A stretch of 64,000 nt of DNA, taken from contig JAPLKC010000085.1 in assembly GCA_026388255.1 (NCBI GenBank), positions 1 to 64,000 on the forward strand, given 5' to 3'. The stretch comes from Pseudomonadota bacterium (lineage in GTDB: Bacteria > Desulfobacterota > Syntrophorhabdia > Syntrophorhabdales > Syntrophorhabdaceae). Positions 1 to 64,000 of this stretch are shown in pieces (within the stretch, counting starts at the first letter, position 1; every line of letters begins with the position of its first letter). The translations under genes and the position numbers were made by a program. The notes beneath the pieces are model-generated. The model did not search any database and was not told where the DNA came from. It saw only the letters and a program-made list of their open reading frames with translations.

Positions 1-160
1 GTTGAGATGAGTTATTGTATCATATGAAGGCATAAAATGCCAGTTTATTGTATACTATTGTGGACATTGTAGCAAAATAGTTGGACTACCCTCGCAAAGG
101 TTAAGGGGATTTGGGCAACAGGCCGTTTATTCTTGACATTGGGGATCTGGGTACGTCCAT

Positions 161-285
161 AAATAAGTAAATATCTTTCCCCAGCCAAGAAGAGATTCTA
201 TCGAACCGATTGATCCCCGTCATACCCGCCCTATTTTTTCTATTGTCCTGCAATCTCAGTATGTTGTCAAGGAGGTTTTTGGTAT
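161..285. repeat. Dispersed non-coding repeat, copy I
   Basis: This stretch is clearly similar to 25671-25797, about 25 kb away. Both begin with AAATAAGTAAAT, share AACCGATTGATCCC near the middle and TATGTTGTCAAGGA or CATGTTGTCAAGGA near the end, with point changes and small indels between. A 63-codon frame crosses copy I on the minus strand, but it shows no recognisable domain, so I treat the segment as non-coding. The rest of 1-414 shows no gene. Confidence 0.6.
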
Positions 286-414
286 CATACAATCGGAAGC
301 AGTGTGTTAGCCGTTAACAGCATTTGTCAGTATAGTCAACGCGGCGCCCACAATGCGCGGGCTTTTCCGACAAGTTATTGGAAAATGCCTGATATAAAGG
401 CCCTGTGGTTCCTG

Positions 415-792
415 CTATTTTAAAGAAAATCTCTTTTTCATTAATAGAAATTTCGTGTAATCGTCCCATAGATAAGGATTGGTGAGAGTTGTTCTGTTTA
501 TTTGAGCACCGTATTTCCTGAACTCCTTCTTTTTTGTGTTTTTAAAATAGTCTGAAGCCCAACGTATCGTTACTGCAAATGTAGAGACCTCTTCACCTGT
601 TTGGAACATAAGCGTAGCAACATCACCGACTTCCATAGTATTATTTCTACTTTTTGGGAATTCATATAAAAGACCGGTCTTACTGATATTTAATATTTTT
701 ACCTTTTCCTTAAAGTCCGAATTCTTGATAAAAAACCGGCTATACTTTTCTTCTTTTACATCACAACGTAAATCAATCCTGTTTTCCTTCAT
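415..792 (-). CDS. PilZ-domain protein
   Basis: A 125-residue stand-alone PilZ-like protein. The two signatures of cyclic-di-GMP binding are visible: RxxxR at residues 5-9 (RIDLR) and N/DxSxxG at 35-40 (NISKTG), followed by alternating beta-strand-like segments. PilZ proteins are cytoplasmic receptors that pass c-di-GMP levels to motility, export or transcription partners. The start is supported by an AAGGAGA ribosome-binding site just upstream. It is monocistronic, with a fadL remnant upstream on the same strand. The partner is unknown. A second PilZ protein, fused to a DNA-binding domain, lies at 61.7 kb. Confidence 0.75.
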   Translation of the reverse strand: MKENRIDLRCDVKEEKYSRFFIKNSDFKEKVKILNISKTGLLYEFPKSRNNTMEVGDVATLMFQTGEEVSTFAVTIRWASDYFKNTKKKEFRKYGAQINRTTLTNPYLWDDYTKFLLMKKRFSLK

Positions 793-992
793 ATTCCGGT
801 CTCCTTTTCAGAATTTATGATGGTTGCTCTATTGGCTATATACTTTATATTTTATCGCATAATAGATGAAAATATTAACAGCAAGTATTACGCGTTCAGG
901 TAAAGAATTGGAGCATGTTCTGTAAAAACCTGCCCACCTTTATTTTGAATGGATTATACGCCGATAATTGACAGCCAAATCATATGGACTAC

Positions 993-1959
993 CTATTGAT
1001 TATACTCAAAACTCATAAACCCGACATGGGCAAAATTTCTATATGTTCCATTTATGGCCGGAAGGTATGATCTTTCATTGTTAAAGAGGGTAGTCTGATA
1101 ACCTATGCTTGCCTTAAATGAGTTCTTCCGACATGTTGCTCCAAGAGTATATATATGTCTTTTGCTGTCGGGAAGTTCAGGACCAAGTGTTTTTCTTGGT
1201 ATAGGGCTCTTATCAAACATATAACCACCCCGTATTTCAAAATATTTGTTTAACCGGTAGTTTGCGCCAAAAGCAATGCTTGGAGTATTACGCCAACCTT
1301 TGTAATAGAAAGTATTTGTTGAACCATTGTCCGACGATACACGATAACTGCTCATGGAAGACCATCCGCTATAAAGCACATCTCCTTCCAGCACAAGCGC
1401 CCCGATTTGTTTCGACAGACCAGCAGCAGCTACAAAAGGCAGAGTAAATGTGGCAGCAGCCCTTGTTGACGAGGAAGATAATGGAGAAGGAAGATAAAAA
1501 TATGCCCCTCCTTTGTATTTTATATGCAAAAACAGAGTTAAATAAGTAGTTTTTATTTCAGCAAAAGTGCTTATGTATCTTCCCGACCAATCTTTCGGCC
1601 ACTCCGTTGATAAGCCGAATAAGGAAAAGATCCCGATTCCAAAGGAAACATAGTCTTTTGTATATTTAATGTATAGACGGTATATGATGCGTAGAAGTTT
1701 TTGCTTAAGTCTTTTTCCCGGTTGACGGGTCTTCGTATCGGGTATTCGGGGAAATCATTGTACTGTTTACAGAAGCACCGAAGCCTTTTTGATGGACAAG
1801 CAAGGCAGGGTTGTAAAATATCGCAGACGGATTATCAACGGAGATGCCTGCCATCCCCATACCATTTACTTTCGCATCCTGGTTATAAATGATAAATGCA
1901 GCCCCGAGTACATTTAGAGGCAAAAACATTATAGGCAAAAAAAGAAGATATTTTTTCAC
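993..1959 (-). pseudogene. fadL: Broken FadL-family outer-membrane transporter
   Basis: Remnant of an OMPP1/FadL/TodX long-chain fatty-acid or aromatic-hydrocarbon outer-membrane channel. The 5' part (1705-1959) has a signal peptide ending at LGA, then the family hallmark NGMGMAGISVDNPSAIFYNPA. The frame then breaks: SKNFYASYTVYTLN continues in a second frame near 1715-1670, and the typical FGLSTEWPKDWSGRYISTFAE segment in a third near 1650-1570. The latter joins the barrel C-terminus (TFTLPF onward, stop at 993) after an apparent internal loss of roughly 60-70 residues. At least two frameshifts plus a deletion make a working protein unlikely. Intact family members are about 400-450 residues. 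Confidence 0.8.
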
Positions 1960-2074
1960 TTTTTATAGTCTTTATTTAATAAATCTAATTAGCATTACAG
2001 CTTGAAAAAAACAATATTTAATATTTTTGTAGCCATTTAGAAAAATATTTAATAAAATAACCCTTGAGGTTTTG

Positions 2075-2998
2075 ATGATATATACAATAACACTCAATCC
2101 ATATCTTGACAAAACGATAGATATTGAAGAACTTGTATACGACGATGTAAACGAAATCGTAGAGGAGAAAAAACATGCCGGCGGGAAAGGCATAGATGTT
2201 TCACGGGTCATCAAAGAACTCGGCGGTCAGAGCATTGTCCTTGGATTAATCGGCGGATACAGCGGACTGGAGCTTGAAAGCAGACTCATAAACGAAGGAA
2301 TAATCTGCGATTTTACACGCATTAATAACGAGACAAAAACAAATACCACAGTTTATCAGAAGAATAAAAAAATACAGACCTTGCTGAGTTCTTCAGACCC
2401 GGATGTAAGTTCTCTCGAGATCATAACCTTCTTTAATAAAATAAAGGAAATTCCAAGGGGCAGTCTTGTAGTGATCATTGGAAATGCACCAAGGTTTGTT
2501 AGTGATAATTTTTACGCACAGCTTATAATAACTCTAAAAGAAAAAGATATAAAAGTAATCCTTGATACTGATCACGGAGCATTAAAAAATGGTATAAGTG
2601 CAGAACCTTTTTTAATAAAGCCGAACATTCATGAGTTCGGCAGGCTTACCGAAAATAATATATCAAGTGTTGAAGAAATAATTGAGTATGCAAAACCTTA
2701 TAAAAATGTTGTAGAATATATAGCAGTTTCGATGGGTGCTATGGGGGTGCTTGGTATTTCAAATAATGTGGTATATCACGTCATTCCACCTAAAATAAAG
2801 GTAGGAAGCTCCATTGGTGCAGGTGATTCGCTTGTCGGAGGCCTTGTTTTTTCGCTCAGTGAGGGTAAAAGTTTTAAGGAGGCCCTTGTTTTGGGTGTTG
2901 CAAGCGGTACAGCTGCCACCCTTAATCAAGGAAGAGAGTTGTGTAAGAAAGAGGATATTGATACAATAAAAAAAGATGTAAAGATTAAAATTATTTAA
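2075..2998 (+). CDS. PfkB-family hexose-phosphate kinase (1-phosphofructokinase-like)
   Basis: A 307-residue sugar kinase of the ribokinase/PfkB fold, closest in style to the 1-phosphofructokinase/tagatose-6-phosphate kinase branch. The N-terminus (IYTITLNPYLDKT) and GGKG at 36-39 are typical, and GAGD at 248-251 carries the catalytic Asp and anion hole. It should phosphorylate a phosphosugar with ATP in the cytoplasm; the exact substrate cannot be read from sequence. The ATG at 2075 follows a TTGAGG ribosome-binding site; the TTG one codon upstream is less likely. No PTS genes are adjacent, so a classical fructose PTS role is not supported here. Confidence 0.85.
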   Translation: MIYTITLNPYLDKTIDIEELVYDDVNEIVEEKKHAGGKGIDVSRVIKELGGQSIVLGLIGGYSGLELESRLINEGIICDFTRINNETKTNTTVYQKNKKIQTLLSSSDPDVSSLEIITFFNKIKEIPRGSLVVIIGNAPRFVSDNFYAQLIITLKEKDIKVILDTDHGALKNGISAEPFLIKPNIHEFGRLTENNISSVEEIIEYAKPYKNVVEYIAVSMGAMGVLGISNNVVYHVIPPKIKVGSSIGAGDSLVGGLVFSLSEGKSFKEALVLGVASGTAATLNQGRELCKKEDIDTIKKDVKIKII

Positions 2999-3058
2999 TT
3001 TACTTATCTTTTTAATGATGTGTATTATATATTACATAATGAAAGGAGGTGAAAGTAC

Positions 3059-3262
3059 ATGAAAAAGCTTGTGATATTATTCATAGCTATTGCCTTTTTT
3101 ACCAGTTTTACTTTGGTAAGCTGTGGTCCATCAGCAGAGCCACCAAAGCCAGCGCCTAAAGAAGAAGCAAAACCGGCAGCACCAGCGCCAGCACCGGAAA
3201 AAGCTCCAGCACCAGCGCCAGCACCGGAAAAAGCTCCAGCACCAGCGCCAGAGAAAAAGTAG
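3059..3262 (+). CDS. Small Pro/Ala-rich lipoprotein
   Basis: A 67-residue predicted lipoprotein. A Lys-containing hydrophobic signal peptide ends in a lipobox (LVSC, Cys at residue 22), followed by a low-complexity tail of PAPAPEK-type repeats and a lysine end. It has an excellent AAAGGAGGTG ribosome-binding site and precedes pal by 67 bases in the same direction. The extended Pro/Ala/Lys tail could span the periplasm or touch peptidoglycan, but no enzymatic domain is present. The tail is encoded by perfect 30-base repeats, so its length probably varies between strains. Confidence 0.7.
   Translation: MKKLVILFIAIAFFTSFTLVSCGPSAEPPKPAPKEEAKPAAPAPAPEKAPAPAPAPEKAPAPAPEKK
3181..3250 (+). repeat. 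30-bp in-frame tandem repeat
   Basis: Two identical 30-base units (3181-3210 and 3211-3240) plus a 10-base partial third unit lie inside the lipoprotein gene. Because 30 is a multiple of three, copy-number change alters tail length without breaking the frame. Confidence 0.95.
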
Positions 3263-3277
3263 TTTTTCACTTTATCA

Positions 3278-3303
3278 GGGTATATCCATTCGTGGGTATA
3301 CCC
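3278..3303 (+). other. Hairpin between lipoprotein gene and pal
   Basis: GGGTATA at 3278-3284 can pair with TATACCC at 3297-3303 across a 12-base loop. No T-tract follows, so this may be a processing or attenuating hairpin rather than a full terminator. Confidence 0.4.
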
Positions 3304-3329
3304 TAAACCAATGAAGAAAGAGGTGAACC

Positions 3330-3854
3330 ATGAAAGCAAAATCATTTGGACTTATTTTATTTGTTATTTTAGCTTCACTGTCATTAGGCGGGTGCGGATG
3401 CTTTATGCAGCAAATTAAAGGGGAAACTCCTCCTCCTCAGGCTCCGGGAGCAAAAGTTGTTGCGCCTGAAGTAAAACCGGTAATACCTGTTGAAACACCG
3501 CAGCCGGAGGCGGCTCCTGCAATAGCAATGAAAGATGTGAATTTCGATTTTGATAAATACAATATAAGACCAGGAGATGCCGAGATATTGAAACAGAATG
3601 CGGACTGGTTTAAGGCTATCCCAGGCAAAAAAGTCAGAGTCGAAGGTTATTGCGATGAAAAAGGCACAATAGAATATAACCTTGTCCTTGGTCAAAAGAG
3701 GGCTGACTCCGCAAAATCATATCTCGTAAATCTCGGGGTTGATGCAAATCTTATAGAGACAGTAAGCTATGGGAAAGAAAAACCACTTGATCCGGGACAC
3801 AACGAAGCAGCATGGGCAAAAAACAGAAGAGCTCAGTTTTTACCGCTTAAGTAA
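3330..3854 (+). CDS. pal: Peptidoglycan-associated lipoprotein Pal (OmpA family)
   Basis: A 174-residue OmpA-like lipoprotein. The signal peptide ends in a lipobox around LGGC (Cys about residue 22). A Pro/Ala-rich linker follows, then the OmpA/Pal peptidoglycan-binding domain from about residue 68: NFDFDKYNIR, the VEGYCDEKGTIEYNLVLGQKRA core, and a C-terminal NRRAQF. Pal anchors the outer membrane to peptidoglycan and works with Tol proteins; no tol genes are in the window. An AAAGAGGTGA ribosome-binding site precedes the ATG. Typical length for the family. Confidence 0.92.
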   Translation: MKAKSFGLILFVILASLSLGGCGCFMQQIKGETPPPQAPGAKVVAPEVKPVIPVETPQPEAAPAIAMKDVNFDFDKYNIRPGDAEILKQNADWFKAIPGKKVRVEGYCDEKGTIEYNLVLGQKRADSAKSYLVNLGVDANLIETVSYGKEKPLDPGHNEAAWAKNRRAQFLPLK

Positions 3855-3858
3855 GGTG

Positions 3859-4962
3859 ATGCGAAAAAGGGAGGGCACTTTGACTACCCTCCCTTTTATC
3901 CATACTGTTGAAGAATTATCAAAACATCTATGCTTAGATAAAAAAACAAAAGAAGAAATAGAAAAGGTTTCCATATCTCATCCCTTTAGAATACCAAAAT
4001 TTTATTTAGACCTTATGGAAAAAGACAATCCTCTTTGCCCCATAAGGAAACAATCCGTGCCTTCAAAAGAAGAGCTAACCGGCAACGGAGATACTGATCC
4101 TCTCAACGAAAAAAAAATATCCTTAACACCCTCATTTTTTAAAAGGTATCAGAATAGGGGCGTTTTTTTAGCAAGTTCGGACTGTGCTATGTATTGCAGA
4201 TTCTGCAACAGAAGAAGGCTTATCGGTAAAAAATGGGACGCCAGGTTGCACTGGGAGGAAACATTTCAATATTTAGAAAGGGATAGAGAAACACATGAGG
4301 TTATCATTTCTGGAGGAGATCCTTTTATGCTCTCATCTGATGAACTGGATTACATTTTATCAAGATTGAGGTCTATACGGAGTATAAAAAATACCAGAAT
4401 AAGCACAAGGATGCCCGTTGTATATCCTGAGGGTTTGAAACAGGGTCACTTTGATGCTTTAAAAAAGAGTTCGCCTCTATGGATTGTGATTCATATAAAT
4501 CATCCTCGTGAAGTCTCAACTGATTTTATTGAAACCGTAAACAGATTAAGGGATGCCGGCAATATCATTATAAGCCAGACCGTGCTTTTAAGGGGCGTAA
4601 ACGACTGTCCGCACGTTCTTGCCAGATTGTTTGAAAATCTTGTCTACTGTGGTGTCAAACCCTATTATCTTTTTCAGCTTGATGAAGTCAGAGGCGCCGG
4701 ACATTTTAAGGTAAAATTAAAAAAAGGTGTTGAGATAATGAGATATTTAAGGGCTAACAACTCTGGTCTCGCAATACCGCAATATGCGCTGGACATTACC
4801 GGAGGCCTCGGCAAGGTTTCGGTGGATTACAAATATATCAAGAAAAGACGGGGCAATAAGGTTATTGTTGAAGGTTTGTCCGGCAAAACAGGTATTTACA
4901 ATGATGATGCTAAACAGAGTATTTGCTCAAAATGTAATATCTGCAAACAAGGTTTGCCCTGA
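3859..4962 (+). CDS. KamA-family radical SAM aminomutase
   Basis: A 367-residue radical SAM protein of the lysine 2,3-aminomutase family. The [4Fe-4S] motif is C109-x3-C113-x2-C116 (CAMYCRFC), and the PLP lysine is K319 in SGLAIPQYALDITGGLGK. Family members make beta-lysine from lysine, either free (osmolytes, catabolism) or for EF-P modification (EpmB). No acetyltransferase or EF-P gene is adjacent, so the product is uncertain. A Cys-rich C-terminal tail (CSKCNIC) resembles those of KamA. I chose the ATG at 3859, after GTAAGG, just past the pal stop; an upstream frame into pal is judged non-coding. Confidence 0.82.
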   Translation: MRKREGTLTTLPFIHTVEELSKHLCLDKKTKEEIEKVSISHPFRIPKFYLDLMEKDNPLCPIRKQSVPSKEELTGNGDTDPLNEKKISLTPSFFKRYQNRGVFLASSDCAMYCRFCNRRRLIGKKWDARLHWEETFQYLERDRETHEVIISGGDPFMLSSDELDYILSRLRSIRSIKNTRISTRMPVVYPEGLKQGHFDALKKSSPLWIVIHINHPREVSTDFIETVNRLRDAGNIIISQTVLLRGVNDCPHVLARLFENLVYCGVKPYYLFQLDEVRGAGHFKVKLKKGVEIMRYLRANNSGLAIPQYALDITGGLGKVSVDYKYIKKRRGNKVIVEGLSGKTGIYNDDAKQSICSKCNICKQGLP

Positions 4963-4978
4963 AATTAGAAGTCTTTGC

Positions 4979-5017
4979 CCGTAAATGTGTTACCGGTAAT
5001 GCATTTACGGTTTATTT
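4979..5017. terminator. Hairpin between convergent kamA-like and pgsA genes
   Basis: CCGTAAATG (4979-4987) pairs with CATTTACGG (5002-5010), followed on the plus strand by TTTATTT. It sits at the converging 3' ends and overlaps the last bases of pgsA, so it may work in both directions. Confidence 0.55.
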
Positions 5018-5580
5018 GGCATTCTGAATATTGCAATTATGTAATACACGGCAGAATATATGCTGAAAAAAAGTGAAGCATATAAGATTATCAACCCGAG
5101 CAGGTGTATTATATGGTCAAGCTTGTAGATCGAACTGTAAAAAAGTATGCAGGTAATCCCGATGATTTGCAGGGCAGTCTTCAGCTTGCCGGAAAAAGAT
5201 GGATAGATAGCAATGCCTTCTGTTGCATAAAAAGATCTGAGGCCGTTTATCAGAAATTCTCTTCCGACAAGGATTAGCGTAATCCAAAGAGGCACGAGCC
5301 TGTAGTATGAAAGTGTGATAAGGACCGAGGTAACAAGAATCTTATCGGCAATCGGATCAAGATATAGCCCCAGCTTTGTTTTCATGGACATTTTTCGAGC
5401 TATGTACCCATCAAGACCATCCGTTATGCCTGCAATAATAAACAAAAGGCACGCCGCAAAGATCAGCTCTTCTTCTTCTGTAGATATAAAAATAATGATG
5501 AGTGGTACAAAAAGTATTCTTATTATGCTGAGTCTATTGGGAAGCGTCCAGAGGGATGCTTTTTCATCTTTAGCCTTCAT
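5005..5580 (-). CDS. pgsA: CDP-diacylglycerol--glycerol-3-phosphate 3-phosphatidyltransferase
   Basis: A 191-residue membrane enzyme making phosphatidylglycerol phosphate from CDP-diacylglycerol and glycerol-3-phosphate. The CDP-alcohol phosphotransferase signature is complete: D54, D57-GYIAR, then G and D75/D79 in LGLYLDPIADK. About five to six hydrophobic segments are visible. Its start overlaps the 3' end of the lytic transglycosylase gene by 11 bases, so the two are probably co-transcribed. Length matches the family. Confidence 0.9.
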   Translation of the reverse strand: MKAKDEKASLWTLPNRLSIIRILFVPLIIIFISTEEEELIFAACLLFIIAGITDGLDGYIARKMSMKTKLGLYLDPIADKILVTSVLITLSYYRLVPLWITLILVGREFLINGLRSFYATEGIAIYPSFSGKLKTALQIIGITCILFYSSIYKLDHIIHLLGLIILYASLFFSIYSAVYYIIAIFRMPNKP

Positions 5581-6154
5581 CTGGCTTCTTTAATTTACCG
5601 TAGTATTGTTTCACTTTTTTTATGAATGTCCTGGTTTCCTCAATCGGGGGAACTTTCATATTATGCTCTATAACTCTATTCGGGCCTGCATTATATGCGG
5701 CAAGCATCAATTCAAGATCTCCATCAAAGATGCTGTCTAACAATTTCAAATATTTTGTTCCTCCTTGAATATTGTCGTCAGGGTTAAAGGGGTCGTCCAC
5801 CTTCATTAGTTTTGCCGTATCGGGCATGAGTTGCATTAGCCCTTGCGCCCCTTTATTGGATAATGCAAAGGGGTTAAAGTTGGATTCGGCCTTCATAACA
5901 GCCTTTATGAGTGAAGGGTCCATCCCGTGGAGCTTTGAATGATACATAATAATCTTATCGTAGTTGCTATTATCTATACTCTTGGTCAGCATGGAAGTGT
6001 TTTTTTCGGATATTACGACATGGTATTTTGTGCCGACAGGGACAATATTTGTAAAATGATAAACACCACGCTCGTCAGTATAACCATAAATGCCTGCATA
6101 TCCACATATCGGGACAAGGCAAATGATGATCAATGCTATCGCTTTTAAATTCAT
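5570..6154 (-). CDS. Lytic transglycosylase (SLT domain) with DUF4124 N-terminus
   Basis: A predicted periplasmic peptidoglycan lytic transglycosylase of about 194 residues. A signal peptide (MNLKAIALIIICLVPICGYAG) is followed by a DUF4124-like stretch (YTDERGVYHFTN) and a C-terminal SLT domain with catalytic Glu90 (KAESNFNP), GAQGLMQLMP at 102-111 and AAYNAGPNRV. I chose the start that places the signal peptide at the N-terminus; a frame-compatible ATG 39 bases upstream (6193) has no better ribosome-binding site. It overlaps pgsA downstream. Confidence 0.85.
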   Translation of the reverse strand: MNLKAIALIIICLVPICGYAGIYGYTDERGVYHFTNIVPVGTKYHVVISEKNTSMLTKSIDNSNYDKIIMYHSKLHGMDPSLIKAVMKAESNFNPFALSNKGAQGLMQLMPDTAKLMKVDDPFNPDDNIQGGTKYLKLLDSIFDGDLELMLAAYNAGPNRVIEHNMKVPPIEETRTFIKKVKQYYGKLKKPDEG

Positions 6155-6324
6155 TGACTTATTTTCGTAAACTTTTTCAAGCTTGTCAAGCATTTTGAGC
6201 TATAATACAAAACTTAACCATTGAAATCAGGGCTCCACGGCAATGCACAAAAAAGATTTTTTCATCGTCCATACCTTTGAAATGTGGCTTATAGACACCC
6301 CCCAGGTCAATATATTCAACAGTT

Positions 6325-8301
6325 TTATCGATGGCAGGGGAAAATAAACGTAAAGGTAGTCCCAGTTGTTTTATTGCTTTCTACTTCTATTGATCCTTCA
6401 TGATCTTTTATAATTTCATGTACAATAAATAAGCCGAGGCCTATCCCCTTGCCTTGCTGTTTGGTCGTGAAGAAAGGTTTAAAAATATCCTTCAATACAT
6501 GTTTTTCTATGCCTGCGCCGCTATCCGTTACTTTGCATACAAGCTGGCTTTCGTCTTTATTTAATGTCTCAATGGTAATAACACCGTTTTCATCACCGAT
6601 AGCATCAATTGCATTCTTTATTATATTTATAAATACCTGGCACAGTCTTGCAGAATTCCCTTTAATAATGCTGCTGGTTGCATTGAATTTTTTATTGATG
6701 GAAATCTTTTTTAATTTATACTGATTGTGAAGTATTCTTAAAGTATCTTCTATAGGCGCATGTATTTCTACAAGCTCCTTTACTTCATCTTTCTGTCTTG
6801 AAGCTTCAAGCAAGCTTTTAATAATTTCTTTTGTCCTTTTCAATTCATTAAGGGAGAAAGTCAGGTCATCGAGAAGTTCATTTTGACCTTCAAGGTGGTC
6901 AATGTAGTATTCAAGGGTGCTCATAACTCCTGCAATGGGGTTGTTAAGCTCGTGGGCAATACCTGCGGCAAGTCGTCCAACCGCAGCAAGACTTTCACTC
7001 TGAATAAGGGCTTTTGTCCTCTCGTCGACAAGCTTTTCGAGCGAGTTGGAAAAATCCTGTATTTTTTTATACGAAGCGGCATTGTCAAGGGCAAGGGCTA
7101 TATGATTTGCAAGGATCGATAATATTTCAGTTTCCTCGCCGGTATAAAGACTCATATCTCCTTTTTCACCCAATAACAGATATGCAGGATGCAATTTGGA
7201 TGGCACGGGCAGGGACAATCTATAACCCTGTTTCCATAGCTCATCGGCTTCATGAATAAATCGAAAAACCTCGCTTTCTTCTGTCCTTGGAACCATCATA
7301 ATATTACATCTTTCGAGAGTAAACGTATTCGATAACCTTTCAATAATTGTTTTTTTAATTTTACCGACACTATAAAGCGTTAATATTTCAAAACTAAGAT
7401 CTTTTATCGCTTTTCTGTTTTTTATGAATTCCTGCTGGAGAAATTGTATGAGAAAATATTGTACCCGTTCCTTGGAAATATAAATTAAAAGAAATGTAAA
7501 TATCATTGCTGTCAACGATATCAAATCAGTGTTTAATGAATTTCGAAAAAGGTTTTTTAACAGCACTTCCAGGCCGATGAAGAAACCTATTGATATGAGG
7601 AGCAGGGTAACAAACACAATGCCCTTATTCAGGAATATCTTCCATTCCATCACATCATGCCGGTAAATTGCATATCCGAGAAGACACATAGGGACAAAGA
7701 TAAAATTACCGATGGGATATGCCTCGTATCCACCCATAACAGCAACATCAAAATGGTTTACAAAGGCAGCGAGGCCAAAACTTAAAATAATATATTTTAT
7801 TCTTGTTTTCTTGATTGAAACCTTTTCCTCCTTCAGGTTTTTGAAAAGGAGGTAAAGTGAGAGTACAACGCTTAACGTGCAGAATGTGCCGAATACGTAA
7901 AATAACGAGCCTGAAGCAGCAAAAAAACCAAAATAATATCGTATGACACCCGTCAGGTAAAGGGGGTGTTGCGTGAGAGGTATAAGAAAAAATGCGATGA
8001 TATAAAATATTTTCACAAGAGGCATCCACCCCTTATGTCCTGTGGCCAAAATCGTAAAGTGCAGATAAAGAGGGATAATAAAAACAAGAAAAATATGGTC
8101 TATTCTGCTTATCCTGATTGCCAGAGCTTCATCCTGCACAATAGTAAGCAAGGTCTTATCAATGTTAAGCATGCAACCAATAATACATATCAGAGAAAAC
8201 AACAGATTTATATGCGCATTTTTTGCTTTAAATATTCCCATCAAAAAGAGTATGAGGAGAATTATCGCACTTAGAAGAGGCGGTATGCTGTAAATATTCA
8301 T
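6325..8301 (-). CDS. Membrane-bound sensor histidine kinase with GAF-like domain
   Basis: A 658-residue histidine kinase. Residues 1 to about 280 form seven or more hydrophobic helices resembling the 7TM sensor region of bacterial kinases. A GAF-like region covers about 300-410, then a short coiled coil, the H-box with H450 (AAGIAHELNNP), and HATPase boxes: N (INIIKNAID), G1 (VTDSGAGI), F (FKPFFTTK) and G2 (GIGLGLFI). It phosphorylates an unlinked response regulator, as none is adjacent. The ATG at 8301 puts the first helix at the N-terminus; a frame extending to 8409 would run through a terminator hairpin and is rejected. Confidence 0.85.
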   Translation of the reverse strand: MNIYSIPPLLSAIILLILFLMGIFKAKNAHINLLFSLICIIGCMLNIDKTLLTIVQDEALAIRISRIDHIFLVFIIPLYLHFTILATGHKGWMPLVKIFYIIAFFLIPLTQHPLYLTGVIRYYFGFFAASGSLFYVFGTFCTLSVVLSLYLLFKNLKEEKVSIKKTRIKYIILSFGLAAFVNHFDVAVMGGYEAYPIGNFIFVPMCLLGYAIYRHDVMEWKIFLNKGIVFVTLLLISIGFFIGLEVLLKNLFRNSLNTDLISLTAMIFTFLLIYISKERVQYFLIQFLQQEFIKNRKAIKDLSFEILTLYSVGKIKKTIIERLSNTFTLERCNIMMVPRTEESEVFRFIHEADELWKQGYRLSLPVPSKLHPAYLLLGEKGDMSLYTGEETEILSILANHIALALDNAASYKKIQDFSNSLEKLVDERTKALIQSESLAAVGRLAAGIAHELNNPIAGVMSTLEYYIDHLEGQNELLDDLTFSLNELKRTKEIIKSLLEASRQKDEVKELVEIHAPIEDTLRILHNQYKLKKISINKKFNATSSIIKGNSARLCQVFINIIKNAIDAIGDENGVITIETLNKDESQLVCKVTDSGAGIEKHVLKDIFKPFFTTKQQGKGIGLGLFIVHEIIKDHEGSIEVESNKTTGTTFTFIFPCHR

Positions 8302-8359
8302 CGCTGATATTTTGAAATTACAATAAGTAAAGAAATGGTGCAAGGAAATTCTTTTCCAT

Positions 8360-8401
8360 AAATCAAGCAGGGCTTCTCGATTGAGAAGCCCTGCTTGATT
8401 T
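8360..8401. terminator. Perfect 19-bp hairpin after the TRAP permease genes
   Basis: A perfect 19-base stem (8360-8378 with 8383-8401) closes a 4-base loop, GATT. It lies 24 bases beyond the dctM stop and upstream of the histidine kinase, so it most likely ends the TRAP transcript. The T-tract is short (TTTAT), so attenuation between the two genes is also possible. Confidence 0.75.
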
Positions 8402-8424
8402 AACAACAACTATTCACTGCCTTT

Positions 8425-9729
8425 TCATCCCGGCATCAAAAAGCCTGGAAGCCATGTGGCAAGACCGGGCCATATAAAAAGGAGAATTGCCCCGACTACA
8501 AGACTTATCAGAAAAGGATATACACCGGCATAGATCACACTGAAGGGAGTTTTGGTGATATTCTTTACAACAAAGACATTAATTGCCACAGGCGGTATGA
8601 CAACACCAACCATAACGGTAACGCCGATCATGATGCCGAACCACAGAGGATCATAGCCGAGCTTGATGATTGCGGGGAAGAAGATAGGTGTTGCCAGTAT
8701 CATGAATGCGAGGTCATCAATAAAAGAACCGCCGATAAGATAAACGAATGTGATAAAGACCATTATAAGCCATGTTGGAAGGGGAAGACCTACGATCCAG
8801 TCGGCGGCGATCATGGGTATCCTTGTTACGGCAATAAAGTGTCCGAGCACGGTTGAACCGGCTATGAGCATAAGCACCATGCATGCGGTCCTTATTGATT
8901 CTGAGACTGATTTTATATAACCTTTGAAGTTCAGGTCCCTCTTGGCAAAGGTTAAAACAAGCACGAAAAAGGTTCCCACGCTTCCAGCCTCGGTCGGCGT
9001 GAAGAATCCCTTGAGAATGCCGGCTATCATCAGGATAAAGATTGCAACAACCCATATAACCTCCGGGAGTGCCTTGAATCTTTCCGCCCAGGTAAACTTT
9101 GGCCCCTTGGGCCCAAGAGCAGGATTAATTTTACACCATCCGTAGATAATTACGATAAAAAAGAAGGCAATAAGAAGGCCGGGGCATATGCCTGCAAGGA
9201 AGAGCCTTCCAATAGACTGGTCGGAAATAATGCCGAATATGATCAGCGTAACACTCGGCGGCAATAAGATGCCCAGAGTTCCCACAGTTGCAACGATACC
9301 TGTCGAAAGTCTTTTGTCATAGTTGTAACGGTCCATTTCAGGAACAGCGACACTGGCAAAGGTTGCAGCAGTTGCCGGAGAAGAACCGCATATTGACTTA
9401 AAAGCAGTTGCGCCTGCAACGGTTGCCATGGCAAGACCGCCGGGGATATGCCCTATAAATTTATATGCACAGGTAAAAAGTCTTTTTGCAATACCTGAGT
9501 TAAAGGCAACCTGTCCCATTAAAATAAAAAGAGGGATGACGGTAAAACCATATGAATCAAAGACATCGAAAAAATCCTTTGCAAGCAGGTTCATCGAAGC
9601 GCTCCAGGAGATGAGGTAGCCAAATCCTATAAAACCTATGAGAATCATGGCAAAGGCCAATTCTATGCCTGTGAGAAACATAATCAGTATAGCGGTTAAT
9701 CCTATCAGTCCGACAGTTACCTCATTCAT
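8425..9729 (-). CDS. dctM: TRAP transporter large permease (DctM)
   Basis: About 434 residues, rich in membrane helices. It is the large permease of a tripartite ATP-independent periplasmic transporter, with typical family stretches (ILMGQVAFNSGIAKRLF, GSSPATAATFASVAVPEM, LGILLPPSVTLIIFG, FFTPTEAGSVG). It moves organic acids or similar solutes using a sodium gradient. The ATG at 9729 follows GGAGGACAAT and overlaps the end of dctQ by 8 bases, showing translational coupling. No DctP binding protein is encoded beside it, so the substrate is unknown and the binding protein must lie elsewhere. Confidence 0.9.
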   Translation of the reverse strand: MNEVTVGLIGLTAILIMFLTGIELAFAMILIGFIGFGYLISWSASMNLLAKDFFDVFDSYGFTVIPLFILMGQVAFNSGIAKRLFTCAYKFIGHIPGGLAMATVAGATAFKSICGSSPATAATFASVAVPEMDRYNYDKRLSTGIVATVGTLGILLPPSVTLIIFGIISDQSIGRLFLAGICPGLLIAFFFIVIIYGWCKINPALGPKGPKFTWAERFKALPEVIWVVAIFILMIAGILKGFFTPTEAGSVGTFFVLVLTFAKRDLNFKGYIKSVSESIRTACMVLMLIAGSTVLGHFIAVTRIPMIAADWIVGLPLPTWLIMVFITFVYLIGGSFIDDLAFMILATPIFFPAIIKLGYDPLWFGIMIGVTVMVGVVIPPVAINVFVVKNITKTPFSVIYAGVYPFLISLVVGAILLFIWPGLATWLPGFLMPG

Positions 9730-10204
9730 ATTGTCCTCCGGCGATCTTAACGATATCAGATACAAGTACGAGGCATTGTATAAAACAGCACACGCCCAAT
9801 CCGAATGCGATAGGATAAAAAGGCATCTGGCGTGTAGTGCTTACTTCTCCTGACTGGTAAAGATCTGATCCGTAAACAAAGAGGTTCCAGCCTATGAGAA
9901 TAAACAATATGATACCGGTGATGCGCGTGGCAACATTAAACACATTTTGAATTTTATTTGAAAAACTTTTGACAGCAAAATCAACAAAGATATGAGCCCT
10001 TATCCACGATGTAATGGGAACAGCAAATCCTATAACAATTGCCCCGCCGAAACCAACTATTTCATATGTGCCTACAATGGGACGGTTGAAAATCCGCAAA
10101 AATACATCTGCTACTGTGACAAGCATAATAACTGTCAGCGCACATCCGGAAACAAAGCCCATCCATTTGCTTAGTTTTTCGACAATTCTTAGAAATCCAC
10201 CCAT
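9722..10204 (-). CDS. dctQ: TRAP transporter small permease (DctQ)
   Basis: A 160-residue protein with four hydrophobic helices, typical of DctQ: VTVADVFLRIFNRPIVGTYE near the first two helices and an AHIFVDF motif in the middle. It forms the membrane complex with DctM. The start follows a strong AGGAGG site. It is the first gene of the two-gene operon on this strand; the promoter should be in 10205-10420. Confidence 0.88.
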   Translation of the reverse strand: MGGFLRIVEKLSKWMGFVSGCALTVIMLVTVADVFLRIFNRPIVGTYEIVGFGGAIVIGFAVPITSWIRAHIFVDFAVKSFSNKIQNVFNVATRITGIILFILIGWNLFVYGSDLYQSGEVSTTRQMPFYPIAFGLGVCCFIQCLVLVSDIVKIAGGQYE

Positions 10205-10263
10205 AAACCCTCCTGATTGATGCTATTTTCCAATACTTATTTTTGTGCAAAAACAGCAGATAA

Positions 10264-10293
10264 ATATTTCCATTTTTGTATACACTTTGTCAA
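10264..10293 (-). promoter_or_regulatory. Possible promoter of dctQM
   Basis: On the minus strand TTGACA (10288-10293) is followed after 18 bases by AAATAT. The -10 is only moderate. It lies about 60 bases upstream of dctQ in a 260-base AT-rich divergent gap shared with mobA. Confidence 0.35.
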
Positions 10294-10466
10294 GTGAAAA
10301 TATTGATCTGCTGCTTTTTATAGCATATTCTGTCGACAGAACATTTATTTGTTATATGCATAACTTATTATACAATACATCTGAATCATAATAACAACAG
10401 AAGCGTTTTAAAGAACTGAACGTTGTGCCTTTACACATTCACCAAAAGATGGTAAAAGCTATATAC

Positions 10467-11129
10467 ATGAATATGACCTGTGCTATTCTTGCCGGAGGTA
10501 ACAGCAAAAGAATGGGGAGTGACAAGGCAACCCTCCCTGTCGGGACAAAGCCGCTGATAAACCGGGTATATGATGAAGCAAAAAAGGTTTTTGATGAGAT
10601 CATTATCATCTCAAATCACCATAAAATCATTGCCGGCCTTGATGTCCCGATATTTAAAGATATTCTCCCTGTACAAAGCCCTATTGTAGGCATTGTATCA
10701 GCGCTGTTGTACGCCGATACGCCCTATGTGTTTGTACTTGCATGCGATATGCTCTTTGTCTCTAAAGAATCAATAGAATATATGATAGATGAAGCGCACG
10801 GTGAGGACTTAATAATCCCCAGATCGAAAGGAGGCTATGAACCGCTTTATGCGATATATGGCAGATCATGTATCCCCCATCTATTTAAATTGATAGCACA
10901 GAACAGTTTAAAAGCCACAGGTGTTTTCCCTTTTCTTTCTGTGAGAGTTTTAGATGAACACCCATATTTTACAAATAATGGTTATTCTGTGTTCACGAAT
11001 ATCAATACAATCGATGATCTGGTAATATTACAAAACCAGGTTAGTACAGTAAACAAAATAAACCCCCGACTAAGGGCAAAAAGCCCTGCCGGATCCAGCA
11101 TTGACCTGCAAGAGAGGAGCCCTATATGA
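10467..11129 (+). CDS. mobA: Molybdenum cofactor guanylyltransferase
   Basis: A 220-residue nucleotidyltransferase of the MobA type, adding GMP to molybdopterin to make the bis-MGD cofactor. The N-terminal signature AILAGGNSKRMGSDKATLP lies at residues 5-23; LACDM and the NI(N)T stretch near the C-terminus also fit. The start is uncertain: ATG at 10467 (or 10473) puts the Rossmann motif at the N-terminus, though the ribosome-binding site is weak. It overlaps rimI by ATGA. Cofactor partners (MoaD/MoeB-like) occur at 33-34 kb. Confidence 0.88.
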   Translation: MNMTCAILAGGNSKRMGSDKATLPVGTKPLINRVYDEAKKVFDEIIIISNHHKIIAGLDVPIFKDILPVQSPIVGIVSALLYADTPYVFVLACDMLFVSKESIEYMIDEAHGEDLIIPRSKGGYEPLYAIYGRSCIPHLFKLIAQNSLKATGVFPFLSVRVLDEHPYFTNNGYSVFTNINTIDDLVILQNQVSTVNKINPRLRAKSPAGSSIDLQERSPI

Positions 11130-11659
11130 TCATCCAGAGACGTGGAATAATGCACGAGGGACAACAACCGTTAACGGATGAAGGGCAAGAAGAACATCGC
11201 TATGCCTCCTGTAATAATGAATTGGTTATCAGCAAGATGCAGAAAGGCGACATTGAAAAAATCCTTGAGATAGAAAAACGTTCTTTTATTACGCCCTGGA
11301 CAAAAAAAATGCTTAACGAGACATTATCTTCGCCCATATCTATCAGTCTTGTAATTAAGGAAAGCAAACTTTTGCTCGGTTATATCATGTTATATTCTGT
11401 GTTGAATGAAGCTCATATATTAAATCTTGCAACAAATCCTGATTACAGGAGAAGAGGATATGCCTCACGACTTATACGGCATACAATTGAATATTGCGAG
11501 AAAAGAGATATATCAGAATTCTTCCTTGAGGTAAGAGATAGTAACATCAAAGCTAAAAAGTTGTATAGAATGTTTGGTTTTGAAGTTATTGGAAAAAGAA
11601 AAGGGTATTATACAGACACACATGAAGACGCTCTTGTAATGCAGCTTTCATTGCATTAA
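11126..11659 (+). CDS. rimI: Ribosomal-protein S18-alanine N-acetyltransferase
   Basis: A 177-residue GNAT acetyltransferase of the RimI type. The acetyl-CoA pocket motif appears as NLATNPDYRRRGYASRLI, followed by FFLEVRDSNIKAKKLYRMFGFEVIGKRKGYY, both diagnostic. It acetylates the N-terminus of S18; some homologues act more broadly. The start overlaps mobA by four bases and has GAGAGGAG eight bases upstream. It has a roughly 35-residue N-terminal extension compared with usual RimI, so an internal start remains possible. Confidence 0.88.
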   Translation: MIIQRRGIMHEGQQPLTDEGQEEHRYASCNNELVISKMQKGDIEKILEIEKRSFITPWTKKMLNETLSSPISISLVIKESKLLLGYIMLYSVLNEAHILNLATNPDYRRRGYASRLIRHTIEYCEKRDISEFFLEVRDSNIKAKKLYRMFGFEVIGKRKGYYTDTHEDALVMQLSLH

Positions 11660-11730
11660 ACAGCATGGAGCATTCAACGTAGATCGTAGACGGTATTTTT
11701 ACTGCCAGCTAAACGTTTACATGAGGAATT

Positions 11731-12489
11731 ATGGTTGATACAGAAGCACAGATTATAGAAAACAAGAACGTTGTTCTGGACTACTTTCTGCTCAGACTGA
11801 AGCCGGCTAAGACTATGGGGAAAATAATGCCCGGTCAATTTGTTATGTTGAAGATACCCGGCAATGAGGTCTTTCTGAGAAGGCCCTTTAGCATATATGA
11901 TTACGATATGGGCATACTAACAATTATGTATAAGGTCGTAGGGAAGGGGACAGAGCTCTTAAGCAAAACAGGCAAGGATACGTTGACTTCTGTGCTTGGC
12001 CCTCTGGGTAATGGATTCCATGTTAATCAGAGGGATGCATATTTGACAGTGGCCGGAGGAATCGGCATAGCAGGTATACATTTTCTGGTCAAAAGCCTGA
12101 AGGAAAAAGCATCAGTATTTTTTGGATGTTCCTCTCATATTGAGACAGCCCTTCTTGAAGATATAGCGAATTTAAATCCCATGGTCTCGACGCTTGACGG
12201 CTCATACGGATATAAAGGCAATGTTGTTGAGATGCTGAAAAATCATCTTGAAACCACCGAAAACATTGACCGGGAGATATTTGTATGTGGTCCTGAAGGG
12301 ATGCTAAAAAACCTCAAAACATCAATTAACAAGAATAAAATATCCTGCCAGGCGCTTGTGGAAGAAAGGATGGCATGCGGACTTGGTCTCTGTTTCGGCT
12401 GTGTGAAAAAAACAATCGACGAAAATGAACCTTATAAGAGGGTATGCAAGGAGGGGCCTGTATTCGATTTATGGGAAATATCACTTTAA
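11731..12489 (+). CDS. pyrK: Dihydroorotate dehydrogenase electron-transfer subunit PyrK
   Basis: A 252-residue FAD/[2Fe-2S] subunit that passes electrons from PyrD to NAD+. It has a ferredoxin-reductase-like fold with FLRRPFSIYD for FAD binding, a glycine-rich GGIGIAG segment for nucleotide, and the C-terminal cluster CGLGLCFGC plus a later Cys (RVCKEGPVF). It overlaps the pyrD start, as is usual for class 1B enzymes. Length is typical. Confidence 0.93.
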   Translation: MVDTEAQIIENKNVVLDYFLLRLKPAKTMGKIMPGQFVMLKIPGNEVFLRRPFSIYDYDMGILTIMYKVVGKGTELLSKTGKDTLTSVLGPLGNGFHVNQRDAYLTVAGGIGIAGIHFLVKSLKEKASVFFGCSSHIETALLEDIANLNPMVSTLDGSYGYKGNVVEMLKNHLETTENIDREIFVCGPEGMLKNLKTSINKNKISCQALVEERMACGLGLCFGCVKKTIDENEPYKRVCKEGPVFDLWEISL

Positions 12490-13376
12490 AATTATTCGGC
12501 AAGACACTGAAAAACCCTGTTATGAATGCCTCGGGTACGCTCGGTTACGGCAAAGAGATAGAACCGCTCTGGGGTGTTGAAACACTTGGGTGCTATGTAA
12601 CAAAAGGCCTGTCAATGAAGCCGCATCACGGGAATCCTCTTCCGCGGATATGGGAAGAGAGATGCGGCATGATAAACAGCATAGGGCTTCAGAATATCGG
12701 CGTCGAGCGTTTCTTTGAAGAATACTTCCCCTTTTTTAAACGTAAGAAAACCCCTATAATCATAAATTTTTTTGGTTTTACCGAAGACGAGTACATCGGC
12801 TGTGCGCAAAAGATCAAACCTGACAGGCAGATTATTGCCTTAGAGATGAATCTTTCCTGTCCGAATATCAAGAAAGGCGGGATCAGCTTCGGAAAAGAAG
12901 CGGATACGGTATACGAGATTGTAAGGAACGTAAAGGCAGTCACCAAAATACCGCTTTTGGCCAAGCTTACTCCAGAGGTGAAAAATATTGTTGAGATTGC
13001 CGTTGCTGCTTATGAGGCTGGCGCAGACGGGCTAACCCTTATTAATACTATTCCGGCAGCCGTTGTAGATGTAAACAAAAGAACAGTCCCGATAAAAGGC
13101 GGACTGTCGGGTCCTGTTGTAAGGTCAGTTGCCCTGCGGGCAGTCTATGAGTGCTCAAAGGCAGTTCCCATACCGGTTGTCGGCGTAGGCGGAATTATGG
13201 ATACACAAGACGCTGTAGCGTTTTTAATGGCAGGTGCACATGCAATCCAGATCGGTACTGCTACATTCATAGACCCTTATAAAATCCCGAAAATTATCGA
13301 AGAATTGAGGGAGTACCTGGACGTGCATGGATATGCAGGTATTGAGAACATTATCGGAATCACCCATGACCAATAA
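12471..13376 (+). CDS. pyrD: Dihydroorotate dehydrogenase, class 1B catalytic subunit
   Basis: A 301-residue FMN enzyme oxidising dihydroorotate to orotate in pyrimidine synthesis. Visible motifs: NPVMNASGTLGYG at the N-terminus, NSIGLQN, MNLSCPN with the catalytic Cys expected of class 1B, LTLINTIP, GGLSGP, and GVGGI near the phosphate site. The ATG at 12471 overlaps pyrK by 19 bases and has AAGGAGG upstream, at a rather long spacing. It needs PyrK for NAD+ reduction. Confidence 0.93.
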   Translation: MGNITLKLFGKTLKNPVMNASGTLGYGKEIEPLWGVETLGCYVTKGLSMKPHHGNPLPRIWEERCGMINSIGLQNIGVERFFEEYFPFFKRKKTPIIINFFGFTEDEYIGCAQKIKPDRQIIALEMNLSCPNIKKGGISFGKEADTVYEIVRNVKAVTKIPLLAKLTPEVKNIVEIAVAAYEAGADGLTLINTIPAAVVDVNKRTVPIKGGLSGPVVRSVALRAVYECSKAVPIPVVGVGGIMDTQDAVAFLMAGAHAIQIGTATFIDPYKIPKIIEELREYLDVHGYAGIENIIGITHDQ

Positions 13377-15066
13377 CAGGCAGAGCCCCGGGACAGATAT
13401 TGCTGATGCTGTGAAATCCATTGAGGAGGGGCTTGGGGTTCCGAACATCCTTGCAAGAATTCTTGTCTCAAGAGGAATAATAGATGTTGTCGAGGCAGAG
13501 GCATTTCTGCATCCGCAACTCGATGACCTTTCCGACCCTTTTTTGCTCCCTGATATGGAAAAAGGTGTTGACAGGGTTATCAGGGCAATAGTGGAAAGGC
13601 AAAAGATTTGTATTTACGGTGATTATGACGCAGACGGGATTACATCTGCCGCCCTCATGATAAACTTCTTTAAGCATATAGGGCAATCCCCGGAGGTTTA
13701 TTTACCCAAAAGACAGGAAGGCTATGGGCTGAATATTGAGGCAATAAACAGGTTTAAGTTACAAAGCCCGGAACTCCTGATTTGTCTTGACTGTGGTTCG
13801 TCAAACCGTGATGAGATAGCATTTGCAAAGGAATCAGGCATTGAAACGGTTGTTATTGACCATCATGAACTACCGGATGAAATACCGGAGGCCTGTGCAT
13901 TGATTAACCCGAAACGTAAGGATTCACGCTTCCCGACAAGAGAACTGGCAGCGTGTGGCGTGACCTTCTTCTTCTTATGGGCTCTCAGAAGAATTATGCA
14001 TAAGAGGGGTCTGTTGAAGAACAAGATAAATCTCAAACAAGAGCTTGACCTTGTAACAATAGGTACTATTGGTGATATGGTGCCGCTCATAAAAGACAAC
14101 AGGGTACTTGTCAAATTTGGCATAGAAAGCATGAGGCGGCAGCCCAGGGTATGGTTAAAGACATTTCTTAAAAAAAATCTTATACCACGCGGGGGAAACA
14201 TTGATGAATTTGCGTTGAATTTTATTATTATACCGAGGATCAATGCAACAGGCAGGATATCCAAACCGGAAATAGCATTGGATTTTTTGGTCTGTAATGA
14301 AGAAAATGAATCCGAGGCATTGCTGCTTGATCTCCAAAAAGCAAATAAAGAAAGACAGGATAAAGAAAAATCAATTTTAAGCGAAATCGAAGGAGTTGTA
14401 ACCAAAGATAATCTCTCAGATAAAAATTCAATAGTTCTGTTTAAGAAGGATTGGCATTTAGGGGTAATTGGTATTGTTGCACAGAGACTTGTTGAGAAAT
14501 TCGGCAAACCCTCTATAATAATAACGGAAGTAAACGGCATATGGAAGGGCTCGGGGAGAGGCGGCAACGGAATGAACCTGCTTGAGACAATAGCGTCTCT
14601 CTCACATTTGCTTTTAAAACATGGCGGGCATAAATACGCCTGCGGTTTATCGCTTTCAGAGGAGAACCTCATCCCCTTCAGGGATGCCTTCGAAGAACGT
14701 GTAAAAGTCATGCCGCGTGAGATAAGCAAACAATTTCATGTAGATACACATGCTGAATTTGAGGAAATAACAAACGAATTTATGGAGCTTATTGAGCAAT
14801 TAGCACCACATGGGATTGGTAATCCAAGACCCGATCTTTTTCTGATGCCTTCGGATGTTTCGGTGATTAATCAACGTCGTGTCAGGATCATCGACAAAAA
14901 CAAGAAGACATGGGACGGGATAATTCAAAACAAAGGCTGCTCTGTTCCACCGCCTAACACCTCGGCAATCATCGGATATCCTTTTATTAAAAAGGAAAGG
15001 GATGAAAAATTCATAAATATTTATATAAAAGAATTTGTATTGAATGAGGATGAGGGAACTTTGTAA
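13366..15066 (+). CDS. recJ: Single-stranded-DNA-specific exonuclease RecJ
   Basis: A 566-residue 5'-3' single-strand exonuclease used in recombination and mismatch repair. The DHH-family motifs are in order: DYDADGITSAA, DCGSS, DHHE, the NFIIIPRINATGR stretch, and the DHHA1 motif GRGGNGMNL. An OB-fold-like C-terminal part follows. The ATG at 13366 overlaps pyrD by 11 bases, so expression is coupled to the pyr genes. Length is typical. Confidence 0.93.
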   Translation: MTNNRQSPGTDIADAVKSIEEGLGVPNILARILVSRGIIDVVEAEAFLHPQLDDLSDPFLLPDMEKGVDRVIRAIVERQKICIYGDYDADGITSAALMINFFKHIGQSPEVYLPKRQEGYGLNIEAINRFKLQSPELLICLDCGSSNRDEIAFAKESGIETVVIDHHELPDEIPEACALINPKRKDSRFPTRELAACGVTFFFLWALRRIMHKRGLLKNKINLKQELDLVTIGTIGDMVPLIKDNRVLVKFGIESMRRQPRVWLKTFLKKNLIPRGGNIDEFALNFIIIPRINATGRISKPEIALDFLVCNEENESEALLLDLQKANKERQDKEKSILSEIEGVVTKDNLSDKNSIVLFKKDWHLGVIGIVAQRLVEKFGKPSIIITEVNGIWKGSGRGGNGMNLLETIASLSHLLLKHGGHKYACGLSLSEENLIPFRDAFEERVKVMPREISKQFHVDTHAEFEEITNEFMELIEQLAPHGIGNPRPDLFLMPSDVSVINQRRVRIIDKNKKTWDGIIQNKGCSVPPPNTSAIIGYPFIKKERDEKFINIYIKEFVLNEDEGTL

Positions 15067-15139
15067 AATCAGATTTTGCGAAAAACAGTGAAACCGGATT
15101 ATCGGTGTATGAATCTAATTAAATCAAATAGTTATATAA

Positions 15140-15221
15140 TGCCGAAGGCGGGACTCGAACCCGCATGAGTCTCCCCGCCACCCCCTCAAGATGGTGTGTC
15201 TACCAATTCCACCACTTCGGC
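15140..15221 (-). tRNA. tRNA-Leu (anticodon GAG)
   Basis: The minus strand folds into a class II tRNA. The acceptor stem is GCCGAAG/CTTCGGC, the D-arm region GTGGTGGAATTGGTAGAC, the anticodon stem CCATC/GGTGG with loop TTGAGGG (anticodon GAG), then a variable arm and the T-arm GGGTTCGAGTCCC. CCA is not encoded. It lies just downstream of secG on the same strand and may be processed from that transcript. Confidence 0.95.
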
Positions 15222-15235
15222 ACTTATTAACTGTC

Positions 15236-15523
15236 TCATTTTGTCGGTAGTTTCTCTTCAGCCTTTATAGGGGCTGTTTTCCCCACATACTCTCTGTGAC
15301 TGTAAAAATATGCAAGCAAAAGGCTTGTGAGCATAAATATTATAACAGTAGCTGTTGTCAGCTTTGTCATAAACCCGCTGGAACCGGAACTGCCGAACAG
15401 TGTCTGGCTTGAACCGCCGCCAAAGGCTGCTCCTATCTCAGAACCCCTCCCTGTCTGCAAAAGCACAATAAGGATAAGGGCAATGGTTGCAACCACATGA
15501 ATAACTGCTATCGCTATCAACAT
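15236..15523 (-). CDS. secG: Preprotein translocase subunit SecG
   Basis: A 95-residue membrane protein with two hydrophobic helices and the family's central loop LLQTGRGSEIGAAFGGGSSQTLFGS. SecG assists SecYE/SecA protein export. Its start touches the end of tpiA; the tpiA-secG(-tRNA-Leu) order is common in bacteria. Confidence 0.95.
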   Translation of the reverse strand: MLIAIAVIHVVATIALILIVLLQTGRGSEIGAAFGGGSSQTLFGSSGSSGFMTKLTTATVIIFMLTSLLLAYFYSHREYVGKTAPIKAEEKLPTK

Positions 15524-16278
15524 TATCTTTTCTCCGACACTTTTTTTATTATACCAACAAATTCTTCACTTTTCAAGGATGCTCCACCAACAAGCGCCCC
15601 GTCTATGTCTTTCATTTCTATTAAATCGCTGATATTTTGCTGTGTTACGCTTCCTCCATATAATATTTTCACATTTTTACACGCATCGCCGTACATGTCT
15701 CCAAGGACATTTCGTATAAACCCGTGAACCCCTTCCGCTTCTGCCGGAGTAGCATTTTTCCCGGTGCCTATTGCCCATACAGGCTCATAGGCTATAACAA
15801 TATTATCCATGCTGTCTATACCGCCAAGTGCTTTTTTAACCTGGATCCCAACAACAAATTCTGTAATTCCCCTTTCTCTTTCAGCATCAGTCTCGCCTAC
15901 ACATATAATCGGTTTAAGACCGACAGCAAGACTTTTCTTTGCCTTTAAATTGACCCATTCATCGGTTTCACCAAAATATTTCCTTCTCTCGGAATGTCCG
16001 ATGATCACATAGGTGCAGCCGATATCTTTAATCATGGATGCCGACACTTCGCCGGTGTATGCTCCCTTTTCCTCGTAAAACATATTTTGTGCAGCAAGCG
16101 TTACATGCGAGCCCTTTATTGTTTCATAAACAGCGTGCAAGGCTGTAAACGGCGGCGACAGTACAACATCGCCTCCTTTAATCCCGGCAGTACCTTGCCT
16201 TACTGCTTCCGACAGATTTATAGCCTCGCTGACTGTATTATTCATCTTCCAGTTGCCTGCTACCATCCATCCTCTCAT
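15523..16278 (-). CDS. tpiA: Triosephosphate isomerase
   Basis: A 251-residue glycolytic TIM-barrel enzyme interconverting dihydroxyacetone phosphate and glyceraldehyde-3-phosphate. It has AGNWKMN with the catalytic Lys, IIGHSERR with the catalytic His, [12 protein letters not shown] with the catalytic Glu, and GGSV/GGAS phosphate loops. It overlaps pgk by four bases and abuts secG, as the third gene of the gapA-pgk-tpiA-secG operon. Confidence 0.96.
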
Positions 16279-17468
16279 GAGGCGCCGCCGGATTTCTCAA
16301 GGGCCTCAATTGCAGGCATGGTTTTCCCTTCAAGAAGCTCAAGAAATGCGCCGCCGCCGGTAGATATGTAAGAGATTTTCATGCTCTCGCCTGCACGATG
16401 GACTGCAACATCAGTATCACCGCCGCCTACAATGGTAAGCGCATGGGCATTTGCCACATAAGTTACCATGGCAAAAGTTCCCCTGCTGAAGGGGTCAAGT
16501 TCAAACATACCCATAGGACCGTTCCATACTATGGTTTTTGCATCCTGAAGAGCTTCGGAAAAAAGCGATGTTGTGGCAGGTCCTATGTCGAGGCCCATCC
16601 AATCTTTTGGTATCTCCTGAACCGTACATATCTTTACCTCTGCATCAACTGTTGCCTTCTCCGCCACAACACAATCAACAGGCAGATAAAACTTGACTTT
16701 CCTGCTGTTAGCTTTACTAATAATATCTCTTGCCATATCAAGCATATTTTCTTCACATATGGATTTGCCGATCTCATTTCCAAGAGCCTTTAAAAAAGTA
16801 AAAGCCATACCACCGCCGACAATCAGTTTGTCAACTTTCTCCATAAGTTTTTCAAGAACACCAATTTTGTCCGACACTTTTGCGCCTCCGATGATTGCCA
16901 CTAAAGGTCTTATCGGATCACCCATTGCCTTATTGAAATAATCCAGTTCATTTCGCATGAGAAAACCGGCAGCGCATACTTTAACAAATTCAGTGATTGC
17001 AGCATTTGATGCTGCTTTCCTGTGAGATACCGCAAAAGCATCGTCAACATATACATCACACAATCTGGCAAGTTGAGATGCAAACTCGCTGTCATTTTTT
17101 TCTTCGCCTATATAAAACCTAAGATTTTCGAGTAGAACTACATTCCCATCCTTCATGTCCGATATCGCCTTTTCAACATCATCGCCTACACAATCATCAA
17201 GGAATGTAACGTCTTTTTGAAGCAGTCTTGAAAGTCTTTTTGCAACAGGCTTCAAGGAAAATTCTTCAGTTTTCTTCCCTTTTGGTCTGCCCATATGGGA
17301 CGCGATAATTACCTTCGCGTGTTCATCGAGAGCATAATTTATCGTCGGGAGATGTGCGCGTATCCGTGCGTCATCGGTAATATTCCCATATTCATCCATT
17401 GGTACGTTGAAGTCAACACGGAGAAAAACCCTTTTACCTTTTATATCGACCTGATCTATGTATTTCAT
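16275..17468 (-). CDS. pgk: Phosphoglycerate kinase
   Basis: A 397-residue enzyme transferring phosphate from 1,3-bisphosphoglycerate to ADP. The N-terminal domain has [20 protein letters not shown] and ENLRFY; the C-terminal nucleotide domain has [21 protein letters not shown] and GGGDT. It lies between gapA (47 bases upstream) and tpiA (4-base overlap). Length is typical. Confidence 0.96.
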
Positions 17469-17515
17469 ATGTCACCCATCCTTTTTTAAGGTGGAAAGAA
17501 AAGCGCCTGATTTTG

Positions 17516-18514
17516 CTATTTCACAATAAAAGACAGCAGCTCAAGCATCCTGTTTGAAAAACCCCATTCGTTATCATACCATGACAACACTTTTATCATC
17601 TTACCGCCGATAACGTTTGTATTTTCCATATCAATTATGGAAGAGTGCGGGTTTCCATTGAAATCTCTTGAAACAAGAGGCTCTTCAGAGCAGAAAAGTA
17701 TCCCTTTCATAGGGCCGTCTGCATATTCTCTAAACTTATTATTCAGTTCTTCCTTTGTTGTGCTCTTCGATAATAAAGCCACGAAATCAACGATAGAAAC
17801 GTTTGGTGTCGGAACCCTGATTGCCAGACCGTCAAGTTTTCCTTTTAATTCAGGTATAACTTCTGATATTGCCTTTGCAGCACCGGTTGTTGTCGGTATC
17901 ATAGACAGCGACGCCGCACGCGCCCTGCGCAAATCCTTATGAGGCTCGTCAAGTACAACCTGATCGTTTGTAAAAGAATGAATGGTAGTCATAAGCCCCT
18001 GCTCAATACCGTACTCTTTCTGCAGTATCTTTGTAATAGGTGCAAGACAATTTGTAGTACACGAACCCATGGATATTACATGATGTTTTGATTTATCATA
18101 TACTTCCTGGTTTACTCCCAGAACAAACGTCACATCCGGGTTTTTCGCAGGCGCCGATATTACAACCTTTTGCGCGCCGGCCTTTATATGCTTCTCCGCC
18201 CCTTCCCTGTCAGTAAATTTTCCCGTGCTCTCAAGAACCACATTAACACCAAGTTCTTTCCATGGCAGTGTTTCCGGATCCCGTATGGCATATGTCTTTA
18301 TTTCCTTTCCATTTACCATAATTGCATTGTCTTTTGCTTTTACCTCAGCATCCATAGTGCCGTGTATAGAATCATATTTTAGGAGGTGTGCAAGGGTTTT
18401 TGCATCCGTAATATCGTTTATTGCTACAAACTCAACGTCTTTATTTTTATAGCCTGCCCTGAAAACGAGTCTTCCAATTCTTCCAAAACCATTTATCGCT
18501 ATCTTTACAGACAT
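17516..18514 (-). CDS. gapA: Glyceraldehyde-3-phosphate dehydrogenase, type I
   Basis: A 332-residue NAD-dependent glycolytic dehydrogenase. The N-terminal NAD motif is INGFGRIGR; the catalytic Cys lies in SMGSCTTNCLAP; RRARAASLSMIPTTTGAAKA and WYDNEWGFSNRM are diagnostic. It is the first gene of the glycolytic operon, with an AGGAGG ribosome-binding site and a plausible sigma-70 promoter 35-64 bases upstream. Confidence 0.96.
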   Translation of the reverse strand: MSVKIAINGFGRIGRLVFRAGYKNKDVEFVAINDITDAKTLAHLLKYDSIHGTMDAEVKAKDNAIMVNGKEIKTYAIRDPETLPWKELGVNVVLESTGKFTDREGAEKHIKAGAQKVVISAPAKNPDVTFVLGVNQEVYDKSKHHVISMGSCTTNCLAPITKILQKEYGIEQGLMTTIHSFTNDQVVLDEPHKDLRRARAASLSMIPTTTGAAKAISEVIPELKGKLDGLAIRVPTPNVSIVDFVALLSKSTTKEELNNKFREYADGPMKGILFCSEEPLVSRDFNGNPHSSIIDMENTNVIGGKMIKVLSWYDNEWGFSNRMLELLSFIVK

Positions 18515-18548
18515 AAAAACCTCCTCTTGTTGGTTTAGATCGCATTAA

Positions 18549-18578
18549 ATAGTAATCATAAGGGGATAACCTTGTCAA
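18549..18578 (-). promoter_or_regulatory. Predicted sigma-70 promoter of the gapA operon
   Basis: On the minus strand a perfect TTGACA (18573-18578) is followed after 18 bases by TACTAT. The rest of 18515-18928 shows no supported gene; an 82-codon minus-strand frame there has no recognisable features. Confidence 0.55.
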
Positions 18579-18928
18579 TGAATTTTTAGTTGTCTGAAAA
18601 GCCGACAAAATCAAACACCGGAGCTCAAATATGTATATATTCTTCATTATTAATCCATAACTCCTTATGATGTTCTCATCTTAAAGAAAGTTGCAAAGGA
18701 ACTAAAGCTTTCATGCGCGGCCATAATCTTTCCAGTAAAAGCAATTTTTACTTTGTTCACCCGGATCGGTATGGTAGAATTTTTCCGTATTTTTGTTTCT
18801 CCTTTTGCATCAGATTGATTGTTTGGAAACCATTGATGTAACTGTAAAAATAGGTTTTCTGTTAAGAGACGATCAGAGATAAATACATTTTTTGGAATAA
18901 TTATGACAGCCAAAAAAGAGGTGAATTG

Positions 18929-19684
18929 ATGAATTCAAAAAACTCCATGCATTTAAAGGGACATACGGCGTTAATTACCGGGGCAGGTCAGGGGATCGGC
19001 GAGGCCTGCGCTGAGGTATTTGCAGAAAGGGGTGCTGACCTTATCCTACTCGACAAAAACAGGAAAACCCTTCCTCGCGTAGCCGACAGGATAGCATCAA
19101 AAGGGGGAAAGGTGATTGCGCATATCATAGACCTTACCCGTACAACTTCGCTTCAAAAATTAATAGAAGAAATGAAAGCAGAAAGAACGATAGATATACT
19201 TGTAAACAATGCCGGTTTTGACAGGCCCGGTGTAACGGCAAAAACAGACAAAACAGACCTTAATGCTGTTCTGGGGATACATATCAGCGTACCCTTTCTC
19301 CTGACGAAATGGCTCCTTCCGGAAATGCGCGCCCGCCGATGGGGACGCATAGTCAATATAAGTTCTGTTTATGGTCTCTCCGGGGCAAAGGGAGAAGCAG
19401 CTTATTGTACTGCAAAGGCAGGTATTATCGGACTGACAAAGACTACGGCGAGAGAGGCAGGGGCAGACAATGTAACAATAAATGCGATTGTGCCGGGGCT
19501 TATCCGTACCCCCCCGATGATAAAATTACCGGACAAGTATAAACAGCCCATAATTGATCAGACCCTGCTGGGACGCATGGGCGAGCCTGTAGAGGTGGCC
19601 AGGGTGATTGCCTTCCTTGCATCTGATGAGTCATCATACATAACAGGAACAACCATTACGGTTTCAGGGGGATGGGGGATATAA
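18929..19684 (+). CDS. SDR-family oxidoreductase (3-ketoacyl-ACP reductase-like)
   Basis: A 251-residue short-chain dehydrogenase/reductase. The cofactor motif TGAGQGIG lies near residue 17-24, NNAG near 92, the catalytic Ser in NISSVYG, the YxxxK pair in AYCTAKAG, and the C-terminal SSYITGTTITVSGGWGI is classical. A FabG-like or hydroxyacyl-CoA dehydrogenase activity is likely, but the substrate is not determinable. The ATG at 18929 follows AGAGGTG; the preceding TTG is less likely. It converges with the DUF523 gene, overlapping by 21 bases. Confidence 0.88.
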   Translation: MNSKNSMHLKGHTALITGAGQGIGEACAEVFAERGADLILLDKNRKTLPRVADRIASKGGKVIAHIIDLTRTTSLQKLIEEMKAERTIDILVNNAGFDRPGVTAKTDKTDLNAVLGIHISVPFLLTKWLLPEMRARRWGRIVNISSVYGLSGAKGEAAYCTAKAGIIGLTKTTAREAGADNVTINAIVPGLIRTPPMIKLPDKYKQPIIDQTLLGRMGEPVEVARVIAFLASDESSYITGTTITVSGGWGI

Positions 19685-20236
19685 AAACAGGGAACATCCC
19701 TTTTTAAGAATCTCTTGCAGTCCGCTCAATGCGAATACCCGTTCTATGAAACTTTCCCGGAGGACCTGATCTTTAAGGCCTTCATCATCAACGACAGGGA
19801 TAAGGGGGAACCTTTTCATAAAAGCGGCAGCGAAAATGCCGACACCCTTTTGCGCCAATATCCCATTTTCAGTATAAACCATGACGTCCTGCATACCGGA
19901 ACTGGGAGACCTGCTCTTAAAGATAAAACCGCAGATTCCTTCCCGTGCAAGCTTATTCAGCCTTTCTTCGGCCCACTTTTTCATCCCGTCCGTATGGTCG
20001 ATGCCTGTATTAATTGTTACAAGACAAGGGGATGCAGGATTACCCACAAGCTGCATTGCCTCCCTCGGAACGGGAAGACCGTATTCAACCTCCGGGCATA
20101 CGGGAATCCAGTGAAAAAACCGGCCCAGGGTATCTGTAATATAGTGATCGTGTTTATGCCCACCGTCATAGCGGACATTTTCCCCAAGGAGGCATGCGCT
20201 GACACCGATCTTAATGTCGGGATTATTCATGTTCAT
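19664..20236 (-). CDS. DUF523-family protein
   Basis: About 190 residues, matching the DUF523 family by its conserved N-terminus GVSACLLGENVRYDGGHK, a VCPEVEYGLPVPREAMQLV segment and FKSRSPSSG. The conserved Cys residues suggest metal or cluster binding, but no biochemical role is established. I chose the Met at 20236, which overlaps the upstream nitroreductase gene by 14 bases; a longer frame to 20314 lies inside that gene. The two genes probably form an operon. Confidence 0.78.
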   Translation of the reverse strand: MNMNNPDIKIGVSACLLGENVRYDGGHKHDHYITDTLGRFFHWIPVCPEVEYGLPVPREAMQLVGNPASPCLVTINTGIDHTDGMKKWAEERLNKLAREGICGFIFKSRSPSSGMQDVMVYTENGILAQKGVGIFAAAFMKRFPLIPVVDDEGLKDQVLRESFIERVFALSGLQEILKKGCSLFLYPPSP

Positions 20237-20753
20237 TATAATTATTGTGCCTGACTTTCTGATAATCCAGGCTGCTTTTCGGAACAGGTTTTTTTGTTTC
20301 ATCCGGCCAGCCAATGCCGATTATCGATTCCACATTGATATGTTCGGGTATCCCCAATATTTCCTGTATATATGCTTCAGAGGTCTTCGCGTCGTTGTAT
20401 TCCCGTTTTCTTATCTGTATCCAGCAACTTCCCAGCCCCAATGACTCTGCTGTCAGTTGAAGCAGTATTGATGCGATAGAACAATCCTCAACCCAAACAT
20501 CGGATTTTGAGCTGTCTGCGCACACCACGATCCCCAAGGTTGCCTTTTCCAGGAATTGTGAGCCATGTGCCTTTGCCTTTGACAGCTTTGACAATAGCTC
20601 AGGCTTATCTACAATAATGAATTCCCAGGGCCTGTTGTTCAGCGAGGAGGGAGACCTGAGCAATGCTTCTATAAGTACATCAAGGGATGCTTTATCAATG
20701 CCTTTATTCGTGTATTTGCGGATACTCCGACGCTTGCGTAATAGTTCGATCAT
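20223..20753 (-). CDS. Nitroreductase-family flavoprotein
   Basis: A 176-residue FMN-dependent oxidoreductase of the nitroreductase family. The N-terminal RRSIRKYTNKGID and SSLNNRPWEFIIV stretches and the C-terminal glycine-containing GIGWPDE are typical. Such enzymes use NAD(P)H to reduce nitro compounds, quinones or flavins; the native substrate is unknown. A strong AGGAGG site precedes the ATG. It is first in a two-gene unit with DUF523. Confidence 0.87.
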   Translation of the reverse strand: MIELLRKRRSIRKYTNKGIDKASLDVLIEALLRSPSSLNNRPWEFIIVDKPELLSKLSKAKAHGSQFLEKATLGIVVCADSSKSDVWVEDCSIASILLQLTAESLGLGSCWIQIRKREYNDAKTSEAYIQEILGIPEHINVESIIGIGWPDETKKPVPKSSLDYQKVRHNNYNEHE

Positions 20754-21146
20754 ATAGCAGCCTCCTGTCTATTTTCCGGATAAATTATACTAAATTAAAT
20801 CCTGATTTTATATAACGTAAAATGTAAAATATAAAACATACTGGTTTATGTATTATAGATTTCCAAGAGTTGTTGACAGAAACTTCACACTATGCTGTTT
20901 TTGCCTAATACACTGACAACTTTCTGCAAAAGAGTTTTTCGACCTATGACTGATATACGACATTACGATTGGTACTTAATACCAAGTTGCCTTCATTTGC
21001 ATACCTTTGTTGTCTCCTCGTCACACTCCTCGACGTTATATATTACCATGACCCCAGATTCTACCCCAAAGAATAACAGAGAAAAAAGTTTTTTATCAGA
21101 CTACCAAAAAAACCTCCTGTCCCCAAGGTCTTACCAACCGATTTAA
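20754..21146. other. Gene-free stretch beside the cassette array
   Basis: I see no supported gene here. An 84-codon plus-strand frame (20892-21146) lacks a domain, a signal or a ribosome-binding site. If the hairpin element at 21147-21371 begins a cassette like its second copy, its attC should fall in this stretch. Only a weak partial core (GCCTAAT near 20904) is visible, so that cassette end may be decayed. Confidence 0.5.
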
Positions 21147-21371
21147 AGAACCTTCTTATTTTGCCTTTCTGCACTCCATAAAAAACATTATTAAAAAGGT
21201 TTCCATACTTGCTTGCACTGTGCAAGCAAAATACATCTAATTGTTCAAACCAAAGCCTGTATTGGCTTTACAGAGATTTAGCTCTTTGCTCTCAATGTGA
21301 GAGCAAACACTACAGACACAGTGTCTGTAATCGCACAAAATGATATGAAATCGATACTTTATTATCATCCG
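21147..21371. other. Four-hairpin element, copy 1
   Basis: Non-coding element homologous to 22633-22863. It holds four successive inverted repeats: P1 TTGCTTGCAC/GTGCAAGCAA (21209-21229), P2 AAAGCC/GGCTTT with loop TGTATT (21252-21269), P3 TTTGCTCTCA/TGAGAGCAAA (21285-21307), and P4 TACAGACAC/GTGTCTGTA (21311-21329). It begins immediately after an attC on the minus strand. A 43-codon minus-strand Cys-containing frame (21237-21368) crosses it, but the same frame is interrupted by stops in copy 2, so conservation is at the level of structure. RNA or single-strand DNA function is inferred. Confidence 0.75.
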
Positions 21372-21372
21372 G

Positions 21373-21436
21373 TTCCAACGCCAGCGTTAGCCAGAGGCAG
21401 GTTTTATTGCCGATTGTCTGCAACCGATGGTTGGGC
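21373..21436 (-). other. attC site of cassette A
   Basis: On the minus strand R'' is GCCCAAC and R' is GTTGGAA. The interior pairs as GTT-CAGA-GGCA against TGCC-TCTG-TAAC with unpaired bases, the usual attC bottom-strand fold. It lies about 90 bases after the stop of the cassette A gene. Confidence 0.7.
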
Positions 21437-21524
21437 GGGTTCTCTTTTGTAAGTTTTTTGTATCAATAAAACCTCTGTTTCCAAAAGTTATTTAGTTTTT
21501 AAAGGATGTCCCCTTATCCCTGGG

Positions 21525-22415
21525 TTACGGGTTGCTCCTTACAAGCTGCTGCGCCTCCGTACAGGCTGTACCCGGGTTTCTTTCAATCAACTTCGATACT
21601 ATAGAAACATTCTTCTCTCTTGTTTTTTCATTCTCCCTCAGAGCATTGATCCAATTGGCCTCAAGTTCCCGTATGCTGATCCCGAACACGTCCTGCCATG
21701 GCCTATCCTTCTCCTGGGAGAGTCGTTGTAGCTGCTTTATCTTGTTGATTCCATAGATTTTATACAAATAATTTCCAAAAGACCCCGTTTCAGCATATGC
21801 CTTGTGTTGTTTGGCTTTATCAAGAATCGAAAGTTTGCCGCCCCCGGCGTCTTTCATGCCCCATGACTCATGATCAGGTCCCAATTCATTTAGGGGGATG
21901 TATGATTTCGTTTCCAGAAGAGCCAACACCCATTCGTCACTGCCGAATCCACACATAGGAAAGGTTAACGGATTCCCGACTTTCGCTTCTGTAAGAATAC
22001 CCATCATGTTGCGAATCAATTTATCCTTTTGTGGAAATACCGCGCTTGTAAGCTTGTGCGCCATCATTTGCGGCGATCCTTCAGAACTGAAGACCCGAAC
22101 GATGCGTATACGTTCACCATCCTTGTTTTCCCAGTAAAAGACACTCGAATAGACATCCCTGCGTGGTACATCGAAAATGACCTGTATCTTCCCGAATCGG
22201 TCTATTCCGGAATCGGCAGACCAGAATGCAAGAATGCGCTCCAACATTGCTTGCGCTTGATCGGCCAGGCTTTTCAGTTGATCATTCGACAATTTGCCGG
22301 TGGCATCACTAATAATGAGGTGCTTGGTTTCTATGATTGGGCTTGATGCCTGTGATAATCCAGCCACCAATATACCGGCCAAAAAGATTGATAATACAAT
22401 AACTCTTTTGATCAT
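21525..22415 (-). CDS. Cassette A: secreted protein resembling an inactive MA-clan peptidase domain
   Basis: A 296-residue protein with a clear signal peptide (cleavage near SQASS). The C-terminal part (SFGNYLYKIYGINKIKQL, then DVFGISIRELEANWINAL) resembles the end of gluzincin-type peptidase MA-like domains, but no HExxH zinc motif is visible where one would be expected (MAHKLTSAVF), so catalysis is doubtful. It has a strong AGGAGG site and sits between two attC sites as a classic one-gene cassette. It probably acts in the periplasm or outside the cell; function unknown. Confidence 0.7.
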   Translation of the reverse strand: MIKRVIVLSIFLAGILVAGLSQASSPIIETKHLIISDATGKLSNDQLKSLADQAQAMLERILAFWSADSGIDRFGKIQVIFDVPRRDVYSSVFYWENKDGERIRIVRVFSSEGSPQMMAHKLTSAVFPQKDKLIRNMMGILTEAKVGNPLTFPMCGFGSDEWVLALLETKSYIPLNELGPDHESWGMKDAGGGKLSILDKAKQHKAYAETGSFGNYLYKIYGINKIKQLQRLSQEKDRPWQDVFGISIRELEANWINALRENEKTREKNVSIVSKLIERNPGTACTEAQQLVRSNP

Positions 22416-22461
22416 CGGCTTCTTTCCTCCTTCTTTTGTTATCGCGCTGCCGGGCCTTGAC

Positions 22462-22525
22462 GCCTAACGCCAGGATCAACCAGAGGCCGGCTTTATGGCC
22501 GATTGGCTCCGGTGAATCGTTGGAA
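22462..22525 (-). other. attC site of the non-coding hairpin cassette
   Basis: On the minus strand R'' is TTCCAAC and R' is GTTAGGC. The interior forms an imperfect stem (GAT...GAGGCCGGC against GGCCGA...CTC...ATC on the plus strand) around a TTTAT loop. R'' is the exact complement of the GTTGGAA at which this cassette begins (22866-22872). Confidence 0.75.
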
Positions 22526-22865
22526 CTATTTTTTGCCTTTATCGGCTTTTCCATGTTTTTGTTTATTATAGCTTCTATCCTGTCTTTTGTCTTTATTCTT
22601 TTCTAAAATCTTATGGAGAAGAGAAGCCAGCTATTTTAAAACCTTCTTTTTCAGCCTTTATGTACTTCATATAATACATTTATCAAGACATTTATACGTT
22701 TTCTAACACAGTGTTAGAAAAATATACTTAATTGCCCAAACCTAAGCCTGTATTGGCTTAGCTAAGATTTTAAATTCAGTAGCAACATTTGCTACCAATG
22801 TTGTAGACACATTGTCTACAAAGTCTCATTATTGAAGATTTATGACTGTTTATCATTTTTTTAGG
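22526..22865. other. Non-coding cassette with four-hairpin element, copy 2 (22633-22863)
   Basis: This cassette body of about 340 bases has no supported gene. Its first two thirds on the minus strand hold copy 2 of the hairpin element: P1 TTTTCTAACAC/GTGTTAGAAAA (22699-22721), P2 CTAAGCC/GGCTTAG with loop TGTATT (22742-22761), P3 GTAGCAA/TTGCTAC (22779-22795), and P4 TTGTAGACA/TGTCTACAA (22801-22821). Order, spacing and P2 loop match copy 1 while stem sequences differ with pairing kept. Confidence 0.78.
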
Positions 22866-22926
22866 TTCCAACACGCGGGTCAGCGAGACGCGCTTCGTGC
22901 AGGTTCGCTGCAAGCCGTTGTTAGCG
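22866..22926 (-). other. attC site of cassette B
   Basis: On the minus strand R'' is CGCTAAC and R' is GTTGGAA. The interior stem pairs CGG and CAGCGA with TCGCTG and CCG, around a variable terminal region. The cassette B stop codon lies four bases before R''. Confidence 0.8.
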
Positions 22927-22927
22927 G

Positions 22928-23389
22928 TTAATTTGTTTTTAATTTTACCCTTATATAACGTTTTCCGTTGAATTTCCAGAGACTTTCCTGTGACCAACCG
23001 GCAGTGGAAGCTTCAAAGGCAATATCCGGCATTTTCTTGATTTTCGATCTTTTTATTTTCATACAGTATCCTCCGTCAGAAAGAACAACGGAATAAGAAT
23101 CTCTTTTTGGCTGAAGCACCCATATGGTACAAAGCGCATTGCCACAACCGCATCCGTCGGCAGTAGTAACAAACAGGTCTTTGGACTTACCGTCGCCGTC
23201 AAGATTAATTGGCTTGCCCAAGAATCTGCATGTCTTCCAGTCAGGATTTCTTTCACTCGACAGGATGGCTCGCACAGCATTCTCTGGTACCGGCTTCAAA
23301 TCCTGGTCTTCAATGCAGAATTCCTCGGCATTGCATACGTTCAGAAAAACAAATGTCAGAAATAGTACAATAATAATCGACTTCATCAT
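22928..23389 (-). CDS. Cassette B: small secreted Cys-containing protein
   Basis: About 153 residues with a signal peptide (MMKSIIIVLFLTFVFLNVCNAEE). The mature part contains LDGDGKSKDLFVTTADGCGCGNALC, resembling a calcium-loop or FG-GAP-like stretch with several Cys, then a strand-rich WVLQPKRDSYSVVLSDGGYC segment. I do not recognise a named family. The frame extends upstream to 23464, but those residues are translated attC DNA, so the start is placed at 23389 or 23386, after AAAGGAA. It is a typical single-gene cassette. Confidence 0.7.
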   Translation of the reverse strand: MMKSIIIVLFLTFVFLNVCNAEEFCIEDQDLKPVPENAVRAILSSERNPDWKTCRFLGKPINLDGDGKSKDLFVTTADGCGCGNALCTIWVLQPKRDSYSVVLSDGGYCMKIKRSKIKKMPDIAFEASTAGWSQESLWKFNGKRYIRVKLKTN

Positions 23390-23401
23390 TTCCTTTCCGC
23401 T

Positions 23402-23445
23402 ATGTTCGGCTGAGACGGCATTTTGCTTTTGTCCCAGCCGAACAT
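23402..23445. repeat. Inverted repeat in the cassette B leader
   Basis: ATGTTCGGCTG at 23402-23412 pairs with CAGCCGAACAT at 23435-23445, and the stem continues inward with one mismatch (GAC/GTC). One arm contains the R' core of the neighbouring attC (GCCGAAC on the plus strand). It could be an alternative fold of this attC or a leader hairpin of the cassette B mRNA. Confidence 0.6.
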
Positions 23446-23497
23446 AAGCGTCAGCGAGACGCATTTTTTGCGGATTCGCTGCACGCGCTTGTTAGAT
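23437..23497 (-). other. attC site of cassette C
   Basis: On the minus strand R'' is ATCTAAC, overlapping the TAA stop of the cassette C gene, and R' is GTTCGGC. The interior stem pairs AAGCG and CAGCGA with TCGCTG and CGCTT, with extrahelical bases. This is the most canonical site in the array. Confidence 0.85.
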
Positions 23498-24109
23498 TCC
23501 TCTTACGGTCCCAGCTTTTTCTGGTGGTGGTGCAACATATTCATGTTTGGGTAATTTCTTTAAATCTTCAGGTTTCAAATTGTTTACTTCATTTTGTAAT
23601 TCAGATTGTACTTCATTACATAATTCCGTAATTTTATCTCTTAATACAACCGTTAGGTTACAAAAATTAGCTATACCGTCTAATTTTGGATGAACATAAT
23701 GAGCATCAAAAAATCCTACGCCCCAAGATTTTGGTAAATCTTCATCTGTTGTTATGATGATTGTTTTACATTCCTCGAATGGGTTTACACTATGCGCGAT
23801 CAGTTTATCCCTCATGCCTTTTATCCATTGATGCACACCTATAGCATCACCAGGTAATCCCTCGAATATGCCTTCATCAAGCCCAAATCGCTTCCCAGAC
23901 GCATAACATCGGCAGTATCGAATCACGCTTGCACTCCAAATGCTTTCAATTAATGTTGTGTTTGCATCTTCATTTGATTTTTCTAATTCTGGTTTTAATA
24001 AATTTAGCATTTCAATTGATTTATTGAGATCCCTTCGAATAGATTGAAGATCTGCAAACTTTTTTGAAAGAGGAGACTCATATTTTTTTGATATTAAAAC
24101 TTGCTCCAT
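23492..24109 (-). CDS. Cassette C: HEPN-like protein
   Basis: A 205-residue, mostly helical protein. The segment SVIRYCRCYASGKRFGLDEG followed by HQWIKGMRDKLIAHSVNPFEE resembles HEPN-type domains, where an R(x4-6)H motif (here R-DKLIA-H) forms an RNase active site. HEPN proteins often act as toxins or in antiviral defence; that role is inferred here from motif and setting only. The C-terminus (NNLKPEDLKKLPKHEYVAPPPEK) is charged and Pro-rich. It is flanked by attC sites, with left and right cores exactly complementary, so the cassette is probably intact. Confidence 0.65.
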   Translation of the reverse strand: MEQVLISKKYESPLSKKFADLQSIRRDLNKSIEMLNLLKPELEKSNEDANTTLIESIWSASVIRYCRCYASGKRFGLDEGIFEGLPGDAIGVHQWIKGMRDKLIAHSVNPFEECKTIIITTDEDLPKSWGVGFFDAHYVHPKLDGIANFCNLTVVLRDKITELCNEVQSELQNEVNNLKPEDLKKLPKHEYVAPPPEKAGTVRGI

Positions 24110-24125
24110 TTGTATTCCCTTACGA

Positions 24126-24181
24126 ATCTAACGAAAAAATCACCCGGGGCGTAGCGATCGGGTGTAATGATTTTGTTAGCT
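24126..24181 (-). other. attC site of cassette D
   Basis: On the minus strand R'' is AGCTAAC, overlapping the TAA stop of the cassette D gene, and R' is GTTAGAT. The interior forms a stem of AAAAT plus CACCCG against CGGGTG plus ATTTT with a small bulge. Confidence 0.8.
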
Positions 24182-24739
24182 TTCTTCTTTTATTTCTTCA
24201 AAATCTTTTCTTATCGATTCTTTTAGGTTAGCTCTTACATTGTTGTTGATCCAATGATCTATTGATTCCTTAAATGTTAGCATTTGAGAATTATAATCGC
24301 TAATTTCTCTATGGAAGACTGTGGCTATTTTTCTTTTAAGTAATTTCTGGAACTCATTAACGTATTCACCTTTTGCTTCATGTCCCGTAAGGGGGTCAAT
24401 TAGTTTTGGTATGAATATAATATTCCATGGTGCAGTAAAACAGAACACGTTTTTTGTTCTTCCGAACACATGAGAGACTTGATAATTTTGTATTGTTTTA
24501 TTTTTTTTATGACCAGTCAATTCCTGAATCACTATTGTGGGCTTTTGATTATTTGTCGGATCAAATTTTATATTGATGCCAAATATGGCTTTATAAAGAG
24601 ATGTTAAAATTTCATTCCCCGCGCCATTTCTTCCGGATGATCGAATATATAATTCAGTGTCTTTTTGAGAAATCCTCCTGACAAGATTAGCCCATTCATT
24701 TGAGTCTTTTTCTTGATCAGCATTGATAATATTCTTCAA
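24176..24739 (-). CDS. Cassette D: unrecognised cytoplasmic protein
   Basis: A 187-residue protein with no signal peptide. A distinctive central block, SHVFGRTKNVFCFTAPWNIIFIPKLIDPLTGHEAKGE, looks like a conserved functional core with His, Asn and Lys residues that would suit a nuclease. I cannot name the family, so this is description rather than assignment. The only available start in frame is TTG at 24739, directly at an odd junction with cassette E, so the true N-terminus may be missing. Confidence 0.6.
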   Translation of the reverse strand: MKNIINADQEKDSNEWANLVRRISQKDTELYIRSSGRNGAGNEILTSLYKAIFGINIKFDPTNNQKPTIVIQELTGHKKNKTIQNYQVSHVFGRTKNVFCFTAPWNIIFIPKLIDPLTGHEAKGEYVNEFQKLLKRKIATVFHREISDYNSQMLTFKESIDHWINNNVRANLKESIRKDFEEIKEES

Positions 24740-24749
24740 CCCGTTAGCG
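24735..24749 (-). other. Cassette E/D junction with core sites but no attC hairpin
   Basis: On the minus strand CGCTAAC (an R'' core, 24743-24749) is followed after only two bases by GTTGAAG (an R'-like core). The roughly 45-base hairpin expected between them is absent. R'' matches the left end of cassette E in six of seven bases, so a former attC_E that lost its interior is the simplest reading. Confidence 0.5.
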
Positions 24750-25326
24750 GTCCTATCTCATGTGAAAAGAACCTACTCCAGGCACTAAAAAGCTTCGACA
24801 TGAAGGTACAAACTACTAAGCTACATACATTATTATCATCAATATTAACGTTAATGATTTCACAATTCTGTTCTTTACTTAGTCCAAGGCCAGTTTCTTC
24901 ATTGATGCGATTCAGATACAGCTCCCACCGATTGTCACCAACAGGCACCGGAAAGAGCACGAAAGCTACAACACCGTTTTCGGAGTTCAGTTTTTTTGCA
25001 TCAGCGATAATTGATTGCACATTTTTTGTGATGGGACGAGTATTTTCTTTCACTCCCTTGACCTTCCAATTTGTATTCGGGGTTTTTAGCTCTAAGGTGT
25101 ACGCTTCTCCGTTATTAAGGAACGCTATATCTGCTCTATCTCGTCCGTATGGGACTTTAGATTCTACCTCTACGTTTTTAGCGCCTATTTCTTCCAAATA
25201 ATGGGCAAGCTCGAATTTTAGCCAACCTTCAAATTTGGCTCTCTGTCTTATGGGAATTCGCAGGAGCGACATATTGTTTCCTAAAATTGTTACAATTCCT
25301 TTGCGAACAATATCATCCATATTCAT
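24736..25326 (-). CDS. Cassette E: PD-(D/E)xK-like nuclease domain protein
   Basis: A 196-residue cytoplasmic protein. The segment RADIAFLNNGEAYTLELKTPNTNW fits the PD-(D/E)xK pattern: an Asp (RAD), then ELK after a hydrophobic strand, preceded by an amphipathic helix with a conserved Glu (FELAHYLEE). This resembles restriction-endonuclease-like DNA-binding proteins. Its last codons run into a core-site sequence, and its stop overlaps the cassette D start. It starts a few bases after a GTTAGCA core (25331-25337), making it the first cassette seen. A nuclease or defence role is inferred. Confidence 0.65.
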   Translation of the reverse strand: MNMDDIVRKGIVTILGNNMSLLRIPIRQRAKFEGWLKFELAHYLEEIGAKNVEVESKVPYGRDRADIAFLNNGEAYTLELKTPNTNWKVKGVKENTRPITKNVQSIIADAKKLNSENGVVAFVLFPVPVGDNRWELYLNRINEETGLGLSKEQNCEIINVNIDDNNVCSLVVCTFMSKLFSAWSRFFSHEIGPLTG

Positions 25327-25670
25327 CTATTGCTAACAAAAAATATACCAATATACTTTTTCCTTAAAACTCATATCATACTAAAGACAAAAAACCCTCA
25401 AAATGTTGCTTTTTTGAAGATAAATCGACCTGATTAATGGTGTTTGTTGATATTACCTGGTATTTGCCAGGTTGGGATAATATCGGTATCTCTACAAATG
25501 ACCAAAGCAATTCAGGATATACCGTTTGAATTTTATTGATTTGCTGTCTCATGTAAACCCTTTAACTGAAATGATGATGTGTTTACATGGTGTTGGTCCT
25601 CCATCCCAGCCTTATGATATTATTACCACAATCTAATTGCTTTTCAAGGGGGAACATAGGAGATGTTCTT

Positions 25671-25797
25671 AAATAAGTAAATGACTATTCTCCGCCAGGA
25701 AGAAATTCTATTAAACCGATTGATCCCTGCTGTCGTACCCGCCCTTTTTTCTTTCATTCTCCTGCTATTTCAGCATGTTGTCAAGGAATATTTTATG
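25671..25797. repeat. Dispersed non-coding repeat, copy II
   Basis: Partner of 161-285 in the same orientation, roughly four fifths identical by eye, with shared AAATAAGTAAAT, AACCGATTGATCCC and ATGTTGTCAAGGA blocks. It sits in the repeat-rich spacer next to the cassette array. Confidence 0.6.
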
Positions 25798-25830
25798 CCA
25801 TAAATGTACTATTACACAAAAGACAGAACA

Positions 25831-26503
25831 ACCTATTCTCTCGCAGAGTTCACAGGGTACGCAGAGAAAGAGGATATACTTGTAAATTTTACCCGCAGGG
25901 TGTGCGGGTTGCCGGAATGAATCATTCTCTCTATTCCGGCAAAAGTTATCTCAACTCCGCGATCTCTGCGTACTCGAACGACCGTAAGGGAGTGGGCGTG
26001 AGGGAAAAGAATCAAAAGCATTGTCTCTCGCAGAGTTCACAGAGTACGCAGAGAAAGACGAGATATGCTTGTGGCCATAATTGCGAGAAAGCTCAATTCT
26101 GTCCACATTCCATGCCCTTGTCAGGGCAGAAATAAACCCGTATTTTCCATTAGGATAAATATCGGTGTCTGGTTATCCTTGGCATTGGGGAATTAATAAT
26201 CAATTAAACCGCCCGAATTACTGCACGGTAGTGAGCGTGAGGGAAAAGAATCAAAGGCATTGTCTCTCGCAGAGTTCACAGAGTACGCAGAGAAAGGCAG
26301 GTATATCTGTGAGCAGCATCGAGGACTACCTGATCCTGCTCACACACTACGCCCCTTCGGGGCAGGGGCATAGATAAACAATAATCACGCACCGACAGGT
26401 GCCGTGAGTTTACCCTGATATGGGCATTCTCTCAAATCAGGGTAAAAAACTATTTTAACTCTGTGATCTCTGCGTACTCGAACGACCGCAAGGGAGTGGG
26501 CGA
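25831..26503. repeat. Irregular CTCTGCG/CGCAGAG repeat family
   Basis: Three direct copies of CTCTCGCAGAGTTCACAG followed by a/ggTACGCAGAGAAAG start near 25833, 26024 and 26263. The last two share a longer preceding block (AAAGAATCAAA, then GCATTGT). Two copies of an opposing block, CTCTGCGTACTCGAACGACC then AAGGGAGTGGGCG, lie near 25965 and 26468. Because CTCTGCGTACTC complements GAGTACGCAGAG, direct and inverted copies could pair over hundreds of bases. Spacing is irregular, so this is not a CRISPR. Confidence 0.75.
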
Positions 26504-26755
26504 GAGGAATAAGAATTAAGGGAATGCTCACTTACTCACAGGCAAAAGGCCGATCTGACGAGATATGAGATGAGACTCAAAAACCTGCCGGAGGAAATTG
26601 CTCTCACAGTGAAAGCAATTGTGGAAATCCGTGAAACAGTTGCACGGATTTAGGAAATCTCCGTAAAAGCAATGCAGACGCTGCTTCGTACGATTCAGCC
26701 AAAAAATAACTGAGTCGATGAATCCGGTTTTCACTGAGAATACAAAAGGGGTTAG

Positions 26756-27664
26756 TTACTCGAAAAGGGCCTTTGCAAAGTCCCTTGCATTAAAAGGAAT
26801 GAGGTCGTCAAACTTTTCGCCAACGCCGACAAATCTTATCGGTATCTTTAACGTATGGGCAATAGGCAGGATAAAACCCCCTTTTGCAGTACCATCAAGC
26901 TTTGTTATTACTATGCCTGTTACATTGAGCGCTTCGTTGAACGCTTTCGCCTGGGCTATAGCATTCTGTCCATTCGTAGCATCAACGACAAGCAATATCT
27001 CGTGAGGCGCTCCATCAATTTCTTTACTGACTATCCTTTTGATCTTTTTCATCTCCTCCATAAGGTTTACCTTTGTATGGAGTCTGCCTGCCGTATCAAG
27101 CATCAATACATCAATGCCCCTTGCTGTTGCTGCTTTTGTAGCATCATAAGCTACTGCGGCAGGATCGGAGCCTTCTTTGTGTTTAACAACCTCAACGCCG
27201 AGTCTTTCTGCCCATACCTCAAGTTGTTCTACTGCTGCCGCCCTGAAAGTATCACAGGCACCGAAGAGGACTTTCTTTCCGGATTCACCATATAACTTTG
27301 CAATCTTTGCTATTGTGGTTGTTTTACCGACACCGTTTACACCAATGGCGAGTATTATAAAAGGCCTGTGGGCATCGATGAAAACAGACGCTTCGACAGG
27401 CTTAAGAAGCGCTTCAGTCTCTTCTATCATACACTGTTTAATATCATCGGATGTTTTTATTTGTCCCCTTTTCCACCGCTCTTTCAGTGCATTTACGAGA
27501 AATACCGTTGTTTCAACGCCTACATCCGAAAGGAGCAGCGCCTCTTCAAATTCATCGAATGAATCTTCATCTATGGGCTTTCCCTTTACAGCCCATTCAA
27601 TCTTTGTGAGTAACTGATCCCTCGTTTTTGTTAAACCGTTCTTTATCTTGTCAAAAAAACCCAT
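26756..27664 (-). CDS. ftsY: Signal recognition particle receptor FtsY
   Basis: A 302-residue SRP GTPase directing ribosome-nascent chain complexes to the membrane. It has an N-terminal four-helix N domain, then the G domain: GVNGVGKTTTIAK (P-loop), DTFRAAAVEQL, DTAGRLHT, TKLDGTAKGG, and a C-terminal GVGEKFDDLIPF. The long acidic A domain of E. coli FtsY is absent, as in many bacteria. It ends beside the repeat-rich spacer. Confidence 0.95.
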   Translation of the reverse strand: MGFFDKIKNGLTKTRDQLLTKIEWAVKGKPIDEDSFDEFEEALLLSDVGVETTVFLVNALKERWKRGQIKTSDDIKQCMIEETEALLKPVEASVFIDAHRPFIILAIGVNGVGKTTTIAKIAKLYGESGKKVLFGACDTFRAAAVEQLEVWAERLGVEVVKHKEGSDPAAVAYDATKAATARGIDVLMLDTAGRLHTKVNLMEEMKKIKRIVSKEIDGAPHEILLVVDATNGQNAIAQAKAFNEALNVTGIVITKLDGTAKGGFILPIAHTLKIPIRFVGVGEKFDDLIPFNARDFAKALFE

Positions 27665-27836
27665 TTTTTATCCCGTGATTTAGATAATGATATTAATATG
27701 AAGCTGTGCCGGAATTTCTATCGTAGAACCCTGTTTTAGTGGTTAAAAATTGATCAATATCGTCTTCATACCATTGCTGGTGGTTTTATGTTACATTTAA
27801 GCCCGAAACATCTAAACTTTATCATGGATTTGTTCC

Positions 27837-28088
27837 TCAAGCTTCCGGCTCGTACGGTTTTCCGCATAGTTTACAAAACCCGTTTTTAATAATGCCGATA
27901 CACGCACCGTCGCTGCATAGTATTCTGTGTTCAAGATCAATGTCCGATTCCTCTACTTCTACGTCTTCTTCTGCTTTTTCGAATTTACTTCCGCAGACAT
28001 AACAGTATGAACCAAGCTTTGAAATCTCTTTATTGCAGTTCTTACATAATATAGTCTCAATCTCGCCCGCACATTTTTCGCATATCAT
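27837..28088 (-). CDS. Small multi-zinc-ribbon protein
   Basis: An 83-residue protein with repeated CxxC pairs (MICEKC, LCKNC, YCYVC, FCKLC) separated by an acidic stretch. This implies two zinc ribbons. No catalytic domain is present; such proteins often mediate protein or nucleic-acid contacts. Its start lies four bases after the stop of the BamE-like lipoprotein gene, so co-transcription is likely. Function unknown. Confidence 0.65.
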   Translation of the reverse strand: MICEKCAGEIETILCKNCNKEISKLGSYCYVCGSKFEKAEEDVEVEESDIDLEHRILCSDGACIGIIKNGFCKLCGKPYEPEA

Positions 28089-28091
28089 ATT

Positions 28092-28451
28092 TCACCTTGC
28101 TTTAACAATTTTTGTCACCTTGCCGTTTTCAAATTCAACATAAATCGTATCTTTGTTGTCCGGCATAATCTTCCACTTTGGTTTGTATGTCCATATGATA
28201 TTATTTTCAAGCGTTTTGCTTACCACATCGGGCTCACCGAGTTTTTTCCTTACTTCATCCTCGCTCATCGAGATCACAGCGTTTTCCATAGTAGGAGTTG
28301 TCTTTTTGGCTGCTTTGGATGAACTGCAAGAAAACAAAACCGGTATGCAAAGCAAAACTATGCATATGCTTAAACAAACAGGGTTTTTGCAGGTTTTCCA
28401 CAATTTTTGTGGAAATGTTGTGAATAAATCATAGAATAGCGTTCTTAACAT
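28092..28451 (-). CDS. BamE/SmpA-like lipoprotein
   Basis: About 119 residues. A hydrophobic segment ends in a lipobox (VLFSC), followed by a Thr/Lys linker and a compact domain with MSEDEVRKKLGEPDVV, WTYKPKW and YVEFENGKVTKIV. This is the pattern of SmpA/OmlA (BamE-like) domains, which stabilise outer-membrane protein assembly. The chosen ATG at 28451 leaves a long N-region before the hydrophobic core; no closer ATG exists, so the start is uncertain. It sits between tsaC and a zinc-ribbon gene. Confidence 0.6.
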   Translation of the reverse strand: MLRTLFYDLFTTFPQKLWKTCKNPVCLSICIVLLCIPVLFSCSSSKAAKKTTPTMENAVISMSEDEVRKKLGEPDVVSKTLENNIIWTYKPKWKIMPDNKDTIYVEFENGKVTKIVKAR

Positions 28452-28593
28452 ACTGATATTAAAGGCAGTTAAACTAATTTGCCTACGAACTGAGCAAATT
28501 AAAAACCTAATATATTCAGCTATTATCCCAAAAAATGTATACTTCAATATGAGCTTTTTCATAAAAATAGGTTATCACGGATTATTAAAATTA

Positions 28594-29568
28594 TCAATGG
28601 GTTATATACCTATATTTTTTTGACGCCTTCTTAAGCCTTTCCATCATAGCTTTCCCGAGACCTGTTTCCGGTATGCTTTCAGCGTAAATAATATTAACAT
28701 CATCCCGATCCAATTCGATAAGGTAAGAAAAAAAATTTGCAGCAGCTTCTCTCATATCTCCTGTGCTTGACAGAACCTTAACATATTTTGAGATTGGTGT
28801 TTCATGCGGTTTCCTGAAGGCGAGAAAAGATGACTGCATATCATGTATCTCGTCAATTGTATGAATAATTTTCAAGGGTTTTATTGGTGCATAGTGATAG
28901 GGCAGTTGCCCTGGCGCTTCACAGGCGTTATTTTTCTCCTTTTCATAAACAGACCCTACTGTTGCGGAAAGTTCTTCGAAACTGATTGCGCCATGTCTGT
29001 GCAGATATGTTTTGCCTTCGTTGAAGGACACTATTGTTGACTCTATTCCGTAGTTGCTGTTTCCTCCATCCAGTATCAGCGGCACCACCTCTCCAAGCAT
29101 CTTTGCAACATGTTGCGCATTGGTGGGGCTTATGTAACCGAAAGGGTTGGCGCTTGGCGCGGCTATGGGATTATTGAAGCTCCTTATAAGTTGTAACGCT
29201 ACCGGATGAGAGGGCATGCGTATGGCCACTGTGGAGAGGCCGGCAGTAACGATATCGGGTATGGTATCCTGTTTTTTAAGTATCAGGGTAAGGGGGCCGG
29301 GCCAGAATCTATCGATCAGCTTTTCGGCTTCAGGGGGTATATAATCCGCAATGGTTGATATCCATTCCCTATCTCCTATGTGGACAATGAGCGGGTCAAA
29401 TTTCGGCCTCTTTTTGATCTCAAATATTTTTGCGACAGCATAAGGGTTCAGGGCGTCAGCGCCAAGGCCATATACGGTCTCTGTGGGAAAGGCAACAACG
29501 TCACCTTTTTTCAATATTGTAACTGCTTTGTCTATCGATGAATGTTCAAAACCGTTCAAAAATTCCAT
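28594..29568 (-). CDS. tsaC: Threonylcarbamoyl-AMP synthase (Sua5/TsaC)
   Basis: A 324-residue two-domain Sua5-type enzyme making threonylcarbamoyl-AMP for the t6A37 modification of tRNA. The YrdC domain covers about residues 10-200: VVAFPTETVYGLGADA, KRPKFDPLIVHI, WPGPLTLIL, TVAIRMPSHP, APSANPFGYISPT and GIESTIVSF. The C-terminal Sua5 domain begins after APGQLPYHYAP. The last residues (GKAMMERLKKASKKY) are typical. The start follows no strong ribosome-binding site. Confidence 0.93.
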   Translation of the reverse strand: MEFLNGFEHSSIDKAVTILKKGDVVAFPTETVYGLGADALNPYAVAKIFEIKKRPKFDPLIVHIGDREWISTIADYIPPEAEKLIDRFWPGPLTLILKKQDTIPDIVTAGLSTVAIRMPSHPVALQLIRSFNNPIAAPSANPFGYISPTNAQHVAKMLGEVVPLILDGGNSNYGIESTIVSFNEGKTYLHRHGAISFEELSATVGSVYEKEKNNACEAPGQLPYHYAPIKPLKIIHTIDEIHDMQSSFLAFRKPHETPISKYVKVLSSTGDMREAAANFFSYLIELDRDDVNIIYAESIPETGLGKAMMERLKKASKKYRYITH

Positions 29569-29579
29569 ACAGGGTAATA

Positions 29580-29780
29580 TTATGTCTTCGGAGGAGGGGC
29601 TTTAGTATCCTTTTCATCTTTTGGGGTGATATCTGTTTCATCCGGCTCGTTGATTGATTTTTTAAAGCTCTTTATACTCTTGCCGATAGCACCCCCGATC
29701 TCCGGCAGTTTACCAGCTCCGAAAATGACCAGGGCTATCACCATTATTACAATGAGTTCCGGCATTCCAAGGCCAAACAT
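29580..29780 (-). CDS. tatA: Twin-arginine translocase subunit TatA/E
   Basis: A 66-residue protein with one N-terminal helix ([31 protein letters not shown]), an amphipathic helix and a charged Pro-rich tail. TatA oligomers form the pore for folded Tat substrates. The ATG at 29780 has AGGAGG upstream; a longer frame to 29873 is rejected. No tatC is in the window. Confidence 0.93.
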
Positions 29781-30000
29781 ATACTTCCTCCTTGCACATA
29801 TGCTTACGGGCATGTGCATGCCCCAGTAACTTACTTGCGTCACCCGTGAGAATCTATTTAGCTTGCACAGCAAGCAAGAGGGGGTGGCTCCGACGGCTTT
29901 GCCGGTGGAGGGGACGACCCCCTTACGGGGACAGGCGCAAACCCCGGTAATAGAAGTATCACTTTTACAATATATTAGTCAACAACATAACCTGTTGCCC

Positions 30001-30296
30001 CTACCTGACTACAAAACCCACTGAATCGAGGACATAGTTTTGTTTATCGACGATTGATAATTCATACCTGCCGCGTGCAGGCTTCCATAAAAAGAGCGGA
30101 CTGAATACACCGGTCTTTTTGTCGTTCAATACCCACTCATACTGCCGGGTTGACGGTTGGAATCTGAAAGGGACACGTTGAAGCTCGTCCGGGATCTCAG
30201 GATCGATGCTGATAAGCGTTTCATCTGCCGGGTAGACGATGTGCGGCTTCAACTGGGATGCATGTAGGTAAACCTCATTGTGTGAATCAATTATCC
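30001..30296 (-). pseudogene. pbpC: 3' remnant of penicillin-binding protein 1C (BiPBP_C domain)
   Basis: Only the C-terminal domain survives. The translated segment from SQLKPHIVYPADETLISIDP through DELQRVPFRFQPSTRQYEWVLND, PLFLWKPARGRYELSIVD and a final LDSVGFVVR matches the C-terminal domain of PBP1C. The transglycosylase and transpeptidase domains are absent; the fragment directly abuts the end of a decayed ABC substrate-binding-protein gene, with which it is accidentally in frame. Confidence 0.7.
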
Positions 30297-31424
30297 TTAA
30301 AGTTTGTTGGTTTGTACCACTTCTTTTAACGCCTTTTGTCTTCTTTCCATAACATAATCCATAGGCAGCACAAGATCCTCTGCCTTGAAAAAATCTCCAG
30401 TTGCCCAGCATCCGTATCGCCGGAGGGTAACTATTGTTCTTCATGACCTCCCCTACGGCTGCTACCTGTACAATCTGGTGGGTTTCGGGATGCATATATG
30501 AGGTAAATCCATCGGGATCTACGGGAAACTTGATCTTCATCGCTTACATTGCCTTGATCAGCGCCTTGGTGTCATGGGGATTACCCGCTTCTTCGATAGC
30601 TTTCGCCAAAAGGTGGACCGCAGAGTAAAAGTCTTCGAAAACAACTGAAGGATATTCTCCGGTTGAATGTCTTATTTTCTCGACAAAATTACGTTTTGTT
30701 TCAGTGTCGGGCCAGTTGAGGAAATTGGAACCAGAAAAGTACATGCCGAGGGGCACCTCATCTTTTGAATCACTAAAATTTTCATAATGGCCCCCTGCAA
30801 TAAATTTGCAGGCAATGGTGCGTGAAAAAAGCTTTCTTAAATTGCCCTGTCTGATGAACTCTCTGAAGTCGCCGGCATAGAGCCCGATCACAAGGACGTC
30901 AGGATTGTCTCTGAGAATAGAAGAAATAAAGGGACTGTAGTCCCTGGTATTCAATTTTGGCCAGTATGCAGTGACGAACCTGTAATCGACTCGAAAACGT
31001 TTGAGATTGTGTTGAAACTCAATGAGATTTTCCTGTCCATATCGGTTGTCCGGCCCGATATGGACCATTGACCGCCAGGGTTTGGTTTTTTTAATTCCCT
31101 GAGAAAGAGAGTGCCTGCCGCCATAGCTTGAAAGGAGTTTTTGCGGACGTTGAAATAAAAGGGCTGGAAAAATTCAATAGTCAGTGTTGATGAAGAATGG
31201 GCCGATCCGATAAATATCTTCTTGTATTTGTGGGATACTTCGGTAACCTTTATGGCCACTTCCGAACTGAGGACGCCTATAAGAAAATCCGCCTTATCTT
31301 CGGTAATGAGCTTCTCTGCAAGGCGGCCAGCATAAGCCGGCTTCGATTTGTCGTCAGCAAAAACAGCTTCAAATCGGTATCCGGCTGCACCTCCTTTGGC
31401 GTTAATATCATATATAACCCCCTA
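30297..31424 (-). pseudogene. Decayed branched-chain amino-acid-type ABC substrate-binding protein
   Basis: A Peripla_BP_6 (LivJ-like) protein in pieces. The readable 5' end begins at DINAKGGAAGYRFEAVFADDKS with the signal peptide and first lobe start missing. A frameshift falls near 31080 (after GTLFLREL). An in-frame TAA sits at 30544 where homology continues (IKAM, stop, AMKIKFPVDPDGFTSYMHP). Another frameshift near 30390 leads to DLVLPMDYVMERRQKAL and a natural-looking stop at 30297. With 5' truncation, two frameshifts and a nonsense codon the gene is dead. Confidence 0.8.
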
Positions 31425-31871
31425 TAAGGATCATACGTACCCTTCCTTATCATTCTGATTCAATTCCGGCTATTTTGCAACCTAAATAATGTATGAAATA
31501 TCATTATTCTTTGCAGGCTGTTTTGTTGTAAATCGGTTGAGGTTTTTCCTCATGCTTGTAATTGAAAACCATTCACGGTTTTATTGGTGATACTGTTCAA
31601 TTTTTATTGAAAACAGGGAAAACGTGAGGATAGGCCGGTTGATATAAAAAATTTGACAAATATCTGCATTGGTGTTTCATTTGATTATAAAACAAATTCT
31701 TATTGTGTTAAGAAGATATTAAAAGATGCTGTTATAAAAGATGCTGTTATAAAAGATGCTGTTATAAAAGATGCTGTTATAAATGGTATTCAAATTCGGT
31801 TTTAGAACAACAAGAATAAAACGGACATGCGGGATCAGGAAGATTTCCGGGTCTGTAAGAGGAGGCTTTTG
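31425..31871. other. AT-rich spacer upstream of gpmA
   Basis: No gene seen. The stretch contains the 15-base tandem repeat at 31721-31780 and ends with the gpmA ribosome-binding site (GAGGAGG). Confidence 0.6.
31721..31780 (+). repeat. 15-bp tandem repeat, four perfect copies
   Basis: The unit AAAAGATGCTGTTAT is repeated four times without mismatch, about 90-150 bases upstream of the gpmA start. Perfect identity suggests recent expansion or active slippage. Confidence 0.97.
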
Positions 31872-32615
31872 ATGAAAAAACTTGTCCTTGTACGACATGG
31901 AGAAAGTGTCTGGAACATGGAGAACCGTTTCACCGGTTGGACCGATGTGCCGCTCTCAGAAAAAGGTACAGAGGAAGCAATTCAGGCCGGACGTATACTT
32001 AAAAAAGAGGGGTATGTTTTTGATGTGGCATTTACATCAGTGCTGAAGCGGGCGATAAAAACCCTCTGGATCGTACTTGAAGAAATGGATCTTATGTGGA
32101 TTCCCATTTATAATAGCTGGCGGATCAATGAGCGTCATTACGGGGCGCTGCAAGGTCTTAATAAAGCCGAAATGGTCGAACAGCACGGGATGGAGCAGGT
32201 CCTTCTCTGGCGCCGCAGTTACGATATCCGCCCTCCGGCGCTCACACCGGATGATCCGCGCTACAATGGCAAGAATCCCATGTATACCGGTTTAAAACCC
32301 GAGGAGATACCTTTCACAGAATGTTTGAAGGATGCTGTTGAACGTTTTATTCCTTTTTGGGAGGGCACTGTAGCACCGGCTGTCTCAGGGGGCAGACATG
32401 TGGTTATCTGTGCCCACGGGAACAGTCTCCGTGCCCTTGTAAAGTATCTGGATGATGTACCGGATGATGAGATTACTTCCCTCAATATCCCTACAGGAAT
32501 ACCCCTTGTATACGAGCTTACAGATGACCTTACGCCGATCAGGAGCTATTACCTGGGAGACCAGGAGGCGGTAAAACATGCGATGCAATCTGTAGAAGAC
32601 CAATTAAAGAAATAA
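31872..32615 (+). CDS. gpmA: 2,3-bisphosphoglycerate-dependent phosphoglycerate mutase
   Basis: A 247-residue histidine-phosphatase-fold enzyme interconverting 3- and 2-phosphoglycerate. The phosphohistidine motif [10 protein letters not shown] is at the N-terminus; [26 protein letters not shown] with the catalytic Glu, and [12 protein letters not shown] with the second His follow. It complements the gapA-pgk-tpiA operon at 15-18 kb. The ATG at 31872 follows GAGGAGG; upstream in-frame codons are rejected. Confidence 0.95.
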
Positions 32616-32776
32616 AAGAGTAAAATAAAGTTGATTTTGCAATTTCCCTGTGCGATATTATTAAGCGAAGTTTCGGAAGCACCTGTTGTTTTGGCCGCAA
32701 ATTGCCTTTGATTTTTTGTAGTCACCCACAACACAGTTCCGTATTCTTCAATATTATTCAAGGAGGGTTTAATCCT

Positions 32777-32977
32777 ATGGTAAAAGGGACTGTTAAGTGG
32801 TTCAACGAGTCAAAAGGTTTTGGTTTTATAACTGGTGAAGATGGAAATGATGTTTTCGTACATTATTCAGCCATCCAGGACAGTGGTTTCAAATCACTTT
32901 CTGAAGGTCAGGAAGTGACATTTGAAGTTGTCAGCGGTCCGAAGGGGCCAGCAGCGGCAAACGTAGTAAAACTCTAA
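32777..32977 (+). CDS. Cold-shock-type nucleic-acid-binding protein
   Basis: A 66-residue CspA-family OB-fold protein. [18 protein letters not shown] contains RNP1 (KGFGFI) and DVFVHYSAI contains RNP2. It binds single-stranded RNA or DNA and melts structure. The ATG follows AAGGAGG. The roughly 160-base leader from gpmA could be a regulated 5' UTR, as in other csp genes, but no specific element is recognised. Confidence 0.94.
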
Positions 32978-32985
32978 GCCAGCCA

Positions 32986-33013
32986 AGCAGGCCCGGATTC
33001 CTCCGGGTCTGCT
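32986..33013 (+). terminator. Hairpin after the cold-shock gene
   Basis: AGCAGGCCCGGA (32986-32997) pairs with TCCGGGTCTGCT (33002-33013), with one G-T wobble and a 4-base loop. No long T-tract follows, so termination strength is uncertain. Confidence 0.55.
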
Positions 33014-33077
33014 CAATAATATACCCTGCAAAGTTTGAATAAGGTTTTTGTCTTTGTGTAATATAATACTACCTTGT

Positions 33078-33344
33078 CTACCCCCCTGACAGAAAAACAA
33101 GGACAGACATAGAATCACCATCTTTTGTCCCATAGGCCAGTTCGTTCATGCCTATACCCTGCCCATTCACAAGTATTTCTATATAACCCTTTAGCTTGCC
33201 GTTCTTATCAAACATCTTCTTTTCCATGGCAGGATGAACTTTTAATATTGATTTTATACATTCGCCGACGGTTTTTCCCTCAACATCCATCTGGACTTCA
33301 ACGCCGTCTTTCAGTACGGGGTGGAGCGTTGCCTTAATACTCAT
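33078..33344 (-). CDS. MoaD/ThiS-family sulfur-carrier protein
   Basis: An 88-residue beta-grasp protein ending in SGG, the diglycine tail that is adenylated and converted to thiocarboxylate. The central NGQGIGMNELAYGTKDGD and LVFLSGG fit MoaD/ThiS. Its start overlaps the end of the ThiF/MoeB-like gene by four bases, so the two proteins are surely partners. It could serve molybdopterin/tungstopterin, thiamine or cysteine synthesis; moaE, thiG or cysM neighbours that would decide are absent. Confidence 0.85.
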   Translation of the reverse strand: MSIKATLHPVLKDGVEVQMDVEGKTVGECIKSILKVHPAMEKKMFDKNGKLKGYIEILVNGQGIGMNELAYGTKDGDSMSVLVFLSGG

Positions 33345-34099
33345 CTTTCACCTCCGCTGCACACAGGGCAGTCTTTTTTCTTATTTATATTTATTATCAT
33401 AAATTCCATTGTTTCTCCGTTCACATACAGCATCCTGCCGGCCAGAAGCTCGCCGAGACCTGTAAGGAGCTTTATTGCCTCCATTGTCTGCAAGGATGCA
33501 ATCAGGGCGGGGGTTGCCCCGAATACGGGAAATGGTTTTTTTCCCTCTATGCCCCGTGGATAGAGACATTCAAGACACGGTGTCTTACCGGGTATAATGG
33601 TAGTCAATTGACCTTCCAAACCGCGGATCCCTCCGAAGATGTAGGGGATACCCTTTTTGAAGCAGTATTCGTTGAGAATAAACCTTGTCTCCATGTTATC
33701 CATACAGTCCATGACAAGGTCTACCCCGTTCAGGAGTTGCCCGGCATTTTCGCTTGTTATCCTGACATGCAGAGGTATAATTTCCATTTTTGAATTCATT
33801 TGTTTCAGCTTATTTGCAGCCGAGATGACCTTTTGCTCATTAACGTCTCTCTCCCAGTGAAGGGACTGACGGTTAAGGTTTGAGAATTCCACAACATCAC
33901 AATCAATGATGGTGAGTTTGCCGATGCCGGCATAGGCAAGGTTTGTTGCATTGGGAGAGCCCAGTCCTCCAACGCCTGCAATCAATATATGGGATTTTTT
34001 CAGCTTAATCTGACCTTCTTCACCAAAGTCGGGGTAGATCATTTGCCTGGTGTATCTTGCATGCTCTTCTTCGCTCAATGAAATAGGTTCTGTATTCAT
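33341..34099 (-). CDS. ThiF/MoeB/HesA-family adenylyltransferase
   Basis: A 252-residue E1-like enzyme that adenylates the C-terminal Gly of the adjacent carrier. It has RYTRQMIYPDFGEEGQ, the ATP motif GVGGLGSPNATNLAYAGIG, DVVEFSNLNRQ, MDCMDNMETR, and two CxxC zinc knuckles (CLEC and CPVC). No rhodanese domain follows, as in E. coli MoeB. It is translationally coupled to the carrier gene. Confidence 0.88.
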   Translation of the reverse strand: MNTEPISLSEEEHARYTRQMIYPDFGEEGQIKLKKSHILIAGVGGLGSPNATNLAYAGIGKLTIIDCDVVEFSNLNRQSLHWERDVNEQKVISAANKLKQMNSKMEIIPLHVRITSENAGQLLNGVDLVMDCMDNMETRFILNEYCFKKGIPYIFGGIRGLEGQLTTIIPGKTPCLECLYPRGIEGKKPFPVFGATPALIASLQTMEAIKLLTGLGELLAGRMLYVNGETMEFMIININKKKDCPVCSGGER

Positions 34100-34694
34100 T
34101 TATTTTATTCCAACCTCCTTTTCATATCTGCAAAATCAGATAAAGTAATTCTTTCTCAAATCCTTAGGCCTGATTGATATTGGATAATCTCCGTGTTTTT
34201 TAAATATGAAGGGGAAACACGCGAGTTCCACTGTTCTGTGTTCAGTAAAAATCAATTATTGATTTAATTCACACTTTATTTTTGTCAAAACATTAATGTT
34301 TTTTGAGTCCTTTATTTTGACAATAATTTATACCATAATTAACCTAATCTGCTAAATAATTTTTCAATAAATTGTTTACCAGGATGCTGATTTGACTGTT
34401 TTTCTATAATACAAGAATACTGGTTATTATAGAATAAAGCTCAAAAAAACCCACGATCATATTTGATGAAATAATCTTCTGAAATATTAAATCTGCAAAT
34501 TATATTTAATACTTGCAAAGTATTATTTTCAGATGAACAGATAAAGTAACCGATTTTAAAAAACAAAGCTTTAATGGTTCTGTTTTTTTACTTTGAAACC
34601 TGATTTTGTCCTATTTTTTGATTGCCCAGCGGGTACATACCCCGTAGCTTGCCGCGGGGTAATTCATTTCTCTTTTTTGTAAAACCAAACTAAT
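34100..34694. other. AT-rich gene-free stretch
   Basis: About 600 bases without a supported gene on either strand. The only notable structure is TACCCCG/CGGGGTA near 34636-34660, lying beyond the 3' end of the PEP-CTERM gene; without a clear T-tract in the gene's direction it is a weak terminator candidate. Confidence 0.55.
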
Positions 34695-35438
34695 TCAATG
34701 TGGAAAAGATCCGGCATCGTTTAGTCGGGATCTGAATTTCCTGCTTAAACCAACAATACCAAGAAAACCAAGTATTGCAAACAGTATAGATGATTGCTCG
34801 GGCACACTGAGATTTTGGTTGTATGTATATGTAACCTGGCCGGTTAAGCTCCCGGTCGTGGTTTGAGATGTATCAACGTTCCCTCCTGAAAATGAAGTCC
34901 ATGACATAGTTAGGCTGGAAGCGGGGAGATCAATATTCCCAGTACCTGAAAATTCAGCCAGCATTGCAGGGTTGTTAGAATTCATAAATATGTTCTGGCT
35001 TCCATTAAAAAGGGTTGACACCCTGGTTTGACCGGGGGCAAGGGGAAGCAGAGGGGTGGCGAATAAATAACCGGTGCCTGTCGGCAAACTTATGTCAAGC
35101 TGGCTGCCATAAGGATCAGGTAAAAGGTTTAGCGGGTCAGTTACACCCATCATGAGTTCGGTCTTTGCACTGCCGTATCTAACCGGTGTGGTACCTGTAT
35201 TTTTAACTGTAATTATTGTTTCCATGCCGCCTGAAAGTCGTAGTTCCATATCGGTTAATGTTGCATTCGGTATATTGAATTTCTGAAATTGAAGGGAATA
35301 TGAAGCGGCCCAGTCAGTCAATGTCAATGGAATAGGGGTTGACGTAGTGTACGAAACTGTGTCTGCCTTTGCACCTGCAATAGCTAAACATAAAATCAAA
35401 AGAAAAGTGGTTGAAAATATTATTGATTTTTTTGTCAT
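34695..35438 (-). CDS. PEP-CTERM sorted surface protein
   Basis: About 247 residues. A signal peptide (KKSIIFSTTFLLILCLAIAGAKA) is followed by a strand-rich domain without a known name. The C-terminal sorting signal is VPEQ, a hydrophobic helix (SSILFAILGFLGIVGL) and a basic end (SRKFRSR), slightly extended by further residues. Such proteins are cleaved by exosortase and usually end up on the surface with exopolysaccharide. An exosortase gene lies 280 bases upstream on the same strand. The ATG at 35438 follows GAGAGG. Its promoter carries an AATGTAATATAT motif shared with two genes at 61-63 kb. Confidence 0.85.
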   Translation of the reverse strand: MTKKSIIFSTTFLLILCLAIAGAKADTVSYTTSTPIPLTLTDWAASYSLQFQKFNIPNATLTDMELRLSGGMETIITVKNTGTTPVRYGSAKTELMMGVTDPLNLLPDPYGSQLDISLPTGTGYLFATPLLPLAPGQTRVSTLFNGSQNIFMNSNNPAMLAEFSGTGNIDLPASSLTMSWTSFSGGNVDTSQTTTGSLTGQVTYTYNQNLSVPEQSSILFAILGFLGIVGLSRKFRSRLNDAGSFPH

Positions 35439-35483
35439 CTTTATTGTACCTCTCATTTTACATCATAAATAAAATACATTTTT

Positions 35484-35525
35484 ATTTTAACACAGTATAG
35501 TTTTTTTGTCAAGATATATTACATT
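35484..35525 (-). promoter_or_regulatory. Promoter of PEP-CTERM gene 1 with shared motif (site B)
   Basis: On the minus strand TTGACA (35507-35512), a 17-base spacer and TAAAAT (35484-35489) form a good sigma-70 promoter. Immediately upstream of the -35 lies AATGTAATATAT (35514-35525), also found at the RHH-PilZ promoter and the second PEP-CTERM promoter. Confidence 0.6.
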
Positions 35526-35717
35526 ACAATAACAGGCAGTTTGGTTAATATTGGCACATTACTTTACGCAAAAACATTCATAATATTCATATTATTTTTT
35601 CAACAGAAACTTATTTTAACCTGGATCAGAAAAATGTTAATGATGTTTGTCCGGTTTTATTGGTGCGTTTAAAATAACTGTAAAATGTGAATATGACCCA
35701 CATAATCCGGGTTAAAC

Positions 35718-36605
35718 TTAATTTCGCTTTTTTTTCTCTGATTTTATTAAGAATATGAAAATGCACCCCAAAAGACATATCGCAGGTATAGCGAATAATG
35801 CACCGCCACGAAGATGCAAAAACTCCAGGACAGGATGCTGTGGATTTAAATAAATTGCCATCATAGAAAGCACAAAAATACGGAAACCGTTCTTCAATAT
35901 AATAATTGGAAAAACAGAAAAGATAAACAAAGCTCTTTTCCACCCGGTGTACAAAAAAAGATAACTTGAAAATATAGCAGGCATCAATATTCCCATGGCA
36001 GAGCGAATTCCACTGCATTGCTGGTCAATTGATATATCAATACCTGGACAATGAAAAACAAACCCTTCTTTCAAAAATGAAATTCCGGCAAGCTTAAATA
36101 AAATATAAGTGATCCATGCAGATATAACATTCAATGTATAGATAATCTTGTCCAGCAATAGGCTTGGAAAAGGAATTATAAATAAAAGAAATAAAAACGG
36201 GAAAAATGCCGCCCGAAAAGCATTTATACCATACAAAACAATAAAACTGCCTATCCACAATATAAGAGCAGAAATGATTACCAGCGCAACATAATCATTC
36301 ATACCAAGATTTTCTCTCATGTTTCTTCCAAGCAAAAAAAGAATAATCCCGACTGCCAGAAGCGGGATGCCAACTGCATAAGAATGCTCCAGATTAGAGA
36401 AAATAATTTTCCTTTTTTTATAGATTAGATATCCGCTTGCTAATGGGACTAAAATAATGTGGGAGTAGTACTCAGCATAAGTATCAATTCGAAATAGAAT
36501 TATCAGAGCCTCAAAACATATTCTTAATATCACCAGAGTTGAAATAAAAAAAATACTATTTCTTTTATTAAGATACGCTTTAAGAGAGATAAATATATTT
36601 TTCAA
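35718..36605 (-). CDS. Exosortase
   Basis: A 295-residue polytopic membrane cysteine protease/transpeptidase that processes PEP-CTERM proteins. About eight hydrophobic helices are visible. The catalytic triad is present: Cys197 in QQCSGIRS, Arg242 in NGFRI and His264 in FLHLRGG. It starts with TTG at 36605, after AAGGT. The nearest substrate is the downstream PEP-CTERM gene; a second lies at 62 kb. The large exopolysaccharide cluster often linked to exosortase genes is not in this window. Confidence 0.92.
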   Translation of the reverse strand: MKNIFISLKAYLNKRNSIFFISTLVILRICFEALIILFRIDTYAEYYSHIILVPLASGYLIYKKRKIIFSNLEHSYAVGIPLLAVGIILFLLGRNMRENLGMNDYVALVIISALILWIGSFIVLYGINAFRAAFFPFLFLLFIIPFPSLLLDKIIYTLNVISAWITYILFKLAGISFLKEGFVFHCPGIDISIDQQCSGIRSAMGILMPAIFSSYLFLYTGWKRALFIFSVFPIIILKNGFRIFVLSMMAIYLNPQHPVLEFLHLRGGALFAIPAICLLGCIFIFLIKSEKKKRN

Positions 36606-36812
36606 TTTTTACCTTATTTTAAGATTATTCAGGTATTTTAAACTATTTCATTTTTATTGCAAAAGATTTTTTAGTTTGGTTTTTTTAAATCTGTTGTTTT
36701 GCATTTTCATAGCCTCTAAAAAACTCTGATATCAAAGGTAATAGCCACGAATTGCTGCACTTGGGCCAGGGCTGTTTACTCCAACCTTGAAATCTGATAC
36801 ATTAGTTAGGTT

Positions 36813-39677
36813 GTGGATAAGATAACTATAAAAGGGGCAAGGCAACATAATCTCAAAAACATAGACGTGGAACTTCCACGGAATAAGATAGTGGTAATCA
36901 CGGGACCGAGCGGTTCAGGCAAGTCAACCCTTGCCTTTGATACCATCTATGCGGAGGGTCAGAGGAGGTACGTAGAATCGCTTTCATCGTACGCCCGGCA
37001 GTTCCTCGAACTGATGGACAAGCCCGATGTGGACTATATTGAAGGGCTGTCCCCGGCAATAAGCATCGAACAGAAGACCTTAAGCAAGAACCCTCGCAGC
37101 ACAGTCGGCACCGTGACAGAGATCTACGACTATTTACGGCTCCTCTTCGCACGCATCGGCCATGTATTTTGCTATAGCTGCGGCAAGGAGATAAAGAGCC
37201 AGCATGTCCCCCAGATTGTGGACAGTATTCTTTCCCTTGGTACAGGGACAAAAATAACCATCCTTGCGCCCATTGTAAGGGGCAGAAAAGGTGAGTACAG
37301 AAAAGAGATAGACGAGTTAAGGAAACAGGGTTTTACTAAAATAAAGCTCAACGGGAAGATCATCGATCTGTCAGAAGATGTTGTCCTCGACAAAAATAAA
37401 AAGCATGAGATAGACGTTGTTATAGACAGAATTGTCCTGCGCGACGGGATTGAGCGAAGGCTCTATGAGGGGGTTGAGCTTGCCCTACATAAGGCAGGGG
37501 GGATTGTAAAAATAGAGACGGATAAGAGTATACAGATATTCAGTGAAAAGTTTGCCTGTCCGGATTGTGGAATAAGCTATCCGGAAATTGCTCCCCGGAT
37601 GTTCTCCTTCAATAACCCTTATGGGGCATGTCCAAACTGTTCCGGCCTCGGGGTAAAGGAGTATTTCGATCCTGTCCTGATCATCCCCAATCATGACCTC
37701 TCGCTCCGGGAGGGCGCTGTTATTCCCTGGAGTGAAAAGAACCCGGTCCATTTTTTACCCTTTCTCGAAGCGCTGGTAAATCACTATAAAATTGACGTGA
37801 ATACGCCCTTCAAAGAGCTTCCTAAACATGTTCAAAATGTAATCCTCTACGGTTCTGACAAGGAGGAAATAGAGTTTTTCCATGACAGAGGCGCCAGGAG
37901 AGAATTTGTCAAGAAACCATATCAGGGCGTTATAAATGAACTGCAGCATGAATGGGAAAGGGCAGACTTCTGGGGAAAGGAGAAGCTTGAGAGATTTATA
38001 AATCTGATTCCATGTCCGGCCTGCAAAGGCGCAAGGCTAAAAAAAGAAATGCTCTGGGTAAAAATAAAAGATAAGAACATCGACGATGTTGCGAAGATGA
38101 CAATCGCCGGATGTCTCACTTTTTTCAATTCATTATCCTCCAAAGCACAATCATCGGCAATAACAATGAAAGAACAAGAGATAGCCAAGACAATACTCAA
38201 AGAGATCGCCTCCCGCCTGAAATTTCTGATTGATGTGGGACTTGACTATATTACCCTGAGCAGGAATTCCGCCACGCTTTCATCGGGGGAATCACAGAGG
38301 ATACGCTTGGCAACACAGATCGGATCAGGACTTACGGGGGTGCTGTATGTGCTCGATGAGCCCAGTATCGGGCTCCATCAGAGGGATAACGAAAGGCTTC
38401 TCACAACCCTGAAGAGGCTTCGCGACCTCGATAATACCGTGATTGTGGTAGAGCACGACCAGGATACGATTATGTCTTCAGACTATGTGGTAGACCTGGG
38501 TCCCGGTGCCGGTGAAAACGGAGGATATCTCGTATTTCAGGGCACACCGGCAGAGTTGATAAATCACAGTGAATCAATAACAGGCATGTATATATCGGAC
38601 AGGCTGAGGATAGAAGAACCCGAGAAGAGGCGTGTGCCGAAGGCCTTTATTAATATAAGAGGCGCAAGGGCGAATAACCTGAAAAACATCGACGTCGATA
38701 TACCGCTCGGGGTATTTACCTGTATTACCGGTGTTTCAGGGTCAGGAAAGAGCACCCTTGTTGTTGATACACTCTATCCCCTGCTCAAACAAAAATTGTA
38801 TAAATCCAAAGACAGGGCTGGAGAGGTGGACGGAATTTCAGGCTTTGAGATGATAGACCGGGTTATAGACATCGATCAGTCTCCCATCGGGAGAACGCCA
38901 AGATCCAACCCGGCCACATATACAGGCATATTCACCCACGTCAGAGAATTGTTCTCCAAGCTTCCCGAATCACGGATGAGGGGGTACAGGGAAGGCAGAT
39001 TCAGTTTCAATGTAAAGGGAGGCAGGTGTGAGACCTGTGCAGGCGAGGGTTTTGTAAAGATCGAGATGCAGTTTTTACCCGATGTCTATATAGTTTGCGA
39101 CGTTTGTAAAGGCAAACGATACAACCTGGATACCCTGGAAGTTAAGTATAAAGGCAAGAGCATTGCCGATGTCCTTGAAATGACCGTTACACAGACTACA
39201 GAGTTTTTTGATGCCTATCCCCACATAAAAACCAAGCTCAAGGTGCTCAACGATGTAGGTCTGGGTTATATCAGACTTGGGCAGGCAGCAACTACGCTGT
39301 CAGGAGGCGAAGCGCAACGGATTAAACTTTCAAGGGAACTTTCGAAAAGAGATACGGGAAGCACACTCTATATCCTTGATGAACCCACAACGGGTTTGCA
39401 TTTTGCAGATATCGAAAAGCTGCTCCACGTACTTTCCGAACTTGTTGAACGGGGCAACACAATAGTAGTTATAGAACATAATATGGATGTGATAAAATGT
39501 GCCGATTACATTATAGACCTGGGACCTGAAGGCGGAGAAAAAGGCGGCCAGGTCATTGTAAAGGGAAGTCCTGAAAAGATACTACTGACAGATGAGAGCT
39601 ATACCGGGATGTTTTTAAAGAAGTATTGGGAAGAACAGGAGGCCAGAAGGTCACAAAGGAAGAAGGCAAAAACATGA
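36813..39677 (+). CDS. uvrA: Excinuclease ABC subunit A
   Basis: A 954-residue nucleotide-excision-repair ATPase that recognises DNA damage with UvrB. Two ABC modules are complete: Walker [10 protein letters not shown] near residue 32 and GVSGSGKST in the second half; signatures LSSGESQR and LSGGEAQR; Walker [13 protein letters not shown] and [12 protein letters not shown]. Zinc knuckles (CYSCG, CPDCG/CPNC, CPAC, CETC/CDVC) are visible. It starts with GTG; the ribosome-binding site is weak (TTAGG). kdsB follows closely. Confidence 0.96.
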
Positions 39678-39690
39678 AAGGGTGGGTATT

Positions 39691-40455
39691 ATGAAAAAAG
39701 TTATTGTCATTCCCGCACGATATGCCTCAACAAGACTCCCCGGCAAACCACTTATGGAGATTTCCGGCAAGCCGATCATTCAATGGGTGTACGAAAAAGC
39801 TCTGAGTTCGGCTTTAAAAGACAGTATCTTCATTGCAACGGACGATGAACGGATACGGGATGCAGCGGCATCTTTCGGGGCAGAGGTGGTAATGACAAGC
39901 CCGAAATGCAAAAGCGGCACAGACAGGGTTTACCAGGCGATTAAAGACAAGGAAGCGGATATTATCATAAACCTTCAGGGCGATGAGCCATTCATCAGGA
40001 CAGACGTTATTGATTCGTTGTTTTATACAATGGAAAAGGAACGCCTCCATATGGCAACACTCTGCAGTCCCATTGAAAAGGAAGCGGATTATTTGAATCC
40101 GAATATCGTTAAAGTTGTCCTTGACAAGTTTGGTTTTGCCCTTTACTTCTCAAGATCGCCCATACCGTTTTTTAGAGACACCATGTCTTCCTCTGAGATT
40201 GAAATCCAAAATCCGCAATCCAAAATCCGCAATCCAAAATGTGTCTATAAACACATCGGCATCTACGGCTTCTCACGGGATTTTCTTAAGCAGTATGTTA
40301 CAATGGAAGAGGGGATACTTGAGGCGGCGGAATCGCTGGAACAACTCAGGGTTCTGGAAAATGGCTACGATATTAAGGTATTAGTAACCAATTACGACGG
40401 GGCCGGCATCGACACTGAAGAAGACCTGGAACAGGCACGGAATTTGATGAAATGA
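39691..40455 (+). CDS. kdsB: 3-deoxy-manno-octulosonate cytidylyltransferase
   Basis: About 254 residues. It activates Kdo to CMP-Kdo for lipopolysaccharide core synthesis, which supports a Gram-negative host. Typical motifs: IPARYASTRLPGKPL, WVYEKA, IATDDERI, SGTDRVYQA, NLQGDEPFI and IGIYGFSRDFL. Between SSSEI and VYKHIGIYG it carries an unusual 12-14-residue insertion (NPQSKIRNPK) encoded by a 14-base tandem repeat. That position is a surface loop before a conserved strand, so function may survive. The ATG at 39691 is preferred over GTG at 39682. Confidence 0.93.
   Translation: MKKVIVIPARYASTRLPGKPLMEISGKPIIQWVYEKALSSALKDSIFIATDDERIRDAAASFGAEVVMTSPKCKSGTDRVYQAIKDKEADIIINLQGDEPFIRTDVIDSLFYTMEKERLHMATLCSPIEKEADYLNPNIVKVVLDKFGFALYFSRSPIPFFRDTMSSSEIEIQNPQSKIRNPKCVYKHIGIYGFSRDFLKQYVTMEEGILEAAESLEQLRVLENGYDIKVLVTNYDGAGIDTEEDLEQARNLMK
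40203..40240 (+). repeat. 14-bp tandem repeat inserted within kdsB
   Basis: The unit AATCCAAAATCCGC is repeated twice, followed by a 10-base partial copy, inside the kdsB reading frame. The unit length is not a multiple of three, so the three partial/complete units read as different residues, yet the total keeps the frame open. Confidence 0.92.
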
Positions 40456-40557
40456 CTTTGGTAGGTGTATTTTAACCTGTTCAACCAAAATTATCTTACT
40501 GCGCATATTTTTGTCTTTGTATACTAAATAAAAATAAAAAGACCTGTACAATTCCTG

Positions 40558-40624
40558 TTGACAAAATATCCCTGTATTCGTTAATATAAATCATATACAG
40601 AACATAGTTCTATATACAGAACAT
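40558..40624 (+). promoter_or_regulatory. Promoter and candidate operator of the acyl-CoA ligase/ior cluster
   Basis: TTGACA (40558-40563) and TAATAT (40582-40587) are separated by 18 bases. Downstream, TATACAGAACAT occurs twice (40594-40605 and 40613-40624), 19 bases apart, and AGAAC/GTTCT (40599-40611) forms a palindrome between them. A regulator acting at or below the transcription start, possibly the IclR protein encoded in the cluster, is a reasonable guess. Confidence 0.55.
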
Positions 40625-40731
40625 TTAAACACAGATTAAAGGGCACTGTGCACGTGCGAACAAATAAAAACGATATTTAATGAAATAATGTGTTCCATCA
40701 ACCGGATATAATACTGATTAAGGAGGACAAT

Positions 40732-42339
40732 ATGAACAACGGTCACTGGATGACGGCAAAAGATGTATTAAAGGTAAATGCCTTTAAATGGCCGGACAAG
40801 ATAGGCGCTAAGGATCTGTACAAGGAATACACATTTAAGCAATGGAATGAACGTTCATGCAGGCTTGCAAATGCCCTTGCAGGCATGGGCATGAAGAAAG
40901 GGGACAGGTTTGCTGTCCTTGCATACAACTGTGTGGAGTGGATGGATATCTATGCCGCTGCTGCAAAAGGCGGATTTATTTGTGTGCCCATTATGTTCAG
41001 ACTTTCTGCGCCGGAAATGGAATACAATATCAATAACAGCGAATCTAAAGTCTTTATTGTTCAAGGCGGGGCAGATCAGAGAGATGGTAAGACATATCCA
41101 TGGATAGATATAGTAAACGTCATGAAGAAGAATCTTCCCTCAGTGGAAAAATACGTTTCATTCTCCTCCGATAACCGCTATTATGACGGCTTTATCTCCT
41201 ATGAAGATGTTATAGCGGCGGCAAGCCCGGAAGAACCGGCTGTGCAGGTGGATGCCGACGACATCTGGGTGCTCATGTACACAGGCGGTACAACAGGTAA
41301 GCCCAAGGGGGTCATGAAAAGCCATGCAAACATGTTCTCACAATTCCTTATCATGATTTATGACCATGTCTTCGGTTTTGATGATACAAATCTTCTTGTT
41401 ATGCCCTGCTGCCACATAAATTCGCTGAACTATTCCTTTGTTGTTACCTGGGTGGGCGGAACGGTTATGTGCTACAACATGATAAGCTTTGATCCGGAAG
41501 ACCTGCTCAAGACATTCTCTGACCACAGGATCACTTTTACCTCCCTTGTGCCGACTCACTATATTATGATGCTTGCCCTTCCTGATGAGGTGAAGAAGAA
41601 GTATGATCTCACTTCCATCAAGAAACTGCTTATCTCTTCTGCTCCGGCCAGACGCGATACAAAGCTCGGCATCCTTAAGATGTTTCCCAATTCTCAACTT
41701 GACGAAGCCTATGGCTCAACAGAAGCAGGTTGCGTCACAATCCTGAAACCGGAAGAGCAGCTTGCAAAACTTGGTTCATGCGGACGGGAGTTTATCGGCA
41801 CGGATTTGATAAGGCTCTACGATGAAGATGGCAATCTTATTACAAAACCTAATATGGTTGGAGAACTTTACTCAAAAAGTCCCATGCTCTTCGAGGGCTA
41901 CTGGAAAGACCCTGCTAAGACGGCATCAGTTATGAAAGACGGTTTTTTCACTGCAGGCGATATGGCATACAAGGATGAGGATGGATACGTATTTCTCGTT
42001 GACAGAAAGGCGAATATGATCATCTCCGGCGGCGAGAATATCTTCCCGTCCGAGGTGGAAAATATTGTGGGCGGACACGAGAAGGTAAAAGATGTGGCGG
42101 TTATCGGCGTGCCTCATGAAAAGTGGGGCGAGCAGGTCGCAGCCGTTATTGTACTCCATGAGGGGCAAACAGCAACACCGGAAGAGATCTCTTCTTATTG
42201 CAAGGGCAAGATTGCAGGTTACAAAGTCCCCAAGAACGTAATTTTTATTAAAGATGAGGAAATGCCAAGATCAGGGCCGGGTAAAATACTCCATAGGGTA
42301 CTAAGAGAAAGATATGGAAAATGGAGCGATCATCAATAA
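40732..42339 (+). CDS. AMP-dependent acyl-CoA synthetase (ligase 1)
   Basis: A 535-residue adenylate-forming enzyme. The P-loop-like YTGGTTGKPKGVMKSH, the YGSTEAG motif, the GDMAYKDEDGYVFLVDRKANMIISGGENIFPSEVE hinge block and the catalytic Lys near the end (RSGPGKILHR) are all present. It joins an organic acid to CoA with ATP. Its position ahead of iorAB suggests an aryl or branched-chain acid produced from a 2-oxo acid, but substrate cannot be read directly. The ATG at 40732 follows AAGGAGG. It overlaps iorA's leader region by a short distance. Confidence 0.88.
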   Translation: MNNGHWMTAKDVLKVNAFKWPDKIGAKDLYKEYTFKQWNERSCRLANALAGMGMKKGDRFAVLAYNCVEWMDIYAAAAKGGFICVPIMFRLSAPEMEYNINNSESKVFIVQGGADQRDGKTYPWIDIVNVMKKNLPSVEKYVSFSSDNRYYDGFISYEDVIAAASPEEPAVQVDADDIWVLMYTGGTTGKPKGVMKSHANMFSQFLIMIYDHVFGFDDTNLLVMPCCHINSLNYSFVVTWVGGTVMCYNMISFDPEDLLKTFSDHRITFTSLVPTHYIMMLALPDEVKKKYDLTSIKKLLISSAPARRDTKLGILKMFPNSQLDEAYGSTEAGCVTILKPEEQLAKLGSCGREFIGTDLIRLYDEDGNLITKPNMVGELYSKSPMLFEGYWKDPAKTASVMKDGFFTAGDMAYKDEDGYVFLVDRKANMIISGGENIFPSEVENIVGGHEKVKDVAVIGVPHEKWGEQVAAVIVLHEGQTATPEEISSYCKGKIAGYKVPKNVIFIKDEEMPRSGPGKILHRVLRERYGKWSDHQ

Positions 42340-42352
42340 AGGAGACGACGAT

Positions 42353-44173
42353 ATGAAGAAAGTAATGCAAGGGAATGAGGCAATTGCAAGGGGTGCCTGG
42401 GAGGCAGGTGTAATAATCGGATGCGCCTACCCGGGGACACCGAGCAGTGAAATTATGGCTGAAATATCCGGATATGATGAAATTTATACGGAATGGTCCC
42501 CCAACGAGAAAATAGCGGTTGAAGTTGCACACGGTGCTTCCCTTGCCGGTGGAAGGGCTATTGCATGCATGAAACATGTGGGGTTGAATGTAGCTGCCGA
42601 TCCTTTTATGACCATTTCTTACACCGGCGTCAAGGGCGGTTTTGTTATTGTCGTGGCCGACGACCCCGGCCAGCATAGTTCTCAGAATGAACAGGACAGC
42701 AGAAACTGGACCCGTTTCGGAAAGGTACCCATGATTGAACCGGCTGATTCGCAAGAGTGTAAGGACTTTACGAAAATAGCCTTTGACATTAGCGAGAGAT
42801 TCGATACACCGGTGCTATTAAGAACCGAGACAAGGGTTTCACACTGCGATTCTGTTGTGGAATCGGGTGAAAGAAAGGAATCTGCGATTCCAAAAGGTCT
42901 TGACCAGAAAGACACACCCAAATATGTAATGGTTCCAATGTATTCAAGACCAAAGAGGGTTGCCCTTGAGGATAAAATAGCGAAACTTGCCGCATACGCG
43001 GATACGGAGTTTCCCTACAATGTTATGGAGATCAATGATCCTTCCATAGGCTTTATCTCGTCAGGCGTTTCCTATCTCTATACAAAGGATGTTTTCCCTC
43101 AATATTCCTTTTTGAAGCTTGGTATGGTATGGCCGCTGCCAAAAAACATGATTGCCGAATTCTTTAAAAAGGTCAAAAAGGTGATTGTGGTGGAAGAACT
43201 TGACCCTTTTTTTGAAACAGAGATCAGGGCAATGGGCTATAAGGTCTGGCACGGTAAAGACCTGATCCCGGCAATGGGCGAATTGTCGCCGGGTATAATC
43301 AAACAATCGCTTATAAAAGTTGTGGAGGGCAGGAAATATAAACCACCGAAAATAATGATAAAACCGGAAAATCTGCCGAGAAGACCGCCAAACCTGTGCG
43401 CCGGTTGTTCTCACAGGCCATTATTCTATGCCTTGAAAAAGCTGGGGCTATATGTGTTCGGCGATATCGGCTGTTATGCGCTGGCAGTAGCACCGCCACT
43501 TGCTGCAATGCACGCTTCAACCTGTATGGGTGCCGGTATAGGCGGCGCCTATGGCGCGGGAAAGGTCCTCGGCAAGAAGGGGCTTGGGAAGATCTGTGCA
43601 GTGCTCGGTGATTCTACATTCCTTCATAGCGGTATAGGGCCGTTGATGGACACGGTGTATAACAAAGGTTATTCAACTACGATTATCCTCGACAACGGGA
43701 TTACGGCCATGACAGGACAACAGGAAACCCCGGGCACGGGATATACGATAAAAGGCGAACCTGCCGCGATAGTCGATTATGAACAGATAGTAAGGGCTGT
43801 GGGTGTAAAAAATGTAAGAAAAGTAGATCCCTATAATATTGAAGAAACCATGGGAGTGATCAGAGAAGAGGTGAACAGGGACGATGCCTCTGCAATTATC
43901 ACAGTGAACAGTCCCTGTATGCTGCTCCGCAGGGCAAATCCCCTGGGAAAGTTCAAACACCCGGTGTACACAATAGATACTGACAGGTGCAGAGGCTGCA
44001 AGGTATGTCTCGAAATCAACTGTCCTGCCGTAAGCTGGCAGAAGGCCGAAGGCCAGACAAAGGATGGTTATAAAAGGAAAGGCACGGTTTTTATCAACAA
44101 AGATCAATGCGTCGGCTGCGAAGTCTGCGTTCAGGTCTGTAAATTTGAAGCCATTGTACCGGGCGCAAAGTAA
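42353..44173 (+). CDS. iorA: Indolepyruvate ferredoxin oxidoreductase, alpha subunit
   Basis: About 606 residues. This thiamine-diphosphate enzyme oxidatively decarboxylates aryl-pyruvates to aryl-acetyl-CoA with ferredoxin. The N-terminal pyrimidine-binding domain (GNEAIARGAWEAG, CAYPGTPSSE) precedes a TPP domain (CAGCSHRP, GDIGCYALA, GDSTFLHSG, LDNGITAMTGQQ). Two [4Fe-4S] motifs close the protein (CRGCKVCLEINC and CVGCEVCVQVC). The ATG at 42353 follows AAGGAGA, and the beta subunit gene follows after 11 bases. Confidence 0.94.
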   Translation: MKKVMQGNEAIARGAWEAGVIIGCAYPGTPSSEIMAEISGYDEIYTEWSPNEKIAVEVAHGASLAGGRAIACMKHVGLNVAADPFMTISYTGVKGGFVIVVADDPGQHSSQNEQDSRNWTRFGKVPMIEPADSQECKDFTKIAFDISERFDTPVLLRTETRVSHCDSVVESGERKESAIPKGLDQKDTPKYVMVPMYSRPKRVALEDKIAKLAAYADTEFPYNVMEINDPSIGFISSGVSYLYTKDVFPQYSFLKLGMVWPLPKNMIAEFFKKVKKVIVVEELDPFFETEIRAMGYKVWHGKDLIPAMGELSPGIIKQSLIKVVEGRKYKPPKIMIKPENLPRRPPNLCAGCSHRPLFYALKKLGLYVFGDIGCYALAVAPPLAAMHASTCMGAGIGGAYGAGKVLGKKGLGKICAVLGDSTFLHSGIGPLMDTVYNKGYSTTIILDNGITAMTGQQETPGTGYTIKGEPAAIVDYEQIVRAVGVKNVRKVDPYNIEETMGVIREEVNRDDASAIITVNSPCMLLRRANPLGKFKHPVYTIDTDRCRGCKVCLEINCPAVSWQKAEGQTKDGYKRKGTVFINKDQCVGCEVCVQVCKFEAIVPGAK

Positions 44174-44184
44174 GGAGGCGGATT

Positions 44185-44778
44185 ATGACAGATAACGGAA
44201 AAGTGACGAATATATTTCTTTCAGGTGTTGGCGGCCAGGGTACGATTCTTGCGAGCAACATCCTTGCCGAAGTATTCCTTGGCGCCGGGTATGATGTAAA
44301 AAAGGCTGAAGTTCACGGTATGGCCCAGAGAGGCGGAGATGTTACCACACATTTCCGTTTCGGAAAAAAGGTGTACTCGCCTCTTATTGAGTACGGTGAG
44401 GCGGATTTTCTCTTGTCCTTTGAGTTGCTTGAAGCTGCACGTTACATAAACTGGGTAAAGCCGGAAGGGAAAATCATTATCAATAAACAGGCAATTCTTC
44501 CGCCTGCCGTAAGCCTTGGGCAGGTAGAATACCCCGGAGATATTGAAAAAACTTTCAGGAAACACTTCAAGGACAATGTCTGGATAATCAACGGGCAGGA
44601 GATCGCAAGGGAACTTGGTAATATTCAGGCTGCAAATGTCGTCCTTACAGGCGCCTTCTCCAATTTCTTCCCCGAAATCAAGGAAGAGAAATGGACAGAC
44701 GCGATAAAAGTGCTTCTGCCGACAAAACTCCATGAGCTTAACGCGAAAGCGTTCTATGAAGGAAGAAAAATTATTTAA
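44185..44778 (+). CDS. iorB: Indolepyruvate ferredoxin oxidoreductase, beta subunit
   Basis: A 197-residue gamma/beta-type 2-oxoacid oxidoreductase subunit. Typical motifs are NIFLSGVGGQGTILASNILAEV at the N-terminus and AEVHGMAQRGGDVTTHFRFG. It pairs with IorA. It has AAGGAGG upstream of its ATG and overlaps or abuts the iclR-type gene, so the regulator is expressed from the same transcript. Confidence 0.93.
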   Translation: MTDNGKVTNIFLSGVGGQGTILASNILAEVFLGAGYDVKKAEVHGMAQRGGDVTTHFRFGKKVYSPLIEYGEADFLLSFELLEAARYINWVKPEGKIIINKQAILPPAVSLGQVEYPGDIEKTFRKHFKDNVWIINGQEIARELGNIQAANVVLTGAFSNFFPEIKEEKWTDAIKVLLPTKLHELNAKAFYEGRKII

Positions 44779-44794
44779 AGGCTCAGGAGGCATT

Positions 44795-45583
44795 TTGGAT
44801 AAAGAAGTACAGGTAAAGAAATCCGAATATAACGGTTTAGTCCCTGCGGTGGATCAGGCAGCAAGAATCCTGCTCTGCCTTACGAAAAACCCGTCGCAGA
44901 AGATAAATCTGACAGAAATATGTAAAAATGTCGGTATACATAAGAGCAAGGGGTACTCGATCCTCAACACCCTTCAGAAGTATGGTTTTGTACAGAAAGA
45001 TCCTGCGGGGAAAACATACTCTCTGGGGCTCGGACTGATATCCCTGTCAAGGAGGGTTCTGGATAGCTTAAATTACAGCGAAATAGCAGGTCCATTTCTT
45101 GAAACCCTTGCCGAAAAGACCCGTAGCACAGCCCTATTCGGCATCATAAATGAGGAGAACATCTTTGTTGTTGCCAGGCAGGAGGCGGATAAAGACATCA
45201 GTGTTACAATCCGTCTCGGATACCGGTTCAACATTACCCACGGCGCCCATGGAAAGGCCATAGTTGCCTTTCTGCCGGAGGAGGAACGAGAGAGGATACT
45301 CAAGCAGGACAAACTCTTTTTTCACGGCGACTCCTCGAAACTGGATCGCATCAGACTGGAAACCGAGCTTATGCAATGCAGGCAGACCGGTTTTGCCTTT
45401 GACATGGGTGAATTGAATGCGGGCATCAATGTCATTGCCGCACCTGTTTTTGATTCACAGGAGAGACTGATCGGGTCAATGTTTATCATGGGGACATTCC
45501 CCGAATCACGTATCGAAGAGTATGGCGCTATAGTAGCTGAACATGCCGGAAAATTTTCTGCAATGCTCGGCGGTAGACATTAA
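44795..45583 (+). CDS. IclR-family transcriptional regulator
   Basis: About 262 residues. An N-terminal winged helix-turn-helix (VPAVDQAARILLCL through NVGIHKSKGYSILNTLQKYGFV) is followed by an IclR effector domain (TRSTALFGIINEENIFVVARQE, THGAHGKAIVAFLPEE, GINVIAAPVFD). I chose the TTG start at 44795 because GGAGG lies four bases upstream and just past the iorB stop; ATG at 44756 inside iorB is the alternative. It is embedded between iorB and ligase 2, so it probably controls the cluster in response to an aromatic or acyl intermediate. Confidence 0.88.
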   Translation: MDKEVQVKKSEYNGLVPAVDQAARILLCLTKNPSQKINLTEICKNVGIHKSKGYSILNTLQKYGFVQKDPAGKTYSLGLGLISLSRRVLDSLNYSEIAGPFLETLAEKTRSTALFGIINEENIFVVARQEADKDISVTIRLGYRFNITHGAHGKAIVAFLPEEERERILKQDKLFFHGDSSKLDRIRLETELMQCRQTGFAFDMGELNAGINVIAAPVFDSQERLIGSMFIMGTFPESRIEEYGAIVAEHAGKFSAMLGGRH

Positions 45584-45663
45584 AGAGGTCTATAAAAAGT
45601 CTCCAAAACGGATTAACAAAAAATGGGTTTAATACTCGATAATCTAATCAAAGGGGGTTACAA

Positions 45664-47247
45664 ATGAATGACATTAATGTCCATATTGGCGAGATGCTGG
45701 CAAGGAACGGCAGGATGTATCCTGATGATATTGCACTTGTAGAAAGGATGCCCGCAGAGGGCAAAAGGTTTACCATAACGTGGCGCGAGTTTGATGAGCG
45801 CGCAAATTGTTTTGCCAACGTGCTTTTGTCCAAGGGCATTAAAAAAGGCGATAAGGTCATGCATCTTATGAATAATTCCATAGACTGGCTTATTGCATAT
45901 TTCGGCATAGTAAGGACGGGTGCATGGGTAGTACCTCTCAATTTCCGCTTCACGAGTAGCGACATCCAATATTGCGCTGATGTGGCTCAACCCGATATTT
46001 TTGTTTTCGGCGAAGAATTCGAAGAAAGAATAGGGCCTATCAGGGCCGGGTTATCTTTTATCAAACACTATATCTGCGCAGGTGAAAAATATCCTTCCTA
46101 TGCCGAGTCATTTTCTATGCTTCTGGCCGGATCATCCCCGTTGCCGCCGACTGTTAACATTACCTTCGAAGATCCATGCGGCCTATATTTTACCTCCGGC
46201 ACAACAGGCCAGCCGAAGCCGATTCTGCTTACACATTTAAATATGGCAACGGCCTGTATTACTGAGAACATGCACCATTTCCAGACAAAAAAGGATATCT
46301 TCATACTGATTCCGCCCCTTTACCATACAGGCGCAAAGATGCACTGGTTCGGCAGCCTTATCGTGGGAGGCACTTCTGTAATTCTGAAAGGCAATTCGCC
46401 GGAATGGACTTTGGAAGCGGTGAACGAGGAAGGAGGTACGATTGTCTGGCTTCTTGTGCCCTGGGCTCAGGATATACTGCTCAAACTGGACAGCGGCGAA
46501 CTAAAATTAAAAGATTACAAGCTTTCCCAATGGCGTCTCATGCATATAGGCGCTCAGCCGGTTCCGCCTTCCCTGATCATCCACTGGAAGAAGTATTTTC
46601 TGGATATGGCCTACGATACCACATATGGCTTGAGCGAAGCGACAGGACCGAATTGTGTCCATCTGGGGATTGAAAATATCCACAAGGTCGGCTCTATAGG
46701 TCGTCCGGGCTTTAACTGTGAAACAAAAATTGTTGATGAAAACCACATTCCTGTAAAAAAGGGCGATCCCGGAGAACTTTGTGTCCGCGGCAACAGCGTA
46801 ATGCGCGAGTATTACAAGAACCCGGAAGCAACGGCAAAGGCGCTTATAAACGGATGGCTCTTTACCGGCGATATGGCAAGAGAAGATGAAGACGGCTTTA
46901 TCTATATCGTGGACAGGAAAAAAGATGTCATTATCACCGGCGGCGAGAATGTCTTCCCTGTTGAAGTTGAAGATTTCCTCCACACAAACCCCTGTGTGAA
47001 GGATACCGCTGCCATCGGTATACCCGACGAACGTCTTGGAGAGATTGTCGGCATTGTAGTTGATGTGGTGCCCGGCAAGACCCTTACCGAGCAAGAGGTT
47101 CTTGTATACTGCGAGAAATTGCCGAAGTACAAGCGCCCCCGAAAGGTCTTTTTCGGTGAGGTTCCCCGGAATCCAACCGGTAAGATAGAGAAGACAAAAC
47201 TGAGGAAAAAGTATATAGGTATGGAGGAAGCATTTAAAATAAAGTAA
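45664..47247 (+). CDS. AMP-dependent acyl-CoA synthetase (ligase 2)
   Basis: A 527-residue adenylate-forming ligase, distinct from ligase 1. Motifs: YFTSGTTGQPKPILLTH, TYGLSEATGPNCVHLG, TGDMAREDEDGFIYIVDRKKDVIITGGENVFPVEVE, and PRNPTGKIEKTKLRKKY with the catalytic Lys. AAAGGGGG precedes the ATG. Having two ligases around IorAB suggests that the two handle different acids, or that one works in the ATP-forming direction, as known for ADP/AMP-forming partners of Ior in other anaerobes; that is inference. Confidence 0.88.
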   Translation: MNDINVHIGEMLARNGRMYPDDIALVERMPAEGKRFTITWREFDERANCFANVLLSKGIKKGDKVMHLMNNSIDWLIAYFGIVRTGAWVVPLNFRFTSSDIQYCADVAQPDIFVFGEEFEERIGPIRAGLSFIKHYICAGEKYPSYAESFSMLLAGSSPLPPTVNITFEDPCGLYFTSGTTGQPKPILLTHLNMATACITENMHHFQTKKDIFILIPPLYHTGAKMHWFGSLIVGGTSVILKGNSPEWTLEAVNEEGGTIVWLLVPWAQDILLKLDSGELKLKDYKLSQWRLMHIGAQPVPPSLIIHWKKYFLDMAYDTTYGLSEATGPNCVHLGIENIHKVGSIGRPGFNCETKIVDENHIPVKKGDPGELCVRGNSVMREYYKNPEATAKALINGWLFTGDMAREDEDGFIYIVDRKKDVIITGGENVFPVEVEDFLHTNPCVKDTAAIGIPDERLGEIVGIVVDVVPGKTLTEQEVLVYCEKLPKYKRPRKVFFGEVPRNPTGKIEKTKLRKKYIGMEEAFKIK

Positions 47248-47544
47248 TTGCAAGGATTGCATTCAAAAAAAATGTTTTTGCCTTGTTGGGTAAACCGGTC
47301 TTGGGTTAATGCTTCGCGGTTTTTGCCTGGGTTCATGCCGCGCGTTTCTGCATAAAGCACAAATAACTTCCTCTTATCGAGCATTCGGCTATACTTTTTA
47401 CAGTACAGTATTTGAAGTGGTAACCAACAATCTCCCATGGGCTGTGAAGTTTCGCTTGAAAACAAATAGAAATTGTAAGAGAATGGAATAGTCAATTCAT
47501 GGATCAATGTAGAACAAATCTACATGAACTCGGAGAGCAATAAT

Positions 47545-48921
47545 ATGCGTGCGTCATTTCAATCAATAACCACAAATCATTTCATGAGTTTAATTATTTG
47601 GCTTTTTTTATGTGTCGGGCTTTATCTTACAAGTTTATATAGCTACCTCCTCTTTCATATTGTCGCAGAGAGTTTTTCAATTGTCATTGTCTTCTCCCTC
47701 TTCATGATCTCCTGGAATACCCGTCGCCTGTCAAACAATAACTATGTCCTCTTTCTCGGCATCGCCTTTTTATTCGCTGGACTTATTGATTTTGCTCATA
47801 CCCTGGCCTACAAGGGTATGGGGATTTTTCGCGGGTTCGATGCCAATCTGCCTACGCAACTGTGGATTATGGCCCGTTATGTGCAAAGTCTATCACTCCT
47901 TGCGGCTCCATGGTTTATAAACCGGAAGCTGAATCCCGGCGCTATTATCGGTTTTTATCTTTCCGTAACCCTTATCCTTCTTGCTGCGGCTTTTTCCAAT
48001 ACTTTCTTTCCCGATTGTTTTATAGAAGGCAAGGGCCTGACCCCTTTTAAAATTGTCAGTGAATACGTTATATGCCTCATCCTCATATCATCTCTGGCTC
48101 TGCTGTTACACCACCGAGAGAGTTTTAATCCGAAAATCATGCGATTGCTTATATGGTCAATCCTTTTTACAATCCTTTCGGAGTTGGCTTTTACCTTTTA
48201 TATCAGTGTCTTCGGTTTATCAAATCTGATTGGTCATTACTTCAAAATATTTTCGTTCTATCTGATTTATCAAGCAATCATTGTTACGGGCCTGGAGAAT
48301 CCTTACAGCCTTCTTTTTTTTGATTTACAGAAACATCGTGAAGAACTCCAGATCATCATTGACTCTTCTCCAATTATGATATTTTACAAAGACCGCGAAG
48401 CGCGGTTTATTCGTGTCAACAAAGCACTTGCCAAGGCAACGGGGCTACCCAGAGATGAAATAGAAGGAAAAAAAGACTTTGAAATTTATCCCACTCAGAG
48501 GGCTGACTATTGGGAGGATGACAAAGAGGTTATCGTATCGGGCAAGCCCAAGACAGGCATAATTGAACCAATAAACACGCCAACCGGCACAAAGTGGGTC
48601 CAGACTGATAAGATACCATACAGAGATAACGAAGGGCAAATTATCGGGATCATAGGCTTTGCCGTTGATATTACAGAACGTAAGAAGGCCGAGGAAGAGA
48701 ACGAGAGGCTTATCCTTGAACTCAGGGAAGCGCTTTCCAAGGTCAAGCTTTTAAGCGGATTACTCCCCATTTGTGCTTCCTGCAAGAAAATACGCAATGA
48801 TAATGGATACTGGGAACAGATGGAGATGTATGTAAGAGACCATTCTGAAGCAGATTTTTCCCATGGTATCTGTCCGGAGTGTGCAGAAAAATTGTATCCA
48901 GAATATTATAAAAAGAAATGA
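47545..48921 (+). CDS. Membrane PAS-domain sensor with C-terminal Cys module (no kinase domain)
   Basis: About 458 residues. An N-terminal membrane domain of seven or eight helices (MASE3-like, with FLFAGLIDFAHTLAYKGMGIF) is followed by a PAS domain (about 270-390; ITERKKAEEENERL closes it). The C-terminal module of about 60 residues contains LLPICASCKKIRNDNGYW and FSHGICPECAEKLYPEYYKKK, so CxxC pairs that could bind zinc or another metal. No HATPase, GGDEF or HTH output is present. The module recurs in the sensor at 52.6-54.5 kb. The ATG at 47545 has GGAG upstream; 47524 is possible. Confidence 0.8.
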   Translation: MRASFQSITTNHFMSLIIWLFLCVGLYLTSLYSYLLFHIVAESFSIVIVFSLFMISWNTRRLSNNNYVLFLGIAFLFAGLIDFAHTLAYKGMGIFRGFDANLPTQLWIMARYVQSLSLLAAPWFINRKLNPGAIIGFYLSVTLILLAAAFSNTFFPDCFIEGKGLTPFKIVSEYVICLILISSLALLLHHRESFNPKIMRLLIWSILFTILSELAFTFYISVFGLSNLIGHYFKIFSFYLIYQAIIVTGLENPYSLLFFDLQKHREELQIIIDSSPIMIFYKDREARFIRVNKALAKATGLPRDEIEGKKDFEIYPTQRADYWEDDKEVIVSGKPKTGIIEPINTPTGTKWVQTDKIPYRDNEGQIIGIIGFAVDITERKKAEEENERLILELREALSKVKLLSGLLPICASCKKIRNDNGYWEQMEMYVRDHSEADFSHGICPECAEKLYPEYYKKK

Positions 48922-49354
48922 ATGAATATTCATTATTCCTTGCTGATTTTATCCCGTAATCCACAAACACAAGATAAAGGCCATATGCAACATTCGTAGG
49001 TGTTAAAAAGATTCGTCAAGAAAAGGACCGTGGTAGTATGTTTCTATCCATAACCCTTGCTTCTGCGAAAACCGCGAAGTTGCTTCTTTGTGTACTACCC
49101 GATTCCAAATAAAATGAATTTTGTTCTATAATGATTGACGCAAAGGATGTAAGGTCACCTGACAGCCCCATAGAAAAATCATAAAAAACCTTGACACATT
49201 CATTCGATATTTCTACAATAAAAACACCATTAAAAGGGACTTTGGAAGACAATGTTGCGGGTTACGAGTTGCACCTGTCCTCGCTTGGCGGGGACTTCAC
49301 GAATAACGCTTAACGGCTTTACCCGCTTCACAAAAATTCAAAAAAGGGGACATT
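48922..49354. other. Gene-free stretch with a segment homologous to 54471-54560
   Basis: No supported gene. The first 150 bases resemble the sequence after the second Cys-module sensor: both start with TGAATGAATATT, then a TGTTAAAAA block, and later tTTCTATcc/agATAAyCCTTGC, then GAAAACCGC. So the duplication that shared the C-terminal module also included downstream DNA. Confidence 0.6.
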
Positions 49355-50273
49355 ATGGCAACAAAAAAGACAACCGTAAATCCTGAATTTCTGTATATCT
49401 CCGTAGACAAGATTATAGTGTTGGAACAGGTGAGATCGAGTATTAATACTGAAACAGACTCATTTAAATCACTCGTGCAGTCAATTAAAGACAAAGGCAT
49501 CTTAGAACCGCTTATCGTAACCGCACAGAATGACGGAACATATTTACTTATCTGCGGGGAGAGACGTCTCGTTGCAGCCCGGCAACTCGGACTTGAATCC
49601 GTACCGGTGAGAGTTATTGAAGCAGGCAAAGAGTTAGGGGACACCATAGCCCTTCAACTTACAGAGAACCTCTAACGGGAGGACTTGAATCCCATAGATC
49701 AGGCTAAAGGAATACTCTCATTTATTCAGGCGAAACATCCTGACAAGGGGTATGGTATGGACGGGGTTATGAGTGAATTAGTAATGTACAATCGGAGGCC
49801 CGAAGACCTACCTGAGGAAATTGCTACAACGTTTGTAGCAATTTCCAAAATTGCTGCAAAGTCAATATCTACGCTGTTTAACATAATTTCACTTTTAAAA
49901 CTTTCTCCCGAGATTCAGGCCGAAATTCAGGCAGGAAATCTCCCCGTTTCTCAGGGTTATCTCTTTGCTGCAAACCTTGATTGTCCAGATATTCACCGAC
50001 ATTATAAAAACACCAGTGACCTATACAACTTTAGAGAGCAGACTCACAGCATACAAAAAAGTAAAACCTGACCCGAATAATACAAAACCCGTATCCGTGA
50101 AGAAACAGGTTAAAGGTCTTATATCAATGAAGACAACCTTTGAGACGGGCCTTGGAACTTATTTAAGGGAAGATATTGAAAAGTTTCTTTATGAACTACA
50201 GGTTTTCTGTGATTTTGTGCAACAACAGGCGCCAAAGGCTCCATACGGCAAGAAAAGACCACCACAAGTGTAA
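49355..50273 (+). pseudogene. Decayed ParB/Spo0J-like protein
   Basis: A ParB N-terminal nuclease/CTPase-like domain is readable at 49355-49675: ISVDKIIVLEQVRSS, then SIKDKGILEPLIV and CGERRLVAARQLGLESVPVRVI, ending QLTENL. A TAA interrupts where ParB proteins normally read ENLqREDLNPIDQA, and translation resumes in the same frame (REDLNPIDQAKGILSFI) with a HTH-like middle part. A frameshift near 50000 moves the rest (TTLESRLTAYKKV) to another frame, ending at 50273. No parA is nearby, so it is an orphan from a plasmid, phage or island. Confidence 0.75.
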
Positions 50274-50314
50274 AAGACCGTGATGCGTATCTCGTGAAGC
50301 GTGAAGGAAACTGA

Positions 50315-50449
50315 TGTCCCCTACCTATACTTCAGCTTTTAGAACGCCTGAAGATGACCCAGCCGGGGGTAGCATACGCAGTTGCACGCGATGAAAAACT
50401 GGCGAGGGAGAAGAGCTACGTACTTCTCGCCGATGCTGAGCAGGGTTAG
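50315..50449 (+). pseudogene. C-terminal fragment resembling a REP-associated (Y1) transposase tail
   Basis: A 44-codon frame encodes LQLLERLKMTQPGVAYAVARDEKLAREKSYVLL before a stop. This helix-turn-helix-like MTQPGVAYAV tail resembles the C-terminus of REP-associated tyrosine transposases and DnaA-like HTH tails. The catalytic part is missing. Assignment is from memory of the pattern only. Confidence 0.4.
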
Positions 50450-50628
50450 TCAGTTAGTTGTGGTCTACCCATGGTCTCCACTCGACCTGCGGGCACAACT
50501 TACCTTGTGCCCGCTTACAAATAGCAAGTGCTTTTTTCAGTTTGACACGCAACATAATTCATGAGATATTTTCTCTTGTGAAAACAAACTTTTATCCATT
50601 ACCCATATTGTCCGTTAAGGGTTAAGGT

Positions 50629-52122
50629 ATGATTAACGATTACTTTAACATTTTATTCAATCGGCTATCCGCAATACTGCGCGGCTCCCAGCGCTGGCCC
50701 TGGATTCTTGTCGGTTTTGTCGTGGTCACTTCCGAAATCATTACCTTCCTCATGAACAGCATTACCAGCCTGATCTTGTGGGGCCGCCTCGATCGTAACC
50801 TGTTGCTCATAGGGACCATCGATGCGTTTGTAGCCTCGGCGTTTATCGGGCCAATCGCCGTTTTTCTCATCCTCCGCGCCTTCAGTTTGGAGGATTTTAA
50901 CCGCAAACTTCAGAAGCAGATGGCCGAGCGTATCCGCACGGAGCAGGAACGCCGCATTCTGGAGGAAAAACTTCAGCAGGCCAAGAAGATGGAGGCTTTG
51001 GGGCTGTTGGCCGGAGGTGTGGCCCACGATCTTAACAACATCCTCGTCGGGCTGGTGACTTATCCGGATTTATTGCTAATGGGATTGCCACCCGACAGCC
51101 CGCTGCACAAACCACTTGTAACCATAAAAGAGTCCGGAGAACGTGCCGCCGCCGTTGTTCAGGATTTGCTGACCCTTGCTCGCAGAGGCGTTCAGACCGA
51201 AACCGTTCTCAACCTCAACAACACCGTCAGAGACTATCTAAAGAGCCTGGAGTTTGCGACGCTAACCATGACGTATCCGCAAGTGGCTTTTGAAACCGGG
51301 TTGGCGCCGGACCTGCTCAATATTAGGGGATCCGCTGCTCATCTGGGCAAAGCCCTGACCAACCTGATGACTAACTCCATTGAGGCTGTTGGCGGTCGTC
51401 CGGGACGGGTAACGATTGTTACCGAAAACGTCACGGTGGGTACGCTTTTATATGCTTACGAGACCATTCCACCTGGAGATTATGCCCTCGTAAGTGTAAA
51501 CGACACGGGTGCCGGGATTGCGCCCGATGATCTGGCAAGAATTTTCGAACCCTTTTACACCAAAAAGGTCATGGGCCGTAGCGGCACAGGTCTGGGGCTT
51601 GCCGTGGTGTGGGGAACCGTCAAGGACCACAACGGGTTCATGGATGTGCATAGCAAGATCGGTGAGGGGACGCGTTTTACCATCTATCTTCCCGCAGTTC
51701 ATGAAGATATAAAATCCGCATGTTTGCCGGAAGCCACCGATGCCTGGCATGGTCGCGGCGAAACCATCCTCGTCGTTGATGACGAAAAGCAACAGCGGGA
51801 ACTTGCGCAGGAGATCCTTTCCTGCTTAGGTTATGTTGCTCAAACTGTGGCAAGCGGGCAAGAAGCAATGGAATATTTGAAGAAAAACACAGTAGACCTC
51901 GTGCTGCTGGACATGATCATGGCACCTGGCATGGACGGACTGGAAACCTATCAGGGTATCCTGCAGATCAGGCCAGGGCAAAAAGCCATTATCGCCAGCG
52001 GGTTCTCCGAAAGTGAGCACGTTGCCGAGGCCATAGCCCTGGGAGCCAGTGCTTACTTGCGAAAACCCTATTCGGTGGCCGTTCTGGGTCAGACTGTCCG
52101 CAAAACGTTGGACGGCCATTAG
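50629..52122 (+). CDS. Hybrid histidine kinase with receiver domain
   Basis: A 497-residue two-component protein. Two hydrophobic helices (about 25-45 and 65-85) lead to a coiled coil, then the H-box (GLLAGGVAHDLNNILVG), HATPase motifs (NLMTNSIEA, VNDTGAGI, FEPFYTKK, GTGLGL) and a C-terminal receiver (VVDDEKQQRE, phosphoacceptor in LVLLDMIMAPGMDG, final Lys in YLRKPY). This order resembles NtrB/PhoR-like hybrid kinases of the delta group. Its DNA looks richer in G+C than its neighbours, suggesting transfer. No separate regulator is adjacent. Confidence 0.88.
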   Translation: MINDYFNILFNRLSAILRGSQRWPWILVGFVVVTSEIITFLMNSITSLILWGRLDRNLLLIGTIDAFVASAFIGPIAVFLILRAFSLEDFNRKLQKQMAERIRTEQERRILEEKLQQAKKMEALGLLAGGVAHDLNNILVGLVTYPDLLLMGLPPDSPLHKPLVTIKESGERAAAVVQDLLTLARRGVQTETVLNLNNTVRDYLKSLEFATLTMTYPQVAFETGLAPDLLNIRGSAAHLGKALTNLMTNSIEAVGGRPGRVTIVTENVTVGTLLYAYETIPPGDYALVSVNDTGAGIAPDDLARIFEPFYTKKVMGRSGTGLGLAVVWGTVKDHNGFMDVHSKIGEGTRFTIYLPAVHEDIKSACLPEATDAWHGRGETILVVDDEKQQRELAQEILSCLGYVAQTVASGQEAMEYLKKNTVDLVLLDMIMAPGMDGLETYQGILQIRPGQKAIIASGFSESEHVAEAIALGASAYLRKPYSVAVLGQTVRKTLDGH

Positions 52123-52237
52123 GAAGGGAGTCAGGAACATCTTCGCCTATTTCACTTGTCATAAAAAAAGGGGGGGGGTTAGGAGTGGGGGTCAGTTTTC
52201 GGGGGTATTTGAAAGGGAGTAAGGGGCAAATTTAACT

Positions 52238-52325
52238 TTAGAGCGCACCACATCGAGCCTGACGATAGACTTCATAGGGCGTCTGGTAGTTGAGGGAAGA
52301 GAGAATGGTCAGCCGTTGACAGTTC
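52238..52325 (-). pseudogene. C-terminal fragment of an IS3-type transposase
   Basis: The minus strand encodes RLTILSSLNYQTPYEVYRQA before a TAA at 52238. The LNYQTPYEVY pattern is the usual C-terminal end of the integrase core of IS3-family transposases. No inverted repeats or upstream catalytic residues are visible, so this is a remnant. The surrounding gap (52123-52583) has no gene, apart from a poly-A/poly-G run near 52166-52181. Confidence 0.5.
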
Positions 52326-52583
52326 CCCATACCACGGCAAGCGCAAACAGCTATTACAATAGTACGATCACGGTAAATATAGACCCCTCAAAACAATACA
52401 CATATTTCTTAATCATCCCTTTACAAAAATTGCGTTAGGCAGCAGCAAAGCAACCACCCGTAGAAACAACCAAAATAAATGTGCAAGAAAGCGATAAAGA
52501 TTTAACCCAGGCGGAATGTCAGGCACTCTGTTAGGTTTGAACACTTCTTCCTTCATGCTGTATTTCAAACAAAAGTAGTGAAT

Positions 52584-54470
52584 ATGAAGATGGAAATTTT
52601 CAGAGACTATGACCTGGAAATGGTATATATTGTTAAGACGATGAGGAACGAACACAAGACGAAAGAGCAACTAATGCATGAACTGGCAGAGTCACGCCTG
52701 CGGATTTCTGATCTTGAAACATCACAAGTTGTATACATGCAGCGGGAAGAAGCCCTGAAGGAGACCGGAGAAATACTTCAGGCATTGATCAATGCTACGA
52801 GAGAAACCTTGTTGCTTATTGACAATGAAGGCACAGTCCTTCTGGCGAATGAGGTGGTGGCCCAGAGGCTGGGCAAAAGCGTTCGGGAACTCACAGGTAC
52901 GTGCCTCTATGATCATTTTCCCCCGGATGTTGCAAGGCTGAGAAAAGAACAATTTGATAGAGTCTCCCTCACCGGTGAACCGATGCACTTTGAAGACATC
53001 AGGGAAGGGATGTTCTTCGACATATATTGCTACCCTGTTTTTGATAAGGGAGGGAAGGCATCAAGAATAGCCATTTTTGCTCATGAAATTACAAAGCGGA
53101 AGCAAGCCGAAAGAAAGCTCATTGAATCTGAAGAGCGTTACCGGGTAGCAATTGAATACTCCAACGACGGGGTAGCCCTGCTAAGGGGAGACCAGCACAT
53201 ATACGTGAATAAGAAATTCCTGGAAATCTTCGGCTACGACAGCCCTGATGAGGTCATAGGAAAGCCTCATGAGCTCACTGTGCATCCCGATGATCTTCCC
53301 ATGGTTATAGAGTACAACAGGAAGAGACAAAGAGGTGAGCCTGTCCCGTCGAACTATGAGTTCAAGGGTATTCGCAAGGACGGTACACCAATCTTTTTGG
53401 ACATCTCCGGCGCCAGGACTATATTCCGTGGTGAACCGGTCACGCTTGTGTATTTCAGGGATATTACCGAGCGTAAACAAGCAGAAGAGAAGATTCACGC
53501 TTCCGAGATGCGTTACCGGCGGCTATTTGAGGCAGCCAAGGACGGTATATTGATTATTGATGCAGAAACCGGAAGGGTTGAAGATGTAAGCCCATTCACG
53601 GTTGATATGTTGGGTTATCCCCGTGATGAGTTACTTGGAAGGCAGGTCTGGGAGATCGAATTTTTCAAGAATACTGTATTAACAGAAGCTACTTTCCTGG
53701 AATTACGGGACAGCGGAAAAATCTATTACGATAACCTGCAACTGGCAACAAAAGACGGCTGGAACATCATTGCGGAACTTGTCGGCAATGTCTATCTGGT
53801 CAACCAGAAAAGGGTTGCTCAGTTCAATATCCATAATATAAGCGATTTGAAATGGGCAGAAGAGATGCTCAAGCAAGAAAAAGAAACGTTCTTTTCTATT
53901 CTTGAAAATCATCCCTTCGGTGTTGCCTTGCTGGGTCATGATCGTACGTATGAGTATATCAACCCTGCATTTACCGGAATCACAGGGTATACTCTCGATG
54001 ATATTTCAACATCGAGGGATTGGTTTATGAAGGCTTTCCCGGACCCTGATTACAGGCATTATGTCTATTCTCTATGGGTAAATAATCTGGATAGAATTAA
54101 AGAAAGGGAAGAAGAACCGGTAACCCTGAAAGTGATCTGTAAAGATAAGACAGAAAAGATAATTAATTTCATATCCATTCAATTAAGGGGCGATAAGTAT
54201 ATAATAACCTATTGGGATGTTACCAAAGAAAAGTATGCCGAGGAAGAGCGTGAGAAGCTCATTTTTGAACTTCAGAAAGCACTTTCTGAAGTAAAAACGC
54301 TGAGCGGACTCCTTCCGATATGTGCTTCGTGCAAAAAGATACGAAATGACAAGGGCTATTGGGAACAAATAGAGGATTATGTACAAGACCACTCAGAAGC
54401 GGAATTCAGTCATGGTATCTGCCCTGAATGTGGAGAAAGACTGTATCCTGAGTACTATAAAAAGAAGTGA
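52584..54470 (+). CDS. Multi-PAS sensor protein with C-terminal Cys module (no kinase domain)
   Basis: About 628 residues, no transmembrane helix. A short coiled coil leads into four PAS/PAC units (roughly 60-175, 185-295, 305-420, 430-560), marked by FAHEITKRKQAE, YFRDITERKQAEEK and YWDVTKEKYAEEE. The last 60 residues are LLPICASCKKIRNDKGYW, then HSEAEFSHGICPECGERLYPEYYKKK, nearly identical to the module in the sensor at 47.5 kb. No histidine kinase or cyclase domain follows, so the module is probably the output or a partner-binding part. The start is uncertain (ATG 52584 or 52641). Confidence 0.82.
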   Translation: MKMEIFRDYDLEMVYIVKTMRNEHKTKEQLMHELAESRLRISDLETSQVVYMQREEALKETGEILQALINATRETLLLIDNEGTVLLANEVVAQRLGKSVRELTGTCLYDHFPPDVARLRKEQFDRVSLTGEPMHFEDIREGMFFDIYCYPVFDKGGKASRIAIFAHEITKRKQAERKLIESEERYRVAIEYSNDGVALLRGDQHIYVNKKFLEIFGYDSPDEVIGKPHELTVHPDDLPMVIEYNRKRQRGEPVPSNYEFKGIRKDGTPIFLDISGARTIFRGEPVTLVYFRDITERKQAEEKIHASEMRYRRLFEAAKDGILIIDAETGRVEDVSPFTVDMLGYPRDELLGRQVWEIEFFKNTVLTEATFLELRDSGKIYYDNLQLATKDGWNIIAELVGNVYLVNQKRVAQFNIHNISDLKWAEEMLKQEKETFFSILENHPFGVALLGHDRTYEYINPAFTGITGYTLDDISTSRDWFMKAFPDPDYRHYVYSLWVNNLDRIKEREEEPVTLKVICKDKTEKIINFISIQLRGDKYIITYWDVTKEKYAEEEREKLIFELQKALSEVKTLSGLLPICASCKKIRNDKGYWEQIEDYVQDHSEAEFSHGICPECGERLYPEYYKKK

Positions 54471-54621
54471 ATGAATATTATGTTATGTGTTAAAAATTGT
54501 CATCCAGGAAAAAGGGGGGGACACATTTCTATAGATAATCCTTGCCTTTAGAAAACCGCAAAGCACATACCTTAAATATATAAAATGACATAAAGAAAGG
54601 TACGCAAGAGATGGAAGAATC

Positions 54622-57399
54622 TCAGAAGCTCCCTGCACTCTTTGGACCACCTGCATTATTCGGTGTTTTAGACCATGTGCCAAGCTGGGTGGAACCTGCA
54701 TCACCGCCCTGTGCCGGCGTCCAGTATCGCTTGTTGGCATAAACGTCTGCCACTACAGTGCCTGTATCTATATATACACCCGTATTCACCTGAACCTTAT
54801 CGGCGCTCATTATTATGGCCGGCGACGTGAGGGTGACCGTACCGCTTCCGCCGAATACTACAGCGCCGCCCGACAATTCACCACCATAAAGTTTTATCTG
54901 GGTATTGGCGTCCATCTTGCTTCCTGCATAGATATTCAAAACCCCCTGAGTCCCAAGAGCCCCTATTTTTATGATATCGGCCTGGAGCCCTGCCCCGCTT
55001 AAAATGTCAATAATCCCTTTTGTTCCGTTATTGACAATACTGAGATCACCGTAATCAGCAACAATATTTTTTCCGTAATTGACTCCGCCGTCTTTCAGGC
55101 CATCGATTTGAATTTTACCTCCGGCTGATGTAAGCTGCACCTTTGCACGGCCCGCAGCAGGAAGAGATGCATAAAGCAGCGCGAGAATTTGCCCGCTGCT
55201 TGTTACATCTATCGCGATTGAATCAGGATCAGCTTTCTGGCTGTCAATGGTAATGCTTCCCGGTTTTTCACTTGAGGTACCCATAATCCAGGGTGAATTG
55301 CTGGCCTGCACCCTGCCGCTGATATTGACCGTACCGTTGCTGTTCAATCCGATCGACCCGCCGCCTGTTAACCGGTTGTCGGTAAATGCCTCAATAAGCG
55401 CTCCACTAACGAGCGATAAGTCCCCACCGGCAGTTGCGGAAAAGGTATCTGTGCCCCATATTCCTCCGCTTATCGTGATATTCCTATCCGCCGTAAATCC
55501 TACGTTTGCAAATCCGTCTATATTTGCATTTGCGCCAAGCGTTATATCACCGCCTGAGCCTTTTGCATTCACAGTCAGTTCCTGGGATGAACGAGACTTG
55601 TTGTTTCGGAGGGCAGTTGCCTCCAGCCGCAGTCTCTCTGCTTCGGCGAGCTGATCCGGGGCCGAAGTGTTGAAATAGGTATAATAGTCGTTTTGCGCAA
55701 GGGTGTTTAAGTTATCATAGGTCGTGGTACTCCCTGAGAGGGCAACATATCGCGGGATGTCTGTAACGGTGTTTATGGCCGCCACTGATTCAACTGTTTT
55801 TATGTACCCCAGCCTGATGAGGTCCTGTCTTCTGAATGGCGTAAAATACTGGTCGTGGCCGCCCTGGGCGCCTGTCGTGTTATGCTGCGGATTATTGCTC
55901 ACAAGGGCATACGTCACCGGCAGCGGCCTCATGACCTCATAGGTAATTACATAGGACCTGTATGTGAAATCCCCTGTCACAGACGGATTGCGGTATGGGC
56001 CCACCTGGACGAATCCATTATATAAACGGGCATCCACATTTGACCCTGTCATGGCGTCCTGCTTTGCCTGCTCTGTTGCAAAATAATTCGAGTAGGCCAC
56101 AGTAGTGCTCGCCGCATCAGAGGTTGCTCCGTGCACGAGTTTTGTGCCCGTTGCAATCGGCGCGTAAGCCTGCCATTTGTCCACACCATAGTATTCACCC
56201 GAAGCCTGGGTGAGCTTCGCCCTGTCTGCAACCGATAAGGCAGGTATCGATGCCGAGATGGTTTGATTGATGTTGACGGAACCGTTTGACGCAGCAAGTT
56301 TCAGGGTTGACAGGCCGGAGTTTACGGTAAAAGGTCCGGTAACGTTTATATTGCTTTGCGAATCCAGTTCGAGCTTGTCTGGCGTTCCGGAAGGTATGGC
56401 AACCCCGAAAGTTCCCGCAATATTAAGACTGTCGAAATCAAATACGGTAAAGGCCGGGTTGCCCTTTATATCACCTGTAGCAACCTGGATATTGTTTCTT
56501 GAAAGCTGTCCGCCCATATCTATGGTATCACCTGAGCCGAGGGTAAAAGTCCCCTGTTTTGAGGCATTATGCGTTACATCTGATCTGCTTTCAAGGGTCT
56601 TCAGGAGATTGTCGGATGCAATGACCAAACTCGCACCGGACAACATAACAAGATTGGTATTTATCAGCGTTCCTGCAGAAATTGTTTTCTGCTGTTCTGA
56701 GACAGCATTATTTATGTTATTCAGATTTAACGTCGTAACACCTGTATTCGTTCTGATGTCTCCCTTCAGATGGATAAGCGTTGATGTCTGAATCAGGCGT
56801 CTTAAATCTACATCAACAGGGTCAGGCAGACTGTTTGATCCGGGAGGCAAAATAAGCATTTTGCCCGCATCCACAGGTATTCTTTCGCCAAACCGGCTGC
56901 TGATTGATGCCTTGGCTGCCCCTTCTACTACGATAAACTTTGCATAGCCTCCCGGTGCGTGTTCAATCAAAACAGTTGCCCTGTCTGCCTCATAGGAAAC
57001 ATTGCCTGTTATGATATTTATTGAACCGGCTTCTTTTGGTACCTGCATAAGGAGTGTGCCGCGCTCTAACGTAAACCCTCTGGTATTATTATCTACGTTA
57101 AGCACGGTGTTCGAGCCCAGCCTGGCCAGTGTACCGTCAGGAAAGACAATCTCTGTCCTAGAATCCCCTCCTGTAGAAACCTGCCCGGCAGCCTGAAAAA
57201 CATCGTTGACCTTTACCGGCTCAGGGGCCGAACCACCCTTTGACAATCGCGTTTCTCCGCTCACAAACGTGATAACAGCGCTGTTCGTGGTCTGACTATA
57301 CAGTAGTGTTGTAAAGCATGTTATACATGCAAGGAGTAAGAAGAAGGCAATGCTGTGCCTGCAATGAATCTTTGAAGTTTTCTTGAGAAGAGAAAACAT
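54622..57399 (-). CDS. Large FecR-domain surface protein with filamentous strand-rich body
   Basis: A 925-residue exported protein. A signal peptide (SIAFFLLLACITCFTTLLYSQ) is followed by a FecR-like domain (about 40-190; EIVFPDGTLARLGSNTVLNV, FTLERGTLLMQVPKEAGSINIITGN). The rest is rich in Gly, Asn, Ser and Thr with many short beta-strand-like repeats (for example NINGxG-, ITISGGIWG-, VNISGRVQAS-type), resembling filamentous-haemagglutinin-like solenoids. The N-terminus lacks the two-partner-secretion domain. Twelve bases upstream lies the outer-membrane barrel gene, a likely partner. Confidence 0.75.
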   Translation of the reverse strand: MFSLLKKTSKIHCRHSIAFFLLLACITCFTTLLYSQTTNSAVITFVSGETRLSKGGSAPEPVKVNDVFQAAGQVSTGGDSRTEIVFPDGTLARLGSNTVLNVDNNTRGFTLERGTLLMQVPKEAGSINIITGNVSYEADRATVLIEHAPGGYAKFIVVEGAAKASISSRFGERIPVDAGKMLILPPGSNSLPDPVDVDLRRLIQTSTLIHLKGDIRTNTGVTTLNLNNINNAVSEQQKTISAGTLINTNLVMLSGASLVIASDNLLKTLESRSDVTHNASKQGTFTLGSGDTIDMGGQLSRNNIQVATGDIKGNPAFTVFDFDSLNIAGTFGVAIPSGTPDKLELDSQSNINVTGPFTVNSGLSTLKLAASNGSVNINQTISASIPALSVADRAKLTQASGEYYGVDKWQAYAPIATGTKLVHGATSDAASTTVAYSNYFATEQAKQDAMTGSNVDARLYNGFVQVGPYRNPSVTGDFTYRSYVITYEVMRPLPVTYALVSNNPQHNTTGAQGGHDQYFTPFRRQDLIRLGYIKTVESVAAINTVTDIPRYVALSGSTTTYDNLNTLAQNDYYTYFNTSAPDQLAEAERLRLEATALRNNKSRSSQELTVNAKGSGGDITLGANANIDGFANVGFTADRNITISGGIWGTDTFSATAGGDLSLVSGALIEAFTDNRLTGGGSIGLNSNGTVNISGRVQASNSPWIMGTSSEKPGSITIDSQKADPDSIAIDVTSSGQILALLYASLPAAGRAKVQLTSAGGKIQIDGLKDGGVNYGKNIVADYGDLSIVNNGTKGIIDILSGAGLQADIIKIGALGTQGVLNIYAGSKMDANTQIKLYGGELSGGAVVFGGSGTVTLTSPAIIMSADKVQVNTGVYIDTGTVVADVYANKRYWTPAQGGDAGSTQLGTWSKTPNNAGGPKSAGSF

Positions 57400-57410
57400 C
57401 AGGCAGCTCC

Positions 57411-58385
57411 TTAAAATTTAATCTTTATCCCGATATTCGGGGCTAAATTTACTACGTTATACTCAAAAACGCCGTTATTTGACTGGTTGAATGCCGCGAA
57501 GCTTGAAAATGTCAGAATCAGCCAAGGCTTTGGCTTATAAGTTATCCCAAGCGAAACAGACTCATTGTAATCTTCACGACCGTCCTCCTGGTAAGGAATG
57601 TATGAAATGCGAATGCTCACATCAACAGATAGTTTCGACGTAATATCAAGGTTGTACCCGGCAACAGCAGAATGATAGTCCCTTTGATAAATTTTCGGGT
57701 CTGAAAAACCTAACTGGCTTGAATAGCCTCCATAGAGATAGTGCGCCCGGGACAGGGGAAAGGTTTTAAAAAAACCAAGTGTTATACTGTGGTTGCGAAA
57801 ATACTCGCCTACCCCATCTTCATTGGTAAGCCTGTTATAGTTATAACGGCCAAAAACTGCCAGGTTGGAAAGTTCGGGTATGGCATAAGAAAGTCCGGCC
57901 CCCACGTTTAAGCTGTCAAAATTCATATCCTTAAACCTGTCATAACGGAACCATTGCTGTACAAAGGTAATTTCGCCAAGCAGGTTGGGACGTATTATGG
58001 GCTGGTACGAAATCCCGGTAGTGGTAACAATATAATTATCATCCTGCGGGTTATTTTTTGTCAGGGCTACGTTGCTTGTCCAGTTTCCTGCAAGATTCCC
58101 GAAAACGGAAAAAGGTTCGTATTCGGATTTTCGTTTAAGGATATATTGCTGTCCTAACGCATCGTCTCCGGGCGAGACAGGGGCGGTTATGTCTTCCGGT
58201 CTGGGCTTAAAAACTTCCGTTGCCTTGCGTCCCAGTTGTGAAAGCTCTTCAATGTCGGTGCGCTTTTCTACTTCAATCCGGGAGCTTTCGGGGGGCTGTT
58301 GTCCCCAAACCACAGGCGTAAAAAAACACCCTAATATAACAAAAACTAAAAAGACCATTACAGTGATTTGATCTACGATTTTCAC
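57411..58385 (-). CDS. Outer-membrane beta-barrel protein
   Basis: About 324 residues with a signal peptide (KIVDQITVMVFLVFVILGCFFTPVVWGQ) under a GTG start at 58385. The mature part begins with a charged helix (RIEVEKRTDIEELSQLGRK) and continues as alternating aromatic/hydrophobic strands ending in Phe (NIGIKIKF), typical of outer-membrane barrels. It precedes the FecR-domain protein gene on the same strand, 12 bases apart, so it may export or anchor it. It is too short for a TpsB transporter and lacks POTRA domains. A frame to 58439 exists. Confidence 0.7.
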   Translation of the reverse strand: MKIVDQITVMVFLVFVILGCFFTPVVWGQQPPESSRIEVEKRTDIEELSQLGRKATEVFKPRPEDITAPVSPGDDALGQQYILKRKSEYEPFSVFGNLAGNWTSNVALTKNNPQDDNYIVTTTGISYQPIIRPNLLGEITFVQQWFRYDRFKDMNFDSLNVGAGLSYAIPELSNLAVFGRYNYNRLTNEDGVGEYFRNHSITLGFFKTFPLSRAHYLYGGYSSQLGFSDPKIYQRDYHSAVAGYNLDITSKLSVDVSIRISYIPYQEDGREDYNESVSLGITYKPKPWLILTFSSFAAFNQSNNGVFEYNVVNLAPNIGIKIKF

Positions 58386-58632
58386 AATATAAATCCGGAC
58401 CCTTGCATTAAGTAATACTATATTATAGACGTTTTGCAAGAAAGGTCAATGCCAATAAATTTAGAACAGTGAATCTCCTCATTTTACAAGGCAGGGAGGT
58501 TCGTTGTAATATTCCGTTAACTTTTACTGTTGAATCTTAACCAAAAATTGCTATAATACAGCGGATATATAAAAATGCGCACTTTATGTCTTGACGTAAT
58601 GGCATCACGAATAATACTACAGGGATACTTGG

Positions 58633-59637
58633 ATGCCCGCAAAACAACATAAAATAATAATAATAATCGCAGTAATGTCATTCCTGATAATGCAAACCCT
58701 GATCTTTGCAAGTATACCCAAGAGTACAGAAAATGAGCCTGTAAATGTTATTGTAAAAAGCGGGACAAGCCTGAACAACATAGCCGGTCTGCTGAAAGAT
58801 GACGGTATCATATACTCATCCCATCTTTTTATGCTTTATTCGTTTCTTACCAGAAGTAAGCTGATAGCAGGCGAATACGAGCTGAAAAAGAACATGTCTA
58901 CCTTTGATATTATCATGAAAATGAAACATGGTGAGAGAAATATATATACATTGAAGATTATTGAAGGTTACAATATATACAATGTAGCGGAAACAATTCA
59001 AAATGCAAAAATTACGAAAAAAGATGAATTCATACGCCTCGCAACAAGCCGTGATTTTCTCGGCAGATTAAAAATAGATTCCGGTTCCTTGGAAGGGTAT
59101 CTTTCACCGGATACATATTATTACAGCAAAGAAACCGATGTAGACAAGTTTATAGAAAGGATAGTGCAGAGAACTTTTAAGTTTTTTGAAAAAGAAAGTA
59201 TACGGGACAGGATGCAAGAATTAAAAATGGATATTTACCAAACATTAACCCTTGCATCAATGATAGAAAAAGAAGCAAAAATGAAAGAAGAAAAACCACT
59301 GATTTCGGCAGTTTTTCATAACAGGCTCAAAAAGGATATGTCGCTCGATTGTGACCCCACCGTGGTATATGGAACAGGTGCATTTTACCGGCCGATAACA
59401 AAATCAGATCTGGCAACCCATACCCCTTATAACACATATAAGCTCCGAGGGCTGCCAAAGGGTCCGATTTGCATACCCGATAAAAATTCAATTATGGCAG
59501 CGCTTTATCCTGCACCTGTGAATTATCTATTTTTTGTCTCCAGAAATGATGGCACCCATGTCTTTTCAAATGACATGAATACACATAACCATTTTGTACA
59601 CATATACCAGAGAGTAAAAAACACAAAAAAACAGTAA
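58633..59637 (+). CDS. mltG: Endolytic murein transglycosylase MltG
   Basis: A 334-residue membrane-anchored YceG/MltG protein that cleaves nascent glycan strands. One N-terminal helix, then a LysM-like region (VNVIVKSGTSLNNIAGLLKDDGII), the YceG signature LEGYLSPDTYYY, catalytic Glu in LTLASMIEKEA, VFHNRLKKDMSLDCDPTVVYG and NTYKLRGLPKGPI. The family usually sits near yqgF, here it is alone on the plus strand and precedes the thiolase gene by 17 bases. Length is typical. Confidence 0.94.
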   Translation: MPAKQHKIIIIIAVMSFLIMQTLIFASIPKSTENEPVNVIVKSGTSLNNIAGLLKDDGIIYSSHLFMLYSFLTRSKLIAGEYELKKNMSTFDIIMKMKHGERNIYTLKIIEGYNIYNVAETIQNAKITKKDEFIRLATSRDFLGRLKIDSGSLEGYLSPDTYYYSKETDVDKFIERIVQRTFKFFEKESIRDRMQELKMDIYQTLTLASMIEKEAKMKEEKPLISAVFHNRLKKDMSLDCDPTVVYGTGAFYRPITKSDLATHTPYNTYKLRGLPKGPICIPDKNSIMAALYPAPVNYLFFVSRNDGTHVFSNDMNTHNHFVHIYQRVKNTKKQ

Positions 59638-59654
59638 AAGAAGGAGGGAAGTTT

Positions 59655-60836
59655 ATGGCAAAAGATGTAGCAGTTATTGGAGTTGGTCAGACTTCGTTTG
59701 TCAGGGGCTACGAAGGCTCGATCAGGGAATTGGCCTTTGAGGCTTTCAGGGAAGCGACGCAGGACGCAGGCATCATGCAAAAGGATATTGCAGCTTCTAT
59801 TTTTTGTTCGGCGCCTGAATACGACAAACAGAGATCGCCTGCAGGCGTTCTGGCAGAGTATCTGGGACTCATTCCCCAGCCGACCTTTTATATTGAGACT
59901 GTTTGTTCATCAAGCAGCAGCGGCTTAAAGGTGGCATACAGCATGATTAAAGCCGGATTACATGATGTAGTGGCTGTTGTCGGCTTCCAGAAGATGTCGG
60001 AGATTACATCCGCAGAATCACAGGAAAGAATGGGCCGCGGCGCTGATATTCAGTGGGAAGCGCCATTTGGCACTATGATGCCTGCCTATTATGCGCTCTA
60101 TGCACAGGCATATATGGCAAAAAATGGTTTAACGCATGATGATCTGAGAGATGTCCGTTTAAAATCAGCAACTTATGGCCAGGTCAACGAGAGAGCTGTG
60201 TACCGTAAGGGCATTAAGGCAGCAGACTTTGATCCGACAAACCCCGATGCTAAGATGGCAGGTGCAGTAGCATGGCCATTACGGGTTGGTGATGCATGCG
60301 CCAATGCAGACGGCGCTTCCTGCGTTATTCTGGCAAATGCAGAAAAAGCAAAGGCTTTTTCAAAGAAACCTGTATGGATCCTCGGTATAGGCGCTGCTTC
60401 CGAAGCAGTCAATATGGCTGCAAGGCCTGATTTTGCTCAGGGCCTGAGCGTCGGCTATAAAGCTTCGGCAGAGGCATACAAAATGGCCGGTATAACCGCA
60501 AAAGATGTAAAAGTTGCTGAAGTGCATGACTGTTTCACCATCGCAGAGATTATGGCATATGAAGGACTTGGATTTGCACCCATGGGCGACGGCAAGCAGC
60601 TTATTCGTGAAAAAGCAACATACAAGGAAGGTCGGATTCCTGTAAACGTTGATGGTGGTCTCCTTTCCAAGGGTCATCCAATCGGCGCAACAGGCGGATC
60701 ACAGATACGTACAATAGTTCTGCAGTTAAGAGACGAGGCAGGCCCCATGCAGGTACCGGGAAGCCCGGAAATAGGTCTTGTTCACAATGTCGGCGGCGTT
60801 GGCCTGTATGGCAATGTTACAATCTTTGGGAGGTGA
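59655..60836 (+). CDS. Thiolase-family protein (SCP-x/acetyl-CoA acyltransferase type)
   Basis: A 393-residue thiolase-fold protein. AVIGVGQTSFVRGYEGS starts it, the nucleophile Cys84 lies in ETVCSSSSSGLKVA, VAEVHDCFTIAEI and GGLLSKGHPIGATGG give the His-containing active site, and LVHNVGGVG ends the fold. It uses the thiolase variant that works with a separate DUF35 zinc/OB protein, encoded four bases downstream. Known pairs of this kind include acetoacetyl-CoA thiolases of archaea and BbsAB of anaerobic toluene degraders; the substrate here is not determinable. Confidence 0.88.
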   Translation: MAKDVAVIGVGQTSFVRGYEGSIRELAFEAFREATQDAGIMQKDIAASIFCSAPEYDKQRSPAGVLAEYLGLIPQPTFYIETVCSSSSSGLKVAYSMIKAGLHDVVAVVGFQKMSEITSAESQERMGRGADIQWEAPFGTMMPAYYALYAQAYMAKNGLTHDDLRDVRLKSATYGQVNERAVYRKGIKAADFDPTNPDAKMAGAVAWPLRVGDACANADGASCVILANAEKAKAFSKKPVWILGIGAASEAVNMAARPDFAQGLSVGYKASAEAYKMAGITAKDVKVAEVHDCFTIAEIMAYEGLGFAPMGDGKQLIREKATYKEGRIPVNVDGGLLSKGHPIGATGGSQIRTIVLQLRDEAGPMQVPGSPEIGLVHNVGGVGLYGNVTIFGR

Positions 60837-60840
60837 TACG

Positions 60841-61254
60841 ATGGGATTCGAAAAATTTGGAAGAAAAAGTTTTACAGCTATGACAAAAATGGCAAAGTTC
60901 GTCGATTTGTTAGGAGAAGGAAAGGTTCAAGGTACGGTATGTAAACAGTGCGGCGCAAAGTATTTCCCGCCAAGGGCCGATTGTGCTGCATGTCTGTCAA
61001 AAGATATGGACTGGTTTGAAATGCCGAAAAGCGGCAAGCTTGAGACCTTTACAACTGCTTACTATGCACCCTTCGGTTTTGAGAAGGATTGTCCCTATAT
61101 TATGGGTGTTGTTGATTTCGGCGCCGGGCCGAAACTTTTTGCACGTCTTGCAAGCGATATTAAACCGGAAGATGCAAAAGTTGGAATGGATGTAACGATC
61201 AGACCGTTGAAGTATGATGACGGTCAGATGTCATTTGAGATTGCAAAAGCGTAG
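60841..61254 (+). CDS. DUF35 zinc-ribbon/OB-fold partner of the thiolase
   Basis: A 137-residue protein with a rubredoxin-like zinc ribbon (VCKQCGAKYFPPRADCAACLSKD) and a C-terminal OB fold (LETFTTAYYAPFGFEKDCPYIMGVVDFGAGPKLFARL). Such proteins bind acyl-CoA and bridge to thiolases. The ATG at 60841 has GGGAGGTG upstream and lies four bases after the thiolase stop, so the two are translated together. A strong terminator follows. Confidence 0.9.
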   Translation: MGFEKFGRKSFTAMTKMAKFVDLLGEGKVQGTVCKQCGAKYFPPRADCAACLSKDMDWFEMPKSGKLETFTTAYYAPFGFEKDCPYIMGVVDFGAGPKLFARLASDIKPEDAKVGMDVTIRPLKYDDGQMSFEIAKA

Positions 61255-61320
61255 ATATTGTAATATATCTCCCTGCCGGTGAAAGTATTTGCCGGTAACG
61301 GGTAAAAATCAGTACATAAT

Positions 61321-61350
61321 AAAAAAGGCTGCCTTCGGACAGCCTTTTTT
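61321..61350 (+). terminator. Rho-independent terminator after the thiolase/DUF35 genes
   Basis: AAAAAAGGCTG pairs with CAGCCTTTTTT around an 8-base loop containing TTCG, followed by the T-run that belongs to the stem. The A/T symmetry means it could stop transcription in both directions. Confidence 0.93.
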
Positions 61351-61579
61351 ATTACGCTTTTTCAAATTTCCCATGAGCACTATTTCTATAAGGGACAATG
61401 CCGAACCTTTAAGCTCTGGTCGAACTGCCGCGCAGGGCTGTTGCTTCGCATACTTTATTGAATAAAAATGTTATACAGGCAATACAAGTTGTAAAAAAAT
61501 ATACGATATGTACTCCAAGAAGCATACAAGGAGTCTCCCTGCTGCAAACTTGCAGGAAATAATCAAGTTTAAATAATTC

Positions 61580-61628
61580 TTGACAAATTGAGCACCATAA
61601 TGTAATACATTGTATTGCTATGTATTAC
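61580..61628 (+). promoter_or_regulatory. Promoter and operator of the RHH-PilZ gene (site A)
   Basis: TTGACA (61580-61585), a 17-base spacer and TAATAC (61603-61608) form the promoter. Overlapping the -10 is AATGTAATACAT (61599-61610), part of a larger inverted repeat GTAATACAT/ATGTATTAC (61602-61610 with 61620-61628) and an inner palindrome AATACA-T-TGTATT. This is a convincing dimer or tetramer operator for a ribbon-helix-helix protein. The rest of 61351-61683 holds no gene. Confidence 0.65.
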
Positions 61629-61683
61629 GACAGGCAATTTAAATATTCAATAAAAGATAGGCTCTTAAATACTGGAGATGGAC

Positions 61684-62190
61684 ATGGGTAAAAATATCAC
61701 TATATGTTTTCGTACCAGTGAAGATTTACGCAATGAATTGAAGAAGATTTCAAAGGAAGAAAGAAGGACTTTGTCTTCAACAATAGAGACTATTATTTAT
61801 CAGTATTTGCAGAACGGGAAAAAAGATCAAAATATGAACGAAGAAAAACGTCGCTATCCGCGAAAGCAGGTTTCTCTTCCTGCCTTGGTTAGTAAACCCG
61901 GTTCAAACGATCATACAATACAGGCCGGGATAGTCTTAGATTTATCTCTTAACGGGATACAGGTTTCAATCCCCAATAATTATAAGTATAGTATACAAGA
62001 AAACGCTGAAAATGGTGATACTCCGAAGATATCTATTATCTTTACATTACCTGACAGTAAAAAACTTCTAACCATGCAATGCACGCCTCGACATGTGTAT
62101 AATTCCAAAGATGAGACCAATATTGGGGCGAATTTTGTTGATACTGATTTTGCGGGTTGTCAAACACTCCAGAGCTACCTGATTAATTAA
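61684..62190 (+). CDS. Ribbon-helix-helix/PilZ fusion regulator
   Basis: A 168-residue protein. Residues 1-45 form a CopG/Arc-like ribbon-helix-helix unit: a strand (NITICFRTS), then SEDLRNELKKISKEERRTLSSTIETII. A short linker leads to a PilZ domain with both c-di-GMP motifs intact: R56-R60 (RRYPR) and D86-x-S88-xx-G91 (DLSLNG). The ATG at 61684 is preferred over 61678 because GGAG at 61674-61677 has proper spacing only for it. A strong palindrome covers its promoter. It is likely a transcription factor switched by c-di-GMP, and it precedes a PEP-CTERM gene. Confidence 0.8.
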   Translation: MGKNITICFRTSEDLRNELKKISKEERRTLSSTIETIIYQYLQNGKKDQNMNEEKRRYPRKQVSLPALVSKPGSNDHTIQAGIVLDLSLNGIQVSIPNNYKYSIQENAENGDTPKISIIFTLPDSKKLLTMQCTPRHVYNSKDETNIGANFVDTDFAGCQTLQSYLIN

Positions 62191-62244
62191 TCTGCAACTA
62201 CATTTATAAGGGTTTGAATTGTTTATTTTATGGTGTGAGGGTTA

Positions 62245-62967
62245 CTATTTTTTATTGGAGGGCATTTTTACATTACAAAGTTTCGTTAATTTCTTCCTGT
62301 AGATCACAAGACCTGCCAAACCAAAAAGAAGCAGATAAAAAATGTTCGGCTCAGGGACTGTTGCGGCGACCCCGGGTACCTTATCGCTGCCACCGTCGTT
62401 AAACCCTCTGAAACGGGCAACAAAAAATTCACCTTCGTCTGATCTTGCCTGCATAAAACTGCCCGTATTCAGTTGATCCAGATTCTTTCCTGTTAGAGTA
62501 AAAGCAAAACTTGCATTTCCGCCAACACTAATCCCCTTGGATGGGTCGCCACCACCCAGAAAGTCTCCTTTTAAAGCTGCACCAATATCATATTTGCCAA
62601 ATGGCGATGCACTGATAGTGTCTTTAAAGCTTGATCCACCAAGGAGGCTAAAAAAAGAGTTTGAACCAGATAGACTTACATTCGTAATATAATTGTTCGG
62701 ATTATTAAATACAAACCCTGTTAAAAAACCGCCATTACTTGAAGGGCTTGTGTTTTTTAAAGTAACATCCAGTTCCGCCCTTGTTGGCGAGAAAAGTCTG
62801 TATGTAAATTCACCGATAAAATCACCGAGCTTTTCGGTGCTTCTCGAGGCATCTCCGGTAATTGTATCGGCGTAGCCTATAGCCGGGCAAAAAGCACAAA
62901 GAGTAAAGATTGATATTGCCAATACGGTAATTTGATATATTTTGCTGCTCATTTTATAAATGCTCAC
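62245..62967 (-). CDS. PEP-CTERM sorted surface protein 2
   Basis: A 240-residue exported protein. The signal peptide (SSKIYQITVLAISIFTLCAFCPAIGYA) is followed by a strand-rich domain with no name that I recognise. The sorting tail is VPEP, then a hydrophobic helix (NIFYLLLFGLAGLVIY) and RKKLTKL, with a short extra end. It should be processed by exosortase such as that at 35.7 kb. It starts with GTG after GGAG; ATG at 62952 is the alternative. Its promoter shares the AATGTAATATAT motif with the neighbouring RHH-PilZ gene, which converges on it. Confidence 0.85.
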   Translation of the reverse strand: MSIYKMSSKIYQITVLAISIFTLCAFCPAIGYADTITGDASRSTEKLGDFIGEFTYRLFSPTRAELDVTLKNTSPSSNGGFLTGFVFNNPNNYITNVSLSGSNSFFSLLGGSSFKDTISASPFGKYDIGAALKGDFLGGGDPSKGISVGGNASFAFTLTGKNLDQLNTGSFMQARSDEGEFFVARFRGFNDGGSDKVPGVAATVPEPNIFYLLLFGLAGLVIYRKKLTKLCNVKMPSNKK

Positions 62968-62985
62968 TTATTAACTCCACATTTT

Positions 62986-63014
62986 AATATATTACATTGT
63001 AATACAATTGTCAA
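62986..63014 (-). promoter_or_regulatory. Promoter of PEP-CTERM gene 2 with shared motif (site C)
   Basis: On the minus strand TTGACA (63009-63014), a 17-base spacer and TATATT (62986-62991) form a near-consensus promoter. The spacer and -10 contain ATTGT-AAT-ACAAT-type and TTACA-T-TGTAA palindromes and AATGTAATATATT (62986-62998), the motif of sites A and B. A repressor bound here would block RNA polymerase. Nothing coding is seen in 63015-63266. Confidence 0.65.
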
Positions 63015-63266
63015 GTCAAATATTATTTCTGTCAAATATTATTTCATTCCATGGCTCCATAAATATCTTCGGATAAACCTGCCATTATATTAAGCAAATA
63101 TTGTAGCCAAATATTGCAATCCCATACGCATGCCGTGCGGAAATACAAGATAGGCGAAGCTTTCCGGTTAACAATATTCTTTTTAAAAGTACATGATTAA
63201 AAAGCTGCAATAATTTAATTCTATTTTTTAGCTAAATAAATTTGATAATTTTCCGATAATTCTATC

Positions 63267-63581
63267 ATGCAGATAGTAGGAATCAAACAGAGGCAATCTG
63301 TGATATGCAGGAGATGTGAGTCTGAGATGTTACCTGAATATGATTATACAAACAGGGTAAGGGTTCTTGTGTGTTCCAACCCAAGTTGCCTGCACAGGGA
63401 ATATCCTGATTATCCCCGCAGAAACGGCAACCAGGAAGTTTGCTATATCTGCGGCAAAATATTTAGTTTTAAACAAGATGAATTGGGGATTGTATGCCAG
63501 GAGTGTAAGAACAAGATAAGAAGAGATAGAGAACACAGACAGGGCAAGGCACGGAGAGACAGCGTACAGTGTGGCATGTAA
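63267..63581 (+). CDS. Small zinc-ribbon protein
   Basis: A 104-residue protein with CxxC-type pairs: CRRC, CSNPSC, CYIC and CQEC, implying two zinc ribbons, followed by a strongly basic tail (NKIRRDREHRQGKARRD). A nucleic-acid contact is possible. There is no obvious ribosome-binding site, and the family is not recognised. The truncated gene downstream is on the same strand. Confidence 0.6.
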   Translation: MQIVGIKQRQSVICRRCESEMLPEYDYTNRVRVLVCSNPSCLHREYPDYPRRNGNQEVCYICGKIFSFKQDELGIVCQECKNKIRRDREHRQGKARRDSVQCGM

Positions 63582-63695
63582 ACAATGAACTGTAAATTGC
63601 ACGTGGCGGGATATCTAAATGTCCTTAAGGCAGGCCGAAGAACATTGGATATATCAAGGGATTAAGGTGTAAACGCTTAGGAGGGGCAAGGGCAC

Positions 63696-64000
63696 GTGAG
63701 AACTTTATTAAAATATGCTGTTTTGATAGTGATTATTTTTGTTATAAACATTATTGCATTATCTAAAATAATCGAAGCATCTGATAAAAACAACAGATGG
63801 GTATTTATCTGCAATGATATAGACCAGGCAGACATGAAATACTACTATGATTCGGAGACCGTAAGATATATTTCCGATAACCAGGTAAACGTCTGGATGA
63901 AGACAGTCTCGCCATACAACAAACCGCGACTGTTACATCTTGAGATCGCGTGTGCAAGCAGCATGTTTCACCTCATGGAGAACTCTGTTGATTTCTGGGG
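63696..64000 (+). CDS. Secreted protein, truncated by the window end
   Basis: A partial frame starting with GTG at 63696, after GGAGGGG, and open to the last base (about 101 codons). It has a signal peptide or anchor (LLKYAVLIVIIFVINIIALSKIIEA), then WVFICNDIDQADMKYYYDSETVRYISDNQVNVWMKTV, a pattern resembling surface-adhesin E-like domains. The family assignment is tentative. The stop codon lies outside the window. Confidence 0.6.
   Translation, partial: MRTLLKYAVLIVIIFVINIIALSKIIEASDKNNRWVFICNDIDQADMKYYYDSETVRYISDNQVNVWMKTVSPYNKPRLLHLEIACASSMFHLMENSVDFW

Follow-up and report, generated by a model that had tools for sequence, protein, structure and literature searches.

Palindromes that track recognition-helix residues in ParB-like genes suggest operator arrays in gene-less integron cassettes

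What keeps the stems of a non-coding element paired while their sequence changes from copy to copy? The window, the whole stretch of 64,000 nucleotides analysed here, raises this question with two segments, 21147–21371 (copy 1) and 22633–22863 (copy 2), in each of which four inverted repeats follow one another. The original prediction held that the two segments are homologous, and a minus-strand alignment bears this out over the full length of both copies; the order of the blocks and all of the inverted repeats that it quoted were recovered in a check of the sequence. It further attributed the paired changes in the stems to selection on structure in RNA or single-stranded DNA. The minus strand is taken here as the natural reading direction, and the hairpins originally labeled P4, P3, P2, and P1 are accordingly named H1, H2, H3, and H4.

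The covariance-model search of bacterial genomes that had been proposed as a check was carried out and extends the element far beyond two copies. In the source genome (G000), blastn returned 17 matches to copy 1, and a covariance model built from 11 element copies identified 22 strong copies there and 16 in a congener (G001). Another genus of the family added 7 and 2 in two of its species, so that about 47 strong copies are spread over four related draft genomes. A second model, built from all 47 copies and searched against the order and 395 sampled genomes from the phylum, revealed no further genome above E 1e-6. The exact element pattern occurred once among 85,000 named genomes, in a match without real covariance-model support, and was absent from viral contigs. 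As had been anticipated, the element does not belong to a known RNA family, there being no Rfam 15 match in the region. Elsewhere in the window, 32599–33016 on the plus strand matches the cspA RNA thermoregulator family with a score of 78.1, against a gathering threshold of 78.

Individual copies show features of their own. One (L012 3300–3500, G000:C80:95299) has its H4 region repeated by an internal duplication of 36 bp. Two others, L097 1168–1300 in G000:C97 and L076 3364–3496 in G001:C40, lie upstream of what is apparently one CGGC-domain gene shared by two species; they differ at H1, H2, and H3, H2 is palindromic in both, and they are possibly an orthologous pair. For the non-cassette copies at G000:C83, no orthologous flanks were found in the congener. 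A link between the element and a Y1 transposase (RAYT) was considered and set aside as not general, the transposase being present in few copies, some of which adjoin elements. At L085 3227–4900 (G016:C105), two element copies flank a gene for a 321-aa RAYT-like Y1 transposase.

Across the 47 copies, 91.5% of stem cells are paired. Two-sided changes are found in 234 cells, compared to 72 ± 7 after shuffling and 26–47 when the partners are slid; the covariation score of 0.418 drops to 0.141 with shuffling and to 0.08 or less with sliding. This signal is located in H1, H2, and H4, each of which is 91–96% paired. H3 (21252–21269 in copy 1, an inverted repeat in DNA homologous to ParB recognition-helix codons, and 22743–22760 in copy 2, both on the minus strand) has a conserved sequence; because it is only 80% paired and almost devoid of two-sided change, covariation is unsupported there. 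The claim that the stems changed together thus holds for P1, P3, and P4, far above chance, and fails for P2, which is not a covarying helix. The element had also been predicted to be non-coding, in agreement with the absence of a conserved reading frame. A peptide-coding element was considered and rejected: frame +1 has a protein-like look (..ITDTVSVAFAPTVGAKSEISVKPIQALVW..), which is explained by ParB-like ancestry of the element, but stops occur in all frames and codon periodicity is absent.

A structured non-coding RNA or single-stranded DNA, in which H1, H2, and H4 are kept by selection on folding, is a rival reading of such covariation across 47 copies. Each window copy folds strongly on the minus strand (z of −4.8 relative to shuffles), and the three-base centers of the palindromes could serve as loops. 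However, copy 1 folds equally strongly on the plus strand, and no conserved promoter was seen before H1 in the aligned upstream sequences. The mismatches point in the same direction. Selection on folding on either strand would unbalance G-T against A-C mismatches, and the balance in H1 (13 of each) and H2 (12 and 11) therefore argues against RNA. H4 does lean toward G-T (10 versus 2), as the folding reading would have it; summed over H1, H2, H4, and the palindromes in protein genes described below (9 and 6), the counts are 44 and 32, a slight excess that comes mainly from H4. The tolerance of G-U wobbles on a transcribed strand that characterizes structured non-coding RNA was not observed.

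Several of the weak covariance-model matches fall in or beside genes for ParB-like proteins, which indicates that these matches are not noise. The proteins carry ParB_N and HTH_ParB domains (Pfam), as well as GERR and ENLQREDLNP motifs that, judging by sequence only, would bind CTP. Rough and probably low counts, with 57 candidates scored per genome, give at least 59, 47, 58, and 59 ParB-like matches in the four element-bearing genomes; there are 14 and 6 in two other genomes, and 1–4, the level of ordinary ParB, in the remaining relatives, most of which have 1–2. Almost all of the elements (46 of 47) have a same-strand match in DNA coding for the ParB-like helix-turn-helix, with a best E of 9e-15, compared to none in a reversed-sequence control. 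Judged by this homology, the element is derived from ParB-like helix-turn-helix coding DNA.

The window itself contains two sequences of this family, both on the plus strand. A broken ParB-like gene (49355–50270), with one TAA and one frame break, still has a perfect palindrome with 14-bp arms (49816–49846, half-site ACAAC) together with Ser171 and Asn175 (L046 numbering, used throughout). A ParB-like helix-turn-helix gene fragment (26591–26700) contains two slightly degraded palindromes, one at 26597–26619 and one following it. An AlphaFold single-sequence model of the window ParB fragment reached a pLDDT of 59, too weak to use. The region 25880–26700 is rich in repeats of the CTCTGCGTACTC and GCAGAG types, which also occur in the flanks of ParB-like genes, and matches many places in related genomes. 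The possibility that the ParB-like unit is a long transposon was rejected: homology stops about 100–300 bp upstream of the start codon and, at the other end, near the stop codon, and there are no shared flanks.

The ParB-like genes contain palindromes of the same kind as H1, H2, and H4. About 100 ParB-like genes and gene fragments have, always at the same codon position, a hypervariable odd palindrome of the form NNN-AC-n-GT-N'N'N', with arms of about 9–11 bp; in the ParB-like genes first examined it was nearly perfect in 41 of 41, with widely varying sequence. The gene palindromes are 94.7% paired, and their covariation score of 0.742 stands against 0.19 after shuffling and no more than 0.18 after sliding. 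Base 3 of the half-site is almost restricted to A or C (133 of 137 element palindromes, 118 of 120 gene palindromes), and nearly all half-site triplets of the element also occur among the genes. These triplets are GAC in H1; CCA, GAA, CTC, GCA, and ACA in H2; and TTC, TGC, TCC, CTC, and AAC in H4. The order of classes along the array is constant, with a GAC type at H1 (39 of 44 readable copies), mostly NNA at H2, and NNC at H4 (47 of 47, mostly T-first), and the linkers between the palindromes are conserved in sequence. In the window, the operator-like palindromes, all on the minus strand, have half-sites GACAC (H1, 21311–21329), CTCA (H2, 21285–21307), and TGCAC (H4, 21209–21229) in copy 1, and GACA (H1, 22801–22821), GCAA (H2, 22779–22795), and AACAC (H4, 22699–22721) in copy 2.

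Within the genes, the bases of the palindrome are coupled to particular amino acids of the encoded protein. Mutual information with the palindrome class is highest at residues 171 and 175 (z of 11.3 and 8.0, with a median of 0.5). Among 107 unique segments, A at base 3 occurs with Asn175 in 45 of 53 and C with Arg175 in 46 of 52 (91 of 107 by the summary count), and G at base 1 occurs with Lys or Arg171 in 53 of 58; at the same base, A is found mostly with Met, C with Asn, Gln, or Thr, and T with Pro, Ser, or Thr. The two rules combine freely: written as base 1.base 3 and residue 171/residue 175, A.A corresponds to Met or Ser/Asn, A.C to Met/Arg, C.A to Thr or Asn/Asn, C.C to Gln/Arg, G.A to Arg or Lys/Asn, G.C to Arg/Arg, and T.C to Pro/Arg. 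A map of the associations between bases and residues is approximately diagonal and falls to about zero beyond residue 177 (near zero at 178–189). In protein–DNA chemistry, arginine reads guanine and asparagine reads adenine. A hint that the DNA base is read, rather than the residue that it encodes, comes from Ala157, where the choice of codon tracks residue 175 although the amino acid is unchanged (16 of 20 for GCA with Asn175, 2 of 3 for GCC with Arg175, small numbers).

Base and residue also change together in evolution. On a tree of 81 proteins from which the palindrome and recognition segment had been left out, there were at least 26 changes of residue 175 and 27 of base 3. All 14 supported independent pairs agree for residue 175 and base 3 (p = 1.2e-4), and all 11 independent pairs for residue 171 and base 1 (p = 9.8e-4), counts of independent events that could be inflated if short modules, exchanged between paralogs, copied base and residue together; the palindrome lies about 40 bp from the recognition-helix codons. 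The segment can be aligned gap-free with ParB proteins of solved structure (weakly in the second domain). With the GKS motif as anchor, residues 175 and 170 fall on N178 and R173 of Caulobacter ParB, both of which contact parS (PMC7383237). Taken as a comparison of sequences, the base–residue coupling is a protein–DNA recognition code.

This coupling also weighs against a folded RNA or single strand. The identical type of palindrome stands in protein genes, where it is coupled to recognition-helix residues, and an RNA structure would neither limit base 3 to A or C nor couple a base to a protein residue. Selection on RNA or single-stranded DNA structure, as originally proposed, is therefore not favored, given gene palindromes that co-vary with the recognition helix in the sense of Arg with G and Asn with A, and we regard it as unlikely.

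The palindromes might instead be unselected, with replication template switching perfecting quasi-palindromes and the elements representing ParB-like fragments that decay in cassettes. Arms with three-base centers are good substrates for template-switch correction, and the palindromes described here have this form; moreover, the elements are homologous to gene fragments, and the fragment at 26591–26700 is nearly, not fully, palindromic. Nevertheless, template switching predicts neither the base–residue code nor a base 3 restricted to A or C, and it accounts neither for the fixed half-site class of H1 and H4 nor for the conservation of the linkers, which makes it a very unlikely explanation. 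Highly improbable, finally, is a spread of selfish, palindromic in-frame elements of the PARCEL or Rickettsia type to ParB-like genes and intergenic DNA: those elements likewise are variable, palindromic, translated in places, and dispersed in coding and non-coding DNA (PMC2996958), but the palindromes here always occupy one homologous position in one DNA-binding gene family, have bases coupled to recognition residues, are not associated with membrane repeat proteins, and, given the gapless alignment to an ordinary ParB helix-turn-helix, are no insertion. No in-frame palindromes were seen in unrelated proteins of the window and selected loci, and domain scans gave only ParB-family domains, without the tandem 25-aa DUF285/TIGR02167 repeats of PARCEL.

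The explanation that we consider probable is that H1, H2, and H4 are parS/OB-like operators for different ParB/KorB-like paralogs and that the element is a non-coding array of the three. ParB-like dimers would bind the three palindromes as double-stranded sites. With a dimer as the binding partner, both half-sites would have to change together, producing compensatory changes, so that the dyad symmetry of operators for dimers of differing specificity would explain the paired changes without RNA. Since the order of classes is constant along the array, each element would address three specificity classes. Consistent with this model, the palindromes have dyad symmetry, the same genome encodes proteins with ParB_N and HTH_ParB domains as candidate partners, and, in the gene palindromes, the bases of the site track the residues of the recognition helix. 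As a counterpoint, the palindromes of the element could have been inherited as leftovers of gene fragments.

The operator model has further steps. Every ParB-like gene would carry its own matching palindrome within its helix-turn-helix codons, and the element would have arisen from such segments. An operator located within the codons of the DNA-binding domain would allow protein and target to diversify as one unit. Such self-encoded specificity, in which the gene holds its own operator and the cassette arrays provide a combinatorial regulatory or anchoring layer for dozens of orthogonal clamps, has in our judgment slightly better than even chances of being correct. The ParB-like proteins would load as clamps and slide in a CTP-dependent manner, and the bound or sliding clamps may modulate the next cassette genes, in either direction, via a promoter about 100–200 bp away.

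In many copies, the array appears to fill a gene-less integron cassette upstream of a conserved outward promoter. An attC-like end, GTTGGAAC (at least 7 of 8 bases), lies at −43 to −49 before H1 in 22 copies. After H4, AAGACA-N17-TATAAT, a putative promoter, is found in about 16 copies, mostly at about +113, and TTCCAAC (R''), the start of the next attC-like site, mostly near +160, also in about 16 copies. About half of the copies do not have a clean attC/promoter layout; these remaining copies have a GGGGACATCC-type leader instead or occur in other contexts. The attC-like sites were assigned by motifs and spacing, and for the sites in the window single-stranded folding energies alone are not significant. 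A GGGGACATCC...TTAAATAAC leader/trailer, possibly a REP/RAYT-type repeat, recurs beside attC-like sites and elements, at about 21440–21510 in the window and upstream of many copies.

In the window, where these features are on the minus strand, the copy 1 cassette is bounded by an attC-like site assigned by motif (21372–21450), with R' GTTGGAAC at 21372–21379, −47 of H1. The copy 2 cassette has the attC-like/array/promoter/attC-like form: an attC-like site upstream (22866–22940, GTTGGAAC at −49 of H1), a sigma70-like promoter AAGACA-N17-TATAAT predicted to point outward into the next cassette gene (22565–22593), and a closing attC-like site (22462–22527, R'' TTCCAAC at about +160 and R' GTTAGGCG). 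Directly downstream of copy 2 lies a 296-aa cassette gene (21525–22415) with no match in Pfam or NCBIfam. Its 84% orthologue in the congener also lies directly downstream of an element copy, and the elements preceding the two genes are of different sequence types. Genes near element copies include those of toxin–antitoxin systems (PemK/MazF-like, BrnT). The source genome has two integron integrase genes (G000:C45:2251-3193 and G000:C53:12258-13195; L099–L103), both broken, one by a TAA and the other by being split over three frames; the genome's own integrase may therefore no longer move cassettes.

Sites inside parB genes are known, as in Bacillus subtilis, where a parS site lies within spo0J. 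The proposed operators are reminiscent of the ParB–parS and Noc–NBS systems (PMC7383237) in combining a ParB_N and HTH_ParB protein with a palindromic site, and a half-site TTCAC occurs as in parS. Positions 173–178 of the Caulobacter ParB recognition helix contact DNA and decide specificity (PMC7383237). In contrast to those systems, there are dozens of paralogs per genome, the palindrome is odd, with one extra base pair at the center compared to parS, the half-site bases are free to vary, with residues 171 and 175 matching them, and the site is located inside the helix-turn-helix codons. KorB of plasmid RK2 exerts long-range silencing from OB operators 45 to more than 1000 bp upstream of promoters (PMC11790492). 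The element would share with KorB–OB a ParB-family clamp and predicted operators about 100–200 bp upstream of a promoter, and differs in its chromosomal integron cassettes, in three different predicted operators per array, and in that no KorA partner was identified. Gene-less integron cassettes with promoters that drive neighboring genes have been described in Vibrio (PMC11014356); the present candidate cassettes would likewise lie between attC sites, with a predicted promoter toward the next cassette, whereas they form a recurrent family with a conserved operator-like array in a non-Vibrio host.

A limited literature search found no site in helix-turn-helix codons that diversifies in step with the recognition helix among dozens of paralogs. 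The operator array extends a known kind, the ParB operator; self-encoding, if correct, would be of a new kind. It is important to note that stem covariation among paralogous copies need not indicate RNA structure. If the model is correct, a single genome offers dozens of naturally diverged pairs of ParB-like proteins and sites, with a readable code from residue 171 to base 1 and from residue 175 to base 3, and the joint change of DNA-binding specificity and target, an open question, would become directly testable. The same pairs would provide many orthogonal clamp–operator combinations for genome labeling or long-range silencing. More generally, such arrays would give recurrent gene-less integron cassettes a use.

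Follow-up and report, generated by a model that had tools for sequence, protein, structure and literature searches.

A recurrent integron cassette lacking a convincing gene carries palindromes in common with the genes of an orphan ParB-like family and is a candidate carrier of parS-like target sites

What does an integron cassette carry when it carries no convincing gene? The question is raised by a stretch of 64,000 nucleotides from a Syntrophorhabdaceae genome (hereafter, the window), in which we found a short integron cassette array on the minus strand with two copies of a palindrome-rich element (Table 1). Direct reading of this strand places the 5' limit of the cassette holding copy 2 at 22871 (G/TTGGAAC, the slash marking the limit, with the site at 22865-22872) and its 3' limit at 22468 (G/TTAGGC, which is R' of the next cassette, 22462-22468), while the cassette's own attC starts with R'' at 22519-22526. 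The initial annotation of this DNA had claimed that the 5' end complements the R'' of its own attC, that copy 2 is enclosed by two attC sites and that copy 1 starts at the same core, both copies having been placed by integron recombination. These claims agree with what we read: GTTGGAAC and GTTCCAAC are exact complements, in accordance with the TTRRRY/RYYYAAC core of integron gene cassettes; the attC upstream of copy 2 has the RYYYAAC...GTTRRRY layout, and the type of the cassette's own attC recurs behind other copies of the element; and the GTTGGAAC start of copy 1 sits behind an attC.

Two purpose-made attC scans with ad hoc criteria recovered none of the array's five sites, and the single-strand DNA folds of the two attCs flanking copy 2 were not better than those of shuffled sequences (z -0.54 and -0.44). 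Two other attCs of the same array do fold beyond shuffles (z -3.70 and -2.23). Over 13 attCs, the inner stem averages 6.0 bp compared with 5.2 bp after shuffling, a modest excess (largest of 200 shuffled means, 6). The integron integrase is encoded in this genome at two loci, both on other contigs and both frame-broken as assembled (G000:C45:2185-3196 and G000:C53:12258-13195, split over two or three frames). The second of these contigs also carries one copy of the element and one fragment of the ParB-like family described below.

Table 1. Features of the cassette array and of the ParB-like gene in the window
Feature	Position	Strand	Remarks
Copy 2 cassette	22468-22871	minus	404 bp; 5' end GTTGGAAC; own attC with R'' GTTCCAAC at 3' end
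attC of cassette upstream of copy 2	22866-22924	minus	RYYYAAC...GTTRRRY layout, aligned with 12 others
attC of copy 2 cassette	22462-22526	minus	R'' GTTCCAAC, R' GTTAGGC; type recurs behind other copies
Copy 2 H1	22801-22821	minus	arm TTGTAGACA, 9 bp; centre ATG
Copy 2 H2	22779-22795	minus	arm GTAGCAA, 7 bp, perfect; centre ATG
Copy 2 P3	22737-22762	minus	like ParB-like recognition-helix codons (ISxKxIxxL)
Copy 2 H4	22699-22721	minus	arm TTTCTAACA, 10 bp; centre CTG
attC before copy 1	21375-21437	minus	aligned with other attCs
Copy 1 5' recombination core	21372-21379	minus	GTTGGAAC
Copy 1 H1	21311-21329	minus	arm TTACAGACA, 8 bp; centre CTG
Copy 1 H2	21285-21307	minus	arm TTGCTCTCA, 10 bp; centre CAT
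Copy 1 P3	21246-21271	minus	similarity to recognition-helix codons
Copy 1 H4	21209-21229	minus	arm TTGCTTGCA, 9 bp; centre CAG
ParB-like gene, frame-broken	49355-50273	plus	two tblastn pieces, separate ORFs
Palindrome in HTH codons of this gene	49816-49846	plus	arms 14 bp; centre CGT

The element consists of three palindromes with a 3-nt centre (H1, H2 and H4) and a conserved 26-nt stretch, P3, between H2 and H4. We detected 22 full copies in this genome (covariance model, E<1e-9), commoner than chance; the 15 copies from which the model was built are all among them. Copies are also present in a genome of the same genus (G001) and in two of the same family (G007 and G016). Among 99 relatives, the model matched 5 genomes, one of them (G009) by two weak matches, and gave none in 94, and among 395 genomes of the phylum it matched 3 under a stricter filter. 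A search of genome and viral contig collections with a P3 pattern returned nothing, a weak negative because the pattern fits only 8 of 44 copies. One copy (G000:C80, 5361-5460) has a partial tandem duplication within H4.

In the four genomes, a cassette boundary is present in 24 of 43 copies of the element and both ends in 9. Allowing one mismatch, GTTGGAAC occurs within 200 nt upstream of 19 copies and GTTCCAAC downstream of 14; in 13 of these 14, it is followed by a stretch read as attC, and in 9 the distance from the modelled part to the 3' core is 159-162 nt. We therefore take these to be copies of a single recurring type of cassette, some 400 bp long. The remaining 19 copies have no detectable boundary and, by the refuting condition that the initial annotation itself had set, count against a strict tie of the element to integrons. 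Copies outside cassettes were no part of that annotation. The boundary counts rest on 43 copies, while the counts given for frame, core and arm sharing include a further one, G1_C57b, which is probably a ParB-like remnant.

None of the copies contains a convincing gene. Substitutions are spread flatly over the codon positions, both in the P3 part (292:283:250) and in the H1/H2 part (608:582:697), with no third-position excess. Of the 19 copies with a 5' boundary, the P3 frame is open for 40-72 codons in 9 and another frame for 43-69 codons in 6; a conserved small cassette protein is nevertheless unlikely, as the codon positions are flat despite these open frames. The notion of a mobile cassette with no convincing gene, for which the search for the same cassette elsewhere had been proposed as a check, is thus borne out by a type that recurs in four genomes and by its flat codon positions. 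In one copy (G001:C16, 5128-5270), GTTGGAAC comes directly after a GGAGG...ATGG start; as this start is placed before GTTGGAAC, a 44-codon frame might be expressed there.

We found that the covariance model also matches many genes of one orphan ParB-like family, a link that the initial annotation did not contain. These genes are single, about 309 codons long and dispersed among unrelated genes. The encoded protein has the domains of ParB (Pfam ParB_N, 1.6e-13, and HTH_ParB, 1.7e-6), and its structural model has the ParB fold (pLDDT 70.5, best Foldseek match 1.3e-10); a PDB search with the HTH segment of a single protein as query gave nothing. Searching 60 genomes with a 98-aa piece, we counted 39 matches in this genome (G000), 37 in G001, 49 in G007, 50 in G016, 9 in G009 and 3 in G010 (187 in all), numbers which include pseudogenes and fragments; the remaining 54 gave none. 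The named relatives are deltaproteobacterial MAGs, e.g., AlinenSediments_bin-2384, LacPavin_0920_SED1_MAG_45_15, Syntrophus sp. SW.010 and Syntrophobacterales Day2-6_bin-621. The window itself holds a frame-broken member, whose two pieces are 84% and 76% identical to an intact copy at G000:C95 (tblastn). On another contig (G000:C134, 79835-79955), a ParB-like remnant has two different tandem palindromes, in frame, in its HTH region. The flanks of the ParB-like genes (e.g., loci L138, L139 and L142) contain the repeat families AGTGAATAGT/ACTATTCACT and CGTGAAGCG/CGCTTCACG, which may bear on the spread of these genes. In the window, a repeat with CTCTCGCAGAGTTCACAGAGTACGCAGAGAAAG is present in four imperfect copies at 25788-26561, and similar text adjoins several ParB-like genes; an intergenic 15-nt tandem repeat lies at 31720-31794.

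The genes of this family contain palindromes of their own, at the same place. Of 72 homologs that share at least 40% identity and cover residues 145-180, 68 carry one with arms of 7 bp or longer in the codons of the helix that precedes ISGKSI. Outside these codons, the best arm of a gene has a median of 4 to 5, with 5 of 72 reaching 7, and no palindrome was seen at those codons in 33 more distant ParBs. All 122 distinct gap-free modules have it in their HTH codons, and the in-frame palindrome copies in the stretches read fall within ParB-like genes. Element and genes have the same core, [C/A]A-NNN-T[G/T], with variable arms; in the element, the two bases before the centre are [C/A]A in all 93 palindromes that have arms of 7 bp or more, H4 included and irrespective of the P3 frame. 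Substitutions in codons 110-149 of the genes favour the third position as usual (1819:1466:6067), which is not so in the palindrome codons (1105:969:1074) or in the P3-like codons (818:677:751).

Not only the core but also individual arms are common to the two. Of 46 distinct 9-nt arms, 23 occur in both element and gene palindromes (column-shuffle expectation 5.4, maximum 13 in 3000 shuffles), and 50 of 93 element palindromes have an arm matching that of a gene; under a stricter shuffle that preserves blocks of 3+4 nt, the sharing of 7-nt arms (26 of 41) does not clearly exceed chance (mean 18.3, maximum 26.5). Within this genome, only 8 of 30 element arms are found in its own fetched ParB-like genes. 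All three arms of copy 1 are present in ParB-like genes, that of H1 at G000:C135 (L143) and that of H4 at G000:C98 (L244), both in this genome, and that of H2 at L110, L115 and L277. The H1 arm of copy 2 recurs at L119 and at L017, a broken ParB-like remnant on contig C19 of this genome, and for its H2 and H4 arms we saw no match among the ParB-like genes found. On account of these common arms, we regard the element as a group of three putative parS-like targets, present in cassette-borne and dispersed copies. It is thus likely, judging from the sequences, that the array holds an integron cassette with no convincing gene whose payload is three parS-like predicted targets of orphan ParB-like proteins, each gene of which would have its own site.

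The element might instead be a decayed and dispersed fragment of ParB-like genes, caught in a cassette and itself functionless, so that palindromes would matter in the genes only. The resemblance of P3 to recognition-helix codons would fit such an origin, as would the remnant with two tandem palindromes at C134:79835 and the scarcity of stops in the H1-H2-P3 frame (17 in 1225 codons, while the other two frames of this strand have 98 and 43 in 1204). We nevertheless regard this as unlikely: the three palindromes keep a fixed layout in four genomes, their stems are 88-91% Watson-Crick in 21 copies from genomes other than this one, and H4 does not, in most copies, share the frame of H1, H2 and P3.

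The reading as target sites draws on a coupling between bases of the palindrome and residues of the protein in which it is encoded. We numbered one arm n7 n6 n5 n4 n3 M A up to the 3-nt centre and used distinct modules with at least 40% identity and no gaps at residues 153-176. A rule relating n4 to residues 171/172 was read from 68 copies first, of which 63 hold to it and 5 do not; further copies were then fetched as a test, and it holds in 49 of 54 new distinct copies, again with 5 exceptions (permutation mean 20.7, maximum 31 in 5000 permutations). In each of the 54, 8 or all 9 of the arm positions pair. The couplings that follow were read over all 122 modules. Both n4 and n3 couple to residue 172, 60 of 64 modules with n4=G having Arg or Lys, and n4=T couples to Tyr171 (23 of 27). 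M couples to residue 176, C going with Arg (63 of 67) and A with Asn (50 of 54; 113 of 121 together); textbook DNA reading predicts arginine at C:G and asparagine at A:T pairs. The leading residue is 146 for n5 and 144 for n6, where T goes with Lys or Arg in 35 of 42, while n7 couples to 148 (81 of 84 modules with G have Arg or Lys) and to 151 (T with Tyr, 17 of 17). The excess information of the named couples amounts to 0.5-1.1 bits, whereas the median across residues 100-229 is about 0.003. For M, n3, n4, n5 and n6, the leading residue is identical in G000 plus G001 (62 modules) and in the remaining genomes (60 modules), whereas n7 has either 151 or 148.

Such coupling does not seem to come from common descent. 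When the palindrome of the nearest relative is substituted, it drops to 0.20 bits for n5-146 and to at most 0.06 for the other seven couples; of the nearest pairs that differ at M, residue 176 differs in 41 of 42, and of those that differ at n4, residue 172 differs in 57 of 57. We therefore rejected phylogeny as its source, the nearest relative's site carrying almost no signal. Transfer of whole modules as blocks is disfavoured, since different bases couple to different residues independently: n6 gives 0.02 bits of information on residue 172 and n4 gives 1.09. A protein-only packing or salt bridge between residues 158/161 and 172 is likewise disfavoured because n5, which falls on the third position of codons 157 and 161, tracks residue 146 all the same, a coupling that packing leaves unexplained. 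In an alignment to the ParB-parS crystal chain 6s6h, residues 171, 176 and 177 correspond to R173, N178 and T179 of Caulobacter ParB, of which R173 and N178 are both reported to contact parS (PMC7383237). Palindrome bases thus match specificity residues (M with 176, n4 with 172/171, and others) in the manner of ParB-parS pairs. We infer that the coupling reflects DNA binding and that the cassette copies may be bound as well, with some effect of this binding.

Equal arms could also be maintained by template switching between them, with no selection for binding. Such homogenisation of arms is a known mechanism (PMC8604942, PMC8794818) and has been proposed for the coding palindromes of nematomorph mitochondria (PMC6649704), and two features of the arms are in line with it: they vary from copy to copy but do so jointly, with 96 symmetric and 11 asymmetric differences between nearest relatives, and 11 of 34 changed centres are inversions. 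Yet, it predicts neither the coupling of single bases to distant residues nor a fixed core and position in all copies, and we consider it improbable as an explanation by itself; the coupling speaks against template switching as a sufficient cause, although such switching may help to keep the arms equal.

The initial annotation had called this a hairpin element and had mentioned cassette-borne small RNAs, from which the structure seemed to it to differ; a hairpin or small-RNA structure is not supported here. Covariation is strong in H1, H2 and H4 and weak in P3, and over the whole structure 72 cells are changed on both sides, compared with 23 in shuffles. P3 was rejected as a hairpin, with 5 of its 6 pairs departing only by broken pairs. 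Leaving out the outermost pairs, which have a G-T excess (43 against 7 A-C), and rows less than 60% paired in the helix, stem mismatches are 17 G-T and 16 A-C, and this equality is not the trace of selection for an RNA hairpin on one strand. The search of Rfam gave no match for the element beyond a spurious hit to mir-77, which did not reach the threshold of that family. A cassette-borne structured small RNA whose hairpins are kept by compensatory change, as in the Xanthomonas integron sRNA, is hardly credible, although the stem covariation and the folding energy (z -6.5 on the minus and -4.3 on the plus strand) would suit it, for it has neither an Rfam match nor a G-T excess inside the outermost stem pairs, its P3 hairpin is unsupported, and the same palindromes lie in register inside protein-coding ParB-like genes; RNA was therefore rejected as the main reading, and the 'hairpins' are best read, from the pattern of their bases, as DNA palindromes.

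Returning to the palindromes as target sites, the following course of events can be proposed. Each ParB-like gene would hold its own target palindrome inside its own helix-turn-helix codons, and the palindrome would evolve as the target of the encoded protein, since the base at each position goes with a particular residue; the two half-sites would change jointly, being read by a dimer. The cassette would then recruit ParB-like proteins in cis and serve as a platform for binding, nucleation or silencing. Candidate outcomes include repression of neighbouring cassettes, tethering and hitch-hiking on partition-like machinery. We also put forward, tentatively, a wider and possible reading, in which the family is self-addressing, protein and site diversifying side by side into tens of private pairs per genome with a readable code, and in which cassettes and other dispersed elements would carry clusters of addresses bound by the matching proteins.

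Like ParB-parS and Noc-NBS, the system proposed here combines ParB_N and HTH_ParB domains, the ParB fold and a palindromic site. It differs from both in that four genomes have 37-50 matches of the family each and that nearly every copy has a different palindrome, located inside the gene's own HTH codons. The placing of a parS site inside a parB gene is known from Bacillus spo0J. As in ParB-parS, specificity residues stand at matching positions and the site would be read by a dimer (PMC7383237), here as deduced from sequence. Orphan ParBs linked to mobile elements have been described (PMC12704722), and they resemble the present family in that their genes are scattered and lie outside parAB; in contrast, a private covarying site within the gene, as seen here, is not mentioned in the accessible part of that account.

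As for the cassette, it shares the lack of a convincing gene with the gene-less integron cassettes (PMC6557892, PMC11014356) and the sRNA-Xcc1 cassettes, but its payload would be predicted protein-target palindromes, neither a promoter nor an RNA with an Rfam match. The Rickettsia palindromic elements (PMC10969869) likewise have palindromes that stand in frame within genes; these, however, are reported to lie in unrelated genes and to lose the identity of their repeats with time (PMC6649704, which also describes the nematomorph coding palindromes), whereas here, in the stretches read, one gene family is concerned and the arms are kept equal. The SGI1 island is reported to hijack a plasmid parABS system (PMC10954446), so that in both cases a mobile element would exploit the partition system of another replicon, which for the cassettes is a proposal drawn from sequence; the partners differ, being integron cassettes and chromosomal orphan ParB-like proteins here. 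The SGI1 case may serve as a lead for the hitch-hiking option. In the open-access literature, we found no report of a ParB family with private covarying sites in its own HTH codons, nor of ParB-like target sites on integron cassettes.

If this reading is true, it has implications for both integrons and ParB proteins. Strong stem covariation may reflect the DNA site of a dimer, not RNA structure, which calls for caution. The cassettes would represent a new kind of integron cargo, i.e., protein-addressing DNA instead of genes, promoters or RNAs. In turn, the ParB-like family would offer more than 100 natural protein-site pairs whose specificity is legible from sequence, and thus a test bed for the evolution of ParB specificity.

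Follow-up and report, generated by a model that had tools for sequence, protein, structure and literature searches.

The window analyzed here, a 64,000-nucleotide stretch of DNA from a member of the Syntrophorhabdaceae, carries near its end two convergent genes, one encoding a small putative regulator with a PilZ domain and the other a PEP-CTERM protein (Table 1). The regulator begins at an ATG located 7 nt 3′ of a GGAG and at the same place as the starts of its relatives; an alternative ATG at 61678 was discarded because it lies too near the GGAG. Residues 1 to 50 form a ribbon-helix-helix (RHH)-like unit, and residues 54 to 166 form the PilZ domain, which scored 37.8 bits against a Pfam cut-off of 22.5. 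This domain carries the motifs R56xxxR60 and D86xS88xxG91 (RRYPR and DLSLNG), and the residues R56, R60, S88, and G91 show no variation in 20 relatives with identities down to 27%, nor in a 23-sequence alignment. Such a PilZ domain would bind c-di-GMP. A preliminary description of the window had read the gene as an RHH-PilZ fusion with intact c-di-GMP motifs; the intact motifs and an RHH-like segment joined to PilZ are borne out.

The N-terminal unit is likely an RHH domain, although the profile scores do not prove it. RHH_5 matched the window protein with 14.6 bits, under the Pfam cut-off of 26, and matches to the CopG, Mnt, and pArc profiles were weak (E values of 0.2 to 0.5); in some of the relatives, Pfam finds RHH_1, RHH_5, or Arc. 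R10, located in the presumed RHH strand NITICFR, is invariant among the 20 relatives. An AlphaFold2 model of the monomer, built from the 23-sequence alignment (pLDDT of 78), predicts two N-terminal helices (residues 13 to 25 and 30 to 50) and a PilZ barrel, and the N-terminal strand is absent from it. A Foldseek search with this model found 4xrn, 4rt0, and 5xly at an E value of 6e-6. The top PDB matches are all PilZ domains, many of them c-di-GMP-bound, and MrkH appears further down.

The PEP-CTERM motif of the convergent gene scored 20.7 bits at a cut-off of 20.7, and 23.6 bits in the genome search, while the match to the NCBIfam cistern family (35 bits) falls under the cut-off of 60. The genome has only three to four recognizable PEP-CTERM genes, and a chance adjacency of one of them with the regulator gene would therefore be rare. 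Elsewhere in the window, a choice-of-anchor E gene with a VPEQ-CTERM tail and an XrtC-like exosortase gene lie side by side (34695 to 36605) and probably form a dedicated enzyme-substrate pair. The choice-of-anchor E protein is a likely exosortase substrate, but the analysis does not support its sharing of the operator described below. Other features of the window include a second small PilZ-like protein of 125 aa (415 to 792, minus strand; Pfam PilZ 20.0 bits, just under the cut-off of 22.5), a repetitive secreted protein of 925 aa that has a FecR domain and is followed by an outer-membrane barrel protein (54622 to 58439), a ParB-like sequence spread over several short frames that is possibly a decayed gene (49355 to 50273; ParB_N 54 bits in the first frame), and a borderline match to the cspA thermoregulator (32599 to 33016; 78.1 bits against a gathering score of 78).

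Table 1. Features of the window and riboswitches at related loci, with the basis of each assignment
Feature	Position	Strand	Basis
RHH-PilZ regulator gene, 168 aa	61684..62190	+	Pfam PilZ over cut-off, alignment invariants, AlphaFold2 model
RHH (Arc/CopG-like) putative DNA-binding segment	61684..61833	+	Weak profile matches, Pfam matches in some relatives, model helices
Regulator core promoter, TTGACA-17 bp-TAATAC	61580..61608	+	Sequence; pattern match 61580-61610
Regulator's own putative operator, three boxes at 10-bp steps	61602..61628	+	Equivalent boxes in relatives' promoters
PEP-CTERM (cistern-like) exosortase substrate gene	62245..62967	-	PF07589 at or over cut-off
PEP-CTERM core promoter, TTGACA 63014-63009, 17 bp, TATATT 62991-62986	62986..63014	-	Sequence; pattern match 62997-63014
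PEP-CTERM promoter, putative operator GTATTAC-AAT-GTAATAT	62989..63005	-	Regulator-trained matrix score 18.99
Claimed third site, rejected as operator	35514..35531	-	Score 8.0; P 0.26
Choice-of-anchor E protein, VPEQ-CTERM tail	34695..35456	-	Adjoins exosortase
Exosortase (XrtC-like)	35718..36605	-	TIGR02602 113.9 bits, cut-off 105.55
c-di-GMP-I(-GGC) riboswitches directly downstream of box promoters	L117 9103-9475 and 7254		
c-di-GMP-I(-GGC) riboswitches directly downstream of box promoters	L175 709-808; L195 4305-4403; L100 9881-9957		

The preliminary description had proposed AATGTAATAyAT as an operator-like motif shared by the regulator and both PEP-CTERM promoters, next to TTGACA with a 17-bp spacing. 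In our own reading of the sequence, TTGACA and the 17-bp spacer are present at all three promoters. The motif occurs with zero mismatches at 61599-61610, 62987-62998, and 35514-35525; with up to two mismatches, it occurs 45 times in the window versus 19 times in shuffles. The conserved unit, however, is a 7-bp palindrome, GTAWTAC, repeated each 10 bp. Three such boxes (GTAATAC-ATT-GTATTGC-TAT-GTATTAC, at 61602-61608, 61612-61618, and 61622-61628) overlie the −10 and start region of the regulator gene, and two are placed between −35 and −10 in the PEP-CTERM promoter. The −10 hexamer shares bases with the downstream box, so part of the conservation of this box may reflect the promoter. Visual inspection of the 250 bp that precede the PEP-CTERM gene revealed no sigma-54 −24(GG)/−12(GC) pattern.

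With a scoring matrix trained on regulator promoters only, the PEP-CTERM site stands far apart from its surroundings: the next untrained site in the 64 kb scored 10.2, and the maximum in 40 Markov copies of the window was 15.8, versus 18.99 for the PEP-CTERM site. Its upstream region has a Markov P of < 0.0005, and that of the gene starting at 35456 has a P of 0.26. The 35514 site has four mismatches to the box pair and lies upstream of −35 and not in the core promoter; because its score is equaled or bettered at 18 places in the window and its P value is high, we regard it as noise. A regulon of all PEP-CTERM genes is likewise not supported, as two others of the genome (the L002 paralogue and L004) are without boxes (P of 0.5 to 0.6) and the presence of exosortase does not track the regulator.

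The boxes are non-random in position and not in genome-wide number. Box-pair patterns show no genome-wide excess over a reversed-pattern control (559 versus 794, and 66/70 versus 78/85). When no more than one mismatch is allowed, the pair pattern yields the four best sites of the 3.83-Mb genome: two that overlap each other in the regulator promoter, the 62989-63005 site in the PEP-CTERM promoter, and a fourth within the coding sequence of a transporter. This number is not above chance, given a composition estimate of about 4 to 5, and with up to three mismatches allowed the reversed-pattern control gives the higher count. The preliminary description had named equal frequency of the motif elsewhere as grounds for refutation; this applies to the loose motif and not to the phased pair at these positions.

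The regulator is present in a single copy in its own genome. Relatives were identified in 23/39 genomes of the family and in 17/395 genomes of the phylum, where at least 14 are full length and two f77 matches comprise the PilZ domain only; other families of the phylum are also represented. Named relatives come from metagenome assemblies labeled Syntrophus, Syntrophorhabdus, Syntrophaceae, and Deltaproteobacteria. In the named family genomes, a single-protein query matched nothing and an alignment query found relatives. Loci L098 and L172 are one contig, as are L099 and L174, and L175 and L195 belong to one assembly; none was counted twice. Exosortase was found in 8/14 phylum genomes with a full-length regulator versus 156/395 overall, a co-occurrence that we set aside as not convincing.

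Boxes in the regulator promoters are kept across genera while the flanks diverge. TTGACA is followed by GTCATAC-ATA-GTATAAC in L099, by GTGTTAC-AAT-GTATCAC in L100, and by GTTTTAG-TAT-GTATAAC-ATG-TTAATAT in genus g8, where the −35/−10 spacer is conserved, unlike most of the 5′ leader. The pattern TTGACAN{3,20}GTAWTACAW has a single match in the whole G201 genome and a single match in G306, each adjoining the regulator gene. Among 246 ORF upstream regions in the loci, scores above 10.7 belong, by inspection, nearly all to regulator genes or to the neighbors described here.

These neighbors include surface-protein genes of several kinds. In L098 (Syntrophus sp. SW.010), a VPLPP-CTERM gene is convergent with the regulator, as in the window, but encodes a different substrate protein, and its promoter reads TTGACA-14-GTATTACATT GTTTTCTCTG GTACTTAATT GTATTACAAT in 10-bp phase (Markov P of 0.012). 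In L117, which represents another family, two box promoters lie downstream of the regulator (P of 0.0045 and < 0.0005). The first, TTGACA-AGC-GCTTAAC-CTT-GTATTAC, leads into a tandem pair of c-di-GMP-I riboswitches and then a pair of VPIPA-CTERM genes. The second, TTGACA-GCC-GTTTAAC-TTT-GTATTAC, leads into a leader that resembles a riboswitch by eye, without an Rfam call, and then into a DUF218-galE-gmd-fcl set. L175 has the order regulator, TTGACA box promoter, c-di-GMP-I-GGC riboswitch, and VPIPG-CTERM gene (P of 0.0005). L195 has two box promoters, one called riboswitch and a look-alike, and VPVPA- and VPVPP-CTERM genes, followed by the regulator (P of 0.006). In L181, the gene directly downstream of the regulator is a PEP-CTERM gene whose promoter contains a box (P of 0.065). 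A decayed PEP-CTERM gene (AVPEPASLLLLGLGLVG and then a stop) adjoins the regulator in L173, and in L170 the regulator is preceded by a riboswitch and followed by a PEP-CTERM gene (26.6 bits). Of these loci, L098, L117, L175, L195, L181, and L170 served as held-out relatives. In G306, a box promoter (P of 0.0005) and a riboswitch persist beside the regulator (L100 9780-9960), with neither an intact substrate beside it nor an exosortase found in the genome; this looks like the remnant of a lost substrate locus. In L197 (5702-10875) and L198 (5831-10734), SCPU/PapD (Csu-type) pilus genes come immediately after the regulator gene, and the boxes lie upstream of the regulator-pilus unit and upstream of −35. 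A pseudopilin operon near these pilus loci is preceded by a c-di-GMP-I riboswitch.

Other loci lack such an arrangement. No exosortase substrate was found near the regulator in g8, g9, and g249, where the neighbors are galE and unrelated genes, and no exosortase was found in g8. Boxes at EPS/exosortase operons in G380 and G097 are single, without a phased partner, and are retained as candidates only. A conserved match at a tolQ/exbB-like promoter of g9 and a match inside the ribE coding sequence of g8 were not counted, being single boxes or attributable to coding conservation. No c-di-GMP-I riboswitch was found in the window, and none matched among the 150 of 318 candidates scored in its own genome. 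A purine-rich GGAGGTGA/GGGGGTGA stretch recurs past the aptamer in L117, L175, and L195. The riboswitch leader folds include no clear terminator and no clear indication of the sign of the riboswitches.

Across 16 promoters, matches to GTAWTAC on either side of the primary box are most numerous at offsets of +10 bp (z of 3.9) and −10 bp (z of 2.7). At 12 untrained sites, the mean number of matches is 4.25 at ±10 bp versus 2.92 at other offsets (P < 5e-5, with 0/20,000 draws as high), a value that is optimistic because the paired-box matrix or visual inspection had led to some of these sites in the first place. Collectively, the box promoters beside regulator genes, placed before non-homologous PEP-CTERM and VPxPx-CTERM genes and often accompanied by c-di-GMP riboswitches, strongly support the core of the earlier proposal, namely, that a one-component RHH-PilZ protein controls exosortase substrates in connection with c-di-GMP; the named motif and the 35514 promoter drop out of it.

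From the computed domain make-up, motifs, box phasing and position, repeated neighborhood, and riboswitches, we infer DNA binding, c-di-GMP binding, repression, and release by a c-di-GMP-responsive one-component RHH-PilZ repressor of the surface gene and of itself, a reading to which we assign a probability of roughly 0.7. MetJ, Arc, and CopG dimers line up side by side on operators about one helical turn apart. Since 7-bp palindromes at a 10-bp pitch are the layout expected from MetJ and Arc operators, each GTAWTAC box would be gripped by one RHH dimer, with the dimers side by side every 10 bp, or one helical turn. The bound regulator would block RNA polymerase at its own promoter and at the neighboring surface-gene promoter, as suggested by boxes that cover the −35/−10 space or the −10. 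Binding of c-di-GMP by the PilZ domain would alter DNA binding; the PilZ motifs and the recurring company of c-di-GMP riboswitches point to this ligand. In the several relatives where the box promoter feeds a c-di-GMP-I riboswitch, both transcription initiation and the leader RNA would respond to the same signal.

The most likely sign, at somewhat better than even odds, is that c-di-GMP releases the repressor, and the surface protein would then be made upon commitment to matrix or attached life. Expression of matrix and adhesin genes usually increases with c-di-GMP, and the RHH receptor CdbA, compared below, loses DNA when binding this messenger; both favor release. With the same regulator and operator, c-di-GMP could instead strengthen binding as a co-repressor, or upstream sites could activate, and the surface genes would fall as c-di-GMP rises. 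The sequence is compatible with either sign, the boxes in L198 lie upstream of −35, and the riboswitch leaders have no clear terminator, yet the two arguments for release weigh against this opposite behavior, which we judge unlikely while giving it more credit than the remaining alternatives.

The regulator might also control only its own gene, in which case its binding to the PEP-CTERM boxes would be incidental, if it occurs at all, and the neighborhood would reflect hitchhiking. The retention of regulator-promoter boxes without a substrate neighbor in g8, g9, and g249 and the lack of genome-wide enrichment fit this explanation, but the boxes recur before unrelated substrates beside regulators in several lineages, with differing families and orientations, which makes it improbable. 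Slightly less probable still is that another regulator binds the boxes and the RHH-PilZ gene is merely a member of its regulon. In its favor, the −35/−10 geometry is common to all genes in the set; against it, the boxes track the neighborhood of the regulator gene across families, and palindromic 7-bp sub-sites at a 10-bp pitch fit tandem RHH dimers such as those of MetJ and Arc. That the boxes are only −10 hexamers and AT-rich promoter sequence is very improbable: TATTAC and TATAAC do resemble −10 hexamers and AT-rich DNA is box-like, but the partner boxes lie one turn off, in the −35/−10 spacer or past the −10, and dinucleotide Markov controls speak against it.

Beyond the window, the RHH-PilZ repressor would represent an undescribed family with its own operator code that controls exosortase-sorted proteins as well as surface structures of other kinds (EPS precursor genes and Csu-type pili), in several lineages in series with a c-di-GMP riboswitch, a generalization that we consider reasonably probable. 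No description of an RHH-PilZ regulator, and no report of exosortase substrates tied to such c-di-GMP-responsive transcription, was found in the open-access papers searched. If true, exosortase surface proteins would be tied to c-di-GMP, a new architecture would be added to the few c-di-GMP transcription factors, and initiation and a riboswitch would answer the same messenger on one transcript. The c-di-GMP-I riboswitches (RF01051 and RF03167), which relatives carry in the leaders of these transcripts, are RNA and not protein.

Among known c-di-GMP transcription factors, which a 2025 review describes as mostly HTH proteins plus MrkH (PMC12564702), two come closest. CdbA of Myxococcus xanthus is an RHH DNA-binding protein that loses DNA upon c-di-GMP binding (PMC7156744). 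Unlike the window protein, in which PilZ is fused to the RHH unit, CdbA is a stand-alone RHH protein without PilZ, and c-di-GMP binds the RHH itself; it is nucleoid-associated, occupies GC-rich global sites, and has little transcriptional effect. MrkH of Klebsiella pneumoniae shares a PilZ domain with RxxxR and D/NxSxxG motifs and controls the transcription of a surface adhesin, the type 3 fimbriae (PMC3161979), but it has another DNA-binding part without RHH (PMC12564702), is an activator, and differs in architecture. The known transcriptional control of PEP-CTERM genes is by PrsK/PrsR/RpoN (PMC1569441; PMC9850573), a two-component system with an enhancer-binding protein and sigma-54 −24/−12 promoters, in contrast to the TTGACA-17-TATATT promoter and putative one-component RHH-PilZ regulator described here. 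The 2006 paper that defined the PEP-CTERM/exosortase system reported PrsK/PrsR and sigma-54 control and left further regulators and DNA motifs to be found (PMC1569441). The RHH-PilZ protein, for which a specific operator and specific targets are proposed, is a concrete candidate for such a missing PEP-CTERM regulator.
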